Shown in pieces: positions 1 to 64,000 of a DNA stretch of 64,000 bases (the stretch's first letter is position 1; each line of letters begins with the position of its first letter). A program made the translations under genes and the position numbers. The stretch spans positions 958,001-1,022,000 of the forward strand of contig NZ_CP118734.1 in NCBI RefSeq assembly GCF_032594935.1, given 5' to 3'. The notes under the pieces were generated by a model, which was given only the letters and a program-made list of their open reading frames with translations, did no database searches and had not been told where the DNA came from. The stretch is from Streptococcus sp. 29892. GTDB lineage: Bacteria > Bacillota > Bacilli > Lactobacillales > Streptococcaceae.

Positions 1-919
1 TCAAACGAGAAACGATACCAATCATCAGGACATGTTCATCCTGTGGAAGTCCGAATTGCGCTTGTAAAGCCAATTTATTGGCTTTCTTATCTCCGATTGT
101 TTCAAGGTTATAGTTCTTCACAAGATAGTGGTCTGTCTGACTGTCCCAGCTATCGTAATCAATCCCATTGACAATACCGACCAAATCATGCTTGCGAAGC
201 TCTAGGACGTGTTGCATATTTTCGCCAAATTCTTCGGTCAAAATTTCACGCGCATAGGTATCTGAAACAGTTGTGACCTTGTCAGCATACAAGATACCCA
301 ATTTCATAAAGGAAATGCACTCGTCATGGAAACGAGCAATCCCATCTAAGTAGTAGCTGTAGTCCATTCCCAGAGCAGACCAAAGGGCTTGTTTATGGAA
401 AATGCCTTGGAAAGCTAGATTATGGATGGTGAAGACATGCTTGATAGCACGGAATTCCTCACGGTAGCTGTAGAAAGTACGGCAGAGGAATGGAAGTGCA
501 GCAGTATGCCAGTCATGTGTATGAATGACATCTGGGAAGAAATCCAAGGCTTCCAATAGACGACAGGTTGCATGCTGGAAAAATCCGAAACGCATAGCAT
601 CATCGTCATAGCCATAAAGCTCATCTCGCTCAAAGAAATCACGGTGTTCAATGAAATAGAAAGTAACACCATCGATTACTTGGCTGTAAACATTAGCCAT
701 GGACTGAATGTCGCCTGCACGAACATCAAAACTGGACACATAGTCAAAATCAGCATGGTTATTGATAGCAATTTTCTTATAGAGTGGTAGAACCACACGG
801 ACATCCAACCCCTGTTTTACCAATTCTTTTGGCAAGGATCCGATAACATCGGCCAAACCACCAGTCTTGATGAATGGAAGTCCTTCAGATGCAACAAAGA
901 GAACAGATTTTCTTGTCAT
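1..919 (-). CDS. glgA: Glycogen synthase (partial, C-terminal end outside window)
   Basis: Transfers glucose from ADP-glucose to the growing glycogen chain (GT5 family, cytoplasmic). The visible 306 residues begin MTRKSVLFVASEGLPFIKTG. The KTGGLAD motif at residues 18-24 is the ADP-glucose-binding signature of bacterial GlgA, and THDWHTAALP and GIVNGIDYDSWD are further family motifs. The stop codon lies beyond base 1. The start is fixed by an AGGAG site 6 nt upstream that overlaps the glgD stop codon, so translation is probably coupled to glgD. It is the last visible gene of a glgC-glgD-glgA operon read on the minus strand. Confidence 0.96.
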   Translation of the reverse strand, partial: MTRKSVLFVASEGLPFIKTGGLADVIGSLPKELVKQGLDVRVVLPLYKKIAINNHADFDYVSSFDVRAGDIQSMANVYSQVIDGVTFYFIEHRDFFERDELYGYDDDAMRFGFFQHATCRLLEALDFFPDVIHTHDWHTAALPFLCRTFYSYREEFRAIKHVFTIHNLAFQGIFHKQALWSALGMDYSYYLDGIARFHDECISFMKLGILYADKVTTVSDTYAREILTEEFGENMQHVLELRKHDLVGIVNGIDYDSWDSQTDHYLVKNYNLETIGDKKANKLALQAQFGLPQDEHVLMIGIVSRL

Positions 920-927
920 GATTTCTC

Positions 928-2043
928 CTAGATGATTTGATGTGCTTTGATGTAGGCTGGATTTGCTTCACTGCCCTTAATATCTGTAGAATGAACAATC
1001 TTTGTCGACTTGTCAATGATGGCATTTTCAATGGTAGTACCGTTCTTGATAGTTACACCATTGAGAATGATAGAGTTTTTAACGACAACCCCTTCTTCAA
1101 TAATCACATCACGGTCAATGACGGAGTTTTCTACCTGACCATTGATGTTGGCACCGTTGGCAATTAGGCTACGTTTGACTTCTGCCAGAGGGCCATAGAG
1201 AGTAGGTGAAGAATCGCTTGTTTGCGTATGAATTGGCCAGTCATTCTTGAAAAGAAGTTTACGAGTATCACGGTCAATCAAATCAATCTGTGTTTTGAAG
1301 AAAGATTCCACATTGTTGATACAAGCTACAAAGTCACGGTGTGCATAGCCCATGATTTTGTATTGATCCACTGTATCACGAAGAATATCTTTCAACCAAT
1401 AGAGTGATGAAACCTTGTTGGCACGTTTGATCAACTCGATAAAGGTCGTGCGTTTCATGATGTAAGCTTCTAATGAAACAGGACGGTTTTTGTACTTGCC
1501 GTGGTTTTCTTCAAAAGCAACGACACGTTTGTTATCGTCAAATTTCAGGGTTTGGCAACCGATGAAGTTTTCTTTAGCATCGGTGATATTCTTGTAGAGA
1601 ACTGTAATATCCGCCCCTGTTTTCTCATGCTCTTCCATGACGTTGGTAAAATCTTGGCTGTAGATGAAGTAAGAAGGTGCAATCAACACATATTCTTTGG
1701 TTGAATTTTCAATGAAATGAAGGTTGTCAGAAAAGGCATTGATATCATGTTGATAAACAGAGTTTGGATCTGTCACACTGTTGAGCAAACGAAGAGAGCC
1801 ACGTTTACTGTTGATGTTGTAGTGTTTACCTGTACCAACGTGCTGGATAGTTGAGCGCATACGAACAGGCATATAAACTTGGAACTCTGTAATACCTGAG
1901 TTTGACATGTTTGATAGAACGAAGTCAATTAGTCGATAGCGTCCCAAAAAACCAAAGGCTTGTACGCCACGATGTTCCATTACGTCACCAAAGTGTACAT
2001 TGTTTCCTTCAATATTTACAATTCCTAGAGTATTTCTTAACAT
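928..2043 (-). CDS. glgD: Glucose-1-phosphate adenylyltransferase subunit GlgD
   Basis: 371 aa, second subunit of the ADP-glucose pyrophosphorylase of Firmicutes. It has the nucleotidyltransferase fold followed by a left-handed beta-helix of hexapeptide-like repeats near residues 290-350. Unlike its neighbour GlgC, the N-terminus (MLRNTLGIVNIEG) lacks the GGxGxRL pyrophosphorylase loop. In this family that marks the regulatory, poorly catalytic subunit. It starts 12 bp after the glgC stop and ends 8 bp before glgA, which supports one operon. Assignment rests on paralogy to GlgC and position. Confidence 0.95.
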   Translation of the reverse strand: MLRNTLGIVNIEGNNVHFGDVMEHRGVQAFGFLGRYRLIDFVLSNMSNSGITEFQVYMPVRMRSTIQHVGTGKHYNINSKRGSLRLLNSVTDPNSVYQHDINAFSDNLHFIENSTKEYVLIAPSYFIYSQDFTNVMEEHEKTGADITVLYKNITDAKENFIGCQTLKFDDNKRVVAFEENHGKYKNRPVSLEAYIMKRTTFIELIKRANKVSSLYWLKDILRDTVDQYKIMGYAHRDFVACINNVESFFKTQIDLIDRDTRKLLFKNDWPIHTQTSDSSPTLYGPLAEVKRSLIANGANINGQVENSVIDRDVIIEEGVVVKNSIILNGVTIKNGTTIENAIIDKSTKIVHSTDIKGSEANPAYIKAHQII

Positions 2044-2055
2044 AGCAGTCCTTTC

Positions 2056-3183
2056 TTACTTGGTTACATTCTTATCGATCAAGAGGATATTATCAGCGTC
2101 ACCAGAGAGTTTGGTTCCATCCGCAATCTTAATGTTTTCAGCAACGATGACATAGTCTAGCTCAACTCCCTCACCGATGACAGCACCAGGAAGAAGGACG
2201 GAGTTTTTCACAACAGCTTCTTTATGAACCTGAACATCAGTTGAAATAACAGAGTGTTCTACATAGCCGTCAATGATAGCCCCTTTGTCAATGTAGGCTG
2301 ACTTAACAGTTGCGGTAGCACCGATTACTTGAGCTGGAGAGCCCTTGTCTTCTGAGTAAATTCTCCATGAACGGTCTGAAAGATCCAAGTCACCTGCGTG
2401 GTCAATCAAGTCCATGTTTGATTCCCAAAGGCTGTTCACAGTACCAACGTCCTTCCAGTAGCCACGGAATGGATGGGCGATAAGGGTACGACCGTCTTCC
2501 AAGTATTTAGGAATGATGTCATGACCAAAGTCGTGTGAAGATGTTTCAGATTTATCATCCTCTTGGAGATACTTTTTCAAGGTCTTCCAAGTGAAGATAT
2601 AGATACCCATGGATGCCAAGTTGCTCTTAGGATTTGCAGGTTTTTCTTCAAATTCTTCGATACGGTAGTCCTCATCCGTATTCATGATACCAAAGCGAGA
2701 AGCTTCTTTAATTGGCACTTCAATAACAGCAATAGTTGCGTCGGCTTTTTTCTGAATGTGGGTATCAAGGAGCTTGTCGTAGTTCATCTTGTAGATGTGG
2801 TCACCTGACAAAATCAAGACATATTCAGGATCGTTCAAATCAATGAAATCGATGTTTTGTGTAATAGCATCAGCAGTACCTTTGTACAGACCAAAGCCTT
2901 CAATCTTCTCACTTGGAGGAAGGACAAAGACACCAGAACCTTGCACATCCAAGCCCCAACGTTGTGATTGAGCAACGTAAGAGTTCAAGAGGACAGGTTC
3001 ATATTGGGTCAAAACTCCGACAATATCGATACCTGAGTTGGCACAGTTACTGAGAGGGAAATCGATAATACGATATTTTCCTCCAAATGCGACCGCTGGT
3101 TTAGCGACTTTCTTGGTCAAACCTTCTAGACGTGTTCCACGTCCACCAGCAAGAATCATAGCTAACATTTTATTTTGAGCCAT
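2056..3183 (-). CDS. glgC: Glucose-1-phosphate adenylyltransferase catalytic subunit
   Basis: 375 aa. Makes ADP-glucose from ATP and glucose-1-phosphate, the committed step of bacterial glycogen synthesis. The N-terminal [13 protein letters not shown] loop (about residues 11-23) is the pyrophosphorylase signature. [11 protein letters not shown] carries the metal/substrate-binding Asp, and a C-terminal left-handed beta-helix follows (residues about 295-365). First gene of the glg operon; the promoter region upstream contains a cre-like site, so catabolite control is likely. Length is normal for the family. Confidence 0.97.
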
Positions 3184-3238
3184 CTAACCACTCCTTAATA
3201 TATATTATAAGCAAATTATAACATAGATATAAAAAAAA

Positions 3239-3252
3239 TGAAAGCGTTTCCT
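3239..3252 (-). promoter_or_regulatory. cre-like catabolite-responsive element
   Basis: Minus-strand AGGAAACGCTTTCA matches the CcpA cre consensus TGWAANCGNTNWCA at 12 of 14 positions. It lies downstream of the distal promoter and over the -35 of the proximal one, a position that would allow road-block or promoter occlusion of glgCDA. Confidence 0.6.
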
Positions 3253-3257
3253 AGACA

Positions 3258-3279
3258 AAAATTGAAATATTTCAATTTT
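3258..3279. repeat. 22-bp perfect palindrome upstream of glgC
   Basis: AAAATTGAAAT followed directly by its reverse complement. It lies between the LysR gene and glgC and is followed on the minus strand by a short T run, so it may end the regulator's transcript. It could also be an operator. Confidence 0.45.
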
Positions 3280-3347
3280 CTTTTCAGAAAGCTTTCATGA
3301 ATATATTATAACATATTGTTTTTGGATTTGTCTATATAAATCTGTAT

Positions 3348-4259
3348 TTACTTCTTGCCAAATTTAACTTCTTCCAGAAGGTGGTTAATAAATTTTTCGC
3401 CCATGTCTGATAGCATAGCTTTTTCATGCTGGATATAGACCAATTCTATTTTATCATCAAATTCTAAAGGAATTGAAACAATGTTATCTCCATTGAGATT
3501 AGAATTGAGGATACCGGTTGCAATGGTATAGCCATCTAGACCAATCAGTAGATTAAAAAGGGTAGCACGGTCAGAAACGACAATCGATTTCTTGTGGTGC
3601 TCTTGTGCCAATATTTCTTCAGCAAAATAGAAGGAGTTGTGGATACCTTGCTCGTAGCTAAGATAAGGGAAATCAGCTAATTCGTCCAAAGTTATCGATT
3701 TCTTCTGTGCCAGTGGATTTGTCTTGCTGACAAAAACGTGGGGCTTGGCAGTAAAAAGATGGGTGTAGGATAGACGATTATCGTCTAGCAGTTTTAAGAG
3801 AACATCACGGTTGAAGTGATTAAGGAAAAGCACGCCTATCTCTGAACGGAAGTTTTTGACGTCATCAATGATTTCCCAGGTCCGTGTTTCCCTTAGAAAG
3901 AGCTCATAATCTTCCAAGTCCGTATCTTTTAAGAGGGACACGAAGGCATTAACTACAAAGGCGTAATGTTGGGAAGATACGCTGAAGAGTTGGCGTTTAG
4001 CACTTGGATTTTTATAACGATCCTCGAGGAGTTCCGTCTGTTCAACGATCTGGCGGGCGTAGGAAAGAAATTCAATACCATCCTTGGTCAGGGTAATCCC
4101 CTTGGAATTGCGGAAGAAGATCTTGATGCTAAGTTCCTTTTCCAAGTCGCGTACGGCATTGGAAAGACTGGGCTGAGTGATGAAGAGTTGTTTGGCAGCC
4201 TCGTTCATACTGCCAGTTTCTGCGATTTTAATAATATAGTATAATTGTTGAATTCTCAT
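3348..4259 (-). CDS. LysR-family transcriptional regulator
   Basis: 303 aa. N-terminal winged helix-turn-helix (MRIQQLYYIIKIAETGSMNE, ITQPSLSNAVRDLEKEL) and a C-terminal periplasmic-binding-like effector domain. It resembles the CpsY/MtaR/MetR branch of streptococcal LTTRs and is a clear paralogue of the regulator at the right end of this window (shared FSVSSQHYAFV-type and SDRATL motifs). Regulons of this branch concern sulfur amino acids; the target here is unknown. It is divergent from the pyr genes. There is no Shine-Dalgarno: TGATACAAT ends 6 nt before the ATG, so the message is probably leaderless. Confidence 0.9.
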   Translation of the reverse strand: MRIQQLYYIIKIAETGSMNEAAKQLFITQPSLSNAVRDLEKELSIKIFFRNSKGITLTKDGIEFLSYARQIVEQTELLEDRYKNPSAKRQLFSVSSQHYAFVVNAFVSLLKDTDLEDYELFLRETRTWEIIDDVKNFRSEIGVLFLNHFNRDVLLKLLDDNRLSYTHLFTAKPHVFVSKTNPLAQKKSITLDELADFPYLSYEQGIHNSFYFAEEILAQEHHKKSIVVSDRATLFNLLIGLDGYTIATGILNSNLNGDNIVSIPLEFDDKIELVYIQHEKAMLSDMGEKFINHLLEEVKFGKK

Positions 4260-4265
4260 ATCTCT

Positions 4266-4274
4266 ATTGTATCA
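4266..4274 (-). promoter_or_regulatory. Extended -10 of LysR gene, leaderless type
   Basis: Minus strand TGATACAAT followed by AGAGAT and the ATG at 4259. A start site 6-7 nt after the -10 box falls on the A of the start codon. It is back to back with the pyrK promoter. Confidence 0.6.
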
Positions 4275-4278
4275 TGAT

Positions 4279-4307
4279 TTGACAAATAATTCTAAAAAAT
4301 GTATAAT
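4279..4307 (+). promoter_or_regulatory. pyrK promoter
   Basis: Perfect sigma-A consensus: TTGACA (4279-4284), 17-bp spacer, TATAAT (4302-4307). The predicted start near 4314 is just ahead of the PyrR-binding loop. Confidence 0.9.
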
Positions 4308-4316
4308 GCTGAAAAT

Positions 4317-4417
4317 ATATCCTTTAACTGAGTCCAGAGAGGCGAAGAAGGGAACGTGATAAATAGGGCAGATACTGCCTTCTTTTCGTGTAACCTTGCT
4401 AGCCAGCAAGGTTTTTC
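4317..4417 (+). promoter_or_regulatory. PyrR-dependent attenuator upstream of pyrK
   Basis: Contains the PyrR-binding loop CTGAGTCCAGAGAGGCG (about 4328-4344). It is followed by a terminator: ACCTTGCT (4393-4400), loop AGCC, AGCAAGGT (4405-4412) and a T run. In Firmicutes, UMP-bound PyrR stabilises this loop, prevents the antiterminator and causes termination when pyrimidines are plentiful. A second copy precedes pyrF. Confidence 0.92.
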
Positions 4418-4467
4418 TCTTATATCGACTTTCTTGTTTTCTGCATTTGCATAGAATAGGAGAAAAG

Positions 4468-5241
4468 ATGATTTTAAAAGAACAAATGTTGCTTGTTGAA
4501 CAAGTCCAACTTGCCCCACGTATTTTTGCTATGACCTTACAGGGGGAGATGGTCCAGGATATGAAGATGGGGCAGTTTGTCCATATTCGTGTTCCTGATG
4601 ATTCCATGCTTTTGAGAAGACCAATTTCTATTTCCGAGATTGATAAGGTCAACTCTCAATGCAGGCTCATTTATCGAGTGGAAGGTCAGGGTACGGAAGT
4701 CTTTTCTAAGATGACTGTCGGACAACATTTAGATGTCATGGGACCGCTTGGGAAAGGTTTTGAAGTGGACTTTCTTACAGCAGGTGACCATATTCTCATT
4801 ATTGGAGGGGGCATCGGTGTTCCACCCCTGGTGGAAGTAGCCAAACAGGCTGCGAAACGTGGCGCCAAAGTCACGTCAGTCATTGGCTTCGCCACAAAAG
4901 AGGCAGTCATTTTGGAAGAAGAATTAGCCCAATTCGGTCAGGTCTATGTCACAACGGATGACGGTTCCTACGGACAAAAAGGAACGGTGGCAAGTGTGGT
5001 TGAACAGTTAACAGACGGCTATGCAGCCATTTATTCCTGTGGAGCACCTGCTATGATGAACTATGTTGATCAACGCTTTCAGGATCATCCTCATGCCTAC
5101 ATCTCCCTTGAGGCGCGCATGGCTTGCGGAATGGGGGCTTGCTATGCCTGTGTTGTCAAACCAAAGCAGGGACAAGAACACGAGAATAAGCGTGTCTGCA
5201 AAGAAGGTCCAGTCTTTACGACCGGCAGTCTGATGTTATAG
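4468..5241 (+). CDS. pyrK: Dihydroorotate dehydrogenase B, electron-transfer subunit
   Basis: 257 aa, FAD and [2Fe-2S] subunit that passes electrons from dihydroorotate (via PyrD) to NAD+. N-terminal ferredoxin-reductase-like FAD domain (LLRRPISISEID), NAD-binding domain (IIGGGIGVPPLVEVA), and a C-terminal cysteine cluster, C-x4-C-x2-C in MACGMGACYAC plus a later Cys in KRVCKEG. The ATG at 4468 is chosen for its AGGAGA site 4-9 nt upstream; the longer open frame begins inside the attenuator. Followed after 9 bp by pyrD. The pair defines a class 1B, NAD-linked enzyme. Confidence 0.96.
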   Translation: MILKEQMLLVEQVQLAPRIFAMTLQGEMVQDMKMGQFVHIRVPDDSMLLRRPISISEIDKVNSQCRLIYRVEGQGTEVFSKMTVGQHLDVMGPLGKGFEVDFLTAGDHILIIGGGIGVPPLVEVAKQAAKRGAKVTSVIGFATKEAVILEEELAQFGQVYVTTDDGSYGQKGTVASVVEQLTDGYAAIYSCGAPAMMNYVDQRFQDHPHAYISLEARMACGMGACYACVVKPKQGQEHENKRVCKEGPVFTTGSLML

Positions 5242-6217
<976 letters not shown>

Positions 6218-6230
6218 TAGAGTAACATCG

Positions 6231-6336
6231 TCCTTTAACCAAGTCCAGAGAGGCTGAAAAGGTAGCATAATATAGCTTGAAAGTTGATTTTCAGGCTGAT
6301 TTCGTCTACCTCCCTGTCCAATCTGGCAGGGTTTTT
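6231..6336 (+). promoter_or_regulatory. PyrR-dependent attenuator upstream of pyrF
   Basis: PyrR loop AAGTCCAGAGAGGCTG (6241-6256), very close to the pyrK copy. The terminator is CCCTG (6312-6316) pairing with CAGGG (6327-6331), followed by a T run. Confidence 0.92.
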
Positions 6337-6358
6337 GTGTCGATTTGGAAAGGAATTT

Positions 6359-7057
6359 ATGAAAGAGAAACGTCCAATTATCGCCTTAGACTTTGCGAGT
6401 AAGGGAGAAGTTCAGTCCTTCCTGGAACAATTCCCAGCCCATGAAAAACTGTATGTGAAAGTGGGAATGGAACTCTACTATGCAGAAGGTCCGAGCATTA
6501 TTTCTTATCTAAAAGACTGCGGACACAGCATTTTTCTAGATATAAAATTGCACGACATTCCCAATACAGTCGAATCCGCCATGCGGGTTCTGGCAAAACT
6601 AGGTGTGGATATGACTAATGTTCACGCTGCAGGTGGGGTTGAGATGATGAAGGCTGCCCGCAGAGGATTAGGTTCAGAGGCTGTATTGATTGCAGTCACT
6701 CAGCTGACCTCTACTTCTGAAGAGCAAATGCGAGCTGACCAAAATATCCAGACCAGTTTGCAGGATGCGGTTGTTCACTATGCGCAAAAGGCGGCACAAG
6801 CTGGTCTTGACGGAGTCGTTTGTTCAGCACATGAAGTTGCATTGATTAAAGGTGCTACGAGGTCGGATTTTGTCTGCTTGACACCAGGTATTCGACCAGC
6901 TGGGGACGATCTAGGTGATCAAAAACGAGTTATGACACCGGCTGAGGCAGCCAGAATTGGAAGTAACTATATCGTGGTTGGTCGTCCCGTTACACGAGCT
7001 GAAAATCCTTACCAGGCCTATCTGGCTATTAAGGAGGAATGGGCACAGCATTCCTAG
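6359..7057 (+). CDS. pyrF: Orotidine 5'-phosphate decarboxylase
   Basis: 232 aa, cytoplasmic; converts OMP to [15 protein letters not shown] (about residues 59-70) holds the catalytic Asp-Lys-x-x-Asp array, and LTPGIRP and [11 protein letters not shown] bind the phosphate. The ATG at 6359 follows GGAAAGGA. The upstream in-frame extension to 6284 lies within the attenuator and is rejected. It sits in its own PyrR-controlled unit with pyrE. Confidence 0.96.
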
Positions 7058-7142
7058 AAATAGAAATTCTATAGATAAACATGTACAAATCTGTTTGGCG
7101 AAATAGGTTTGAAATTCTTTACGCACTTTAAGGAGGTCTATT

Positions 7143-7775
7143 ATGACACTAGCAACAGAAATCGCATCACACTTGTTGGACATTAAGGCAGTTCACCTGC
7201 GTCCAGAAAAGCCATTTACATGGGCATCAGGTATTAAATCTCCGATTTATACAGACAACCGCATTACCCTATCTTATCCTGAAACACGGAACTTGATTGA
7301 AGATGGCTTTGTTCAGCGTATTGAAGAAGAATTTCCAGAAGTCGAAGTTATTGCAGGTACTGCCACAGCAGGTATTCCCCACGGTGCTATTATTGCTGAC
7401 CGTATGAATTTGCCCTTTGCCTATATTCGTAGCAAACCAAAAGAACATGGGGTTGGTAATCAGTTGGAAGGTCGCATTGTCAAGGGACAAAAAATGGTGG
7501 TCATTGAAGATTTGATTTCAACAGGTGGTTCTGTACTGGATGCTGTTGCAGCGGCAGAGCGTGAAGGTGCAGATGTTATCGGTGTGGTGGCTATTTTCAC
7601 TTACGAATTGCCAAAAGCAGAGCGCAATTTTGACAATGCTGGTGTCAAATTGGTAACGCTCAGCAATTACTCCGAACTTATCAAGGTCGCAAAAGTACAG
7701 GGCTATATCAATGCTGATGGCTTGACCTTGCTCAAGAAGTTTCGCCAAAATCAAGAAACGTGGTTAGAAGATTAA
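7143..7775 (+). CDS. pyrE: Orotate phosphoribosyltransferase
   Basis: 210 aa. Couples orotate to PRPP to make OMP, the step before PyrF. The PRPP-binding loop [16 protein letters not shown] (residues about 119-134) is intact, as is the flexible loop [16 protein letters not shown]. It lies 85 bp downstream of pyrF with a strong AAGGAGG site and no terminator between, so it is probably cotranscribed with pyrF. Confidence 0.96.
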
Positions 7776-7821
7776 GTAGTCATGTTTAAACGCACGATTT
7801 CTGGGAACTTATCTTCTAAAA

Positions 7822-7830
7822 TGGTATAAT
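7822..7830 (+). promoter_or_regulatory. Extended -10 promoter of the glycosyltransferase gene
   Basis: TGGTATAAT (7822-7830), no clear -35. It separates the glycosyltransferase-ung genes from the pyrF-pyrE unit. Confidence 0.6.
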
Positions 7831-7882
7831 GGTACCTACAGTATGTTTGACATACAATTTTTGACCGTATGAGGAGAAATAC

Positions 7883-8809
7883 ATGATTTCAGTTATCGTG
7901 CCTTGTTTTAATGAAGAAGAGGCAATTCCCTATTTTTACGAGGCTATGGAAAAGGTTCGTAAGGAAATGGGGGAAAAATTTGAATATATTTTTGTTAATG
8001 ATGGTTCCAAGGATGGCACTTTAAAAGTCTTGCGTCACTTGTCTGGTCAAGACAAAGTCGTCCGCTATCTATCGTTTTCAAGAAATTTTGGTAAAGAAGC
8101 AGCCCTCTATGCTGGTTTACAGGCGGCTAAGGGCGACTTAGTAACGGTTATGGACGTTGACTTACAAGATCCGCCTGCGATGTTGGTCGAGATGAAAGCC
8201 ATGCTTGAGGCCAATGCAGATTTAGACTGTGTGGGAACCCGTCGTGTCAGTCGTGAGGGTGAACCTCCTATTCGTAGTTTTTTTGCTAAATTATTCTATA
8301 AATTGATGAATAAGATTAGCCAAGTTGAAGTAGTTGACGGTGCCCGTGATTTCCGACTTATGCGTCGTCACATGGTCGATGCCATTCTCTCTGTGTCTGA
8401 ATACAATCGTTTTTCAAAAGGTATTTTTGCCTGGGTTGGTTTTGAAACGGAGTATCTTCCATACAAGAATGTTGAGCGCGTGGCTGGTCAAACAAGTTGG
8501 TCATTCTGGAAATTGCTTTCCTACTCGATTGAAGGGATAATCAACTTTTCAGATACACCGCTAAATATTGCTTCCTATACTGGATTTTTCACCTTCTTGC
8601 TGTCCTTGGTCTTGATGGTGATTGTAGTGGTTAAAACCTTGGTATTTGGCGATCCGACCATCGGTTGGCCCTCAACCATCTGTATCATCCTATTTTTGGG
8701 TGGCTTGCAGTTGATGACTATCGGTATTCTTGGTAAATATTTGGCCAAAGTCTTCTTAGAAACCAAGAAACGCCCTGTTTATATTGTCAAAGAAAAAAGT
8801 TCAAACTAG
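7883..8809 (+). CDS. Family 2 glycosyltransferase, polyprenyl-phosphate type (GtrB/CsbB-like)
   Basis: 308 aa. N-terminal GT-A domain (ISVIVPCFNEEEAIP; VNDGSKDGT; DVDLQDPP with the metal-binding Asp residues). Two C-terminal membrane helices follow (about residues 233-258 and 268-292) and the tail is basic. This is the layout of DPM1/GtrB enzymes that move glucose or another sugar onto undecaprenyl phosphate for decorating wall polymers outside the cell. The sugar and final acceptor cannot be read from sequence; no GT-C partner lies beside it. AGGAG precedes the ATG. Confidence 0.88.
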   Translation: MISVIVPCFNEEEAIPYFYEAMEKVRKEMGEKFEYIFVNDGSKDGTLKVLRHLSGQDKVVRYLSFSRNFGKEAALYAGLQAAKGDLVTVMDVDLQDPPAMLVEMKAMLEANADLDCVGTRRVSREGEPPIRSFFAKLFYKLMNKISQVEVVDGARDFRLMRRHMVDAILSVSEYNRFSKGIFAWVGFETEYLPYKNVERVAGQTSWSFWKLLSYSIEGIINFSDTPLNIASYTGFFTFLLSLVLMVIVVVKTLVFGDPTIGWPSTICIILFLGGLQLMTIGILGKYLAKVFLETKKRPVYIVKEKSSN

Positions 8810-8818
8810 GAGTTGTGT

Positions 8819-9472
8819 ATGGAACATTCAGCCTGGCATGAATTGATCAAGGAACAGTTGCCTGAACATTATTTCGGTAAAATCAATCAATTTTTGGATA
8901 AAGCTTATGCAAGTGGGACCGTTTACCCGCCTCGCGAGAAGGTATTTGCAGCCATTCAGACGACGGCATTAGAAACGGTTAAGGTGGTTATTTTGGGACA
9001 GGATCCCTATCACGGACCTGGTCAGGCACAGGGCTTGTCCTTCTCTGTACCCAATTCGGTACCAGCTCCGCCATCTCTGCAAAATATTTTAAAAGAATTG
9101 GCAGATGATATTGGGGTCAAACAGGACCATGATTTGACAGCCTGGGCGGAAGAGGGTGTTCTTTTACTCAATGCTTGTTTGACTGTTCCAGCTGGTCAGG
9201 CCAATGGGCATGCAGGGCAAATCTGGGAGCCTTTTACAGATGCTGTTATTAAGGTGGTCAATAGCTTAGACCAGCCAGTCGTCTACATTCTTTGGGGAGC
9301 TTATGCTCGCAAGAAAAAGGCACTGATTACCAATCCCAACCATTTGATTGTCGAATCAGCTCACCCAAGCCCTCTATCAGCCTACCGAGGATTTTTCGGA
9401 AGTAAGCCATTTTCAAAAGCAAATGCCTTTTTACATTCAAAAGGAAGTTCAGAAATTGACTGGCTGCGTTAG
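8819..9472 (+). CDS. ung: Uracil-DNA glycosylase
   Basis: 217 aa, family 1 UDG that removes uracil from DNA. The water-activating motif [18 protein letters not shown] (about residues 60-77) and the [13 protein letters not shown] minor-groove loop are intact. The ATG at 8819 is preferred over TTG at 8813 because the AGGAG overlapping the upstream stop codon is 6 nt away. Separated by 30 bp from pyrC, with which it may be cotranscribed. Confidence 0.97.
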
Positions 9473-9502
9473 GTGAAGTTGGCTACACAAAGGAGATTGT
9501 AA

Positions 9503-10771
9503 ATGTTATTAGTAAAAAATGGTCGTGTTGTCGATCCACATTCGGGATTAGACGAAATTTGTGATGTCTTAATTGACGGAAAGAAAATTGTCAAGATTGC
9601 TGAATCGATTTCTGAAGATGTGGAGCAGGTTATTGATGCGACTGGCTTGGTGGTTGCTCCAGGCTTGGTCGATGTTCATGTGCATTTCCGTGAACCCGGT
9701 CAGACCCACAAGGAAGATATTCATACTGGAGCTCTTTCAGCAGCTGCTGGTGGTTTTACTTCTGTGGTCATGATGGCCAATACCGCTCCGACAATTTCCA
9801 CTGTCGAAACTCTGAATGAAGTCTTGGAATCTGCCAAAAAAGAAGCCATACACATTTACAGCGTGGCAACTATTACCAATCAATTCGACGGGCAACATCT
9901 GACCGATTTCCCTGCCTTACTAGAAGCTGGAGCAGTCGCCTTTTCGGATGACGGTATTCCTTTGACAAATGCTGGCGTGGTTAGAAAGGCTATGAAATTA
10001 GCCAAGGAACACGACTGTCTCATCAGTCTGCATGAAGAAGACCCTGATTTGAATGGTATTTTGGGGCTCAACGAGCAAGTGGCTGAAAAATATTTTCATG
10101 TCTGTGGCGCGACAGGTGTGGCAGAATACAGCATGGTGGCTCGTGATGTCATGCTTGCCTATGAAACGGGTGCTCGTGTTCATATCCAGCATTTATCCAA
10201 GGCTGAATCTGTAAAGGTCGTTGAATTTGCTCAAGGTTTGGGAGCAAAGGTCTCAGCAGAAGTAGCACCCCAACATTTTTCACGGACAGAGGACTTACTG
10301 CTAACAAAAGGTGCCAATGCCAAGATGAATCCGCCGTTACGCTTGGAAAGTGATCGCTTGGCTGTGATTGAGGGATTGAAATCTGGCATAATCTCCGTCA
10401 TTGCAACAGACCATGCCCCTCACCATGCCGATGAGAAAAACGTAGAGGACCTCACTCAAGCACCGTCAGGAATGACAGGTTTAGAAACATCGCTTTCACT
10501 GGGTCTGACTCACTTGGTGGAAGAAGGCCACCTAACTCTCTTGCAACTGCTGGAGAAGATGACCATTAACCCTGCCAAGCTCTATGGCCTTGATGCTGGT
10601 TATCTTGCTGAAAATGGACCTGCCGACTTGGTCATTTTTGATCCGACTGTAAATCGTTTGGTCACAGCAGACTTTGCTTCAAAGTCAGCCAATTCTCCAT
10701 TTGTTGGTGATCGATTGAAGGGCGAGGTTCGTTTTACAATATCGGATGGCAAAATTGTTTTTGAGAAATAA
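9503..10771 (+). CDS. pyrC: Dihydroorotase
   Basis: 422 aa, class I amidohydrolase; cyclises carbamoyl aspartate to dihydroorotate, the step before Pyr[13 protein letters not shown] (metal-binding HxH), EVAPQHF and IATDHAPHH are the zinc and catalytic motifs. There is no PyrR attenuator directly upstream, unlike the other pyr units, so it appears to rely on read-through from ung or an unrecognised promoter. It ends at a clear terminator. Confidence 0.96.
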
Positions 10772-10777
10772 GCAGTA

Positions 10778-10806
10778 AGCGGATTGGGTAACTAATCCGC
10801 TTTTCT
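10778..10806 (+). terminator. Terminator after pyrC
   Basis: AGCGGATT (10778-10785) pairs with AATCCGCT (10794-10801), followed by TTTTCT. Confidence 0.85.
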
Positions 10807-10901
10807 CGAACATTTTTTCTATAAAAACGATTTCAATGTTTCTATTTATGTTGAAAAAGTGTATAATAGTCTTGTGAATTCTGCACAAGAAAGGTTTGTT
10901 T

Positions 10902-13211
10902 ATGAAAAAGAAAGATTTCTTATTACCAGTTATGTCTACTCTCTTGTTGGCTCCATTCGTCTTAGCTCAACAAGTGCAGGCTGCTGAAACTACGCCATCG
11001 AGTACTACGGCAAGTACCACAGCTGCTAGCCAAGAAGTAGCTCCGACATCAGCTTCAACCGAAACAGCTACCACTGGAAGTGAGGAAGCGGGTGTAACAA
11101 GTCAAACTTCAGAAACAGTTGAAGCAGTTATCATCCACACAAACGATGTTCATGGTCGTATTCTTGAAGATACCCGTTCTGGCGTTATCGGTGATGCCAA
11201 GGCTGCTGCTGTTATTGAGGAAGAACGTGCAAAGGTTGAAAATACCATCGTTGTAGATGCTGGAGATGCCTTCCAAGGTTTGCCAATTTCTAACTCGACC
11301 AAGGGTGAAGATCGTGCCAATATCATGAATGAGGTTGGATACGATGCTATGGCTGTTGGTAACCATGAATTCGACTTTGGTATGGAACAGGCTATCAAGT
11401 ACAAAGAAACCTTGAATTTCCCACTCCTTAGTGCCAATACCTATGTTGATGGCGCGCGTGTCTTTGAAGCTTCAACCATTGTTGATAAAACTCCAACAGT
11501 TGTTGGTGATGAGTTTGTTGTGATTGGTGTTACAACACCTGAAACAGCGACTAAAACGCACCCTAAAAATGTTGAGGGCGTTACTTTTGCGGACCCAATC
11601 ACTGAAGTCAATAAAGTAATTGACGAGGTAGAAGCGCGTGCCTTAGCTGATAACCGAGTTTATAACAACTATATCATCCTTGCTCACTTAGGTGTTGATA
11701 CAACAACTCCTGTTGAGTGGAGAGGTTCTACCTTGGCACAGGCTCTTTCTGAAAACAGCAAGTTGGCTGGCAAACGTGTCATTGTGATTGACGGACATTC
11801 TCATACAGTCGAATCAACAACCTATGGCAACAACGTAACCTACAACCAAACAGGTTCATACTTGAACAACATTGGTAAGGTAACCTTGAAATCTAACCAG
11901 TTGCTAGCTGAAGCAGGTCTGATTTCTGCAGCCGATGCTAAGAATGTGACACCAAATGCGAAAATTGAGGCTCTAGTTGCTGAGATCAAAGCCAAGTACG
12001 AAGCTGAAAATGTTCAAGTTGTTATTGCCAACAATCCAGTTGAATTGAATGGTGAACGTTCAAACGTCCGTGTCCGTGAAACAAACTTGGGGAATGCGGT
12101 GACAGATGCCATTTACGCTTATGGTCAAACAGGTTTCTCTAATAAAACTAGCCTTGCTGTGACAAACGGCGGTGGTATTCGTGCAACTATTGCTAAAGAC
12201 CAGCCTGTCACAAAAGGTGATATTATTGCTGTCTTGCCATTCGGTAATATTGTTTCTCAAATCACTGTGACTGGTCAACAAATTGCCGATATGTTTGCCA
12301 AGTCCTTGTCTGCAACCTTGCAGGCTGATAAGGAAACTGGTGCTCCTGTATTAGATGAAAATGGTCGTCCACTTTTGGAAGCAAGTGGTGGTTTCTTACA
12401 TGTTTCCGGTGCTAAAGTTTTTTACGATACAACCCTACCAGCTGAAAAGCGTGTTCTCTTGGTGGGTATTTTCAACCCAGAAACGGGTCTTTATGAGGAT
12501 TTAGATTCTGCTAAGACTTATTACTTAGCAACAAATGACTTCCTGGCTGCTGGTGGTGATGGCTACACTATGTTAGGTGGCGCTCGTGAAGAAGGTCCTT
12601 CAATGGATAGTGTTTTTGCGGATTATTTGAAGGTTGCCAATTTGTCAGTCTATAATGAGGTCAATCCAAATTCACGTTTGGTTTCTGTGGACTCAACCTT
12701 GGATACAGATAAAGATAAATATTTGGATTTTGTTGAAGTCTATCATTCAACAAATCCTAATGATTCCTTATCATATCCTGGGAAATTGCTCGTATCAGAT
12801 TGGCCATTTATTTCAGAAAATACAATTCCTGTTACCATTAAAGATTTAACTGATGCAGGTAAAACAAGTCTTTCAGAATTAGAAGTATCAACGCCAGTTA
12901 ACCAGACTGAGTTAACTCAGCAGGCTAGCTCATCTCCTATTCTTAGTCAAGCTGTGGAAGTTAACTCTGAACAGTCTCAACCAGAATTGGTGCAGAATGT
13001 AGAAAGCTCGCTTGTTAGCTCAGAATCTATTTCTCAACCTGTAGTTAAACCAGCCTTGGCTGCTAGCACTCCAGTTGCTACTTCTAAAACAACTACTAGC
13101 TCAGCAGCTAGCCTGCCAAATACCGGTGATCAATCAAGCCTAGCACTTAGTCTATTTGGCCTTGGTCTTGCTGGACTTGCAGTGACCGTTCGTCGCCGTA
13201 AAACAAACTAA
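10902..13211 (+). CDS. Cell-wall-anchored 5'-nucleotidase (LPNTG protein)
   Basis: 769 aa. Signal peptide (MKKKDFLLPVMSTLLLAPFV, cleavage near QVQA-AE). A Ser/Thr-rich linker follows (about residues 30-75), then a calcineurin-like metallophosphatase domain (IIHTNDVHGR, DAGDAFQG, GNHEFDFG, IDGHSHT), a 5'-nucleotidase C-terminal domain (TNGGGIRA), a DTDKDKYLDF calcium-repeat-like segment, a Ser-rich stalk, and LPNTG at about 738-742 with a membrane helix and RRRK tail. Streptococcal surface enzymes of this type (S5nA/Ssads class) hydrolyse AMP to immunosuppressive adenosine. The ATG at 10902 has AAAGG 7 nt upstream. Confidence 0.93.
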   Translation: MKKKDFLLPVMSTLLLAPFVLAQQVQAAETTPSSTTASTTAASQEVAPTSASTETATTGSEEAGVTSQTSETVEAVIIHTNDVHGRILEDTRSGVIGDAKAAAVIEEERAKVENTIVVDAGDAFQGLPISNSTKGEDRANIMNEVGYDAMAVGNHEFDFGMEQAIKYKETLNFPLLSANTYVDGARVFEASTIVDKTPTVVGDEFVVIGVTTPETATKTHPKNVEGVTFADPITEVNKVIDEVEARALADNRVYNNYIILAHLGVDTTTPVEWRGSTLAQALSENSKLAGKRVIVIDGHSHTVESTTYGNNVTYNQTGSYLNNIGKVTLKSNQLLAEAGLISAADAKNVTPNAKIEALVAEIKAKYEAENVQVVIANNPVELNGERSNVRVRETNLGNAVTDAIYAYGQTGFSNKTSLAVTNGGGIRATIAKDQPVTKGDIIAVLPFGNIVSQITVTGQQIADMFAKSLSATLQADKETGAPVLDENGRPLLEASGGFLHVSGAKVFYDTTLPAEKRVLLVGIFNPETGLYEDLDSAKTYYLATNDFLAAGGDGYTMLGGAREEGPSMDSVFADYLKVANLSVYNEVNPNSRLVSVDSTLDTDKDKYLDFVEVYHSTNPNDSLSYPGKLLVSDWPFISENTIPVTIKDLTDAGKTSLSELEVSTPVNQTELTQQASSSPILSQAVEVNSEQSQPELVQNVESSLVSSESISQPVVKPALAASTPVATSKTTTSSAASLPNTGDQSSLALSLFGLGLAGLAVTVRRRKTN

Positions 13212-13223
13212 TCAAATGACAGA

Positions 13224-13250
13224 AACAGGGTCTTAGGGCTCTGTTTTTGA
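13224..13250 (+). terminator. Terminator after the 5'-nucleotidase gene
   Basis: AAACAG (13224-13229) pairs with CTGTTT (13242-13247), then further T residues. It is close to the maf start and may be leaky. Confidence 0.6.
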
Positions 13251-13261
13251 CTGGAGGAAAT

Positions 13262-13909
13262 ATGCAAACTGTATTTGACTATCAAAAAGAAGGGAGTCAA
13301 CCAATCCTTACTTCCTATGTTTTGCTCAGTAATTCGCCTAGACGCAAGCAATTATTGGAGTTTCTAGATCCTCGCATCCAATCCGTTGAAGTCGATGAAC
13401 GGGGGATTGAAGAGTATTTTATGGAAAAATTTGCTAGCGATGATTTTCTTACTCGAGCAGCAAAAACATGCTGTGAAATTTCCAAGGCCAAGTCGGATAT
13501 GGAACTAGAACAAGGCTATCTCTATATCTCGGCTGATACGATTGTGGTGGCAGACGGACAGATTTTCAACAAACCTCGGGATTTGGCTGAGGCGGAAGCC
13601 ATGTTTCGTTCCTATTTTGGCAAGAGTCATTATGTAGTGACTTCTGTTTGTCTTCGAAGTTCTCAGTCATTAGATGTTTTTTATACGCTGGCACAGATTG
13701 ATTTTGTTGACTATTATCCAGCGCTTGAGGAACACATCCAAGCTTATATTCATGAAAAACAGCCACTCGATAAGGCAGGTGCCTACGGTATTCAAGAGCT
13801 GGATCCACGCTTTGTGGCGGGCATTTCAGGGGATATTCATACCATCATCGGTCTGCCCGTGGCTGAAGTTTCTCGCAGGATTTTCGCCCATAATCCTTTT
13901 GAAAAATAG
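13262..13909 (+). CDS. maf: Maf-family nucleoside triphosphate pyrophosphatase
   Basis: 215 aa. Hydrolyses non-canonical or modified NTPs (dTTP/UTP-type Maf). LLSNSPRRKQLLEFL is the Maf signature, and ISADTIVVADGQIFNKP and the KAGAYGIQ motif complete the active site. About 20 residues precede the usual Maf start. The ATG at 13262 has GGAGG 3-8 nt upstream; the TTG at 13247 is rejected because it lies inside the preceding terminator. Confidence 0.92.
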   Translation: MQTVFDYQKEGSQPILTSYVLLSNSPRRKQLLEFLDPRIQSVEVDERGIEEYFMEKFASDDFLTRAAKTCCEISKAKSDMELEQGYLYISADTIVVADGQIFNKPRDLAEAEAMFRSYFGKSHYVVTSVCLRSSQSLDVFYTLAQIDFVDYYPALEEHIQAYIHEKQPLDKAGAYGIQELDPRFVAGISGDIHTIIGLPVAEVSRRIFAHNPFEK

Positions 13910-13930
13910 CAGAGCTGAAAAGTTTGTTTG

Positions 13931-13939
13931 TGGTATAAT
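13931..13939 (+). promoter_or_regulatory. Extended -10 promoter of the YkgJ-like gene
   Basis: TGGTATAAT at 13931-13939, 21 nt before the ATG of the next gene; no convincing -35 box. Confidence 0.6.
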
Positions 13940-13960
13940 AGAGGTCGAAAAGGAGAGTTT

Positions 13961-14449
13961 ATGACTGTAGATATCGAAAAATACAAGCAGCTGGCCCAGC
14001 AGAAACAGGGAGAACATCGAAAATTTCTAGCCAACCTCAAGAAGAAAGCACCCAAAAATCTGGACAGAATTGTTCAAGATATCCATGCGGAAGTTTTTTC
14101 GGAAATCGACTGTACAGAATGTGCTAACTGCTGTAAGACCTTGGGACCGCTTTTTACAGAAGCTGATATTACTCGAATTGCTAAGCATTTGCGTATGAAA
14201 TTACCTGTTTTTGAGGATATGTATTTGCGCGTGGATGAGGATGGCGATAAGGTTTTTCAATCCATGCCCTGTCCCTTCCTTGGAGGTGATAATCTCTGTA
14301 GCATCTATGATGCTCGTCCTAAGGCCTGCCGAGAATTTCCGCATACTGACCGGAAGAAGATATACCAAATCAACAATTTAACTATAAAGAATACCTTAAT
14401 CTGCCCTGCGGCCTACCTCTTTGTTGAGAAATTGCGTGAGCGGATTTAA
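13961..14449 (+). CDS. YkgJ-family cysteine cluster protein
   Basis: 162 aa. Eight cysteines arranged as CTECANCC near residues 47-54, CPFLGGDNLC, a Cys in PKACREF, and CPAAYLF near the C-terminus match the UPF0153/YkgJ family, thought to bind zinc or an Fe-S cluster. Molecular function is unknown. The ATG at 13961 follows GGAGAG. Its immediate downstream neighbour is a repeat element rather than a gene. Confidence 0.85.
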   Translation: MTVDIEKYKQLAQQKQGEHRKFLANLKKKAPKNLDRIVQDIHAEVFSEIDCTECANCCKTLGPLFTEADITRIAKHLRMKLPVFEDMYLRVDEDGDKVFQSMPCPFLGGDNLCSIYDARPKACREFPHTDRKKIYQINNLTIKNTLICPAAYLFVEKLRERI

Positions 14450-14456
14450 TCAATAT

Positions 14457-14616
14457 AAAAAGGGAGTGGGAAAGACATCCATGATGGCTTCGCCCTCAGC
14501 CGCAGAATAATGAAAACGAACATAAAGCCCTCACTAGGTGTAACATCTTAGTGAGGGCTTTGTGGTTGACGATTTAATGATAGAAGTGGCGCAGGACTTG
14601 AGCCCAGCCTCTTTTT
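14457..14616. repeat. Terminal-inverted-repeat element, copy 1
   Basis: The left end AAAAAGGGAGTGGGA and right end CCCAGCCTCTTTTT are imperfect inverted repeats (about 12 of 14 positions pair). The interior carries a perfect 13-bp stem: AAAGCCCTCACTA (14524-14536) and its complement (14549-14561) around a 12-nt loop. The ends resemble those of the element at 56244-56428 but in the opposite orientation. It looks like a small non-autonomous intergenic repeat that could also terminate the YkgJ-like gene and the convergent ABC-F gene. Confidence 0.65.
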
Positions 14617-14621
14617 ACTAG

Positions 14622-16151
14622 CTAGATTTGGACTTGATCCAAGCCCTTTTCGCTTAATCTGTATATTTTTCGGCAAACTTCTTTCAAAAAACGCCTATCA
14701 TGTGATACGCATACTAAGCCACCTGGATAATCGGCAAATAGTTGACGAATATATGGCTGAGAAGTGGGAGAGAAGTTTCGACTAGGTTCATCTAATAAGA
14801 GAAAATTGGCTTGATCAAGAACCATTTTTAACAAGAGTAACTTGGCTTTTTGTCCCCCTGAAAGTTCACAGATCCTGTGATGAACTTCTTGTCGTGTAAA
14901 CTGAAGACTGGCTAGATGTGTCAAGATTAGTTGTTCCTGCTCACGATTGCCATTTTCCAATAAAAAATTAAGTGGAGTTTTAGACTCATCAAGGACTTCT
15001 GAATAGCGCTGGGGCATGTATCCCAAGTTTATATCTGCTCGTTGCCTGAGTTCTTGATAGATTAGCTTTAGAAAACTGGATTTACCAATTCCATTTTGTC
15101 CAATGATACCAATCTTATCTTGCCCATTTATGTTGAAATGGATGTTTTGAACGAGTAGTCGTTCGTCAACCATTAATTGAAAGTTTTCTAAGTGAAGTAC
15201 TTGCTTTCTAGCTGGTAGTGGTGAAATGTCTGAGAAGAAGAGGGAAATGGCATCTTCATGAAAAGGAACTTCTGTGAGGTTTTCCTTCATTCTTTCATAG
15301 CGTTTTTCACGTGATAAGACATTCTTCATTTTCTTGGCAATGAGGCGTCCCATAGTAGCATCATGTGTATTGAGCAAGGTATTGCGCACCTGTGATTTTT
15401 GTCGTAGGTGCTTATTCATGGCTTTGTCAAATTCTTTTTGGTCATTCCGAGCTTGTTGGACTTGTTTCTGATAAGCTTGTAGGCGCTGTTGAGCATAATC
15501 GCTGTAATCCAGTTCTTGAACAGTTGTTTGAGCAAGTGTTTTCTTTTTAACCGATTCTAGGTGAATGATTTTTGTGGCTGTTTTACTGAGGAAATCTTCA
15601 TCGTGAGAAACAAATAGAATGGTGTTAGGGCTCGTGATGATATAGTTTTCAAGCCAAAGTAAGGTATCCAAATCTAAATCATTTGATGGTTCATCTAGAA
15701 AGATGATGTCAGATGGAATAGACAGTAATTTGATCAACTGAATTTTTAGTTTTTCACCACCTGACAGGCTTTTAATCAATTGTTGACTGGAAAATCGCTC
15801 GCTGTCAAACTGGAGCTGGTCAGCATAGAGGTAGAGTAGGCCGTAATCAATGTCGATGTCTAAGTCAGCGAAGAAGTAGTCGTTCAAGGTTAGCTCTGCT
15901 ATTTCCAGTGGAAGACTTTGAGGAATATAGACTGGTGAGTGAAAATATCGGTGAATACTGCCTGATTGAAGCAGGTAGTTGGCGACAAGTGTTGAATCCA
16001 TCAAGGTTAGTAATAGACTGGATTTTCCATTTCCTTCTTCGCCGATGATGGCTATTTTATCGCCGGGGTTGACAATGAGGTTTAGGTCCTGAACCAAGGT
16101 TCTTAAATCTTTTTGATGGTCGAGAGATAAATGTTGAGTGCTTAGTAGCAT
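14622..16151 (-). CDS. ABC-F family ATPase, probable antibiotic-resistance ribosome protection factor
   Basis: 509 aa, two ABC domains and no membrane segment. Walker A motifs are GEEGNGKSS (about 37-45) and GQNGIGKSS; signatures are LSGGEK and LSGGQK. A basic inter-domain linker lies at about 225-300. The second Walker B reads LLLDEPSRNFSPTS in place of the common LDEPTNHLD. ABC-F proteins act on the ribosome, and the attenuator leader upstream fits the inducible resistance type (Vga/Lsa/Msr/VmlR functional class) rather than a housekeeping EttA. The drug spectrum cannot be predicted. AAAGGAGG precedes the ATG. Confidence 0.85.
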   Translation of the reverse strand: MLLSTQHLSLDHQKDLRTLVQDLNLIVNPGDKIAIIGEEGNGKSSLLLTLMDSTLVANYLLQSGSIHRYFHSPVYIPQSLPLEIAELTLNDYFFADLDIDIDYGLLYLYADQLQFDSERFSSQQLIKSLSGGEKLKIQLIKLLSIPSDIIFLDEPSNDLDLDTLLWLENYIITSPNTILFVSHDEDFLSKTATKIIHLESVKKKTLAQTTVQELDYSDYAQQRLQAYQKQVQQARNDQKEFDKAMNKHLRQKSQVRNTLLNTHDATMGRLIAKKMKNVLSREKRYERMKENLTEVPFHEDAISLFFSDISPLPARKQVLHLENFQLMVDERLLVQNIHFNINGQDKIGIIGQNGIGKSSFLKLIYQELRQRADINLGYMPQRYSEVLDESKTPLNFLLENGNREQEQLILTHLASLQFTRQEVHHRICELSGGQKAKLLLLKMVLDQANFLLLDEPSRNFSPTSQPYIRQLFADYPGGLVCVSHDRRFLKEVCRKIYRLSEKGLDQVQI

Positions 16152-16173
16152 AAGGCCTCCTTTACAAGAAAAA

Positions 16174-16198
16174 ACACACTACCTATTTAGTAGTGTGT
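16174..16198 (-). terminator. Leader terminator of the ABC-F gene
   Basis: Minus strand ACACACTAC, 7-nt loop, GTAGTGTGT, then TTTTTC; it ends about 10 nt before the ABC-F Shine-Dalgarno. Confidence 0.8.
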
Positions 16199-16292
16199 CG
16201 AAATCAGCCCAAAAAGACCCTATTCATGGAACAGAGAAACAGAAAAATGGACGCAAGAAAACTACTAAATAAGCATAGAACTTAGTTTGAGT

Positions 16293-16310
16293 TTACTTCT
16301 TATTGTCCAT
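16293..16310 (-). CDS. Five-codon leader peptide MDNKK
   Basis: ATG GAC AAT AAG AAG TAA, preceded by AGGTAGGGAGAA. It sits about 25 nt after the predicted transcription start. Its start region is complementary to a downstream leader segment, so ribosome occupancy would change the fold. Too short for any homology argument; support is position, Shine-Dalgarno and pairing. Confidence 0.6.
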   Translation of the reverse strand: MDNKK

Positions 16311-16341
16311 TTCTCCCTACCTCGCTTGCTACATTTGTTTT

Positions 16342-16370
16342 AGTATAGCATATCGATAAAAACTTGTCAA
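16342..16370 (-). promoter_or_regulatory. ABC-F gene promoter
   Basis: Minus strand TTGACA (16370-16365), 17-bp spacer, TATACT (16347-16342). A strong constitutive-type promoter, which fits control by attenuation rather than initiation. Confidence 0.85.
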
Positions 16371-16539
16371 TATACTGTTCTTGTACGGAAAACTTATCGA
16401 AGAGTGAAGAAAAAATGAATTTTCTTTCATCAGGAGAGCAAACAATCGTATTTTTGGCTAGGCTTAGGTTATAATAAGAGAAGCTGTGTTTAGACAGGAC
16501 TCTAATGCAATAGCTTAAAAATAAGGAAATGAAAATGTT

Positions 16540-18111
16540 ATGGATATTTTATTGAGTGTATTTCCAATTGTTCTCTTGATATTTTTGATGATCAAGATGC
16601 GTTTGGCAGCCAGTTATGCCTTGCCAGCGATTGCAGGTTTGGTTTATTTGATTTTGTTGATGTATTTTAAGACGGATTTTGCCTTGTTAAATTCAGGCTT
16701 GGTCACAGGTTTTTTGGCTACCCTAACGCCGATAACAGTGATTATGGGAGCAGTGCTATTTAATAACTTTCAACGAAAAACAGGAAACCAAGCTATCATC
16801 AACAGATGGATGTCTAGTTTGACACCCAATCCTGTTGCTCAGATGATGATTATCGGTTACGCCTTCGCCTTCATGATTGAAGGGGCATCTGGTTTTGGAA
16901 CTCCCGCAGCAATTGCAGCCCCCATCTTGATTGCTTTGGGATTTGAACCCATCAAGGTTGTGCTAGCAGTATTGATTTTTAATTCGATTCCTGTATCTTT
17001 TGGTGCTGTCGGTACGCCGACTTGGTTTGGATTTGGTTCTTTAGGTTTGACCAGTCAGCAGATTGGAGAGCTGGGCTTAAAGGCAGCTCTAATTCATTTA
17101 ACCGCAGGCTTGCTCATTCCCTTGATTGCCCTTCGTTATGTCTTTTCTTGGTCACAAATCAAGGCCAATCTGCTCTATATTTATTTGACAGTCTTTGCTT
17201 GCGCCTTGCCCATGACCCTTTTGGCCACTATCAACTATGAATTCCCATCTCTTTTGGGAGGAGCAATCGGTTTTCTTATTTCAATCTGGTTAGCCAAAAA
17301 ACAGATTGGCTTGAATTCGGTCGAAAACAAGAAAAATTTTGTGGAACAAGTTACAGCAAAAGAACTCTTTATGGCTACCCTTCCCTTGATTTGCTTGGTT
17401 TTGATACTGGTGATAACCCGTGTTCCTCAGCTAGGGATTAAAGGCCTGATGCGAACGGATGCCCTGCTTTTAAGTGCAGATATTGGCTTTGCTAAGCTAG
17501 AAATTACAAAGGCTCTGAAATTCACATTAGCCAATGTATTTGGTACTAGCTCGACAGAATCTTATGAATTGCTTTACGCACCAGCATTCATTCCTTTCTT
17601 CCTCATTGTGTTGACCCTATCAAGCCTCTATCCAAGTACGAAAGGTCAAGTATGGAAGATGATTGGACAAACTGCCAAACAAGTGTCGGAACCCTTCTTT
17701 GCCCTTCTAGGTGGTGTGACCATGGTAAAATTCATGCTACTTAATGGTGAACAGTCTATGGTATCCATTATCGGGATGTCCTTGGCAGCAGCAACTGGTC
17801 CATATTGGGGTCTCTTCGCTTCCTATCTAGGTGCCATTGGAGCCTTCTTCTCAGGTTCTGCGACAATTTCCAATCTCATTTTTGGAGGCGTTCAACAATC
17901 CATCGCCACGCAAACAGGTCTGAACATGACCAGTATCTTGGCCATGCAGTCAGTTGGTGGAGCCATGGGGAATATGACCTGTGTCAACAATATCATTGCG
18001 GCCTCATCCGTTTCCGGAGTGCGTCGTCAAGAAGGATTTATCATGCAGAAAACAGCCGTGCCTATGTTTATCTACGGAATCATTACGGCTTTAGTTGGAT
18101 TGTTTTTATAA
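16540..18111 (+). CDS. lctP: L-lactate permease family transporter
   Basis: 523 aa, very hydrophobic, about 12-13 membrane helices along the whole length. The LctP/LldP signature region IEGASGFGTPAAIAAPIL (about residues 112-129) and GSATISNLIFGGVQ are present. It would exchange lactate (possibly glycolate) with protons. It has its own TATAAT (16470-16475) with a weak -35 and is a single-gene unit closed by a terminator. The Shine-Dalgarno AAGGA is about 12 nt before the ATG, slightly long. Confidence 0.9.
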   Translation: MDILLSVFPIVLLIFLMIKMRLAASYALPAIAGLVYLILLMYFKTDFALLNSGLVTGFLATLTPITVIMGAVLFNNFQRKTGNQAIINRWMSSLTPNPVAQMMIIGYAFAFMIEGASGFGTPAAIAAPILIALGFEPIKVVLAVLIFNSIPVSFGAVGTPTWFGFGSLGLTSQQIGELGLKAALIHLTAGLLIPLIALRYVFSWSQIKANLLYIYLTVFACALPMTLLATINYEFPSLLGGAIGFLISIWLAKKQIGLNSVENKKNFVEQVTAKELFMATLPLICLVLILVITRVPQLGIKGLMRTDALLLSADIGFAKLEITKALKFTLANVFGTSSTESYELLYAPAFIPFFLIVLTLSSLYPSTKGQVWKMIGQTAKQVSEPFFALLGGVTMVKFMLLNGEQSMVSIIGMSLAAATGPYWGLFASYLGAIGAFFSGSATISNLIFGGVQQSIATQTGLNMTSILAMQSVGGAMGNMTCVNNIIAASSVSGVRRQEGFIMQKTAVPMFIYGIITALVGLFL

Positions 18112-18117
18112 AACAAG

Positions 18118-18146
18118 AAGCCTCGAAATGAGGCTTTTTTTTTTTT
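18118..18146 (+). terminator. Terminator after lctP
   Basis: AAGCCTC, loop GAAAT, GAGGCTT, then a run of 12 T residues. Confidence 0.93.
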
Positions 18147-18243
18147 GATTTTTGCATTACTAGATGAATAGGAATGACTATTCTCATCTATTCAGATTTG
18201 TGATAAAATTGACCTACCGAGATGAACTAGTAAGGAGATATTC

Positions 18244-18735
18244 ATGGCAATCGAAGGAGTAGAGCAGGCGGCAGTATTAGAAATTGACAATCAGATTCGG
18301 CTTCGTAGATATGATGGAATTCATGATTTTGCTTTGATATGGCATCAAGATTTGGAATTGGTCTGGCTCGTTGACGGGGATGAGGAAGTTTATAGTGCAG
18401 ACTTGCTTCATCGCATGTATGAATACTTGTCAACGAATGGAGAATGTTATTTCATTGAGATAATTGAAAATGGTCAGTTTCTACCAATAGGTGATGTGAC
18501 TCTTTTTAAAGATGATTTTGCCATTGCAATTGGAGACAAGCGGTATTGGAAAAAGGGAATAGGAACCAAGGTATTGCAGCGAATGATTGATCGAGCAAGG
18601 GAGTTGGGCTTTGAGGAAATACTTGTCGAAGAAATTTATGATTGGAATACGGGCTCCCGTAAACTATTTGAGAAATGTGGCTTTGAAGCTGTTGAAAAGA
18701 AAAAGAAAGGTTGGTCCTATAGGTTAACAGTATGA
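18244..18735 (+). CDS. GNAT-family N-acetyltransferase
   Basis: 163 aa. The acetyl-CoA-binding motif A is visible as YWKKGIGTKVLQRMIDRA (about 101-118), followed by the typical beta4/beta5 region NTGSRKLFEKCGFEAVEKK. Substrate unknown. AAGGAGA precedes the ATG. The last four bases (ATGA) are shared with the next gene, so the two are translationally coupled. Confidence 0.88.
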   Translation: MAIEGVEQAAVLEIDNQIRLRRYDGIHDFALIWHQDLELVWLVDGDEEVYSADLLHRMYEYLSTNGECYFIEIIENGQFLPIGDVTLFKDDFAIAIGDKRYWKKGIGTKVLQRMIDRARELGFEEILVEEIYDWNTGSRKLFEKCGFEAVEKKKKGWSYRLTV

Positions 18736-19226
18736 AGAAAGTAATGATTATTGGTTGCCCTGGTGCTGGAAAATCGACCTTTTCACTGAAATTGAAAGAA
18801 ATTACAGGATTGCCCCTCTATCATTTGGATCAGTTAAACTGGTTATCGGACAAGACAACAGTTGCTAGAGAAGTTTTTCAAGCTCGTCAAGAGGAAGTAT
18901 TAAGGCAAGAAGAGTGGATTATTGATGGTAATTATAGGGGGACTTATAAACTTCGAATGGCGGCCTGTGATACGATATTATTTTTAGATTACCCAGAATC
19001 AGTGTGCGTGGAAGGTCTATACAGTCGTGTTGGCAAACCGAGAGTGGATATGCCGTGGGTTTCGATGACTGTCGATGAAGAATTATTAGAGTTTGTAAAG
19101 AATTTTCGAACGCAGGTTCGCCCCAATATTTTCAATCTGCTATCCATATATAAGGACAAGAATATTTTTATATTTACCTCCAGAAAAGAGGCAAATGATT
19201 ATTTGAAGCAACTCAAAAAGCCTTGA
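18732..19226 (+). CDS. P-loop NTPase, adenylate-kinase-like (FlaR/topology-modulation type)
   Basis: 164 aa. Walker A GCPGAGKST at residues 8-16, LPLYHLDQLNW as the substrate motif and DGNYRGTY downstream are characteristic of small kinases annotated as DNA topology modulation proteins. Real substrate unknown. Overlaps the GNAT gene by 4 bp. Its stop codon is inside the following terminator stem. Confidence 0.82.
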   Translation: MKKVMIIGCPGAGKSTFSLKLKEITGLPLYHLDQLNWLSDKTTVAREVFQARQEEVLRQEEWIIDGNYRGTYKLRMAACDTILFLDYPESVCVEGLYSRVGKPRVDMPWVSMTVDEELLEFVKNFRTQVRPNIFNLLSIYKDKNIFIFTSRKEANDYLKQLKKP

Positions 19227-19247
19227 CTGTTAGTCAAAGGCTTTTTG
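19215..19247. terminator. Bidirectional terminator between convergent genes
   Basis: AAAAAGCCTTGACT and AGTCAAAGGCTTTTT flank the loop GTT. It serves the kinase-like gene on the plus strand and glnQ on the minus strand. Confidence 0.85.
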
Positions 19248-19253
19248 TTTAGC

Positions 19254-19994
19254 TTACACATTCAAGACCTTATCTAGAAAGTCTTTCAAACGTGGGTGTT
19301 GTGGGTTATCAAAGATTTGTTCTGGAGTACCATCTTCAAGGAACTCACCGCCATCTGTAAAGATAACGCGGTTAGCAACCTTGCGGGCGAAGCCCATTTC
19401 GTGGGTTACAATCAACATGGTCATACCTTGTTCTGCCAAGTCCTTCATAACATTGAGTACATCACCAACCATCTCAGGGTCAAGGGCAGAAGTAGGTTCA
19501 TCAAAGAGCATGATGTCTGGGTTCATAGCCAAGGCACGAGCGATAGCAACACGTTGTTTTTGCCCACCAGATAGGCTATCAGGCATGGCGTCACGCTTGT
19601 CTGCCAAACCAACTTTTTCCAATAATTCCATACCAACTTTTTCAGCTTCTGCCCTATCCATCAACTTGTGTTCGATAGGAGCAAAAGTGATATTATCAAG
19701 GACAGTCATGTGTGGGAAGAGGTTGAAGTGCTGGAATACCATGCCAACATTGGCACGGAAGGCATCAACATCTGTCTTAGGATCTGTCAAATCATATCCA
19801 TCTACTGTCACTTGACCACTTGTGATGGTTTCAAGCAAGTTCATGGTACGAAGGAAGGTTGATTTACCTGAACCAGAAGGACCGATGATACACACAACAT
19901 CGCCTTCATAGAACTTAGCAGTAATACCTTTCAATACTTCGTTTTTTCCATAATACTTGTGCAAGTCATGGACGTTAATTTTCAATTGAGCCAT
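19254..19994 (-). CDS. glnQ: Amino acid ABC transporter ATPase (glutamine type)
   Basis: 246 aa, complete ABC ATPase: Walker [11 protein letters not shown]-loop [12 protein letters not shown], signature [16 protein letters not shown], Walker [13 protein letters not shown], and switch His in VTHEMGFA. Its ATG overlaps the upstream stop codon (TAATG), which couples it to the transporter subunit. Together they form a GlnPQ-type importer for glutamine and possibly glutamate or asparagine. Confidence 0.95.
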
Positions 19995-22192
19995 TATTTG
20001 CCTCCTTTTTCAAGATTACGAGCCAAGCGCGTCAAGAGAGTGATAACTACCAAGTAGATAATGGCAAGGATTGCGTACATACGGAAGGACTGATAGTTAC
20101 GAGCGATAATGATTTTACCTGCTTGGAAGAGCTCCACCAAACCAATCGCAGAGATGATAGTTGTATCTTTCAAAGTGATAACGAATTGGTTAATGAAGTT
20201 TGGCAACATGATTTTACCAGCCTGTGGCAAGATAATCTTACGCATGGTTGTTCCGTAGGAAATACCCAAACTGCGTGAGGCTTCCATTTGACCAGCAGGA
20301 ACGGCTTGAATACCACCGCGAACAATCTCAGCGATATAAGCACCAGAGTTGAGGGACAGGGCAATGGTACCAGCAACGAAGTCGTTGATTGGAGATTGCT
20401 GACCTGTGATAGATTCGATTAAGTTAGGAATACCCCAGAAGATGAAGGCAGCTACAATCATCAAAGGAATTCCACGAACCACATCAACAAACACAGATGC
20501 AGTTACACGGAGGGCTTTGATTGGACTAACCGCGAACATACCGAAGATAATACCAATAACAATAGCGATTGCAAATGAAAGAAGTGCAAGACCGATTGTG
20601 ATACCAAGACCAGAGAGTAACTGACCGTAGTTGTTTTTCAAAAGACCCGCAATGGTTGTTTCATCAACAGTAGATGTAGTAGAGCTTGTTTTCTCAGTAG
20701 AATTGAAGTACTTGTTCAAAATTTCATCGTACTTACCAGATTGGACAAGAGCAGCCATACCGTTGTTGAACATTTCAATCAACTCTGGGTTTGTACCTTT
20801 TTTAACAGCGAAACCGTACTCACCAGATTTTTCGCCAGGGATTGGAGTTGCAAAGTCGCGACCTTGTTGGATGGCGTAGAGAAGCACAGCTTCGTCATCC
20901 ATGAGGGCATCAATAGAACCTGAATTCAAGCTGTCATACATGCCAGAAGCTTCATCGAAAGGTTTAAGAGTATACCCGTACTTGTCTTTGTTACTTTCTA
21001 AGAAAGTATAAGAAGCCGTACCGTTTTTAGCACCGACAGTTTTGCCTTTCAAGCCTTCGTAGGAAGTAATATCGCTACCATTTTTAACAGCAAGAAGAAT
21101 ATTTGATGAATAATAGGCATCTGAGAAATCAAAAATCTCTTTACGAGCGTCTGTGATAGACATACCAGCGATAACTGCATCAGCTTGTCCAGCTTGTACA
21201 GCGTTCAAGGCTGCATCAAAGCCAGGGTTTTGGATGGTAATAGTAAAGCCTTGGTTTTCTGCAATTGCCTTAATCAATTCCATGTCAATGCCGACATATT
21301 TACCAGTTTCGTCCTGGTATTCAAATGGAGCAAATGATGAGTCGGAAACGATTGTGTAACTTGCTTTTACAGGCGTTGCTTTTGCAGTAGCACTACCAGT
21401 CAAGCTAAGGCGTGAAGAGTAGTCAGTTGTTTCAGCAGAAGCAGTTGTTGTTCCCAACCACTTGTTCATGATTGTTTCATATGTGCCATCTTCTTTCATG
21501 GCTGCAAGTGCCTTGTTAAAATCTTCTACAAGGTACTCATATTGGCTGCCTTTTTTAACAGAGAAACCAAAGGAACCAATGGCTTCACCAGCGATGTCGA
21601 TGCTGAGGTCTTGACCTTGTTGGATAGCATATTGGATAACTGCTTCATCGTCCATAACTGCATCAACAGCACCAGCTGAAAGGCTGTTGTACATCAAATC
21701 GCCTGTATCAAAGGTTTTAAGAGTATAGCCGTACTTTTCCTTGTTTTCCTCCAGAAAGGCTTGGGCAGCGGTACCGTTTTTTACACCGACAGTTTTACCT
21801 TTGAGGTCTTCGTATTTAGAAATCGTGTTTGACTTGGTTGTAGCAATAACGATTTTTGTATCGAAGTAGGGATCTGAGAAAGTAAAGACTTTCTTGCGAG
21901 CCTCTGTAATGGTTGTACCTGCCATAAGGGCATCGGCAGAACCGGCTTGAACAGCGTTAACGGCAGCATCGAAGCCTGGGAAAGATTGGTTAACTTTCCA
22001 GCCAGAGCGCTTGATAACTTCGTTGATGATATCAACATCTAATCCTTTGTAAACTTGGTCTGAGTCTTTAAACTCGAATGGTGCGTAGGCATTATCGAAG
22101 ACAATATCAATGGTATCGTCAGCCTTAACACTGGTAAAAATAAAGAATACTGGCAGTATGCTTGCCAATAACATGAATAGTTTTTTCTTCAT
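19994..22192 (-). CDS. glnP: GlnP: two substrate-binding domains fused to permease
   Basis: 732 aa. Signal peptide ([20 protein letters not shown], cleavage near SVKA-DD). Two tandem periplasmic-binding domains follow, each starting with an APFE(F/Y) motif (about residues 26-255 and 285-510). The C-terminal His/Glu/Gln-type permease (about 530-725) has five or so helices and the EAA loop [20 protein letters not shown]. This fusion matches lactococcal GlnP. The second of two nearby ATGs (22192) is preferred because GGAG is 7 nt away; 22198 is possible. Promoter carries GlnR and CodY sites. Confidence 0.93.
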
Positions 22193-22225
22193 TTTCATAC
22201 TCCTTCTATATAAAATAACTTTGCT

Positions 22226-22254
22226 AGTATACCATATTCTGAAAATTTTTGCAA
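22226..22254 (-). promoter_or_regulatory. glnPQ promoter
   Basis: Minus strand TTGCAA (22254-22249), 17-bp spacer, TATACT (22231-22226) with a TGG extension. Confidence 0.85.
22233..22247 (-). promoter_or_regulatory. CodY-box-like site in the glnPQ promoter
   Basis: Minus strand AATTTTCAGAATATG differs from the CodY motif AATTTTCWGAAAATT at 2 of 15 positions and lies between the -35 and -10 boxes, a repressing position. Confidence 0.65.
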
Positions 22255-22271
22255 AATCTATCAATTCCTTA

Positions 22272-22288
22272 TGTTAGAAAATATAACA
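22272..22288. promoter_or_regulatory. GlnR operator upstream of glnPQ
   Basis: TGTTAGAAAATATAACA is a perfect match to the GlnR/TnrA consensus TGTNAN7TNACA. It lies 17 bp upstream of the glnPQ -35 box and in the shared region with uvrC. Confidence 0.85.
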
Positions 22289-22362
22289 TTCCAAGTCATT
22301 AAATTGTGAGAAAATTTAATGTTTTTTTGAGAAGATGTCTAGTGTTCCATTGATTAAACTTG

Positions 22363-22371
22363 TGTTACAAT
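22363..22371 (+). promoter_or_regulatory. uvrC extended -10, leaderless type
   Basis: TGTTACAAT ends 6 nt before the uvrC ATG (22378). Transcription should start at or within one base of the start codon. Confidence 0.6.
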
Positions 22372-22377
22372 AGTTTT

Positions 22378-24162
22378 ATGAACGATTTAATCAAGCACAA
22401 GTTGGAGTTGCTGCCGGATAGTCCGGGTTGTTACCTCCACAAAAACAAGCACGGTAAGATTATCTATGTGGGCAAGGCCAAAAACCTGCGAAATCGGGTG
22501 CGGTCTTATTTTCGTGGTGCCCATGATACCAAGACAGAAGCCTTAGTAGCTGAAATTGCCGATTTTGAATTTATCGTGACAGACTCCAATATTGAGGCAC
22601 TTCTGTTGGAAATCAATCTCATTCAGGAAAACAAGCCACGCTACAATATCATGCTCAAGGACGACAAGTCCTATCCTTTCATCAAGATCACTAAGGAACG
22701 CCATCCGCGGCTAATCATTACACGGCAGATAAAAAAGGATGGTGGTCAGTATTTTGGTCCTTATCCTGACGTTAGTGCGGCCAATCAAACCCTTAAACTA
22801 TTGGAGCGCCTCTATCCTTTCCGCAAGTGTAAATTGCCTGAGAACAAGTATTGTCTTTATTATCATTTGGGGCAATGTTTGGCACACGGGGAAAACCTGC
22901 CCAGCCTGTCTGACTATGACAAGATGGCTAAGGAAGTGGCCCAGTTCTTGACAGGTCATGATGATAAGATTGTCAAGGAAGTCCAGGACAAGATGAAAGT
23001 TGCTGCTGGCAATCTGGAATTTGAAAAGGCTGCGGAATACCGAGATGTCCTCCAATCCATTTCAACCCTGCGGACCAAGCAGCGTGTGATGGCCCATGAC
23101 TTGCAGAATCGAGATGTCTTTGGCTACTATGTAGATAAGGGCTGGATGTGTGTACAGGTTTTCTTTGTTCGTCAGGGAAAACTAATTGAGCGGAATGTCA
23201 ATCTCTTTCCCTACTATAATGATGCGGACGAAGACTTTTTGACCTACATCGGTCAGTTTTACAGGGACCAGCAGCATTTAATTCCATCTGAAGTGTTGAT
23301 ACCGCAGGATATTGACCAAGAAGCCGTAGAAGCTCTGGTGGCGACCAAGGTGCTTAAACCCCAGCGTGGTGAGAAGAAGCAACTCATAGCTCTGGCCACC
23401 AAGAATGCCCGTGTCAGTCTGGAGCAGAAGTTTAATCTCCTGGAGAAAAATCTGAAGAAGACCTATGGTGCAGTCGAGAATATCGGTCAGCTTTTGGGAA
23501 TTCCGACGCCTGTGCGGATTGAGGCCTTTGACAACTCCAACATCATGGGGACCAGTCCTGTGTCGGCCATGGTGGTTTTTGAAAATGGGGTGCCCAATAA
23601 AAAAGAATACCGCAAGTACAAGATTAAGACGGTTGAGGGGCCGGATGATTACGCCTCTATGCGTGAAGTGCTGCAACGCCGTTATAGTCGGGTCTTGCGG
23701 GACGATTTGACACCGCCTGATTTGATTATCATTGACGGTGGTCAAGGTCAGGTAAATGTCGCCAAGCAGGTCATCGAGCAGGAGCTAGGCATGTCCATTC
23801 CTATTGCAGGTTTGCAGAAGAATGACAAGCACCAGACCCACGAATTGCTTTTTGGCAATCCCTTAGAGGTGGTTGAACTACCCCGTAATTCTCAGGAATT
23901 TTTCCTTCTTCATCGAATTCAAGATGAAGTGCACCGCTTTGCCATTGAGTTTCATCGTCAGGTTCGGTCAAAAAATTCCTTTTCATCTAAATTGGATGGC
24001 ATAGAGGGTCTGGGACCAAAACGCAAGCAGACCCTGATGAAGTATTTCAAGTCCATTGGCAATATCCAGTCGGCCAGTCTGCAGGAAATCGCAGAAGCTG
24101 GTCTACCTTATAAGGTGGCGGAGAAGGTGAAGGAAAGTTTATCAGATAGAGGTGAGAATTGA
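22378..24162 (+). CDS. uvrC: Excinuclease ABC subunit C
   Basis: 594 aa, dual-incision nuclease of nucleotide excision repair. GIY-YIG domain at the N-terminus ([20 protein letters not shown]), UVR motif near 200-235 ([23 protein letters not shown] region), RNase H-like UvrC domain ([20 protein letters not shown]) and tandem HhH at the C-terminus ([19 protein letters not shown]). The start matches other streptococcal UvrC proteins ([13 protein letters not shown]). There is no Shine-Dalgarno; the promoter predicts a leaderless mRNA. Confidence 0.96.
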
Positions 24163-24187
24163 AAAAATGGTTCAATTATGGTAGAAT
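24159..24187 (+). promoter_or_regulatory. Promoter of the DUF4044 miniprotein gene
   Basis: TTGAAA (24159-24164), 17-bp spacer, TAGAAT (24182-24187) with TGG extension; the -35 overlaps the uvrC stop codon. Confidence 0.75.
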
Positions 24188-24218
24188 AAAATGATATTGC
24201 AAAAATAAGGAGAAAGCC

Positions 24219-24347
24219 ATGGCTTTTGGAGAAGTAAAACATAAGAAAACATTTTTTGAGAAGGTGACAATTATCATCGTTATTGTGATGGTGCTAATAA
24301 CCTTGGCTGGTTTGATTTTACCAGCTATCAATGCATTGATGAATTAA
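24219..24347 (+). CDS. DUF4044-type small membrane protein
   Basis: 42 aa: a basic and polar N-terminus (MAFGEVKHKKTFFEKV) then one membrane helix (about residues 17-40). AAGGAG precedes the ATG at a good distance and it has its own promoter. The sequence fits the DUF4044 family of streptococcal miniproteins. Function unknown. Confidence 0.75.
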   Translation: MAFGEVKHKKTFFEKVTIIIVIVMVLITLAGLILPAINALMN

Positions 24348-24547
24348 GAACCTGTACACACTTCAGCACTTCTATGGTAAGGTTAGCTTTCAGTTCCTCA
24401 TTGTTAGTTTTTTTTTCAAAATACAACTGTATTTCCCTAAAAACTGCTTTGTTTAACTTGAAAAGAATTCTTATATTTGAATTTTGCTTGTGATACAGAT
24501 TATAAAACGCTTCTAAGCGTTTTTTTCTAGGAAAGAATAGGTAAATT
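24348..24547. other. Intergenic region before obgE
   Basis: 200 bp without a gene. A possible obgE promoter is TTGAAT (24477-24482), 18 bp, TATAAA (24501-24506). It overlaps a terminator-like hairpin (AAAACGCTT/AAGCGTTTT with a T run, 24504-24526) that probably ends the DUF4044 transcript. Nothing else is recognised in the first 120 bp. Confidence 0.45.
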
Positions 24548-25861
24548 ATGAGTATGTTTTTAGATACAGCCAAGATTACGGTCAAGGCTGGTAAGGGTGG
24601 CGATGGCATGGTAGCCTTCCGCCGTGAAAAATATGTACCCAATGGCGGTCCTTGGGGTGGCGACGGTGGTCGTGGTGGTAATGTGGTCTTTGTCGTGGAT
24701 GAGGGCTTGCGCACCTTGATGGACTTCCGTTACAACCGTCGTTTTAAGGCTGACGATGGCGAAAAAGGCATGACAAAGGGAATGCATGGGCGTGGCGCAG
24801 AAGATATGTTGGTCCGTGTCCCTCAGGGAACTACTGTGCGCGATGCGGAAACTGGCAAGGTTATTACTGACTTGGTGGAGCATGGCCAAGAATTTATCAT
24901 TGCCCATGGCGGACGTGGTGGTCGTGGTAATATCCGTTTTGCGACACCTAAAAATCCTGCACCAGAAATTTCTGAAAATGGGGAACCAGGTGAAGAACGC
25001 CAATTGGAATTAGAATTGAAAGTCCTTGCTGATGTTGGGCTTGTTGGTTTTCCATCGGTTGGTAAATCAACCCTGCTCAGCGTGATTACGGCAGCCAAGC
25101 CAAAAATTGGTGCCTATCATTTTACTACTATTGTTCCAAACTTGGGAATGGTTCGGACTAAATCTGGTGAATCCTTTGCAGTTGCAGACTTACCAGGTTT
25201 GATTGAAGGGGCTAGTCAAGGTGTCGGTCTAGGTACCCAATTCCTTCGCCATATCGAGCGGACACGTGTTATTTTGCATGTCTTGGATATGTCAGCAAGT
25301 GAAGGTCGTGATCCTTATGAGGACTATGTAGCTATCAACAATGAATTGGAAACCTACAATCTTCGACTCATGGAACGCCCACAGATTATTGTCGCCAATA
25401 AGATGGACATGCCGGAAGCAGCTGACAATCTGAAAGAATTTAAGAAAAAATTGGCAGCAAACTATGATGAATTTGACGAACTGCCACAGATTTTCCCAAT
25501 TTCAGGGATTGCTCACCAAGGTTTGGAAAATCTCTTGGAGGCAACAGCAGAATTGCTAGAGAAAACACCAGAATTCTTGCTTTATGATGAATCAGATTTC
25601 CAAGAAGAAGAGGCTTACTACGGCTTCAACCCAGATGAACCAGAATTTGATATCAGCCGTTCAGATGATGCCAGCTGGATTCTATCTGGTGATAAGCTAG
25701 AAAAACTCTTTACTATGACCAACTTTGACCGTGACGAATCAGTCATGAAATTTGCCCGCCAGTTGCGAGGAATGGGTGTCGATGAAGCCCTCCGCGCGCG
25801 CGGAGCAAAAGACGGAGACACCGTCCGCATCGGCAAGTTTGAATTCGAGTTTGTTGATTAA
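24548..25861 (+). CDS. obgE: Obg GTPase
   Basis: 437 aa, essential ribosome-associated GTPase. Glycine-rich Obg domain (about 1-158; [19 protein letters not shown]), G domain with GFPSVGKST (G1), DLPGLIEGA (G3) and NKMD (G4), and a C-terminal OCT domain (about 355-436). An alternative start at 24554 would remove two residues. Role is 50S maturation and stringent-response coupling. The gene is followed by an unusual non-coding repeat array. Confidence 0.96.
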
Positions 25862-25869
25862 CGTAGCAG

Positions 25870-26109
25870 TTTGACTGCAAGTTAACTTGCAAGTCAAACT
25901 ACGCCAAGTCCTAGGGGACCTTAGCTAGCTACCTTACTAACTTCCCCCAAATGGTAGTATCGACCATTTGGGTTCCGTTTCGTAACTTTGGATCACATCT
26001 AAGTCCTAAAGGACTTGATGTAGTACGGTAGCCGCTATGGCGGTCTACTTACCAACCTTACTAATTCCGTACAGGCAGTAACATCGACTGCCTGTACTCC
26101 ATGTCGTAA
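25870..26109. repeat. Hairpin-module repeat, unit 1
   Basis: 240-bp non-coding unit about 96% identical to unit 2 (26219-26459). It holds two related half-modules. Each has an AAGTCC..GGACTT-like hairpin, then ACCTTACTAA(C/T)T, then a long hairpin whose arms differ but whose 7-nt loop is conserved, then TCC(G/A)TNTCGTAACTT. Long hairpins: CCCAAATGGT, loop AGTATCG, ACCATTTGGG (25946-25972); and GTACAGGCAGT, loop AACATCG, ACTGCCTGTAC (26069-26097). The unit opens with a near-palindrome around GCAAGTTAACTTGC. Confidence 0.85.
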
Positions 26110-26218
26110 CTTGTCCAGTGGAGTGAAACAGTTTGGGGAACTGTTTCAGCTGGTCGCCTTGAAATATGAAAGCGACCACAGAAGCTCGAGCTTAAAAATT
26201 CGAAAGCGAGTTAAGCAT
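26110..26218. repeat. Spacer between hairpin units, also hairpin-rich
   Basis: 109 bp. GAAACAGTT, loop TGGGG, AACTGTTTC (26125-26147) is a perfect 9-bp hairpin, and GTCGC/GCGAC form another. No open frame of note. The CTGGGGAAC core reappears after unit 2 (near 26490), suggesting it belongs to the same repeated structure. Confidence 0.6.
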
Positions 26219-26459
26219 TTTGACTGCAAGTTAACTTGCTAGTCAAACTACGCCAAGTCCTAGGGGACCTTGGCTAGCTACCTTACTAACTTCACCCAAA
26301 TGGTAGTATCGACCATTTGGGTTCCGTTTCGTAACTTTGGGATCACATCTAAGTCCTAAAGGACTTGATGTAGTACGATAGCCGCTATGGCGGACTACCT
26401 ACCAACCTTATTAATTCCGTATAGGCAGTAACATCGACTGCCTGTACTCCATGTCGTAA
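26219..26459. repeat. Hairpin-module repeat, unit 2
   Basis: Second copy of the 240-bp unit, offset 349-350 bp, with about 8 substitutions and one 1-bp insertion. In the second long hairpin a C-to-T change turns a C-G pair into a T-G pair, tolerated in RNA. The first long hairpin (26295-26321) is unchanged. After the unit (26460-26570) decayed short hairpins such as AGTCT/AGACT and CTCG/CGAG continue. Confidence 0.85.
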
Positions 26460-26588
26460 TACATCCGATAAGTTGGCACGGTTTTAACTGGGGAACTCGA
26501 AGGCGAGGTAGTCTTGGAATAGACTGTTTCAGTTGCTTTAAACTTGGACGAGTAGAAAATAAGTAATGATAGAAATTTGGAGGTGTCT

Positions 26589-26753
26589 ATGGGTGATAAA
26601 CCGATATCCTTCAAGGATAAGGATGGAAATTTCGTTTCTGCAGCAGATGTTTGGAATGCTGAGAAATTGGAAGAACTTTTTAACACGCTCAATCCCAATC
26701 GTAAATTGCGCTTGGAAAGAGAGCGTATAGCCAAAGAGAAAGAAAATGAGTAA
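26589..26753 (+). CDS. Conserved streptococcal miniprotein, 54 aa
   Basis: Begins MGDKPISFKDKDGNFVSAAD and is highly charged, with no membrane segment; the C-terminal half looks helical. GGAGG lies 5 nt upstream. From memory, similar small proteins follow obg in other streptococci, so it is likely a genuine gene whose normal neighbour is obgE, the repeat array having been inserted between them. Function unknown. Confidence 0.75.
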   Translation: MGDKPISFKDKDGNFVSAADVWNAEKLEELFNTLNPNRKLRLERERIAKEKENE

Positions 26754-26757
26754 AGTT

Positions 26758-26802
26758 AGAATCTGCTGGTGTATTGCATGACTGGCAGATTCTATTTTTT
26801 TT
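26758..26802 (+). terminator. Terminator after the miniprotein gene
   Basis: AGAATCTGC (26758-26766) pairs with GCAGATTCT (26785-26793), then a run of 8 T residues. Confidence 0.88.
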
Positions 26803-26823
26803 GTTCAGATGTTAACCAAATTT

Positions 26824-26832
26824 TGCTATACT
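26824..26832 (+). promoter_or_regulatory. rexB promoter (extended -10)
   Basis: TGCTATACT at 26824-26832, 35 nt before the rexB ATG; -35 poorly conserved. Confidence 0.55.
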
Positions 26833-26867
26833 AGACATAGAATATTTTAAGAAAGCGTGGTGGCCGA

Positions 26868-29800
26868 ATGAAATTAGTCTATACAGATATTCGTAATCCT
26901 CTGACACAGTATCTGACAGAGCAGGCGGCAGTATTTGCCAAACAAGGGAAGCGTGTTTTTTATATTGCTCCTAACTCCCTATCATTTGAAATGGAACGCA
27001 AGGTTTTGGAATACTTGCCAGAGCAAGCAACTTTTGACATCATCGTGACACGTTTCGGTCAATTAGGACGTTATTTGTTGATTGATAAGATAGAGGAAAG
27101 GCAGTCGCTTGATGATGTAGGCTTGGCCATGGTTTTTTTCCGTGTCTTATCACAGTTTAAAGATGGTGATTTGAAAGTCTATGGGCGTTTAAAGACAGAT
27201 TTTGGTTTTATCAATCAACTAGTAGCACTATATAAAGAGTTGCAAGGGGCCAATATGTCTGTCTTAGACTTGGAAGCCATGGATTCTCCTGACAAACAGG
27301 CTGATTTGACCAAGATAATTCTGGCAGTAACTGATGTTTTGGTCAAAGAAGGCTTTGAGCACCGATCCAAGTTAGCACAGCTGATTAGTATGATTGAAAC
27401 AGGTCAGTTAGATCAGCAGTTAAAAGAAATAGTCCTTGTTATAGATGGCTTTTCTCGTTTCTCAGCAGAAGAGGAGGCCTTGGTAAGCGCCTTAAATGAA
27501 CGGGTATCGGAGATTCTGATAGGTGTTTATGCTAGTAAAAAGGCTGTAAAGGCAGCTTATATTGAAGGAAACGTTTATCAGGCCAATGTTGATTTTTTGC
27601 GTCACTTATCTGCCCACTTTAGCAGCAAAATTGACTACATTGGTCAGGAGCCTGTTTTGGATAGTCTAGGTAAAATTTCCAAGAATCTGGAATGTCATTA
27701 CGATTATAGTGGTTCTCAGCTCGCCCTAACGGAGGCAGATCAAAGCAAGATTGAGATTTGGAAAGTTATCAATCAAAAAGCTGAAGTGGAGCAGGTTGCA
27801 ATCGCCATTCGTCATCTACTTAGCAAGGGTGTTCGTTACAAGGATATTCTTTTGTTGGTTGGCGATGTTGATAGCTATCATTTACAAATTGGCAAGGTGT
27901 TTGATAGATTTGACATCCCCTACTATTTGGGGAAGGCAGAAGAGATGAGTCACCATCCTCTCGTGCATTTTGTTGAGTCACTCCAACGCTTGCGTCGCAA
28001 TCGTTTCAGACCAGAGGACCTGCTCAACCTTCTCAAATCAGGCTTGTACGCCAGTATTTCTCCAAAGGAACTGGATCTTTTTGAATCTTATGTGCAATTT
28101 GCAGATATGAAGGGCCAGGCTGCTTTTTCACGGCCCTTTTTGGTCAATAGCAGAGCAGACTATGATGTGGAGATAATTAAAGAGAAGGGTCTTATCTATG
28201 ATTTGAATGTCTTAGAACCTCTGCGGGCCAAGATTATGGAGCCTTTGCTGACCTTGTTTAAGGCTGGTCCGCAAAAGGCTAGTAGTCTACTAGAGAAATT
28301 TATGGTCTTTTTAGAGGCTGTTCAGCTAACTCAAAATATGGAAGTGCTCACTAAAGGGCTAGGTGAAGCAGAGCAGGATAAGGCGAAACAAGTCTGGAAT
28401 AGCTTTATCCATACTCTTCATTCTCTTCGTCAGATTTTTGGTAATGAAAAAATGAAGTTGGATGATTTTCTGGCTATTTTACAGGCTGGAATGCAGGCCA
28501 GTCAGTATAGGACTGTTCCAGCAACAGTCGATGTGGTCAATGTAAAATCCTATGATTTGATTATGCCTCATACTGCCAAGTACGTTTTTGCTATCGGTAT
28601 GGGACAGGCTAATTTCCCAAAAGTTGCTAAGAATACCAGTCTGTTGACCGAAGAAGAGATGGCCAAGGTCAATCTGGTATCAGCTAGCTCCTCTCGTTTT
28701 GACTTGGTCAGTCGTGACAATATTAAGAAAAACCACGCTACCATGATATCCTTACTAAATGCGGCTACGGAACACTTGGTTCTTTCTGCACCTCAGATAT
28801 ACAATGAAGGTGAAGATCCTCAATCCCCTTATATAGGCCTTCTCGTCGAGCTGATGAAGTTTCAAGTGATACCGCATGGTCGAATACTCAGTCCAAATCC
28901 TCAAGATGTCGGTTACTATAAAGGCTTGCTCTCTCAGCTAAAAGAGCCAGCCCTCTCAAGCCTTGAACAAGATTGGCAAGGTCAATCAGCTTTTTGGACG
29001 ACTTTGGTATCCGAGCTAAAAGAAAAATTTGCAGCAAAAGATCTTTCTATTCCTGAAATCAAGGATGATATCAGTCCAGTCGCCTTAAGTGAAGATACTC
29101 GAGCAGTTCTCTATCCAGCAGATAAGCCTTTAAAACTATCGGCCTCTAGTTTGACCAATTTTTACAATAACCAGTATCTCTACTTTATTCGCAATATCCT
29201 ACGCTTGCGGGAGCAGGAAACCATTCATCCGACAGTGACCCAGCACGGGCTCTTTCTACATCGTGTCATGGAACGCTTTGCTATGGACAAATCTAGTGAT
29301 AGTTTTGAGCAGAAGTTGGATAAGGCTATTTCTGACACTCACAATGAAGCGGAGTTTAAGATGTTTTATAGTCAGGATGCCGAAGCGGAGTTCACGGGGC
29401 AAGTTTTAGATACGATTGCTCGCTCTACAGCGACTGTTCTAAGGGATAATGATTTGGTCGCTATTGATGGTCAGGAAAAGAGTTTCCGTGAGGAACAAGC
29501 TATTAAAATCCTAGATACTCAGGTCAATCGGCCAATTCATATCAATGGTACCATTGACCGCTTGGATACTTTATTGATAAATAATGCTGTAGGTATCGTA
29601 GATTACAAGTCCAGTGATCAGACCTTCTCATTGGCTGATTTTTACAATGGTTTGAAACCCCAATTGGTCACTTATTTGGAAGCTGTGCGCCATCTGAAAG
29701 AAACAAAAGAAAAGGCTGCTTTTGGAGCTATGTATCTACATTTACAAAATCCTCTTATCCGATTAAAGGATACGAAGAATATGGAAGACATAGAGCAGCT

Positions 29801-30137
29801 TGCCAATACCAGTTTAGTCTACAAGGGTTTATTTATTAAAGGGGAAAGTCAAGGTCTTTCATCCCTTTATAAGACAGAGAAGCAGACCTATGAGAAAGAG
29901 GAATGTGATATTCTACTGGAGCATAATCGACATCTCTATCAGAAGGCTGCTGAGGAAATTCTCAATGGTCGCTTTGCTATTAACCCTTATACAAAAGATG
30001 GACGTTCGGTTGCTGGTGAGCAACTGAAGGCCATTACTGGTTTTGAGGCCGATCGACATATGGGAATGGCTCGTCGTTTGGTCAAAGAAACAAAACGAGA
30101 GAATTGGCTAGAGAGAATGAAAGGAGAAGAGGACTAA
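26868..30137 (+). CDS. rexB: ATP-dependent nuclease subunit B
   Basis: 1089 aa, partner of RexA in the AddAB/RexAB helicase-nuclease that processes double-strand breaks. The C-terminal nuclease motif is intact ([21 protein letters not shown], about residues 902-925). The N-terminus ([20 protein letters not shown]) lacks the Walker A loop of Bacillus AddB, and the C-terminal region shows no CxxC-type cluster, so the iron-sulfur staple of Bacillus AddB appears absent, as expected for the lactic-acid-bacterial RexB type. The Shine-Dalgarno (GGTGG) is weak. Stop overlaps the rexA start (TAATG). Confidence 0.93.
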
Positions 30138-33100
30138 TGGCTTTTGAACCATTTTTAAGTGCAGAAGAAATTCGTGCTATTCAGTTGGAGGAGGCTGCTT
30201 CTGCAAAGAAGCCCAAGCGGACACCTGAGCAGATTGAAGCCATTTATAGTCATAGTCAGAACATACTTGTTTCAGCGTCAGCTGGTTCTGGCAAGACCTT
30301 TGTCATGGTGGAGAGGATACTGGACAAGCTACAACGTGGTGTGGGGATTGAAGAGCTTTTTATCTCTACTTTTACAGTTAAGGCAGCAGGTCAGCTAAAG
30401 GATCGGATTGAGGAAAATCTTAATAAAACCATTGCTGCGACTAGCGATATGGACTTGAGGCGACACCTATCAGCTCAGTTGGCTGATTTGACCAAGGCTG
30501 ATATCGGGACCATGGATTCTTTCACGCAGAAATTAGTCACGACCTATGGCTATAGTCTGGGTATTTCGCCCCAGTTTCGTATCCTACAAGATGAGGTTGA
30601 AAAATCTAGTTTCAAAAAAGAAATTTTTAGTCAGATTTTTGCAACCTATTTAGAAAATGACAAATCAGGGGACTTTCGGAAGCTGGTCAGCAATTTTTCA
30701 GGTAGTCGGAAAGACAATAGCGGTTTTCGCACGGTTGTCTACCAGATTTATGATTTTAGCCAATCAACTAGCAATCCGACCCAATGGCTAAAAGAAAAGG
30801 CTGTTCAGTCAGAACTTTATAGCCAGGAAAAAATTGACCAGATGCTTGAGCAAGACTATAAGCAAACTGTTTTGGACCAACTCCATCAATCAGGGGACTT
30901 TTTCCGTCATCATATAGAGTGGGGCAAAAAAGATTTTGGCTCTGCTCCATATTTTGCTAATGTTGAAGAGGTTGTGGGTCTTTTGACAGATTTAGATGGC
31001 TTGGGGCTAAAGGACTTGACGGAACGGGTTGAAAAAATTCTACTCATCAATAGCCAGTCCAATGGCAGGGGGTTGACAAATGCTAAGCGTCCTAAGGATG
31101 AGCATTTACTAGCTTTTAAGGAAGAATATAATGCTGGTAAGAAACAAATTATTGAAGGCTTGCGGGAGTTAGGGCAGGAAGCCTATGAATTGAACTTGCT
31201 TAAAGACTACCAGCTTCAAGCTCTGCCTTTGTTGGAGCTTCTGCGTGATTTTGTTTTGGATTTTTCACAAGCCTATTTGGAGTTGAAAATCAGGGAAGCT
31301 GCCTTTGAATTTTCGGATATTGGGCATTTTGCCATTCGGATTTTAGAGGAAAACGAGGACATTCGCCAGTATTTCCAAGACAAGTACCATGAGGTAATGG
31401 TGGACGAGTACCAAGACAATAACCACAGTCAAGAGCGAATGTTGGATTTGCTGTCTAATGGGCACAATCGCTTCATGGTAGGGGATATCAAACAATCAAT
31501 CTATCGCTTCCGTCAGGCTGATCCGATGATTTTCCAAGAGAAATTTGAACTTTATCAGTCTAATCCAGAGGCAGGAAAATTGATATTACTCAAGGAGAAT
31601 TTCCGCAGCAGTATCGAGGTTGTAGAAGCGACTAATGCGATTTTTACTCGCCTTTTGGATAAACAGGTGGGTGAAATTAACTATGATGGCAGCCACCGCC
31701 TAGTCTTTGGTAATAGTGAAAAACCTACTTATAAGCCAGAAAATCAGATGGAGTACTGGCTCTATAGTCAGAAGGAAGATAAGTCTGATACAGAGGATAG
31801 GGAAGAAGAGGTGGCCATATCAGCTGGCGAAGTTGAAATGGTGGCTAAGGAAATCTTACGTCTGCATAAGGAGAAGAACGTAAAATTTGAAGACATTACA
31901 CTATTAGTCCAAAAACGAACCCACAATCATCTGATTACAAGCATTTTTGACCGGTATGGTATTCCCTTAGTGGCTGATGGTGGGTTAACATCCTATCTGA
32001 AATCCTTGGAAGTCATGGTCATGCTAGATACCTTGCGGGTAATTAACAATCCGCTCAATGATTATGCCCTAGTAGCCCTTCTCAAATCTCCTATGTTTCG
32101 ATTTGATGAGGATGAATTGACCCGCATTTCCCTACAGGCTAATACAGGATTTTTCTATCAAAAGATGGAAGAAGCGAAACAAATAGAAGGTATCAAAGAT
32201 GATGCGGACCAAGAGAATTGTGCTAGGAAAAGCTTGATTACAAAAGGTTTGCAAACTAAGATTAGTCATTTTTTGTCAGTATTGGATAGCTGGCGTTCTT
32301 TTGCCAAGCTACATTCTATCCATGATTTGATTTGGAAGATTTTCAATGAAAAATTCTACTACGACTATGTAGCTACTTTGCCAAATGCCAGCAAGCGACA
32401 AGCTAATCTTTACGCCCTGGGTTTGCGTGCTCATCAATTTGAAAAGACTGGTTACAAGGGATTATCTCGCTTTATTGCCATGATTGATCGTGCCTTAGCC
32501 AACGACAAAGACTTGGCAGATGTTCAAGAATTTGTTCCGGAAAACGCAGTGCAACTCATGACTATTCATAAGTCAAAGGGGTTGGAGTTCAAGTATGTAT
32601 TTCTTATGAATATTGATAAGAAATTTAACTTAGAGGACCATTACCAGTCTGTTATTATCAGTCGAAAAAATGGACTTGGGGTTCAGTATCTGGCAGACAT
32701 GAAAAATCGAGTAAGGAGTTCATTACCCCAGGTGCGCGTGCTGATGAATACTCTTCCCTATCGTCGTAACTTGCAAGAGCTGAAAATTGCCAATCTATCT
32801 GAACAAATGCGCTTGCTCTATGTAGCCCTGACCCGAGCCGAGGTAAAACTCTACTTGGTTGGAAAAGGGGACAAAGAAAAACTATCTGTCAGGTATGATG
32901 GCAAACAAGAAAATGGTGTCTTGGCTAAATCAACAAGAGAAAATATGGTCAGCTTTCAAGATTGGATACTAGCCATTGATGCTGCCTTTACTGGTCAAGA
33001 CCTTCACTTCAAGAAAAGATTTGTGACGGATGAGGACATGGTAGAAGACAGTGAACAGGGGGGAGGCCACCAAGAACAGACAGAGCAAGAAACTGTGGAA

Positions 33101-33958
33101 GAAAGTACGAAAGTAGCAACTGAAACCGTAGAGGTTACTGTGTCTGAACAGTTACTACTAGAGCAAGCTGACCCAACTGATCAAGCCAAAGAAGTGAAGT
33201 CAGATCGAATAGAAAAAATCCAGTTAAAAGACATTGAGATTGGTTTGAAATTATTGTCTTCTGTCCAAGAGTTGAACGAAGGCTATAAGGCTGCTATAGA
33301 ATTACCAAGTTTACGCACTCCAAGTCAAATCAAGAAACTCTATGAGCCTATTTTGGAACAAGAAGGAATGGAAATCATGGATAAGTCCGATACAAGGCAG
33401 GGCTTGGCAAAATCCAAAACAAAACGGACTTTCAACTTGCCAGATTTCTCCAAGAAACCAAAAATTACTGGAGCTCAAGTCGGTTCAGCAGTCCATGAAC
33501 TCATGCAACGCTTGGACTTGTCTTGGTTGGTGACAGAAGATACGGTAAGAGAAGCTCTAGAAGCTGTTCATGCAGATCAGGCTGTTAAGGACAAGATTGA
33601 TATTCAAAAGATCTTGGATTTCTTTGATACAGACTTGGGTCAGGGAATTCTAGCCAATACCGACAAACTACACCGAGAAGCTCCATTTGCAAGTTTGCAG
33701 ATAGATCCTGTATCACAGGAACAATTTGTCCTTCGCGGGATTATCGATGGCTACCTACTCTATGATGATCACATTGTCCTCTTTGATTACAAGACAGACA
33801 AGTATGACCAGCCAAGCCAACTTAGCCAACGTTACCAAGCTCAAATGCAACTCTACGCAGAAGCATTGAAAAAAGCCTACAAGATAGATCGTGTAGACTG
33901 TCATTTGATTTTGCTTGGTGGGGAGAAGATTGAAGTGGTAGAGGTCAAGGTAAATTAA
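30137..33958 (+). CDS. rexA: ATP-dependent helicase/nuclease subunit A
   Basis: 1273 aa. UvrD-like SF1 helicase: Walker [10 protein letters not shown] (about 49-57), motif [14 protein letters not shown], motif [18 protein letters not shown], motif V-VI region [14 protein letters not shown] and [10 protein letters not shown]. The C-terminal RecB-family nuclease shows RGIIDGYLL and LFDYKTDKY (about 1200-1225). An acidic low-complexity linker (about 970-1030, rich in E, Q, T and V) separates the two halves. The start at 30137 overlaps the rexB stop; a longer frame from 30104 is ignored. Confidence 0.95.
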
Positions 33959-33968
33959 AAGCGAGTGA

Positions 33969-34613
33969 TTAAACTCGCTTTTTCTGTTTGGTTAGATTGA
34001 GGCCGAATGGAACTAAATTTTCTTCTTTTTTCAAAATCCGCTGGATATTTTCCTTGTGTCGAACGATGACAAAGAGCCCCAAAAAGACGATGATAATGGT
34101 AAAGAGCCAGTCGTAGCTAGGTAGGATAAATTTTAGTGCTGGAAATAGCAGAGCTCCTAAGATGGCTAAGGCTGCTGCCAAAACACTAGAGAATGACACC
34201 ATGGATGTCAAGTAGAGGGAGCTGGCAAAGATTAGAATGAGATAGAGGCAGAAAGCAGGTGCAACCCCTAAAAGCATACCAGCAGATGTGGCAACAGCCT
34301 TTCCGCCTTTGAATTGGGCAAAGATGGGGAAAGTATGTCCTAAAACAGCCATCAATCCAAAGACAATCGGAGAAATTCCTTGGGCATGAAAAATAATTGG
34401 GAGCAGTGCTGCCAAGGTTCCCTTGAGGAAATCAATCAGAAAGACGACAGTGCCCGCCTTCTTACCGAGAATACGGAAGGTATTGGTGGTTCCTGTATTG
34501 CCTGAACCATGTTCGCGGATATTGATCTTGAAAAAAGCCTGACCAATCCAAAGTCCTGATGGAATAGAACCTAATAAATATGCGACGAATAATAAAATAA
34601 GATTGACTAACAT
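33969..34613 (-). CDS. plsY: Acyl-phosphate glycerol-3-phosphate acyltransferase
   Basis: 214 aa, polytopic membrane enzyme making lysophosphatidic acid from acyl-phosphate. Motifs: [12 protein letters not shown] (near residues 10-21), [15 protein letters not shown], and [21 protein letters not shown]. The ATG at 34613 fits other streptococcal PlsY proteins. TGCTATAAT ends 6 nt upstream, so the message is probably leaderless; a longer TTG-started frame would have to read through this promoter and is rejected. Convergent with rexA, 10 bp apart, and divergent from parE. Confidence 0.94.
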
Positions 34614-34619
34614 GCTTCC

Positions 34620-34628
34620 ATTATAGCA
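34620..34628 (-). promoter_or_regulatory. plsY extended -10, leaderless type
   Basis: Minus strand TGCTATAAT, then GGAAGC, then ATG. The predicted start site coincides with the start codon. Confidence 0.6.
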
Positions 34629-34696
34629 CAATTTCCTTTGAATTCTCCTCAAATGCGTTTTCTTAGCTGTTCCAGCCGAAAGTTAGCAGAAAAATT

Positions 34697-34725
34697 TTGC
34701 AAAAATGCTCAAAAACTTGTAATAT
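34697..34725 (+). promoter_or_regulatory. parE promoter
   Basis: TTGCAA (34697-34702), 17-bp spacer, TAATAT (34720-34725). Confidence 0.7.
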
Positions 34726-34754
34726 AGTAAGGATGACAAGTATGGAGGTCAGTT

Positions 34755-36704
34755 TTGACTAAGAAAGAGATTAACATAAATAATTATAATGACGATGCCA
34801 TTCAGGTATTAGAAGGGCTAGATGCTGTTCGCAAACGCCCTGGTATGTACATCGGCTCCACAGACGGAAATGGTCTGCACCACATGGTCTGGGAGATTGT
34901 CGATAATGCTGTCGACGAGGCCTTGTCTGGTTTCGGTGACCGAATTGACGTGACCATTAACAAGGACGGTAGTCTGTCCGTTTCCGACCGTGGACGTGGA
35001 ATGCCTGTCGGTATGCACGCAACAGGCAAGCCAACCGTTGAAGTTATCTTCACCGTTCTCCACGCAGGTGGTAAGTTCGGTCAAGGTGGCTACAAGACTT
35101 CAGGTGGTCTGCACGGGGTTGGTTCTTCGGTGGTCAATGCCCTGTCCAGTTGGTTGGAAGTGGAAATTACCCGTGACGGTGCTGTTTACAAGCAACGGTT
35201 TGAGCAGGGTGGAAAGCCAGTCACGACCTTAGAGAAGATTGGTACCGCTCCAAAATCAAAAACAGGTACAAAAGTTACCTTTATGCCTGATGATACCATC
35301 TTTTCAACGACTGATTTCAAGTTCAACACCATTGCCGAACGTTTGAAAGAGTCAGCCTTCTTGCTCAAACAAGTCACCATGACCTTGACAGATGAGCGGA
35401 CGGGCGAGCAGGAGGAGTATCACTATGAAAATGGCGTTCAAGACTTTGTATCCTACCTCAACGAAGACAAGGAAACCCTGACGCCAGTCCTCTATTTTGA
35501 AGGAGAAGATGCAGGTTTCCAGGTTCAAGTGGCCATGCAGTACAACGATGGTTATTCAGACAACATTCTCTCCTTCGTTAACAACGTTCGGACCAAGGAT
35601 GGCGGTACCCACGAAACAGGTCTCAAACTAGCCATTACCAAGGCCATGAACGACTATGCTCGTAAGACTAATTTGCTCAAGGAAAAGGACAAGAACTTAG
35701 AAGGCTCAGATTACCGTGAAGGTTTGTCTGCGGTCCTCTCTATCCTTGTGCCAGAAGAGCATTTGCAGTTTGAAGGACAGACCAAGGACAAGCTGGGCAG
35801 CCCGCTTGCTCGTCCTGTGGTGGACGGCATTGTATCGGACAAGCTGACTTTCTTCCTTTTGGAAAATGGCGAGCTAGCATCTAATCTAGTTCGTAAAGCC
35901 ATTAAGGCGCGTGACGCCCGCGAGGCTGCGCGTAAGGCGCGTGACGAATCCCGAAACGGTAAGAAAAACAAGAAGGACAAGGGGCTTTTATCAGGAAAAT
36001 TAACCCCAGCCCAGTCCAAAAATCCAGCCAAAAACGAACTCTATCTGGTCGAGGGAGATTCGGCCGGAGGCTCTGCCAAACAAGGCCGTGATCGTAAATT
36101 CCAAGCCATCCTACCTTTGCGTGGTAAGGTTATCAACACTGCCAAGGCTAAAATGGCGGACATCCTCAAAAACGAAGAAATCAACACCATGATTTACACC
36201 ATCGGTGCAGGTGTTGGTTCAGACTTTACGCTGGAAGATGTCAACTATGACAAGATTATAATCATGACCGATGCGGATACGGACGGTGCCCACATTCAGA
36301 CTCTCTTGCTGACCTTCTTCTATCGCTATATGCGACCGCTAGTAGAAGCAGGCCGGGTTTATATCGCCCTTCCGCCCCTCTACAAGATGTCAAAAGGTAA
36401 GGGCAAGACAGAAAAGATTGCTTATGCTTGGTCTGATGGGGAATTAGAAGATCTCCGCAAGGATTTTGGCAAGGGCTTTATCCTCCAACGCTACAAGGGT
36501 CTTGGTGAGATGAATGCCGATCAGCTCTGGGAAACGACTATGAACCCTGAAACTCGTACCCTTATCCGTGTCACCATTGAAGATTTAGCCCGTGCTGAAC
36601 GCCGTGTATCTGTCCTTATGGGCGACAAGGTCGAGCCACGCCGCAAGTGGATTGAGGACAATGTTAAGTTTACATTGGAAGAGGCGACAGCTTTTACTAA
36701 ATAA
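34755..36704 (+). CDS. parE: DNA topoisomerase IV subunit B
   Basis: 649 aa. GHKL ATPase domain (EIVDNAVDEAL, DRGRGMPVG, GGLHGVGSSVVNALS), transducer, and TOPRIM domain (VEGDSAGGSAKQGRDR, DADTDGAHI). Starts with TTG: GGAGG lies 6 nt upstream and no in-frame ATG is nearby. It pairs with parC 2.7 kb downstream; four genes lie between, the first being a Fic enzyme. Confidence 0.96.
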   Translation: MTKKEININNYNDDAIQVLEGLDAVRKRPGMYIGSTDGNGLHHMVWEIVDNAVDEALSGFGDRIDVTINKDGSLSVSDRGRGMPVGMHATGKPTVEVIFTVLHAGGKFGQGGYKTSGGLHGVGSSVVNALSSWLEVEITRDGAVYKQRFEQGGKPVTTLEKIGTAPKSKTGTKVTFMPDDTIFSTTDFKFNTIAERLKESAFLLKQVTMTLTDERTGEQEEYHYENGVQDFVSYLNEDKETLTPVLYFEGEDAGFQVQVAMQYNDGYSDNILSFVNNVRTKDGGTHETGLKLAITKAMNDYARKTNLLKEKDKNLEGSDYREGLSAVLSILVPEEHLQFEGQTKDKLGSPLARPVVDGIVSDKLTFFLLENGELASNLVRKAIKARDAREAARKARDESRNGKKNKKDKGLLSGKLTPAQSKNPAKNELYLVEGDSAGGSAKQGRDRKFQAILPLRGKVINTAKAKMADILKNEEINTMIYTIGAGVGSDFTLEDVNYDKIIIMTDADTDGAHIQTLLLTFFYRYMRPLVEAGRVYIALPPLYKMSKGKGKTEKIAYAWSDGELEDLRKDFGKGFILQRYKGLGEMNADQLWETTMNPETRTLIRVTIEDLARAERRVSVLMGDKVEPRRKWIEDNVKFTLEEATAFTK

Positions 36705-36727
36705 TCTCAGGGAAGTTGAGGTGCAGT

Positions 36728-37330
36728 ATGGTTTTAGAAAATAAATTGGGGATTGAAAATTCGGCTGAATTAGCCCGTCTTGAAGAACAAATCAGCAAGA
36801 AAAAAGCAGCTCAACTGTTCGAAACTGGGCAATTGTTCCAGATAGAAGTTGGAACCTTTGCAGGTTTGGCACAAATTCATCAGGCTTTATTTGAGGATAT
36901 TTACGACTTTGCAGGTAAAATTCGTGATGTAAACATTGCCAAGGATAACTTTCAATTTGCCCCTCGTATTTTTCTGGAGCAGTCATTGGCTTATATTGAC
37001 AAGCTACCACATGAAACCTTTGATGAGATTATTGACAAGTATGCAGATATGAACATTGCACACCCATTCCGTGAAGGAAATGGTCGCAGTATGCGTATCT
37101 GGTTGGATTGTATGCTACGGGATAGGTTGGGCAAGGTAGTTGATTGGAATAGCATTGATAAAGATGAGTATTTCAATGCCATGGTTAGAAGCCATGTGTC
37201 AACAGGCGAACTCAAATATTTGTTGTTACACGCTTTGACTGACGATCTTGGGCAAGCAACCTATTTTAAAGGTATCGACCATTCCTATTACTATGAAGGA
37301 TACAACCTCTATCGGACAGAGGATTTGTAA
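36728..37330 (+). CDS. fic: Fic-domain AMP-transferase, class III (autoinhibited)
   Basis: 200 aa. The catalytic Fic motif HPFREGNGR is complete at residues 112-120. The C-terminus carries the inhibitory motif (S/T)xxxE(G/N) as S186-YYY-E190-G191, the arrangement of class III Fic proteins such as NmFic, so no separate antitoxin is expected. Fic enzymes transfer AMP to hydroxyl side chains; the known bacterial targets GyrB and ParE are type II topoisomerase ATPase subunits, and this gene starts 23 bp after parE. GAGGTG precedes the ATG at 36728. Confidence 0.9.
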   Translation: MVLENKLGIENSAELARLEEQISKKKAAQLFETGQLFQIEVGTFAGLAQIHQALFEDIYDFAGKIRDVNIAKDNFQFAPRIFLEQSLAYIDKLPHETFDEIIDKYADMNIAHPFREGNGRSMRIWLDCMLRDRLGKVVDWNSIDKDEYFNAMVRSHVSTGELKYLLLHALTDDLGQATYFKGIDHSYYYEGYNLYRTEDL

Positions 37331-37362
37331 GTCTAGCACAAGCAAACTATGTGAGGTGTTTT

Positions 37363-37866
37363 ATGCCACTAAGAGTAAAATTAACTGACCGTTTTCAAAA
37401 ACAGCTGACTGAATGGGCTCGAAAGCGTAAGCCATTTAAAAACAAACAGGAATTAGAGGAAAAGTTTGACCAGGCGCTTGAAACTTGGAAATCGTCCAAG
37501 ACTAGAGAACGGGCAGAGGCCTTGTTGTCTGATCAAGGGAAATTGGAACATTTTCTACAAGATATCGAGAAGAAATTGGCGCGACTACCATTTGGCGGGG
37601 ACAAGTTTTCAGCCATTCCGGGGATGATTTCCATGGTTAGAAGCTATGTTAAGCGAGAATATACAACCTTACCAAAAGGAGCTATTTTGGCTACAATTGG
37701 TGCCTTAATTTACTTTTTCAGCCCACTGGATGCTTTGCCTGATTTCCTATTCGGACCAGGTTTGCTAGATGATGCCTTTGTCCTTAATGCCTGCCTCAAA
37801 TTAGTTAAGTCAGATGTGGATGATTTCAGAAACTGGCAAGCAAGGAAGCGGACGGTGGAAGAGTAG
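37363..37866 (+). CDS. YkvA-like DUF1232 membrane protein
   Basis: 167 aa. A charged, helical N-terminal half is followed by a DUF1232 segment with a membrane helix and the motif YFFSPLDALPDFLFGPGLLDD (split here around residue 125). Function unknown. GAGGTG precedes the ATG at 37363. It lies 32 bp after fic, apparently in the same transcript, before an AT-rich region. Confidence 0.8.
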   Translation: MPLRVKLTDRFQKQLTEWARKRKPFKNKQELEEKFDQALETWKSSKTRERAEALLSDQGKLEHFLQDIEKKLARLPFGGDKFSAIPGMISMVRSYVKREYTTLPKGAILATIGALIYFFSPLDALPDFLFGPGLLDDAFVLNACLKLVKSDVDDFRNWQARKRTVEE

Positions 37867-38042
37867 CTCTGCTATTTTCAAAAAATTTAGAAAAGAAAAT
37901 ACTCACTTTTAAAATAATTATTTCAATTAAATCAGTGAGTATATGAAATTACTTTTTTGAATTAATCAAGTATTTTATTGATGTATCAAAAACGGTTTAG
38001 TAATCGAATAAGGAAATTATTCTGACTTAATTAGGAGTAAAA
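37867..38042. other. AT-rich intergenic region before the cupin gene
   Basis: 176 bp, markedly richer in A and T than the flanking housekeeping genes. It contains the inverted repeat ATACTCACT (37899-37907) / AGTGAGTAT (37934-37942) and no clear consensus promoter. It marks the left boundary of the probably acquired cassette. Confidence 0.5.
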
Positions 38043-38450
38043 ATGAAAAATATTTTAAGTGAAAAAATTGAACAAAGCTTAGTGAAGAATGACAGAGTTT
38101 ATTTATCAGGGAAATTAAAGTCGGATAATTCTGTTGAACACTTTGATTTTCAAAAATATGAGATGGGAATATCTGATTATAAGGAATTTAAGGCAGATGC
38201 GCCTCATGTTCATTTGAATAATTATGAATATAACTATGTTTTAGAGGGTCGAATAAAAGTGTTGCTTGTTGAGGAAGGTAAAGAATATACTTTTCATAAG
38301 GGAGATATTTTTTTAATTGAGCCTAATATGAAATATGCTACAAAGTGTTTGGGAGGAACAAGAATACTATTCACAAAAGTTCCTGGCGGAAATGATAAAG
38401 TTTTGCTTGAGTTGTCGGATGATTTGAAAAGATGGCAGGGAGGATGGTAA
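38043..38450 (+). CDS. Small cupin-fold protein
   Basis: 135 aa. Cupin motif 1 is visible as PHVHLNNYEYNYVLEG (H-x-H-x4-E-x6-G, about residues 55-70) and motif 2 as HKGDIFLIEPNM. A metal-binding, ligand-sensing or small-molecule-modifying role is possible; no substrate can be assigned. AT-rich codon use. Its stop overlaps the start of the next gene (TAATG), so the two proteins are coupled. TTAGGAG precedes the ATG. Confidence 0.75.
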   Translation: MKNILSEKIEQSLVKNDRVYLSGKLKSDNSVEHFDFQKYEMGISDYKEFKADAPHVHLNNYEYNYVLEGRIKVLLVEEGKEYTFHKGDIFLIEPNMKYATKCLGGTRILFTKVPGGNDKVLLELSDDLKRWQGGW

Positions 38451-39379
38451 TGTTTAAATTTTTAATTAATGTGTTATCATTCTCGCTTACAGATATGATA
38501 AGAATTTTAACTTTTTACATTACTGTATGGGGGGTTGCTACTACTATTTTTGATTTTAAAGAATTTAAGTTTTATTATTTAATTTTTATTGTTTCATTAT
38601 TTATTGTGTTAATTACTTTATTAATAAAAAACTTCTTTAAACTGAAATCCAAAAAGCTCCACTTTGATTTTAATTCAACAAGAAAATTTTCAATTTTACT
38701 CGGTGACTATCTTGAAAATATGCAATATATTAGCGACAAAAAAGTTAATGCTGAGCAAAATACCTTGTTCGTTGTTGGCTTGGATCAAAGTGGATTATTA
38801 GAAAATGCATCCAACGGTAGTGTACTGTCCGATCTTTTAAAACTGTTAGAGCAAGAAGGGATAAATAGGTCGGATTTACAGAATCAATTAAATGAATGTG
38901 TGAAAAGTCAGCTAAATATAGATTTAAATGATTCAACACAAAAATTGGCTCTCGGTGATATAGTTTTGGTGAAATTCAAAGCTTCTTTAAAATTTAGAAC
39001 AAGTAATATTTTACCTATTTTATTTGTAGTAAATTCTTTTAAAACCGCTGAGGGATTAAAATACAATGACTTGGATAATATAAAAGGTATTGATTCAAGA
39101 AAAATTATCATTGATATTTATTCAAAATTTCATGAATTAAAACAATTTGATAGATTATTTTTAGGAGCTATTGGAACAAATAAACTTAAATTTCCCTATT
39201 CAATTTTAATTAATGAAGTGATTACAGGATTTGCGTTTGCTGTTGCAAATAATTTTGAGATTAAGCAAGTTTATTTTTCAATAAGAGAAATTGACATGGA
39301 AAATCAATTTCTTGATAGAGGAAATCTTATTAATCAAGCGACTTCGTTGTTGAAATATTATAGCAATAACATCTCTTAA
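38450..39379 (+). CDS. Two-TM protein with macro-like C-terminal domain
   Basis: 309 aa. Two N-terminal membrane helices (about 5-33 and 41-63), then a soluble domain. That domain shows the pattern of the macro domain of Thoeris effectors (ThsA_Macro type): strand NTLFVVGLD, a LALGDIVLVKF strand, NILPILFVVNSF, and LFLGAIGTNKLKFPYS as the likely ligand loop. Such TM-macro proteins are membrane effectors activated by nucleotide signals. No TIR (ThsB) gene is visible nearby. GGGAGG 6 nt upstream supports ATG 38450. Very AT-rich, unlike parC. Confidence 0.6.
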   Translation: MFKFLINVLSFSLTDMIRILTFYITVWGVATTIFDFKEFKFYYLIFIVSLFIVLITLLIKNFFKLKSKKLHFDFNSTRKFSILLGDYLENMQYISDKKVNAEQNTLFVVGLDQSGLLENASNGSVLSDLLKLLEQEGINRSDLQNQLNECVKSQLNIDLNDSTQKLALGDIVLVKFKASLKFRTSNILPILFVVNSFKTAEGLKYNDLDNIKGIDSRKIIIDIYSKFHELKQFDRLFLGAIGTNKLKFPYSILINEVITGFAFAVANNFEIKQVYFSIREIDMENQFLDRGNLINQATSLLKYYSNNIS

Positions 39380-39395
39380 TGTTTAAAGGATTATT

Positions 39396-41849
39396 ATGAG
39401 CAACATTCAAAACATGTCCCTTGAGGACATCATGGGAGAGCGTTTTGGTCGCTACTCCAAATACATTATTCAGGAGCGGGCTCTACCGGACATTCGGGAT
39501 GGTCTGAAACCTGTTCAGCGCCGTATCCTCTACTCTATGAATAAGGACGGCAACACCTTTGACAAGGGCTACCGTAAGTCTGCTAAGTCAGTCGGAAATA
39601 TCATGGGGAATTTCCACCCACACGGTGATTCCTCTATTTATGATGCCATGGTCCGCATGAGTCAGGACTGGAAGAACCGCGAGATTTTGGTGGAGATGCA
39701 CGGGAACAACGGTTCCATGGACGGCGATCCGCCAGCGGCTATGCGTTACACCGAGGCTCGCCTGTCAGAAATGGCTGGTTATCTGCTGGCCGACATCGAG
39801 AAAAAGACCGTGCCATTTGCTTGGAACTTTGACGATACGGAAAAAGAACCCACGGTGCTACCAGCTGCCTTCCCTAATCTCTTGGTCAATGGAGCGACAG
39901 GAATTTCAGCTGGGTACGCGACTGACATCCCGCCGCATAATCTGGCGGAGGTCATCGATGCCGTTGTCTACATGATTGATCATCCGACAGCTAAATTAGA
40001 AAAGCTGATGGAGTTCTTGCCTGGACCAGACTTCCCAACAGGTGCCATTATCCAAGGGGCTGACGAAATCAAGAAGGCCTATGAAACTGGAAAGGGCCGT
40101 GTCGTAGTCCGTAGCCGTTGTGACATTGAACAACTTAAGGGTGGAAAGAAACAGATCATTGTGACGGAGATTCCGTACGAAGTAAATAAGGCTGTTCTGG
40201 TTAAAAAGATTGATGATGTCCGTGTCAACAACAAGGTTCCTGGTATTGCTGAGGTACGTGACGAGTCAGACCGTACAGGTCTGCGGATTGCCATTGAGCT
40301 GAAAAAAGACAGCGACGAGCAAACCATTCTCAACTACCTTTACAAATACACCGATCTGCAAATCAATTATAACTTCAACATGGTGGCCATTGATAATTTC
40401 ACACCGCGTCAGGTCGGCTTGCAGAAGATTCTGTCCAGCTACATCGGCCACCGCCGTGAGATTATCATTGCTCGGTCTAAGTTTGATAAGGAAAAGGCTG
40501 AAAAACGCCTCCACATCGTAGAAGGTTTGATTCGTGTCATTTCCATCTTGGACGAAGTTATCGCCCTTATCCGTGCTTCTGAAAACAAGGCTGATGCCAA
40601 GGAAAACCTGAAAATCAGCTATGATTTCAGCGAGGAGCAGGCAGAAGCAATCGTGACCTTGCAACTCTACCGCTTGACCAATACCGATATTGTGACCTTG
40701 GAGAATGAAGAAGCAGCTCTACGCGAGCAGATTCAGACCTTGTCAGCCATTATCGGCGACGAACGGACCATGTTCAATCTCATGAAGAAAGAACTGCGTG
40801 AGGTCAAGAAACAGTTTGGCAATCCTCGTTTGAGTGAATTGCAAGATCAGGCAGAAGCGATTGAGATTGACACCGCTAGCTTGATTGTCGAGGAAGAAAC
40901 TTTTGTCAGCGTGACCAAGGCAGGTTACATCAAACGGACAAGTCCGCGTTCTTTCAATGCCTCAACGCTTGAAGAAATGGGCAAGCGGGATGACGATCAG
41001 CTGATTTTCTTGCAGAATGCCAAGACAACTCAGCACCTCTTGCTCTTTACTAATCTTGGAAATGTCATCTACCGACCTGTCCATGAACTGACAGATATTC
41101 GTTGGAAGGATATTGGCGAACACCTGAGCCAAACTCTTATGAACTTTGATACCGATGAAGAGATTATCTTCGCTGAATTGGTGGAGAATTTTGATGAGGG
41201 AACTTATTTCGCGGTGACCAAATACGGTCAAATCAAGCGTGTGGAGCGGAAGGAGTTCACGCCATGGCGGACTTACAAGTCCAAGTCAACCAAGTATGCC
41301 AAACTCAAAGATGCCGAAGATGTGGTTATTACTGTATCGCCTGTGGTCTTGGACGACATCATGCTCATGACAGAAAAGGGCTACGCTCTGCGATTTAACA
41401 TCGAAGAAGTGCCGATTATCGGCGCCAAGGCGGCTGGTGTCAAGGCGGTCAACCTTAAGGATGGGGATGTGGTGGCTGCGGCCTTTATCAGCAACACCAG
41501 CTCCGTCTATCTCCTGACCCAGCGTGGTAGCCTCAAGCGGATGGCGACGGAGGAAATCCCTGTGACCAGTCGTGCCAAGCGTGGTCTGCAGGTCCTTCGT
41601 GAACTCAAGGCTAAGCCTCACCGTGTCTTTGCGGCGGGTCCAGTCTTGACGGATCAGGGCGATTTTGACCTCTTTAGCACGGCAAATGAAGATGAAACGA
41701 CTAGTCAAGTTCTTCATGTCCAGTCCAAAACTGGTAAACTCTATGATGTTGATGTGACCCAGCTCAGCCTGTCTGAACGCACCAGCAATGGTAGCTTTAT
41801 CTCGGATACCATTTCTGATGAGGAAGTGTTTAGGACTTGGATAGATTAG
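39396..41849 (+). CDS. parC: DNA topoisomerase IV subunit A
   Basis: 817 aa. N-terminal breakage-reunion domain with the catalytic Tyr118 in [11 protein letters not shown], followed by C-terminal beta-pinwheel repeats. Quinolone-determining positions S79 and D83 ([12 protein letters not shown]) are wild type. ATG at 39396 with AAAGGATTATT upstream. Base composition returns to normal after the AT-rich cassette. Confidence 0.97.
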
Positions 41850-41858
41850 ATATTTAGA

Positions 41859-41969
41859 ATGAAAAAGAAATTCCTTATTTTGTTCACTATCTTAGTACTG
41901 ATAGTCCTTGCCATGAAAGTCTTTCCTACCTTTGAGGAATGGCTGCATCAGCTGATTGGTTGGTACTAA
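41859..41969 (+). CDS. Possible 36-aa membrane miniprotein
   Basis: Starts MKKKFLILFTILVLIVLAMK (a single membrane helix) and ends EEWLHQLIGWY. Lies 9 bp after parC and directly before a terminator. No good Shine-Dalgarno is visible, so expression would depend on coupling to parC. Not recognised as a family. Confidence 0.45.
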   Translation: MKKKFLILFTILVLIVLAMKVFPTFEEWLHQLIGWY

Positions 41970-41982
41970 CGGATATAGAACG

Positions 41983-42007
41983 AACCCGCTCCGGCGGGTT
42001 TTTTCTA
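41983..42007 (+). terminator. Terminator after parC
   Basis: AACCCGC, loop TCCG, GCGGGTT, then TTTT. Confidence 0.92.
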
Positions 42008-42016
42008 ATGTTGCAA

Positions 42017-42031
42017 AATATTCTGAATTTT
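42017..42031 (+). promoter_or_regulatory. CodY-box-like site upstream of ilvE
   Basis: AATATTCTGAATTTT differs from AATTTTCWGAAAATT at 3 of 15 positions and lies just upstream of the -35 box. Branched-chain amino acid genes are classic CodY targets. Confidence 0.5.
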
Positions 42032-42033
42032 TC

Positions 42034-42062
42034 TTGTAAATCACTTTCAAAAGTAGTAAAAT
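42034..42062 (+). promoter_or_regulatory. ilvE promoter
   Basis: TTGTAA (42034-42039), 17-bp spacer, TAAAAT (42057-42062). Confidence 0.65.
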
Positions 42063-42089
42063 AATAAAAAACACCTTTGGAGAAACTAT

Positions 42090-43112
42090 ATGACAGTAAA
42101 CATCGACTGGGAAAACCTTGGTTTTGCCTACATGAAACTACCTTACCGCTTCATCGCTCATTTCAAGAACGGCCAGTGGTCTGAGGGGCAGCTGACAGAA
42201 GATGCGGAACTTCATATTTCAGAAAGCTCACCAGCCCTCCACTACGGGCAACAAGCTTTTGAAGGATTAAAAGCTTATCGTACAAAAGCTGGTAAATTAC
42301 AACTTTTCCGTCCAGACCAAAACGCTGAGCGCCTGCAACGAACAGCTGACCGCTTGCTCATGGAACCTGTACCGACTGATCTGTTCATCAAGGCCTGTAA
42401 AGAGGTGGTCAAGGCAAATGCAGACTATGTTCCTCCTTATGGAACTGGTGGCACCCTCTATCTCCGTCCGCTCCTGATCGGTGTTGGCGATATCATCGGC
42501 GTAAAACCAGCGGAAGAGTATATTTTCACCGTTTTTGCCATGCCAGTTGGCAATTACTTCAAGGGTGGTTTGGCTCCAACCAACTTCCTCATTCAGGACA
42601 AGTACGACCGTGCGGCGCCAAATGGTACAGGGGCAGCCAAGGTCGGCGGTAACTACGCGGCATCGCTCTTACCGGGCCAATATGCCAAAAAGCAGGGCTT
42701 CTCAGATGTGATTTACCTGGACCCAGCTACCCACACCAAGATTGAAGAAGTAGGGTCTGCAAACTTCTTTGGCATCACAGCTGATAATGAATTTGTCACA
42801 CCTATTTCACCGTCAATCTTGCCGTCCATTACCAAGTATTCACTTTTGTATTTGGCAGAGCATCGTCTGGGGATGAGGGCTGTGGAACGTGAAGTCCTTG
42901 TCGAAGAATTAGACCAGTTTGTCGAAGCAGGTGCCTGCGGAACGGCAGCTGTTATCTCGCCAATCGGTGGTGTCCAAATCGCAGACAAATTCCATGTTTT
43001 CCATAGCGAAACAGAAGTAGGACCAGTGACTAGAAAACTCTATGAAGAATTAACAGGCATCCAGTTTGGTGATATTGAAGCACCAGAAGGATGGATTGTT
43101 GAAGTGGACTAA
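42090..43112 (+). CDS. ilvE: Branched-chain amino acid aminotransferase
   Basis: 340 aa, PLP fold-type IV. Interconverts Val, Leu, Ile and their 2-oxo acids. Motifs: HYGQQAFEGLKAYR, TGAAKVGGNYAASLLP with the PLP lysine, and EVGSANFFGIT. Full length. GGAG 7 nt before the ATG. In other streptococci ilvE commonly follows parC; here it also marks the left border of the polysaccharide locus. Confidence 0.96.
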   Translation: MTVNIDWENLGFAYMKLPYRFIAHFKNGQWSEGQLTEDAELHISESSPALHYGQQAFEGLKAYRTKAGKLQLFRPDQNAERLQRTADRLLMEPVPTDLFIKACKEVVKANADYVPPYGTGGTLYLRPLLIGVGDIIGVKPAEEYIFTVFAMPVGNYFKGGLAPTNFLIQDKYDRAAPNGTGAAKVGGNYAASLLPGQYAKKQGFSDVIYLDPATHTKIEEVGSANFFGITADNEFVTPISPSILPSITKYSLLYLAEHRLGMRAVEREVLVEELDQFVEAGACGTAAVISPIGGVQIADKFHVFHSETEVGPVTRKLYEELTGIQFGDIEAPEGWIVEVD

Positions 43113-43275
43113 TTCTAGTAGTGTGAATGGAATAGACATAAGATCTAGGAATGCTTTTGCAGTATATCTAGGTCTTTTATATTTTCCTTTGTGGACATTG
43201 TTATTCTGTAAGAATATATATAAATACCTCAGTATGATATTGTAAGGTCTTTTAACTACTAATTATAAACAATTT

Positions 43276-43284
43276 TGATATAAT
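43276..43284 (+). promoter_or_regulatory. Promoter of wzd (extended -10)
   Basis: TTGATATAAT: TGATATAAT at 43276-43284; no good -35. About 50 nt before the wzd start. The rest of the 43113-43333 intergenic region is AT-rich, with a weak imperfect inverted repeat after ilvE. Confidence 0.6.
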
Positions 43285-43333
43285 GGAATGTAGAGCAAAA
43301 TTATTTTCCTGAATGGAGAGAGGAATAACACAA

Positions 43334-44077
43334 ATGGATAGAAAAAACGATGATATAATGAATTTTTTAGAGCTCATTCATCTCTTTAAGAAAAATATAG
43401 TCTTGATTGCGATTTGTGCTTCGATAGGAGGCTTATCTATGGGCCTCTATGCACAATTTGGAATCACTCCGCAGTATGAATCAAGTGCCCAGCTATTGGT
43501 TGCTCAAGATCCAATCGAAATGGGGAATACCAATACTTACGCGCAGGCTGCAACATCTATTCGAACGAATTTAGAAATGATTCCAACCTATCGGGATATT
43601 TTATATGGTGTTCCGGTATTGGGAAAAGTTTCTGAGACTTTTGGTAACGAGTATTCTGCTGCCTACTTGAAAGAACGTTTAAGCTTTGTTCAAACTGAGG
43701 ATTCACAAGCATTTGTTGTCAAACTCCGATTGGATGATGCAACAGAAGCCCAAGCAATTTTAGAAGAAATTACGACTGTATTTAGTAAAACGTTACAAGA
43801 AATTTATAGCGAAGGATTTGGTAAAGTGGTCGTTCTTTCTCCTGCTTCATATAGTAGTAGTAAGGTATCACCAAGTCTTATTAAAAATATTGTTTCTGGT
43901 ATATTAGCAGGTATATTTCTTTCTTTTGGTTTTGTCATTGCTAGACATTTATTGGATCGAACAGTCAAGAATGATGCAATTTTACAAAGCTATAATTTGA
44001 CACTTTTGACTGAATTATATGACATGAGTGCAAAAGAAATTGGTAATGCACACTACCAATCGAAACAATCATCTTAG
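43334..44077 (+). CDS. wzd: Polysaccharide co-polymerase, Wzd/CpsC family
   Basis: 247 aa. Two membrane helices (about 20-42 and 190-212) flank an extracytoplasmic loop with the Wzz-type start TPQYESSAQLLVAQ. It is the membrane activator of the tyrosine kinase Wze and helps set polymer length. The ATG at 43334 is chosen for AGAGG about 10 nt upstream; the earlier in-frame ATG at 43313 has no Shine-Dalgarno. Compared with standard cps loci the regulator wzg and phosphatase wzh are absent. Confidence 0.88.
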   Translation: MDRKNDDIMNFLELIHLFKKNIVLIAICASIGGLSMGLYAQFGITPQYESSAQLLVAQDPIEMGNTNTYAQAATSIRTNLEMIPTYRDILYGVPVLGKVSETFGNEYSAAYLKERLSFVQTEDSQAFVVKLRLDDATEAQAILEEITTVFSKTLQEIYSEGFGKVVVLSPASYSSSKVSPSLIKNIVSGILAGIFLSFGFVIARHLLDRTVKNDAILQSYNLTLLTELYDMSAKEIGNAHYQSKQSS

Positions 44078-44092
44078 AAAGAGAGCTGTTTT

Positions 44093-44827
44093 ATGTTTTT
44101 TGGAAAAAAGAAGAGACAAAAAGTATTACATAAACAACAATTACAAGGTTCTCCACTCTATTCTGCAACACAGCCAACGAGTTTGAATGCAGAGCAGATT
44201 CGCGTGCTGCGAACCAATCTTGAATATGCTCAATTAAATGGGAAAGTAAAATCCATCGGAGTTACCTCCTCTATTCCAGGCGAAGGAAAATCGACAGTAT
44301 CTGCGAACCTGGCACATAGTTTAGCCTCGGCAGGGAAGAAAGTACTAATCGTTGATGCAGATTTAAGAAAACCCACCGTCCATCGTACTTTTAAGGTCTC
44401 TAATGTGAAAGGTTTGACGGACCTAGTTATTAGCAAAGAGGGACAATTTGTACAGTGTGTCAACTACTTGGCAGATTTGGACCTGTACATATTAACTTCT
44501 GGACCGATTCCACCAAATCCATCGGAGTTGCTTCAGTCAGAAAATATGACCAAATTGATGGAAGAATTAGTAGCTTACTTTGACTATATCATTTATGATT
44601 TACCCCCAGTAAATAGTGTAACAGATGCACAGATCATGTCCAGAAAAGTAGACGGTATGATTCTAGTAGTCCGCCAAGAGTATGTTCTGAAAGCTGAACT
44701 TGAGAAGAGTTTACGCAATCTTAATAACGTTGAGGCACATATATTAGGCTATGTGATGAATGATGTAGCAACTAGTCAGAAAGATTCCTACTATTATTAT
44801 GGTTCAGGACCTGATACTCCCAAGTAA
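44093..44827 (+). CDS. wze: Bacterial tyrosine kinase, Wze/CpsD family
   Basis: 244 aa. Walker A SSIPGEGKST (about 59-68), Walker A' VLIVDADLRKP, Walker B IIYDLPPV. The C-terminal SYYYYGSG cluster holds the autophosphorylated tyrosines. BY-kinases act with Wzd to control polysaccharide export and ligation. The gene is followed by a strong terminator, so wzd-wze form a two-gene unit separate from the other genes of the locus. Confidence 0.9.
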   Translation: MFFGKKKRQKVLHKQQLQGSPLYSATQPTSLNAEQIRVLRTNLEYAQLNGKVKSIGVTSSIPGEGKSTVSANLAHSLASAGKKVLIVDADLRKPTVHRTFKVSNVKGLTDLVISKEGQFVQCVNYLADLDLYILTSGPIPPNPSELLQSENMTKLMEELVAYFDYIIYDLPPVNSVTDAQIMSRKVDGMILVVRQEYVLKAELEKSLRNLNNVEAHILGYVMNDVATSQKDSYYYYGSGPDTPK

Positions 44828-44853
44828 GCCAATTATTATTCAACCGACAATCA

Positions 44854-44883
44854 AAAAGGAGCTGATATGATTCAGCTCCTTTT
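44854..44883. terminator. Bidirectional terminator after wze
   Basis: AAAAGGAGCTGA and TCAGCTCCTTTT around ATATGAT-like loop sequence. Serves wze and the convergent glycosyltransferase. Confidence 0.9.
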
Positions 44884-44888
44884 ATGGA

Positions 44889-45827
44889 TTATCTAGAGAC
44901 TATGGATGATAGCAGGCGAGCGATGGTATAGTTCGATGGTAGAATATATACTTTTATAAAGTAGCGATGAAGTGGTAGGGAATCCTTGTAAAATGTTTTA
45001 ATGAATGGATTACTTAAATAATCTAATGAATCTAGATAATTTTTGGATGTACGATAAGCTGTTTTATCTCCTATTTTTACAGCATTAGCTATCATTTGAA
45101 GTAAATCTTCAATCATTTTAAAGGTAAAATAATCCTTATAATCTGGGTTTCTTTCCCCCATTATGCGATTATTCTCCATTGATTTTAGATTGTTTTCAGG
45201 CTTAGGTGTAGTACTTAGAGAGCCTTCCCTAGAGCGATAGATATATAGTTTTTCGTGTACAGTAGTAATGTTTTCTGCATGAATCATCAATTCAAAATAG
45301 ATGCCTTCACCCATTCCTGGTAAAAAACGGAAGTTGATTTTATCAATTAATTCTTTAGCCACCATCCGGGCAGTTGGTTGAGTATTATGAAAAATATCTT
45401 TCAGTTGCGCTTTACCGTAAATCGGTTTATACCAGACAGATTTTTCTCTTCCATCAGAAGAGAAGGTTCCTGTGTCACAAAGTACCAAATCTGCTTTATC
45501 AGTCAAGGCTTTTTGATAAAGTTTCTCAAACATATCTTTTTTAAGAAAGTCATCAGAGTCAACAAATGAAATGTACTGACCTGATGCACGTTCAATTCCT
45601 TTGTTGCGTGCTTCACCAACACCAGTTTTGGATATTGAATCGATAATGTGAATTCGAGAGTCTATTTGCTCATATTTTCTCAAAATGTCCAAGGATCTGT
45701 CTGTAGAACAATCGTTAACTAATATTAGTTCAATGTCTGTTAGGCTTTGGTTTAAGATAGATTCAATACATTCACCAATGTAATCTTCAGTATTATACAC
45801 TGGAACGATGATAGAAACTTTTGGCAT
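44889..45827 (-). CDS. Glycosyltransferase family 2
   Basis: 312 aa. GT-A fold: VSIIVPVYNTEDYIGECIES at the N-terminus, LVNDCSTDRS, FVDSDDF (DxD-type motif near residue 95) and a long C-terminal domain. It likely adds one sugar of the repeat unit in the cytoplasm; donor and acceptor are unknown. It has its own minus-strand promoter (TGGTATAAT, 45851-45859) and reads toward wze. Confidence 0.85.
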   Translation of the reverse strand: MPKVSIIVPVYNTEDYIGECIESILNQSLTDIELILVNDCSTDRSLDILRKYEQIDSRIHIIDSISKTGVGEARNKGIERASGQYISFVDSDDFLKKDMFEKLYQKALTDKADLVLCDTGTFSSDGREKSVWYKPIYGKAQLKDIFHNTQPTARMVAKELIDKINFRFLPGMGEGIYFELMIHAENITTVHEKLYIYRSREGSLSTTPKPENNLKSMENNRIMGERNPDYKDYFTFKMIEDLLQMIANAVKIGDKTAYRTSKNYLDSLDYLSNPFIKTFYKDSLPLHRYFIKVYILPSNYTIARLLSSIVSR

Positions 45828-45850
45828 GGTAATCTTCCTTTCCTTTGAGA

Positions 45851-45859
45851 ATTATACCA
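45851..45859 (-). promoter_or_regulatory. Promoter of the minus-strand glycosyltransferase
   Basis: Minus strand TGGTATAAT, 23 nt before the ATG at 45827. Confidence 0.6.
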
Positions 45860-45935
45860 TAAAAATCGTAAAATAAGCCAATTACTAATATTGGAATGGC
45901 TGTTGACCCAATTATTTTCATTTTATACCTCCAAG

Positions 45936-45944
45936 TGTTATAAT
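45936..45944 (+). promoter_or_regulatory. Promoter toward the polymerase gene
   Basis: TGTTATAAT at 45936-45944 on the plus strand, divergent from the glycosyltransferase promoter. Confidence 0.55.
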
Positions 45945-45987
45945 GGAGTGTTAGTATGAATGAAAATAAATACAAAGGATGTACAAA

Positions 45988-46110
45988 TTGATTAGAAAGT
46001 GGTATAAAGAGTTGTTTATGACTACATCAAGTGGTCTACCTCCGATTGTTCAGTTAACACGGTTAAGGTGGCTAGCAAATCAAAGGTTGGTGGCTTATAA
46101 TGTGCAATAA
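45988..46110 (+). CDS. Possible 40-aa ORF ahead of the polymerase gene
   Basis: TTG start with AAGGATG upstream (a second possible start is ATG 46018). Sequence rich in basic and hydrophobic residues (KWYKELFMTTSSGLPPIVQL). Its stop lies 11 nt inside the polymerase gene, so it may couple translation of that gene or be a relic of a lost transferase. No family recognised. Confidence 0.35.
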   Translation: MIRKWYKELFMTTSSGLPPIVQLTRLRWLANQRLVAYNVQ

Positions 46111-47284
46111 ATTATTTAATAAGTGGAGTGTATCCTTTTTATATGTTTCGATAGTGATTTTTCCACTCAATATGTTGTTGTCCCTCCTTCTTCAAAAGAT
46201 AGGATTTGCATTTCTTGCTGCAAGAAGTATCTATATTTGCTATGCAGTAGTCTATTTATTAGCATTGGTCATATTTACTCGCTTTGGAGTATCTATAAAG
46301 AGATTGGTGGTACTTTATGGTATTTATTTCCTATATTTTATATTGTATCTAACTGCTGATCCCTTTGTAAAAGATATTTTTTCCGGGGTAGTGATGACAA
46401 TGATCTACCTTTACTATCTTCCCTACTCTATTTTGATCTTATCGAGAATAGATGATTTTTCTTTATTGTTTTCAAGTAAGTGGATAGAATATACAAATTA
46501 TTTTGTCATCTGTATTGCTTTCATTGTCAAGTATGTTTTTAATGATGTGACCAATTACATGACCTATTCCTATAACTTATTGCCGATTTGGGTTTTATTT
46601 ACTCTGAATTTTATCCATCGTCCTACCTTAATCAAAGCTGGAATCGCAGTCGTAATGCTTTTGGAAGGTGTTATTTATGGAGCACGTGGTCCTTTAATTT
46701 GGTTAGCAGTGGGAGGCATCTTGGGTTTGCTTCTTGAATTGATTGAAAACAAGATCATTCGTCGTCTAACACTTAAGAAATTCTCACGTTTCATTTTTAG
46801 CGTTGGAATTTTTGCTGGAATCTTCTTTCTAGTAAGACAACGATTGGGAACCATAGAAATTGAAGGTTCCTATATCCTGAGTCGTTTACAGCAAGGAGAT
46901 TTGGGAGATAGTACAGGTAGGGTTGTCATGATTGACACTGCACTTTCGTATTTGAAGTTCATGGGCGGTGAAATTAATGGCCTATTCTTTGACAGAACCA
47001 TTATGCCTGAAAAAATTTACGTCCACAATTTTATTCTGGAAACCTTACTCGCCTTTGGTTGGATGCTAGGTGGCTTGGTTTTAGTGTCCTTACTATTTTT
47101 TGTCTGTAAGATCTTCCTTATGTCAAATTATATCAATAAAAAAATGGTTATCTTTGCAGTGTCTTCCTTCTTTCTAAAGTATTTTTTATCAGGAAGTATG
47201 TACGAAGGGGAAAGTTTTATTATTTTTGTAGCAATCCTATTTGCTATTTATCAGCAAGAAACTTCTAGAAAATCTAATTTATGA
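46100..47284 (+). CDS. wzy: Polysaccharide repeat-unit polymerase (Wzy-like)
   Basis: 394 aa, about 10 membrane helices with a large extracellular loop near residues 255-310. GARGPLIWLAVGGILGLL and the HNFILETLLAFGW stretch near residue 313 are typical of Wzy/O-antigen polymerase proteins. Low sequence conservation is normal for this class; the call rests on topology and locus context. It would join lipid-linked repeat units outside the membrane. Confidence 0.75.
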   Translation: MCNKLFNKWSVSFLYVSIVIFPLNMLLSLLLQKIGFAFLAARSIYICYAVVYLLALVIFTRFGVSIKRLVVLYGIYFLYFILYLTADPFVKDIFSGVVMTMIYLYYLPYSILILSRIDDFSLLFSSKWIEYTNYFVICIAFIVKYVFNDVTNYMTYSYNLLPIWVLFTLNFIHRPTLIKAGIAVVMLLEGVIYGARGPLIWLAVGGILGLLLELIENKIIRRLTLKKFSRFIFSVGIFAGIFFLVRQRLGTIEIEGSYILSRLQQGDLGDSTGRVVMIDTALSYLKFMGGEINGLFFDRTIMPEKIYVHNFILETLLAFGWMLGGLVLVSLLFFVCKIFLMSNYINKKMVIFAVSSFFLKYFLSGSMYEGESFIIFVAILFAIYQQETSRKSNL

Positions 47285-47290
47285 TTCATA

Positions 47291-47339
47291 AAAACTCCGT
47301 CAATTTCAAGTAATCTTACTTGATAATTGAGGGAGTTTT
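47291..47339. terminator. Bidirectional terminator between wzy and wzx
   Basis: AAAACTCC..CAAGTAA paired with TTACTTG..GGAGTTTT-type arms forming a long stem with T runs on both strands; the two genes converge here. Confidence 0.85.
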
Positions 47340-47340
47340 C

Positions 47341-48816
47341 TTATTTCTTAAAATGAAGAAGATTCTTGTTCAAAACGATCCTATTCAAGATGTAGCTGAT
47401 AAAAGTTGTCAAGAAAATGCTGATAAATCCAAAGAAAATCCAGGAGATGAATGATTCAATTTTGTTGACTCGTGGCAATAGTAAAAGATTCGATAAGAGA
47501 AATACACCTGCATCCACCAGCAGCTGTTTATTCAGTAGACGTAAGTCGGTTTTTAATATATGGGAATAAGAGTACCACATGTAGTAAATCAAGCTGAAGA
47601 AAAGGGCAACCGCAGTGCCAATTGCAACCCCGACGATCTGCCATTCGAAAACCAAGGCGAGAGACAGGCCAAGATTCAATACAGCTTCGAAATAGGTACC
47701 AAATTGGGTATTTTTGAAGTCTCCTTTGGAAAAAACCAGGGTCCGGTAGGGCAAGCGTAAGGCATAGAACAGAATAGCAAGTGTCATAAGATAGCCAAAA
47801 AGAGGTTGATTGTAATTGGCATCGGTAATTTTTTTTGTATAAAGAACAACAAAAGGAGTGACTAGTTGAAAGGCACTACTGATAAAAATGGTAGAGCTAG
47901 TGTGTAAGAGCCATTCCATTTTATGGAATTGTCTTTGCAATAGCTTCTGTTCCTCCATGTGTAGAGCACGTCCTAAAAATGGGCGAAGGCCACTTGTTGC
48001 TGCATTTAAAAATGTCTTAATTCCCTGAAAAACGGTATTGTAAACGGCATAGACTGAAACTTGTGACAGGCTGGCAAACATGGACAAAATGACAATATCC
48101 GTGCTCTCTTGGATGGTGTAAGCAATGTGTTGACCGATTCCATACCATTGTTGCTGGATCTGGTAAGTCCGATCCCGAAGAGTTTTGGAAATCTTATAAC
48201 TACGACGGACATAGAAGCTGATAAAAAGAGGTGGAAGGATAAAAATCAGTGCGGAAGCAAACTTTACCATAAGAACTGTCTGTCCCGACTGTATCAAAAC
48301 CAGGGTAAGGAGTAGGTTGAGGATATTGGCTGTGCCTTGTAGAATTTCTTTGATATAAGCTTTCTGATCTGATCCAAGGATAATTTGACTGGTAATTCCT
48401 AGGAAAAATTGCAATAAATGAGATAGGGAAAGAACCAGAATCAATCCTATAATTTGCCCTGGAGTAAATTGTCCAGAAAGGTGGGCAGGTAAGAAAAGAC
48501 ATAGACCAGCTATATAAAATAATAGGGCAAATCCGATTCGGTTAAAAAAAGCCTGCGATTTATAATAGATAGTCGAGAGGAGTGCTGTATCTTTATCTAA
48601 TAATGGTTTGTACATACTAGCTTGAATAATGGCTCCCATCCCCAAATCTAAGAGACTGATTAGTGTTAGATATTGAGTGATACTGGACATGAGGCCGTTG
48701 ACCTCAGAGCCATAAGCGGTAATAAATAGTCTGGGGAGAATAAGGCTACAGATGATTGAGATAACCTTATTCAAAAGAGAAATAAGTCCATTTAGTTTAA
48801 GAGATTTTGTATTCAC
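47341..48816 (-). CDS. wzx: Polysaccharide flippase (Wzx-like, MOP superfamily)
   Basis: 491 aa, about 12-14 membrane helices. The N-terminus (LKLNGLISLLNKVISIICSL, LPRLFITAYGSEVNGLMSSI) fits the polysaccharide transporter family. It would move undecaprenyl-linked repeat units across the membrane. Minus strand, opposite to the polymerase. Ends 2 bp from a bidirectional terminator. Confidence 0.85.
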   Translation of the reverse strand: MNTKSLKLNGLISLLNKVISIICSLILPRLFITAYGSEVNGLMSSITQYLTLISLLDLGMGAIIQASMYKPLLDKDTALLSTIYYKSQAFFNRIGFALLFYIAGLCLFLPAHLSGQFTPGQIIGLILVLSLSHLLQFFLGITSQIILGSDQKAYIKEILQGTANILNLLLTLVLIQSGQTVLMVKFASALIFILPPLFISFYVRRSYKISKTLRDRTYQIQQQWYGIGQHIAYTIQESTDIVILSMFASLSQVSVYAVYNTVFQGIKTFLNAATSGLRPFLGRALHMEEQKLLQRQFHKMEWLLHTSSTIFISSAFQLVTPFVVLYTKKITDANYNQPLFGYLMTLAILFYALRLPYRTLVFSKGDFKNTQFGTYFEAVLNLGLSLALVFEWQIVGVAIGTAVALFFSLIYYMWYSYSHILKTDLRLLNKQLLVDAGVFLLSNLLLLPRVNKIESFISWIFFGFISIFLTTFISYILNRIVLNKNLLHFKK

Positions 48817-48923
48817 TAAGTTCTTCTTTCAGTTGGAAGTATTATTTCAATATCTTTGATATATCGAAGGATTTTTGATACAATGAATTGGTTGAAAAGG
48901 AAATATTGACAACAACTCATATT

Positions 48924-49826
48924 TTAAGCTCTAATGAAGAGATATTTGAATTTTAGAAATATTTTAAAGGCTGAATATCCTAATAGGGACACCATCCAAT
49001 AAAGTATTGGAACTGGTCTCGGGCTAATTAGAATGGATTTTCGGAGATGCTTGCGAGTTTGTTTGATATTTTCCAATTTAAAGTATCGCATAGCTAGATA
49101 GTACTCATGATAGGCTTTCAATTCTTTTGGTTGAATCAATTGTAGTTGCTCGTTGATCAAGGTCGCTCTTTTTGAAACGATAGTGTAGCCTTGTATGACC
49201 TTATTGGCATTTTTAGAGATACTATCTGTTTGAACTTCGTAGATGACAAGATCTTCTTCGATTTTGTATCCCTTACTAATCTGTAATAATTTCAGAAAAA
49301 GGTCCCAGTCTTGACAGCTGAGAAGTTCCTGATCTAGCCCACTAACTTGGAGGAAGAGAGTTTTTCGAACCATTAAGGTAGAAAAACCACCAAGATCATT
49401 TTGTCTTAGTGTTCCTTGAATGGGGATGATCCCCCCAGGTAGCTTATGGATCGCTTTGGCCCCAAAACCAGTCACTACAAAACCGATGTCTTTCTGTTCT
49501 TGCAGGATATTCATTTGTTTTTCAAGTTTCGTAGGTAGAAAGAAGTCATCTGAATCGAGAAATGCTATGAAGTCACCTTTGGCATGATCGACACCGATAT
49601 TACGACAAGCATTGGCACCACTATTCTTCTCCAGAGCGATGAGTCTTATATTATTTTGATTAGCTTGTAAAGCTTGGATAGTGTTGATAGAGTAATCTGT
49701 TGAACAATCATCTACAATAATGATTTCAACTGTGGAATAGGTTTGTTGATTTACACTATCAATGACTTTTTCAATCATATGACCACGATTATAGTTTGGA
49801 ATAACGACGGATATTAATGGATTCAT
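48924..49826 (-). CDS. Glycosyltransferase family 2
   Basis: 300 aa. GT-A motifs: ISVVIPNYNRGHMIEKVIDS, IIVDDCSTDYS, FLDSDDFFLPTKLE, and DWDLFLKLL as the distal acidic motif. A hydrophobic C-terminal segment (about 275-298) may tether it to the membrane. Divergent from the next glycosyltransferase, 84 bp apart. Confidence 0.85.
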   Translation of the reverse strand: MNPLISVVIPNYNRGHMIEKVIDSVNQQTYSTVEIIIVDDCSTDYSINTIQALQANQNNIRLIALEKNSGANACRNIGVDHAKGDFIAFLDSDDFFLPTKLEKQMNILQEQKDIGFVVTGFGAKAIHKLPGGIIPIQGTLRQNDLGGFSTLMVRKTLFLQVSGLDQELLSCQDWDLFLKLLQISKGYKIEEDLVIYEVQTDSISKNANKVIQGYTIVSKRATLINEQLQLIQPKELKAYHEYYLAMRYFKLENIKQTRKHLRKSILISPRPVPILYWMVSLLGYSAFKIFLKFKYLFIRA

Positions 49827-49910
49827 CTTATCTTCTTTCTAATTCAGTTCGAACTTTATCTTACTACATATTTAATTATTTTTCAAATAATACTCTATAA
49901 AGGATTTAGA

Positions 49911-50681
49911 ATGACCAAAATAAAAGAAATGCCACTTGTTAGTGTTATTATTCCTATGTATAATGCGGCGCAGTTTATTCAAGAGACTATTCAGTCAGTG
50001 CTTGCACAAACCTATCAAGCATTTGAGATTCTTGTAGTAGATGATCAATCTAACGATAATTCTATGGCGATTGTACAGTCATTAATGGGTAAAGATAATC
50101 GCATTACTCTGCTACAAAATAAGGTCAATGCTGGTGTTGCTGTAGCCAGAAATGCTGGAGTAGCAAAAGCGCGTGGTCGTTTTATTAGTTTTCTTGATGC
50201 AGACGATCTCTGGTTACCAGATAAATTAGAGACACAAGTGAAGTTTATGTTAGAGAATGCCTATGCCTTTACATTTACTTCCTACCAGTTTGCTAATGAA
50301 AAGGGTGTTGCAATAAAATCACCTATTCATGTGCCTGGTCGATTAACTTATAAAGAAGCTCTGAGGAAGCATACTATTTGGACTTCTACAGTTATGTTGG
50401 ACTTAGAACAGTTAACTAAACAACAAATTGAGATGCCCGATGTGCGCAGGGGACAAGACACTGCAACATGGTGGAAAATTTTAAAAGTGACAGACTATGC
50501 ATACAGCATTGATGAGGTTCTATCATTGTATAGAAGGACCTCTGACTCCCTGTCAGCAAATAAATTTGCGGCTATTAGGAGAACCTGGAATCTATTCAGA
50601 AATGTTGAAGGACTATCATTTTGGGAGACCATTCTACCGTTTTGCAGCTATGCCTACAACGCAATTAAAAGAAGAATATGA
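49911..50681 (+). CDS. Glycosyltransferase family 2
   Basis: 256 aa. VSVIIPMYNAAQFIQETIQS, VVDDQSNDNS, FLDADDLWLPDKLE and GQDTATWWKIL are the GT2 motifs; similar to TuaG/teichuronic-type transferases of streptococcal capsule loci. First gene of a plus-strand run of three (15-bp and 8-bp gaps) ending with the initiating transferase. Confidence 0.85.
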   Translation: MTKIKEMPLVSVIIPMYNAAQFIQETIQSVLAQTYQAFEILVVDDQSNDNSMAIVQSLMGKDNRITLLQNKVNAGVAVARNAGVAKARGRFISFLDADDLWLPDKLETQVKFMLENAYAFTFTSYQFANEKGVAIKSPIHVPGRLTYKEALRKHTIWTSTVMLDLEQLTKQQIEMPDVRRGQDTATWWKILKVTDYAYSIDEVLSLYRRTSDSLSANKFAAIRRTWNLFRNVEGLSFWETILPFCSYAYNAIKRRI

Positions 50682-50695
50682 GATAAGGAGAACTT

Positions 50696-51511
50696 ATGGT
50701 TGTACTTGTTGCGACATTGGATCATGAAAATGTCGATCAGCTGTTAGAAGAAATGAATTTGCAAACAGTTGAGACTATCGTAATCAATCAATCTCGTTCA
50801 GCTAGGGAAGAGACAATTGTCGAACAAAGAGAGCATGCAACCATTGTTCATAGTTGTGATCTTGGTTTAAGTGCTAGTCGAAATGAGGCACTATCTTATG
50901 CGGGAAGTGATGATATTTGTCAAGTTGCAGATGATGATTTGGTGTTTGTAGACAATTATCAAGAAATTGTGAACAAAGCCTATCATGAGTATCCAGATGC
51001 TGATATTATCATTTTTTATGTTGATTTTGAAAATCATGCTATAAAAAGACCTAAACTTTCTCAAGGCGAAATGTCTTATCTAGATGCCATGCGAGCTTCA
51101 TCTGTTCAGATTAGCTTCAAAAAATCTAGTTTGGACAAGGTTGGTATATTGTTTGATGAGCGATTTGGAATAGGTGCTCAATATGGATCAGGGGAAGAGA
51201 CAATTTTGTTGTTTGATGCCCTTAGGAAAGGCCTTAAACTCTATAGTTACCCAGAAAAAATTGCCAGCCTAAAGGAGAGGGAATCACATTGGGATCGTTC
51301 CAACACACCCGAAAATTGCCGAAAACGCGGTGCAATTTACAAACGTATGTCTCCTAACTGGTATTGGCTGCTCATTTTTCAATTCGCTATTCGTAAACGT
51401 AAATTGATGTTGCCAGAAATTTCTATGTTTCAAAACATGAAATATATGCTGCAAGGTGCAAAAGATTTTCGAAATTTCGATAAATTTAACCCTTTAAGAG
51501 GGGCAGATTAG
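50696..51511 (+). CDS. Glycosyltransferase-like protein (GT2 fold)
   Basis: 271 aa. The N-terminus VVLVATLDHENVDQLLEEMN, LGLSASRNEAL and the acidic motif QVADDDLVFVDNY (near residue 77) indicate a GT-A fold, related to capsular transferases of the family that includes streptococcal galactosyltransferase-like proteins. GSGEETILLFDAL is the second acidic motif. Exact activity unknown. AAGGAG precedes the ATG. Confidence 0.75.
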   Translation: MVVLVATLDHENVDQLLEEMNLQTVETIVINQSRSAREETIVEQREHATIVHSCDLGLSASRNEALSYAGSDDICQVADDDLVFVDNYQEIVNKAYHEYPDADIIIFYVDFENHAIKRPKLSQGEMSYLDAMRASSVQISFKKSSLDKVGILFDERFGIGAQYGSGEETILLFDALRKGLKLYSYPEKIASLKERESHWDRSNTPENCRKRGAIYKRMSPNWYWLLIFQFAIRKRKLMLPEISMFQNMKYMLQGAKDFRNFDKFNPLRGAD

Positions 51512-51519
51512 TTTAAAAG

Positions 51520-53010
51520 ATGATAAAATTTAGAAATAATAGTCAGAAGTCAAACTTCAAATTCAAAACAAAGCAAAATAATCGATATGTTCCTTTGCAC
51601 AAAAATTATGGGGGGGGGACGTTATCAATGCTAGAAAAAAATAGCTTTTGGTCTAATATCATTTATACGTTAGAGGCCGCTTTGATGTTAGTTGCTGTCT
51701 ACATAGTCCTTAAACCGAATCATTCATTTGATCTATCACCCGAAGGATTAGAACACTTTATTACCGTTGTTCCGTGGCTCATCCTAACTTATGTTTTGAT
51801 CAATAATGCCTTTGATACCAATGTTTATTATAATCAAACCAAGTCGAATATTTTATTTAATACATTCATCGTTCAATTTATCTTCTCCATAATTCTATGT
51901 GTTATCTGTACTATTTATATTGAGCATTTTTTCTTCGATATTGGTTTTATTTTTGCTTATTTCATTTTCGGGGTGATTATATCTTCTATCATCCATGTCG
52001 GGATATTTACTTATTTTTCAAAAATTGTAGATACAAGACGTGTCTTAATTATTGGGAAACCTAAGGCAGTTTATTTGGCACTAGAAAATTTTGAACGATC
52101 TAGTGAATCTCTCCATAGAGTAACTCATGTTGTGATGGGAAATTACTTAGAAAATTTAAAAAAGGTCGCTGAAGAAGTAGATGTAATTTTTATTGCAGGT
52201 GTAGTTGATCCGATATTAACCCAGGAAATATACAACTATCTCATTCGCAAAGACAAGATGATTTATCTAACATCTACTGTAGAGAATTCGGTGTCGATCA
52301 ATGCCCATTTACTTAATATTTCAGATGAGAGTATCATTCAAGTTTCTCCCTATTATTTGACGAGAGAGCAAGCTGCTGTTAAGCGTGTAATGGATATTGT
52401 TATTTCAATCATTATGCTCGTTTTGTTCTCACCAGTGATTTTCCTGACAGTGATTGCTCTGAGAGTAGAAAGTAAGGGACCGGTTTTTTACAAACAAGAA
52501 CGGGTTACTCTTGGGAATCGAGTATTCCAAATTTTGAAATTCCGCTCTATGGTTGTTGATGCAGAAGAGAAGACAGGACCAGTATTGGCTAAGAAGAATG
52601 ATAGCCGAGTTACAAAAGTTGGTCAATTCATTCGAGCAACTAGAATAGATGAAATCCCACAATTGATAAATGTATTGAAGGGCGAAATGTCTATTATCGG
52701 ACCTAGACCCGAACGCCCGAATTTTGTAGATACTTTCTCGGCAACAAATCCATTTTATCATTTGAGACACAATGTCCGAGCAGGAATAACAGGCTATGCT
52801 CAAGTATATGGAAAATACACATCAAATTTTGAAAGTAAATTAAAGTTTGATTTACTTTATATAAAAAAATATAGTTTCTTACTGGATATAAAATTGTTGC
52901 TAAAGACAATTCTTACGGTCTTTAACAAATTAAGCTCACAAGGCGAGAGTAATGAGAAGCAAGATGGACATACTAGATCGATCGATGAATCTATTACGAT
53001 TTTAAAGTAG
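51520..53010 (+). CDS. Initiating polyprenyl-phosphate sugar phosphotransferase
   Basis: 496 aa from ATG 51520, or 460 aa from ATG 51628. Four N-terminal membrane helices, a nucleotide-binding-like central domain, a fifth helix (about 293-315), and the C-terminal Bac_transf domain (KFRSMVVDAEEKTGPVLA, RATRIDEIPQLINVLKGEMS, GPRPERP). It puts the first sugar-phosphate on undecaprenyl phosphate (WchA/CpsE class). A run of nine G lies at 51610-51618: inside codons 31-33 of the long form, or in the Shine-Dalgarno position of the short form. Confidence 0.85.
   Translation: MIKFRNNSQKSNFKFKTKQNNRYVPLHKNYGGGTLSMLEKNSFWSNIIYTLEAALMLVAVYIVLKPNHSFDLSPEGLEHFITVVPWLILTYVLINNAFDTNVYYNQTKSNILFNTFIVQFIFSIILCVICTIYIEHFFFDIGFIFAYFIFGVIISSIIHVGIFTYFSKIVDTRRVLIIGKPKAVYLALENFERSSESLHRVTHVVMGNYLENLKKVAEEVDVIFIAGVVDPILTQEIYNYLIRKDKMIYLTSTVENSVSINAHLLNISDESIIQVSPYYLTREQAAVKRVMDIVISIIMLVLFSPVIFLTVIALRVESKGPVFYKQERVTLGNRVFQILKFRSMVVDAEEKTGPVLAKKNDSRVTKVGQFIRATRIDEIPQLINVLKGEMSIIGPRPERPNFVDTFSATNPFYHLRHNVRAGITGYAQVYGKYTSNFESKLKFDLLYIKKYSFLLDIKLLLKTILTVFNKLSSQGESNEKQDGHTRSIDESITILK
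51610..51618. repeat. Nine-G homopolymer tract
   Basis: G9 in a low-GC context, at the 5' end of the initiating transferase gene. With nine G the long frame from 51520 is open. A gain or loss of one G would shift it, while the short form from 51628 would only see altered Shine-Dalgarno strength or spacing. Confidence 0.85.
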
Positions 53011-53027
53011 AAATGTAATAATAGCTA

Positions 53028-53064
53028 GGTAGCAGCTTTGACTTGCAAGCTGTTACCTTTTTTT
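53028..53064 (+). terminator. Terminator closing the polysaccharide locus
   Basis: GGTAGCAGCTT (53028-53038) pairs with AAGCTGTTACC (53047-53057) with one G-T pair, then TTTTTTT. Confidence 0.88.
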
Positions 53065-53104
53065 GTAAAATGATGGAAGTAGTTTGAATCTATAGGAGGA
53101 TATT

Positions 53105-53338
53105 ATGACAAAAAAAGATAGAAAAATTGAAATTCAAATTGAAGATAGCAAGGTGATCGTAAATGGACAAACTTATCCTGGCTATCAATTAACTATCGGA
53201 AAAAAGTTGATTGGTGAGATTGCAGAATTGGCAGAAAATAATTTTGCTGTGGTAAAAAATGGAAATGCCGAAAGCTTTTATAAACAATTAGAAAAAGCAG
53301 TCGGAAATATCATAGAAAATTATAATTTAAGTCACTAA
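53105..53338 (+). CDS. DUF2969 family protein
   Basis: 77 aa, acidic-basic mixed, no membrane segment. TKKDRKIEIQIEDSKVIVNG and the C-terminal helix match the DUF2969 family of streptococci and lactobacilli. Function unknown. TAGGAGGATATT precedes the ATG. It marks the right edge of the polysaccharide locus. Confidence 0.8.
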   Translation: MTKKDRKIEIQIEDSKVIVNGQTYPGYQLTIGKKLIGEIAELAENNFAVVKNGNAESFYKQLEKAVGNIIENYNLSH

Positions 53339-53343
53339 AAGGC

Positions 53344-53372
53344 TTGAAATAGTCACTATTTTATGTTAGAAT
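53344..53372 (+). promoter_or_regulatory. tRNA-Tyr promoter
   Basis: TTGAAA (53344-53349), 17-bp spacer, TAGAAT (53367-53372) with TGT extension. The spacer and -10 also form a perfect 10-bp inverted repeat, AGTCACTATT/AATAGTGACT (53351-53379), which may terminate DUF2969 transcription. Confidence 0.8.
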
Positions 53373-53390
53373 AGTGACTGTTGGTGCTAT

Positions 53391-53471
53391 GGAAAGATAG
53401 CGAAGAGGCTAAACGAGGCGGACTGTAAATCCGCTCCTTCGGGTTCGGGGGTTCAAATCCCTCTCTTTCCA
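53391..53471 (+). tRNA. tRNA-Tyr (GTA)
   Basis: 81 nt, class II tRNA with a long variable arm. Acceptor GGAAAGA pairs with TCTTTCC; anticodon loop CTGTAAA gives GTA; T-arm GGGGGTTCAAATCCC. CCA is not encoded. Confidence 0.95.
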
Positions 53472-53640
53472 TTGAACAGGATACAAAGGACGTTAAGAAA
53501 TCCGTATGAAAATAGGAAACTGACGCAGTGTGCCACACACAAGGAAGTTTATCTTTTTCATTAGGATCTTAGTCCGTGTTCAACTAAGATACGAAGCCCT
53601 TAAAAACGCTCAGTGTTTAGAATGAATTGTATCTATATTT
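53472..53640. other. Spacer between tRNA-Tyr and tRNA-Gln
   Basis: 169 bp without an open frame. Holds the hairpin ATCTTAGT (53566-53573) / ACTAAGAT (53583-53590). No T run follows, so the two tRNAs may be one transcript. The spacer is unusually long for a streptococcal tRNA pair. Confidence 0.4.
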
Positions 53641-53712
53641 TGGGGTATCGCCAAGCGGTAAGGCAAGGGACTTTGACTCCCTCATGCGTTGGTTCGAATC
53701 CAGCTACCCCAG
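53641..53712 (+). tRNA. tRNA-Gln (TTG)
   Basis: 72 nt. Acceptor TGGGGTA pairs with TACCCCA; anticodon loop CTTTGAC gives TTG; T-arm loop TTCGAAT. Discriminator G. Confidence 0.95.
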
Positions 53713-53835
53713 TCAAGGTACTAGATAAAGTCTAGTTCGTCAAAGATGTCTAATTGTTGTTGTCCTTGCGTGTGCCTTAAATAAAATATATTTTATGTTG
53801 GGTCGAAAGACCTGATTGTCGGAGGTTTTTTTATA
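53713..53835 (+). promoter_or_regulatory. rpsA leader region
   Basis: 123 bp containing a GNRA-capped hairpin GGTC-GAAA-GACC (53801-53812) 9 nt before the GGAGG of rpsA. It could tune rpsA translation (autogenous control by S1 is known in enterobacteria, not shown here). No clear promoter seen. Confidence 0.35.
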
Positions 53836-55041
53836 ATGAACGAATTTGAAGATTTGTTGAACAGTGTAAGTGAAGTTACACCTGGTGATGTGGTAACTGC
53901 AGAAGTATTGACAGTTGATGCTGGTCAAGCTAACGTAGCTATTTCAGGTACTGGTGTAGAAGGCGTATTGACTCTTCGTGAGTTGACAAACGACCGTGAT
54001 GCTGACATCAACGACCTTGTTAAAGTTGGTGAAACGCTTGAGTTGCTTGTACTTCGCCAAGTTGTTGGTAAAGATACAGACACTGTTACATATCTTGTAT
54101 CTAAAAAACGTTTGGAAGCACGCAAAGCATGGGACAAACTTGTTGGTCGTGAAGAAGAAGTTGTTACAGTTAAAGTAACTCGCGCTGTTAAAGGTGGTCT
54201 TGCAGTTGAATTTGAAGGTCTTCGTGGATTTATCCCAGCTTCAATGATCGACAGCCGTTTCACTCGTAACACTGAGCGTTTCGTAGGTCAAGAATTTGAT
54301 GCTAAAATCAAAGAAGTTGATCCAGCTGAGAACCGCTTCATCTTGTCACGTCGTGAAGTTGTTGAAGCTGCAGCAGCGTCAGCACGTGCAGAAGTATTCG
54401 GTAAATTGGCAGTTGGTGAAGTTGTAACTGGTAAAGTTGCACGTATCACAAGCTTCGGTGCCTTCATCGACCTTGGTGGTGTTGATGGTTTGGTTCACTT
54501 GACTGAATTGTCACACGAGCGTAACGTATCTCCTAAATCAGCTGTAACTGTTGGTGAAGAAGTAGAAGTTAAAGTTCTTGCAATCGACGAAGTCGAAGGT
54601 CGCGTATCATTGTCATTGAAAGCTACACAGCCTGGTCCATGGGATGGCGTTGAGCAAAAATTGGCAGCTGGCGACGTGATCGAAGGTAAAGTAAAACGTT
54701 TGACTGACTTCGGTGCATTTGTTGAAGTATTGCCAGGTATCGATGGTTTGGTACACATTTCACAAATTTCACACAAACGTGTTGAAAATCCAAAAGATGC
54801 TTTGTCAGTAGGTCAAGAAGTAACTGTTAAAGTTCTTGAAGTAAATGCAGCTGATGAGCGTGTATCACTTTCTATCAAAGCTTTGGAAGAGCGTCCAGCA
54901 GCTGCTGAAGGCGAAGAAAAAGCTGAAAAACGTGCTCCACGTCCACGTCGTCAAAAACGTGAAGAAAAACGTGATTACGAATTGCCAGAAACACAATCTG
55001 GTTTCTCAATGGCTGACCTTTTCGGTGACATTGAATTGTAA
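53836..55041 (+). CDS. rpsA: 30S ribosomal protein S1
   Basis: 401 aa with four S1/OB repeats (about 15-85, 105-170, 190-260, 275-345), the short form typical of low-GC Gram-positives. Motifs such as [20 protein letters not shown] and [19 protein letters not shown] recur. The tail is charged ([20 protein letters not shown]). Codon use is strongly biased, as expected for a highly expressed gene. Confidence 0.96.
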
Positions 55042-55050
55042 TTCATATAA

Positions 55051-55074
55051 AAACTTGCCTTGTGCAAGTTTTTC
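55051..55074 (+). terminator. Terminator after rpsA
   Basis: AAACTTGC (55051-55058) pairs with GCAAGTTT (55064-55071), then TT; only 4 nt before tRNA-Arg. Confidence 0.75.
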
Positions 55075-55078
55075 CTTT

Positions 55079-55150
55079 CCACCCTTAGTGTAATGGATAT
55101 CACGTAAGATTCCGGTTCTTGAGATGGGGGTTCGATTCCCTCAGGGTGGA
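55079..55150 (+). tRNA. tRNA-Arg (CCG)
   Basis: 72 nt. Acceptor CCACCCT pairs with AGGGTGG, discriminator A; anticodon stem TAAGA/TCTTG around loop TTCCGGT gives CCG; T-arm GGGGGTTCGATTCCCTC. The tRNA begins 4 nt after the rpsA terminator with no promoter of its own in between. Confidence 0.9.
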
Positions 55151-55158
55151 TAAGTTTT

Positions 55159-55183
55159 AAGCCTGAATGAACAGGCTTTTTTG
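55159..55183 (+). terminator. Terminator after tRNA-Arg
   Basis: AAGCCTG, loop AATGAA, CAGGCTT, then TTTT. Confidence 0.88.
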
Positions 55184-55208
55184 TTTTATTAATTACGGAG
55201 GTTGTGAG

Positions 55209-56237
55209 ATGTTACATTTTGAAAATGATTACAACAAAGGTGCTCACCCAGTCCTGCTTGAAGCCTTGGTTGCTAGCAACCAAGAAGGTTTATCTGGCTA
55301 TGGAACGGATAAATATACCCAATCTGCTATCGAAAAAATTAGACTTGCGACTAACTGTCCTCACGCACAGGTTACTTTTTTTGCAGGTGGTACGCAGACC
55401 AATCAAATCCTTATTTCTTCAATGTTAGCTTCTTATGAGGGTGTGATTGCCGCAGATACAGGCCATATTTCTACACATGAGGCTGGCGCCATTGAATTTT
55501 CTGGACACAAGGTGTTGACACTGCCGCATCATGAAGGGAAAATAACGGCAAGTGAGGTTGATAACTTCATCAAGGATTTCTATGCCGATGCTAATCATGC
55601 CCATATGGTTCATCCAGGTATGGTTTATATTTCCCACCCGACTGAATATGGTACACTTTATAGCAAATCAGAGATGGAAGACTTGTCCCAAGTTTGCCGG
55701 CAGCACAATATTCCGCTCTTTTTAGACGGTGCTCGCTTGGGTTATGGTCTTGCTGCACGCGATACGGATCTTGATTTGCAGGCCATAGCAGAGCTGACAG
55801 ATGTCTTCTACATCGGAGGGACAAAACTTGGTGCCTTGTTGGGAGAAGCTCTTGTATTTACAAAGAATAATCAGCCAAAGAATTTTGTATCTATTGTCAA
55901 ACATCACGGTGCCTTGTTAGCTAAGGGACGATTGATTGGGGTCCAGTTTGATCGATTGTTCACTGATGACTTGTATCTTGAATTGGGGCGTCATGCTATC
56001 TCAATGGCAGAGCAACTCACACAGATTTTGGAAGATAAAGGATTTCAATTCTACTTCAAATCACCAACCAATCAGCAGTTTGTCATCGTCAAAAATGAAG
56101 AGTTGCCAAAACTGACTGAAGCAGGAATTGTTTACAGTTTCTGGGAAAAATACGATAATAACCAAAGTATCATCCGCTTTGCAACCAGCTGGTCAACCAG
56201 TCAAGAGGATATAGATGAATTAAGAAAAATACTTTAG
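55209..56237 (+). CDS. Low-specificity L-threonine aldolase family enzyme
   Basis: 342 aa, PLP-dependent fold type I (beta-eliminating lyase family). Cleaves threonine to glycine and acetaldehyde in characterised members. LFLDGARLGYGLAA holds the PLP-binding Asp and FYIGGTKLGALLGE the Schiff-base Lys (near residue 205). ATG 55209 has GGAGG 7 nt upstream; the longer frame from 55167 runs through the tRNA terminator. Confidence 0.9.
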   Translation: MLHFENDYNKGAHPVLLEALVASNQEGLSGYGTDKYTQSAIEKIRLATNCPHAQVTFFAGGTQTNQILISSMLASYEGVIAADTGHISTHEAGAIEFSGHKVLTLPHHEGKITASEVDNFIKDFYADANHAHMVHPGMVYISHPTEYGTLYSKSEMEDLSQVCRQHNIPLFLDGARLGYGLAARDTDLDLQAIAELTDVFYIGGTKLGALLGEALVFTKNNQPKNFVSIVKHHGALLAKGRLIGVQFDRLFTDDLYLELGRHAISMAEQLTQILEDKGFQFYFKSPTNQQFVIVKNEELPKLTEAGIVYSFWEKYDNNQSIIRFATSWSTSQEDIDELRKIL

Positions 56238-56243
56238 AAAGCT

Positions 56244-56428
56244 AAAAAGAGGCTGGGACAAAAGTCCTGGCCTCACTGTTTTTTCTAAATAGTTAAACTT
56301 GATGCAGTGGTTGAGTGGGCTCTAATTCGCTGATGTTATCAGCTTTTATAGCCCTACTCAACTGTGCAGAGCTGGGCTAACGGCTCATCGAACCCTTCGG
56401 GTTACCGATTTTTGTCCCACTCTCTTTT
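56244..56428. repeat. Terminal-inverted-repeat element, copy 2
   Basis: Ends AAAAAGAGGCTGGGAC and GTCCCACTCTCTTTT pair at about 14 of 15 positions. The interior folds as nested hairpins: GTTGAGTGGGCT (56310-56321) with AGCCCTACTCAAC (56350-56362), inner GCTGAT/ATCAGC (56329-56343), and AACCC-TTC-GGGTT near 56396. Ends resemble the element at 14457-14616. The right end forms the last eight codons and stop of the membrane protein gene below. Confidence 0.7.
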
Positions 56429-56797
56429 CGTCTGTAAATAGTGATAGCGATAGACGGTATAGCGCTCAATAAGGCGGTAGCCTATTCCACCCAAAATAGC
56501 TTTGATGATAAAGACAAGGTGTTTTGATAGGGGTGCCTGGACAGTCAATCCGAAAAGGATACCCAAGATAATCCAAGCAAGTACCGCCCACCATAACTCT
56601 TTGAATGGAGTGTATTGTCCATCTCTTTCTTTGACTTCGTTCGATACTCTAACTGCACAGCTAGATAAGATAACTATGGGAAGAAGAGAATTGGTGTTAA
56701 ACGGTTCTGGTAAAAATGATGCTAGCAGGAAGATTTCAATGAATGAAAATAACAATAACCAAACTAAAATAGGTATTCTAAGAATAAAATATTTCAT
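56402..56797 (-). CDS. Small integral membrane protein, C-terminus supplied by a repeat
   Basis: 131 aa, about three to four membrane helices (8-28, 35-52, 68-86, 92-110). No family recognised. AGGAGG precedes the ATG. The last eight residues (KREWDKNR) and the TAA are encoded by the terminal repeat of the element at 56244-56428, so the original C-terminus was probably replaced when the element inserted. Confidence 0.7.
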   Translation of the reverse strand: MKYFILRIPILVWLLLFSFIEIFLLASFLPEPFNTNSLLPIVILSSCAVRVSNEVKERDGQYTPFKELWWAVLAWIILGILFGLTVQAPLSKHLVFIIKAILGGIGYRLIERYTVYRYHYLQTKREWDKNR

Positions 56798-56856
56798 ACA
56801 GCACCTCCTAGATTGAGTATATCAAACCAAGAGCAGTTGTGCAAATATTTATCTGG

Positions 56857-57270
56857 TTATTCTTGGGAAGAACTTGTGGATGCTTCAGTAGAGTTTTCTG
56901 TACTACTCGTTGTATCTGTTATACTTGTTTGGATTTCTTGACTAGATGAAGTTTCTGTAGTTGTTGACGAACTGCTGTGATCTACTGTAGAGCTAGTTTC
57001 AGTTTGGCTAGGAGCAGTCGTTTCAGTACTTGAACTTGTTGGTGCTTGTATATTGATGGTTGGGCTAACTGCTGAAGATGTATTAGTGTTAGTAGAACTG
57101 GATGAGCTTATCGAGCTACTAGGACTAGTACTGACTACTGTTGATTTTGCAGTGAAGGTATAAATGGTAATACAAGCAGTAATAATTCCTAAAATCGAAC
57201 CGATGAAGGTTAAAAACTTTTGTAGTTTTGTTAAGGCAGAACCATGTTCTTTTCTATTTGTTGATTTCAT
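56857..57270 (-). CDS. Ser/Thr-rich single-pass surface protein (DUF6556-like)
   Basis: 137 aa. A charged N-terminus (MKSTNRKEHGSALTKLQKFL), one membrane helix (about 18-41), then about 90 residues dominated by Ser and Thr that should lie outside the cell. It resembles the streptococcal DUF6556 group from memory. The low-complexity ectodomain is a possible O-glycosylation substrate. It reads in the same direction as the neighbouring membrane protein gene, 59 bp upstream of it. Confidence 0.65.
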   Translation of the reverse strand: MKSTNRKEHGSALTKLQKFLTFIGSILGIITACITIYTFTAKSTVVSTSPSSSISSSSSTNTNTSSAVSPTINIQAPTSSSTETTAPSQTETSSTVDHSSSSTTTETSSSQEIQTSITDTTSSTENSTEASTSSSQE

Positions 57271-57323
57271 GTGCTATCCTCCAAGTCCGTCATAAAAAAC
57301 CAAGTTTAAAACTATCTTAAAGA

Positions 57324-57353
57324 TTGGCGAAAGGCATGAAAACGTGATAAAAT
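57324..57353 (+). promoter_or_regulatory. Promoter of the cysteine desulfurase gene
   Basis: TTGGCG (57324-57329), 18-bp spacer, TAAAAT (57348-57353) with TGA extension. Confidence 0.65.
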
Positions 57354-57382
57354 AGGACTATTGCAAACAAAGGAATGAAGAA

Positions 57383-58525
57383 ATGATTTATTTTGACAAC
57401 GCAGCCACGACCCAGGTATACCCAGAAGTGTTGAAGACCTATACGGAAGTGGCGACAAAAATTTGGGGCAACCCCTCTAGTCTGCACAACCTGGGTAGCC
57501 AGGCGACACGGATTTTAGAGGCATCTCGCAAGCAAATAGGAGAGCTTCTCGGCAAGGACAGCAAGGAAATCTTTTTCACCTCAGGTGGTACAGAAGGTGA
57601 TAACTGGGTCATCAAGGGCGTGGCTTTTGAAAAGGCACATCTGGGCAAGCACATCATTGTGTCAGCTATTGAGCATCCAGCGGTAAAGGAGTCAGCTCTA
57701 TGGCTCAAAACCCAAGGTTTTGAGGTGGATTTGGCTCCGGTCAATGCCCAAGGTTTTGTGGATGTTTCAGCCTTAGAAAGCTTGATTCGTCCAGATACCA
57801 CATTGGTTTCTGTCATGGCCGTCAACAATGAAATTGGTGCCATTCAGCCCATTCAGGAAATCTCCCAGCTCTTAGCTGATAAACCGACCATCTCCTTCCA
57901 CGTGGATGCGGTGCAGGCAATCGGCAAGGTGCCAACGGAACAGTATCTGACAGACCGAGTTGATTTTGCTAGTTTTTCAGGTCACAAATTCCACTCTGTC
58001 AGAGGAGTAGGCTTCGTCTATGTCAAAGCAGGCAAGAAAATTGCTCCGCTATTGACAGGAGGGGGACAGGAAAGCGACAAACGCTCAACCACGGAAAATG
58101 TGGCTGCTATCGCTGCAACGGCTAAGGCGCTCCGCTTGACCTTGGACAAAGCAGTAGAAAGCCAGAAGCGACTGACAGCTATGAAGCAGATCCTGGTGGA
58201 TGAATTGGGGAAGTATGCTGATGTGACAGTCTTTTCTGGACTAGAGGACTTCGTGCCCAACATTGTGACCTTCGGGATTAAAAACATTCGTGGCGAAGTC
58301 ATCGTCCATGCCTTTGAAGACCACCAGATTTATATTTCGACCACGTCGGCCTGCTCGTCTAAGGCAGGGAAACCTGCGGGTACACTAATTGCCATGGGTG
58401 TTCCGCAGAAGTTGGCTCAAACTGCCGTCCGTATCAGCTTAGACGATGATAACGACATGGGGCAAATCGAGCAATTTCTCACCATTTTCAAGCAAATTTA
58501 TCACAATACACAGAAAGTAAGGTAG
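57383..58525 (+). CDS. Cysteine desulfurase (partner of ThiI)
   Basis: 380 aa, PLP fold type I, NifS/IscS family. [13 protein letters not shown] at the N-terminus, [13 protein letters not shown] with the PLP Lys, and [11 protein letters not shown] with the catalytic Cys. The thiI gene begins 1 bp after its stop, the pairing seen for B. subtilis NifZ, so it probably supplies persulfide sulfur for 4-thiouridine in tRNA. Confidence 0.92.
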
Positions 58526-58526
58526 T

Positions 58527-59744
58527 ATGAACTATTCAGAAATTATGATTCGCTATGGCGAATTGTCAACCAAAGGGAAAAACAAGATGCGGTTTGTCAA
58601 CAAACTCCGCAATAATATCAAGCATGTCCTTTCAGTCTATCCAGAAGTGACCGTTTATTTTGACCGTGACCGTGGTCATGTCTATTTGAATGGGGCGGAT
58701 TATCAGGAAGTGTCAGCTTCTTTGAAGAAGATTTTTGGTATCCAAAATTTTGCACCGTCTTATAAGATTGAAAAGTCAGTTCCAGCCTTGAAAGAAGCGG
58801 TTGTGGAGATTATGCAGTCTATTTACAAGGAAGGGATGACCTTCAAGATTGCGGCACGTCGTAGCGACCACAGTTTTGAATTGGACAGTCGTGACCTCAA
58901 CCAAGTTCTTGGGGATGCGGTTTTTACAGCCATTCCTAATGTACAGGTGCAGATGAAGTCGCCAGATATTACGCTGCGAGTGGAAATTCGTCCTGATGCA
59001 GCCTATATTTCCCATGAAGAAATCAAGGGAGCAGGTGGTCTGCCAGTTGGAACATCTGGAAAAGGAACGCTTATGTTATCAGGTGGTATTGATTCGCCTG
59101 TTGCGGGTTATTTGGCCCTAAAACGTGGTGTGGAAATTGAAGCGCTTCACTTTGCTAGCCCTCCATATACCAGCCCAGGTGCCCTTAAAAAAGCCCATGA
59201 TTTGACCCGTAAACTGACAGCCTTTGGTGGCAATATCACCTTTATCGAAGTGCCGTTTACAGAAATTCAAGAGGAAATCAAGGAAAAGGCCCCTGAAGCC
59301 TACTTGATGACCTTGACCCGTCGTTTCATGATGCGAATTACAGACCGAGTTCGTGAAGAGCGTGGTGCTATGGTTATTATCAATGGCGAAAGTCTAGGAC
59401 AGGTGGCAAGTCAGACCTTGGAATCTATGCAGGCCATCAATGCAGTAACTAGTACGCCTGTTATCCGCCCTGTCGTTACCATGGACAAGTTGGAAATCAT
59501 AGACATTGCTCAAGAAATTGATACCTTCGATATTTCCATCCAGCCATTTGAGGATTGCTGTACCATCTTTGCACCAGACCGTCCAAAGACTAATCCTAAG
59601 ATTAAAAATGTCGAGCAATACGAAGCCCGCATGGATGTAGAAGGTTTGGTAGAACGAGCTGTGGCTGGGATTATCGTCACTGAAATCACACCGAAAGAAG
59701 AAGTGCAGGATGAAGTGGATAGTTTGATTGCTGATTTATTGTAA
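58527..59744 (+). CDS. thiI: tRNA 4-thiouridine synthetase ThiI
   Basis: 405 aa: N-terminal ferredoxin-like and THUMP domains (about 1-165), then PP-loop adenylation domain with [17 protein letters not shown] (about 184-200). The C-terminal rhodanese domain of E. coli ThiI is missing, as is normal in Firmicutes. Translationally linked to the cysteine desulfurase. Confidence 0.95.
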
Positions 59745-59775
59745 GGAAACAAAAATATTTTTCAAAAATATAATG

Positions 59776-59801
59776 AAAATCTAGCGAAAGCTGGATTTTT
59801 T
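59776..59801 (+). terminator. Terminator after thiI
   Basis: AAAATCTAGC, tetraloop GAAA, GCTGGATTTT, then TT. Confidence 0.85.
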
Positions 59802-59830
59802 GCAACTTGCTCGGAAAAGCAAGATTTGTA

Positions 59831-59839
59831 TGGTATAAT
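59831..59839 (+). promoter_or_regulatory. brnQ promoter (extended -10)
   Basis: TGGTATAAT at 59831-59839; no good -35. Confidence 0.6.
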
Positions 59840-59877
59840 AGTTTTTCACAAATATTTTTTCTAACAAAGGAGGAGTT

Positions 59878-61203
59878 ATGAAAAAAGGAGCCTTAACAGG
59901 TCTACTCCTGTTTGGTATGTTTTTTGGTGCAGGAAACTTGATTTTTCCGCCTGCACTTGGTGTCTTATCTGGTGAGAATTTCTGGCCAGCTATTTTAGGA
60001 TTTGTTGTATCGGGTGTCGGTATTGCCGTCATTGCCTTGATTGTCGGAACATTGAACCCCAAAGGCTATGCACATGAGATTTCACGCAAGATTTCGCCTG
60101 CCTTTGCAACGGTTTATCTTGTTGCCTTGTATTTGTCCATCGGTCCTTTCTTTGCCATTCCGCGTACGGCTACAACGTCCTTTGAAATTGGTATTGCGCC
60201 ATTGTTGGGCGAAGCAAACCTTGGAATTTGGTTATTTGGTTTTACGGCTCTCTACTTTGTGGCAGCCTACCTGATTGCCCTCAATCCATCTCAGATTTTG
60301 AATAGTATTGGTCGTATTTTGACACCAGTATTCGCTATTTTGATTGTTATTTTGGTTGTTCTAGGAGCTATCAAGTATGGTTCGACCAGTCCTCTGCCAG
60401 CAGCAGAAGCTTACTCAGCTGGACAGGCTTTTGGTACAGGATTTATTGAAGGCTATAACACTTTGGATGCTCTTGCGGCGGTTGCCTTTAGTGTGGTAGC
60501 TGTCAATACCTTGAAACAACTTGGTTTTTCAAGTAAAAAGGAATACATATCTACCATTTGGTCAGTAGGCCTTATTGTAGCCTTGGCTTTCTCAGCGCTT
60601 TATGTTGGTTTGGCCTTCCTTGGAAATCACTTCCCAGTCCCAGCAGATGTTTTGGCATCAGATACGAACAAGGGTGTCTATGTTTTATCTCAAGCAACTC
60701 AAGCTATTTTTGGACCAAGTGCTCAAATTTTCTTAGCCGCTATGGTTATCGTAACCTGCTTCACTACAACAGCTGGTTTGATTGTGTCTTCTGGTGAATT
60801 TTTCGCTGAGCGTTTTCCACGTTTTAGCTACAAAGTATATGCGACTGCCTTTACCTTGATTGGTTTTGGGATTGCCAATCTTGGTTTGAGTAAGATTATT
60901 GCCTTCTCTATTCCAGTTCTTTTGATTCTCTATCCAATTACCATCTGTATCGTTTTAATTACCATTGTCAACAAATTTGTACCGCTTTCAAAATATGGTA
61001 TGCAGTTGACAGTTGGTCTAGTAACAGCTTTGTCATTGGTAGAAGTTTTGGCTGGCCAATTTGGTTGGAAAGCTATTTCAACAATCATTTCAGCTCTGCC
61101 ATTAGCCGGACAATCATTAGCCTGGTTATTGCCTGCTCTTGTCGGAATCGTTCTTTCAGTTTTCTTGCCAAACAAGCAGGAGAGCGAAGTTTTTGAAATG
61201 TAA
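59878..61203 (+). CDS. brnQ: Branched-chain amino acid:cation symporter
   Basis: 441 aa, about 12 membrane helices, LIVCS family. The N-terminal FGMFFGAGNLIFPPALG is the BrnQ signature. Imports Leu, Ile and Val with Na+ or H+. AAAGGAGGAG precedes the ATG. Single-gene unit; its terminator overlaps the rplU promoter. Confidence 0.93.
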   Translation: MKKGALTGLLLFGMFFGAGNLIFPPALGVLSGENFWPAILGFVVSGVGIAVIALIVGTLNPKGYAHEISRKISPAFATVYLVALYLSIGPFFAIPRTATTSFEIGIAPLLGEANLGIWLFGFTALYFVAAYLIALNPSQILNSIGRILTPVFAILIVILVVLGAIKYGSTSPLPAAEAYSAGQAFGTGFIEGYNTLDALAAVAFSVVAVNTLKQLGFSSKKEYISTIWSVGLIVALAFSALYVGLAFLGNHFPVPADVLASDTNKGVYVLSQATQAIFGPSAQIFLAAMVIVTCFTTTAGLIVSSGEFFAERFPRFSYKVYATAFTLIGFGIANLGLSKIIAFSIPVLLILYPITICIVLITIVNKFVPLSKYGMQLTVGLVTALSLVEVLAGQFGWKAISTIISALPLAGQSLAWLLPALVGIVLSVFLPNKQESEVFEM

Positions 61204-61215
61204 AAAAATGATACA

Positions 61216-61241
61216 AAACACTTGCATTTGCAGGTGTTTTT
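61216..61241 (+). terminator. Terminator after brnQ
   Basis: AACACTTGCA / TGCAGGTGTT with a very short loop, followed by TTTTT. Confidence 0.75.
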
Positions 61242-61249
61242 GTTATAAT
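61222..61249 (+). promoter_or_regulatory. rplU promoter
   Basis: TTGCAT (61222-61227), 16-bp spacer, TATAAT (61244-61249) with TGT extension; embedded in the brnQ terminator. Confidence 0.75.
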
Positions 61250-61255
61250 AGGAGT

Positions 61256-61386
61256 GTTGACTATGCACACCCTGTGCAACCGCACGAATGCCGTTGCTTC
61301 TTTGGGAGCAAGATAAAGTGGTTCGTCCCACGGTACTAGGCGAGTCTTCACATCAAATTCGGGCAAGGCCCTAAAATCCATAGGAG
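61256..61386 (+). ncRNA. L21 leader (ribosomal protein autoregulatory leader)
   Basis: Non-coding 5' leader of rplU with GC-rich pairing segments (GCACACCCTGTGC, TGGGAGCA). Position, length (about 130 nt) and the GCACACC..GTGC hairpin fit the L21 leader of Firmicutes. Presumed to bind L21; the ligand is not proven. Confidence 0.7.
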
Positions 61387-61393
61387 GTGCATA

Positions 61394-61708
61394 ATGAGCA
61401 CATACGCAATCATTAAAACTGGCGGCAAACAAGTTAAAGTTGAAGTCGGTCAAGCTATCTACGTTGAAAAATTGAACGTTGAAGCAGGTCAAGAAGTTAC
61501 TTTCGAAGAAGTAGTTCTTGTTGGTGGTGAGAAAACTGTTGTGGGTACTCCACTTGTAGCAGGCGCTACTGTTGTTGGTACTGTTGAAAAACAAGGTAAA
61601 CAGAAAAAAGTTGTTACCTTCAAGTACAAACCTAAAAAAGGTAGCCACCGCAAACAAGGTCACCGTCAACCTTACACAAAAGTTGTTATCAACGCTATCA
61701 ACGCTTAA
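61394..61708 (+). CDS. rplU: 50S ribosomal protein L21
   Basis: 104 aa, [20 protein letters not shown] at the N-terminus and [15 protein letters not shown] at the C-terminus, typical L21. AGGAGGTG precedes the ATG. First gene of the rplU-rpmA operon. Confidence 0.98.
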
Positions 61709-61754
61709 TCGCGTAGCTTGAAGCAATCATTACAGAAATTCGGAGGAATAACAT

Positions 61755-62048
61755 ATGTTAAACTTGAATCTTGCTAACTTGCAATTTATGGCCCACAAAA
61801 AAGGTGGAGGTTCAACGTCAAACGGTCGTGATTCACAAGCGAAACGCCTTGGTGCGAAAGCTGCTGACGGCCAAACTGTATCAGGTGGTTCAATCCTTTA
61901 CCGCCAACGTGGTACTAAAATCTACCCAGGAGCTAACGTAGGTCGTGGTGGAGATGACACTCTTTACGCTAAAGTAGAAGGCGTTGTACGCTTTGAACGT
62001 AAAGGTCGCGATAAGAAACAAGTATCTGTTTACCCAATCGCAAAATAA
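61755..62048 (+). CDS. rpmA: 50S ribosomal protein L27 with N-terminal leader
   Basis: 97 aa. Mature L27 begins at [15 protein letters not shown]. An 11-residue leader ([11 protein letters not shown]) precedes it, as in Firmicutes where the protease Prp removes it. Here the residue before Ala is Met (FMAHKK) rather than the second Phe of the Prp site (FFA). The prp/ysxB gene usually between rplU and rpmA is absent: only 46 bp separate them. GGAGG 8 nt before ATG 61755 supports translation of the leader; an internal start at 61788 has no clear Shine-Dalgarno. Confidence 0.95.
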
Positions 62049-62113
62049 GTCTGAAAATGGCTTAACAGTAGCTCTTTGTCAACTGTAGTGGGTAGACGAA
62101 AAGCTAACACCTA

Positions 62114-62145
62114 GAGAGGACGAAATTCGTTCTCTCATTTTTTGT
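62114..62145 (+). terminator. Terminator after rpmA region
   Basis: GAGAGGACGA pairs with TCGTTCTCTC (one G-T pair), then TTTTTTG. Confidence 0.85.
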
Positions 62146-62181
62146 TGTTTAAAGCAATATAAAGGCGGTAAGAAATATCAA

Positions 62182-62571
62182 TTGGATGGTCGTAATGTTG
62201 TGCTAGATAATAGTCTAAAAGAAAAGGAGACAGCACAATGGCTGTCTGAGCTTTTAGGTCGCCATGTTGAAATAGTTCCAAGGGTCAATTATCCTAAAAA
62301 TATCCCTACCCCTGATTATCTAGTTGATGGTGTAAAGTTTGATTTGAAAAAAATTTCAGGAAGTGGTAAAAATGTCTTTGATAACGCTTCAAAAAAAGCC
62401 AAGGAACAAGCTGAAAACATTGTATTTGACATTACAAACACTCCATTATCCGAAGCTGAAATCTTTGGGCTGCTTGATAAGGTTTATAAATCAGGACGTC
62501 GCGGATTGAATACAGCATTGATCAAAAAGTCGGATAAAGTTATTGATATTATTAAACCCAAAGAAAAATAA
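62182..62571 (+). pseudogene. CdiA_C-like nuclease domain remnant
   Basis: 129 aa from TTG; the frame stays open upstream (KQYKGGKKYQ) without an ATG, so the 5' part is lost. The protein (ETAQWLSELLGRHVEIVPRV; PDYLVDGVKFDLKKISGSG; NIVFDITNTPLS) matches the pattern of CdiA C-terminal/phage-head-morphogenesis-associated toxin domains: Asp in the DYL motif and a FDLKKI nuclease core. It looks like the C-terminal end of a larger polymorphic toxin or phage/ICE protein left behind after the terminator at 62145. No immunity gene is recognised. Confidence 0.55.
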
Positions 62572-62683
62572 AGGTGTCCCACCTCCTACCGCAGCAAGCT
62601 GTTTCAAGGGGAGATGGAAAACCTCTATTTCTTACTTAAATTATAACTCAAATAATCATTATTATCAATAAAAGAGGTAAAGA

Positions 62684-62835
62684 ATGAACAGAGATAAGAA
62701 GCCAGGTATGGAAACTGTCAAAATTGGCGGTATAGTTTATGAAGTCGGCAAGAAACCAGACCTACAAGGTAAATCTGGTGAATGAGGGCATATTGAGTAC
62801 AAGACAGGTAAGATTGTGCTAAAAACCTTACATTA
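62684..62835 (+). pseudogene. Phage-like small protein gene interrupted by TGA
   Basis: AGAGGTAAAGA precedes ATG 62684. The frame MNRDKKPGMETVKIGGIVYE continues for 33 codons to TGA (62783-62785), and in the same frame resumes as GHIEYKTGKIVLKTL. The pattern fits small phage or ICE proteins with an N-terminal IGGIxYEV strand followed by xGxIxY and IxL strands (ImmA/IrrE-type metallopeptidase N-termini look like this). A Trp codon mutated to TGA is the simplest explanation. Degraded mobile-element cargo. Confidence 0.5.
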
Positions 62836-62870
62836 CAAGGCTTTCCGAGTTTTCGGAAGGCCTGTTTTTT
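62836..62870 (+). terminator. Terminator after the degraded island
   Basis: AGGCTTTCCGA, loop GTTT, TCGGAAGGCCT, then seven T residues. Confidence 0.85.
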
Positions 62871-62973
62871 TGTTTTGGTACCCAAGAACATTATAGTAGA
62901 CGTATTGCCCAGTAAATTGACACTAGGAATCGTGAGACTAATGGAATTTACTCATCGTGTTGCATCTAATCTG

Positions 62974-62982
62974 TGTTATAAT
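62974..62982 (+). promoter_or_regulatory. Promoter of the second LysR gene (extended -10)
   Basis: TGTTATAAT at 62974-62982; no convincing -35. The stretch 62871-62973 holds nothing else recognised. Confidence 0.6.
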
Positions 62983-63013
62983 AGAAAGATAAGAATTGAG
63001 AAAGGACATGACA

Positions 63014-63919
63014 ATGAATATTCAACAATTACGGTACGTTGTTGCCATTGCCAACAGTGGTACATTTCGAGAGGCGGCAGAGAAAATGTATGTGTCCCAG
63101 CCTAGTCTGTCCATTTCCATTCGTGACTTGGAAAAAGAGATTGGTTTTCAAATTTTTAACCGAACAAGTTCGGGAACCTTTCTGACCAAAGAGGGCATGG
63201 ATTTTTACGAAAAAGCTCAAGCTTTGGTTAAGGGCTTTGACCAATTTGAAAATCGTTATTTGCAACCTGAAGAAGGGGAAAAGATTTTTTCCATTTCCAG
63301 TCAGCACTATGACTTTTTACCACCGTTGATAACAGAATTCTCAAAGGAACATCCTCAGTACAAAAATCTCCGAATTTTTGAATCAACAACGGTTCAAATT
63401 TTAGATGAAGTGGCCCAAGGATATAGCGAACTAGGGATTATTTATCTGAATGGTCGCAATACAAAAGGCATTATGCAGAAATTGGAAAAGCTCAAGTTAG
63501 AAGTGGAGGACCTGATAGCCTTTCAAACACATATCTATATTCGGAAAGACCATCCTTTGACAAGCAAGTCTGAGGTTGAGTTGAATGATTTAGTTGGTCT
63601 TCCGACAGTGCGATTCACTCAGGAAAAAGAAGCTTATCTTTATTACTCTGAAAATCTAATTGATACGTCAGACTCGTCTGTTACTTTTGATGTAACAGAT
63701 CGTGCCACTTTGAATGGTATTTTGGAGCGGACCGATGCCTATGCGACAGGCTCTGGCTTCCTAGATAGTGAAAGTGTGAACGGGATTACGGTCATTCCAA
63801 TTAAAGATCAAATTGATAATCGCATGGTCTATGTTAAACGAGCTGATGGAGAATTAAGCCAATGTGCTTTAGATTTTATTGAAATGATGCATCAATATTT
63901 TGATGCGAAGAAAGGTTAG
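63014..63919 (+). CDS. LysR-family regulator of the CpsY/MtaR group
   Basis: 301 aa. HTH at the N-terminus (MNIQQLRYVVAIANSGTFRE; VSQPSLSISIRDLEKEIGF) and LysR substrate-binding domain (FSISSQHYDF; TDRATLNGILER). Location directly upstream of lspA is that of the pneumococcal and other streptococcal MtaR/CpsY-type regulator, linked to methionine uptake and surface phenotypes. ATG 63014 has AAAGGA about 8 nt upstream; the earlier ATG 63008 is too close to it. Paralogue of the regulator at 3348-4259. Confidence 0.88.
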   Translation: MNIQQLRYVVAIANSGTFREAAEKMYVSQPSLSISIRDLEKEIGFQIFNRTSSGTFLTKEGMDFYEKAQALVKGFDQFENRYLQPEEGEKIFSISSQHYDFLPPLITEFSKEHPQYKNLRIFESTTVQILDEVAQGYSELGIIYLNGRNTKGIMQKLEKLKLEVEDLIAFQTHIYIRKDHPLTSKSEVELNDLVGLPTVRFTQEKEAYLYYSENLIDTSDSSVTFDVTDRATLNGILERTDAYATGSGFLDSESVNGITVIPIKDQIDNRMVYVKRADGELSQCALDFIEMMHQYFDAKKG

Positions 63920-63920
63920 T

Positions 63921-64000
63921 ATGAGAAAGTTTGGATTTCCAATTCTGGCAGTTGTTTTGATAGGTCTTGACCAGCTTGTCAAGGCTTGGACAGTTGCCAA
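63921..64000 (+). CDS. lspA: Lipoprotein signal peptidase (partial, 5' end)
   Basis: Only the first 26 codons are present: MRKFGFPILAVVLIGLDQLV. The GLDQLVK motif holds the first conserved Asp region of signal peptidase II, which removes lipoprotein signal peptides in the membrane. AAAGG overlaps the upstream stop, so it is coupled to the LysR gene. Confidence 0.9.
   Translation, partial: MRKFGFPILAVVLIGLDQLVKAWTVA

Follow-up and report, generated by a model that had tools for sequence, protein, structure and literature searches.

Integron attC sites combine a paired foot, an unpaired spacer and a variable terminal stem and occur in arrays, and REP elements are linked to a Y1 transposase (RAYT). 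REPs are palindromes of 20–40 bp present in high copy (PMC3733652). Some E. coli REPs lie near stop codons (Liang et al. 2015 and Newbury et al. 1987, as cited in PMC12306157); those less than 16 nt from the stop codon can stall ribosomes, which leads to mRNA cleavage, the nrdAB transcript being named in this connection, and REPs in 3' regions lengthen mRNA life (PMC12306157). In streptococci, BOX, RUP and SPRITE are described as nearly confined to S. pneumoniae, S. mitis and S. suis; in S. suis the repeats of BOX type comprise RepSU1 and boxA to boxF (boxE 115 nt, boxF 133 nt), and 36 pneumococcal BOX copies provide a gene's stop codon (PMC3049150).

The array considered here lies in a 64,000-nt stretch of Streptococcus sp. 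29892, referred to as the window, where four modules of ~125 nt occupy positions 25862-26459 in the spacer between obgE and a miniprotein gene (Table 1). A sequence-only reading had described two repeated units, each built of two half-modules. Both units are present: 25865-25991 and 26214-26340 are 97% identical at a spacing of 349, and 25987-26109 and 26337-26459 are 95% identical at a spacing of 350. The arms of the half-modules (CCCAAATGGT, GTACAGGCAGT) differ yet are self-complementary, loops (AGTATCG and AACATCG) and flanks agree with what that reading gave, and its C-G to T-G change between the units is found as GTACAGG to GTATAGG. The open reading frames of at least 40 aa that touch the array (43 aa, 44 aa and a 107-aa frame lying antisense across the next gene) are not gene-like. 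The analysis adds two further hairpins and a helix, P1, to each half-module, places the start of the array at the obgE stop codon, assigns the spacer between the units to a second family, and reveals that the repeat is spread across the genus, is anchored at stop codons in sense orientation and pairs with the stop codon.

Table 1. Features of the obgE-miniprotein region (window positions)
Feature	Position	Strand	Basis or remark
obgE	24548..25861	+	ORF; stop codon TAA 25859-25861; ObgE family by NCBIfam for relative L169
Module 1 (stop-codon module)	25862..25986	+	R1 match 25887-25989
P1 5' strand: stop codon TAA, C, GTAGC	25859..25867	+	sequence, fold (GTAGC:GCTAC), register test
P1 3' strand: GCTAC, C, TTA	25928..25936	+	sequence, fold, register test
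hp0 of module 1, arms AGTTTGACT / AGTCAAACT	25868..25900	+	sequence, fold
Hairpin A of module 1, loop TAGG, one-base bulge	25904..25924	+	sequence, covariation
Hairpin B of module 1, foot TTAC/GTAA	25934..25985	+	sequence, covariation, fold
Hairpin B stem of module 1	25946-25955/25963-25972	+	loop AGTATCG 25956-25962
Module 2	25987..26110	+	R1 match 26011-26113
Hairpin B stem of module 2	26069-26079/26087-26097	+	loop AACATCG 26080-26086
Class Y module in spacer separating the two units	26121..26182	+	R2 match
Module 3	26214..26335	+	R1 match 26236-26338; P1 GTAGC strand not retained
Module 4	26336..26459	+	R1 match 26361-26463
Downstream miniprotein gene	26589..26753	+	ORF

The module, named R1 after its covariance model, is like REP in being a non-coding hairpin repeat found within ~15 nt of stop codons in operons, and the parallel extends to one gene pair: the E. 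coli nrdAB transcript has a REP, and the nrdE-nrdF gap has R1 here. Unlike REP, the module is ~125 nt long instead of a 20–40 bp palindrome, carries three hairpins, reaches up to about a dozen counted copies, includes the stop codon in a helix and shows no tie to the Y1 transposase family PF01797. With BOX it shares a modular build and RNA-like folds in streptococci. The sequence-only reading had not recognised the repeat as BOX, RUP or SPRITE; its range, 252 of 284 genomes, does set it apart from the distribution described in PMC3049150, a separation by description and not by sequence, and the BOX description in the available part of that source has no P1. R1 may overlap with boxE or boxF of S. 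suis, whose lengths are similar, and class Y may belong to the BOX types known from S. suis, both being compared by description only. Integron attC sites have the same paired foot, unpaired spacer, variable terminal stem and arrangement in arrays, whereas the R1 array is without cassette genes, has a conserved apical loop and sits at stop codons of housekeeping genes. The array is not a CRISPR: in place of constant repeats with unique spacers there are two 250-bp blocks, nearly identical to each other, whose stems are palindromic and variable. By analogy, we infer that R1 acts in the manner of a stop-proximal REP. It is akin to BOX as a modular streptococcal repeat, but fits neither REP size nor BOX range.

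Architecture and covariation of the module

Each module consists of a stop-proximal hairpin (hp0), hairpin A, hairpin B and P1, the helix in which the bases after the stop codon are joined to the linker preceding TTACTAA. Hairpin A has a TATG or TAGG loop and a one-base bulge. Hairpin B has a variable stem of 10-11 bp, a 7-nt loop mostly with an ATCG end, the foot TTAC/GTAA and conserved internal loops. The predicted RNA folding energies of modules 1 and 2 are 4.6 and 5.9 sd below those of dinucleotide shuffles, and in the fold of module 1 GTAGC, one base past the obgE stop codon, pairs with GCTAC ahead of TTACTAA.

The covariance model R1 was based on 30 modules and matches all four modules of the window. 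In this alignment 95.5% of the cells are paired, against a mean of 77.1 after shuffling and 24-42% in slid controls, and 18 of the 25 pairs are changed on both sides; RNAalifold added pair 58-96. In hairpin B all 11 stem pairs are changed on both sides, with the loops largely constant. This bears out the earlier claim of a structured modular repeat between obgE and its normally adjacent miniprotein gene; in other genomes the stem changes are compensatory.

The kind of pair substitution is less in keeping with RNA. G·T and A·C combinations are equally frequent in unique stems (32 vs. 31 in hairpin A, 23 vs. 28 in hairpin B), which argues against plain RNA selection, where G·U should be favoured; the L21 leader, taken as a calibrator, has too few variable pairs. 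One-pair differences between nearest stems comprise 45 double, 18 G·T, 20 A·C and 18 other changes in hairpin A, and 10, 9, 12 and 10, respectively, in hairpin B. The common one-step double changes, 16 of 45 being transversion types in hairpin A, suggest arm-to-arm copying in DNA. Some modules are chimeric, hp0 and hairpin A being exchanged over one and the same hairpin B. Such exchange, like the tandem arrays, fits the recombination by module that had been proposed from the sequence. In one obgE array (L047, ~1720-2060) half-modules stand in inverted order, as if the arms had been flipped by recombination in the hairpin.

Stop codons and the P1 helix

Position relative to genes was assessed in hand-chosen loci (L164-L203 from the genus matches, L228-L287 from the order matches, and three host-genome loci). 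With respect to the longest upstream open reading frame, 94 of 104 arrays are in sense orientation, 7 are antisense and 3 have no such frame. Position 1 of the R1 model lies 18-28 nt past the stop codon in 81 of the 104, which means that hp0 starts 0-8 nt after the stop. Among the remaining 23 are arrays preceded by a different hairpin element, which is then the one that starts at the stop codon (e.g., L187, L190, L232), copies within dispersed repeats (L165, L174, L185, L202) and doubtful reading-frame calls. The upstream genes, clustered and named by NCBIfam from one member each, are prfC (21 loci, 20 of which fall within 18-28 nt), groEL (12), argS (12), lactose PTS (10), nrdE (7), grpE (4, of which 3), obgE (3), pdhA (3), ftsX (3), a sugar ABC permease (3, of which 0), pheS (2), dnaK (2, of which 1), pyrF (2) and singles. 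The 81 arrays are not independent, because one site, such as those behind groEL and prfC, can recur across many genomes. Same-strand genes follow the arrays at many loci, and the nrdE-nrdF gap also carries arrays.

In a register test, the stop codon and the six bases after it were set against the six linker bases plus TTA, with swapped linkers as control. At positions +2 to +6, 58 unique first modules form 3.66 of 5 Watson-Crick pairs vs. 1.58 (sd 0.13) for swapped linkers. Setting aside lacE, grpE and pyrF, whose first modules are off register, raises this to 3.98 vs. 1.67 (sd 0.14), and the 13 unique obgE first modules alone give 3.77 vs. 1.62 (sd 0.34). Inner modules (44 unique) stay near the control in strict register, with 1.34 pairs vs. 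1.13 (sd 0.12). When the register is left free, a perfect 5-bp P1 is found in 49% of first modules (81 unique; control 4%) and, as a weak signal, in 16% of inner modules (119 unique; control 3%). P1 duplex energy is -6.8 vs. -4.0 kcal/mol, the own linker beating the cross-gene mean in 56 of 63 cases.

The stop codon itself is accompanied by the matching triplet, TAA by TTA in 37 of 51 rows and TGA by TCA in 13 of 15 (Fisher p 6e-5, without correction for relatedness), with TCA in 14 of the 51 TAA rows; the stop-codon bases are paired in nearly every row, but this proves little, since they hardly vary except for the second. The strand at +2 to +6 behind obgE reads GTAGC, GTTGG, TTCGC, CTGCC or ACCTT depending on the species, each with its complement. 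Pairing fails at three obgE loci (L076, L100, L169), and at both pyrF loci the linker is complementary to the final codons together with the first stop-codon base. These base-pairing comparisons show that, in first modules, P1 fits the end of the gene upstream.

Distribution and other elements at the same gene ends

A search of the genus with strict filters, scoring up to 14 candidates per genome, matched R1 in 252 of 284 Streptococcus genomes; in the order, 42 of 295 genomes and 1 of 74 genera were matched, all of them Streptococcus. In the host genome, 10 matches have E of 1 or less (one of them 0.4); they fall at four sites, namely obgE, nrdE-nrdF, pheS and a point 112 nt past carA. An impression of a single-locus oddity, gained from BLAST of the host genome, was overturned by these covariance-model matches. 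Plasmid records gave no match to the array query, and phage records gave one short match (query 259-314) within the class Y spacer. In Rfam, the gathering search of the window returned three tRNAs and the L21 leader only, and at E up to 5 the segment 25800-26620 gave four matches, all to microRNA models at E 2.2-3.7 and none credible. A literature search of titles and abstract openings found no description of the R1 element.

Among 80 named obgE-miniprotein loci, R1 is in the spacer at 31 (spacers of 187-1038 nt); of the other 49, 31 have spacers measuring 9-61 nt and 18 have spacers in the range 68-805 nt. This patchy presence indicates that the element is not essential there. The miniprotein 3' of obgE (54 aa) is conserved in streptococci; no NCBIfam family matched the product, and records with a 100% identical miniprotein bear the name S. 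suis.

Class Y (model R2) is a second hairpin family, unrelated to R1, with a variable stem and a constant loop; its stem often takes in the stop codon of the preceding gene. The host genome yields 50 matches at E of 0.01 or less, and at least one match occurs in 137 of 147 genomes, where weak matches may be due to chance. The start of the model precedes the end of a stop codon by 2-5 bases at 6 of 30 host loci and 12 of 28 genus loci; at a start of -5, the stop codon is the foot of the class Y stem. Other copies stand behind another hairpin or lack such a relation to a stop codon. Genes with class Y at or just past the stop include prfC, ilvC (L007, by NCBIfam), era, guaA, rpoD, glnA, eno, nadE, dapA and obgE, of which prfC and obgE alone are shared with R1, in other species. 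Besides the window, class Y was read at L004-L008. A third long hairpin element, class X (GATACAAAG..., GATACAAAGnCCGTTAAGCGAGC...), starts no more than a few bases from the stop codon of obgE or of a sugar ABC permease (L065, L074, L078-L080, L088, L124, L187, L190). Across species, three different elements thus stand directly behind obgE stop codons.

Possible function and competing explanations

The array, which starts at the obgE stop codon and is complementary to it, may form a three-way junction in mRNA and act at translation termination in the manner of a stop-proximal REP. In our estimate, this proposal has about an even chance of being correct. Sense orientation, the start at the stop codon and the gene-matched P1 point to mRNA. 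The predicted fold is a three-way junction of P1, hp0 and hairpin A, followed by hairpin B. As long as no ribosome is present, P1 would be closed across the stop codon plus the six bases that follow it, so that a terminating ribosome must open it. Termination or release would be slowed, the drift of ribosomes into the next cistron prevented and 3'-5' exonucleases hindered, and neighbouring cistrons would thereby be expressed separately. Inner modules are likely duplicates with turnover by recombination, and the constant loops likely bind a putative factor common to streptococci. A broader version is put forward more tentatively, as somewhat short of an even bet: a genus-wide class of mRNA elements that seal stop codons, in which P1 is rewritten for each gene and R1 and class Y alternate at the same stops, making the end of translation controllable.

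If the mRNA proposal is true, an RNA element that Rfam lacks sits, in most streptococcal species, at the termination sites of core genes, including those for release factor 3, GroEL, ribonucleotide reductase, aminoacyl-tRNA synthetases and pyruvate dehydrogenase. Bacterial control of termination and cistron separation via stop-codon pairing would then become directly testable. P1, the ATCG loop and the TATG loop provide sequence handles in the search for a binding factor, and obgE offers, at a single site, a natural series of compensatory P1 variants across species.

The sequence-only reading had left RNA and single-stranded DNA side by side. Position and P1 favour mRNA; the equal G·T and A·C counts do not. 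These counts, the frequent one-step double changes with their transversion types and the half-module inversions of L047 would suit an element working as DNA, whose single-stranded hairpins or cruciforms are read by a recombination protein or a DNA-binding protein and whose stems are kept perfect by template switching. Such an element leaves the start at the stop codon, the sense orientation and the match of P1 to the gene end unexplained, and we consider it improbable. Transcription terminators or attenuators between cistrons, to which the strong hairpins and one terminator-like call at 25946-25972 could be ascribed, are the least probable reading, hardly to be expected at all: the tail of that call is TTCCGTTTCG, with no T-run, arrays sit between nrdE and nrdF and ahead of same-strand genes at many loci, and neither P1 nor constant loops would be required of a terminator.

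A non-autonomous mobile hairpin repeat, a parasite similar to BOX or REP, seems to us unlikely, though a more serious candidate than the preceding two. It would insert at gene ends, perhaps guided by target pairing, and persist where harm is least, P1 being a trace of target choice. The tandem arrays, the chimeric modules and the dispersed copies away from gene ends make mobile behaviour visible and are what such a repeat would leave, as are the patchy occurrence at obgE and the different elements behind obgE stops; BOX, RUP and SPRITE were judged parasitic (PMC3049150). Insertion of this kind is harder to reconcile with 94 of 104 arrays lying in sense, with a P1 far better kept in first than in inner modules, and with obgE P1 sequences that differ among species and retain pairing. 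A Y1 transposase as the driver was rejected: PF01797 is present in 178 of 284 genomes and does not track the modules, which occur without it in G001, G003, G004, G006, G007, G008 and G010, the reverse being seen in G013, G015 and G017.

In the dispersed copies of L165, L174, L185 and L202, the module lies inside dispersed repeats away from gene ends, retains its TAACGTAGC start and has a flank like TTGATATTTTC; the genomes concerned (G231, G043, G052 and G199) may be holders of mobile copies of the module.
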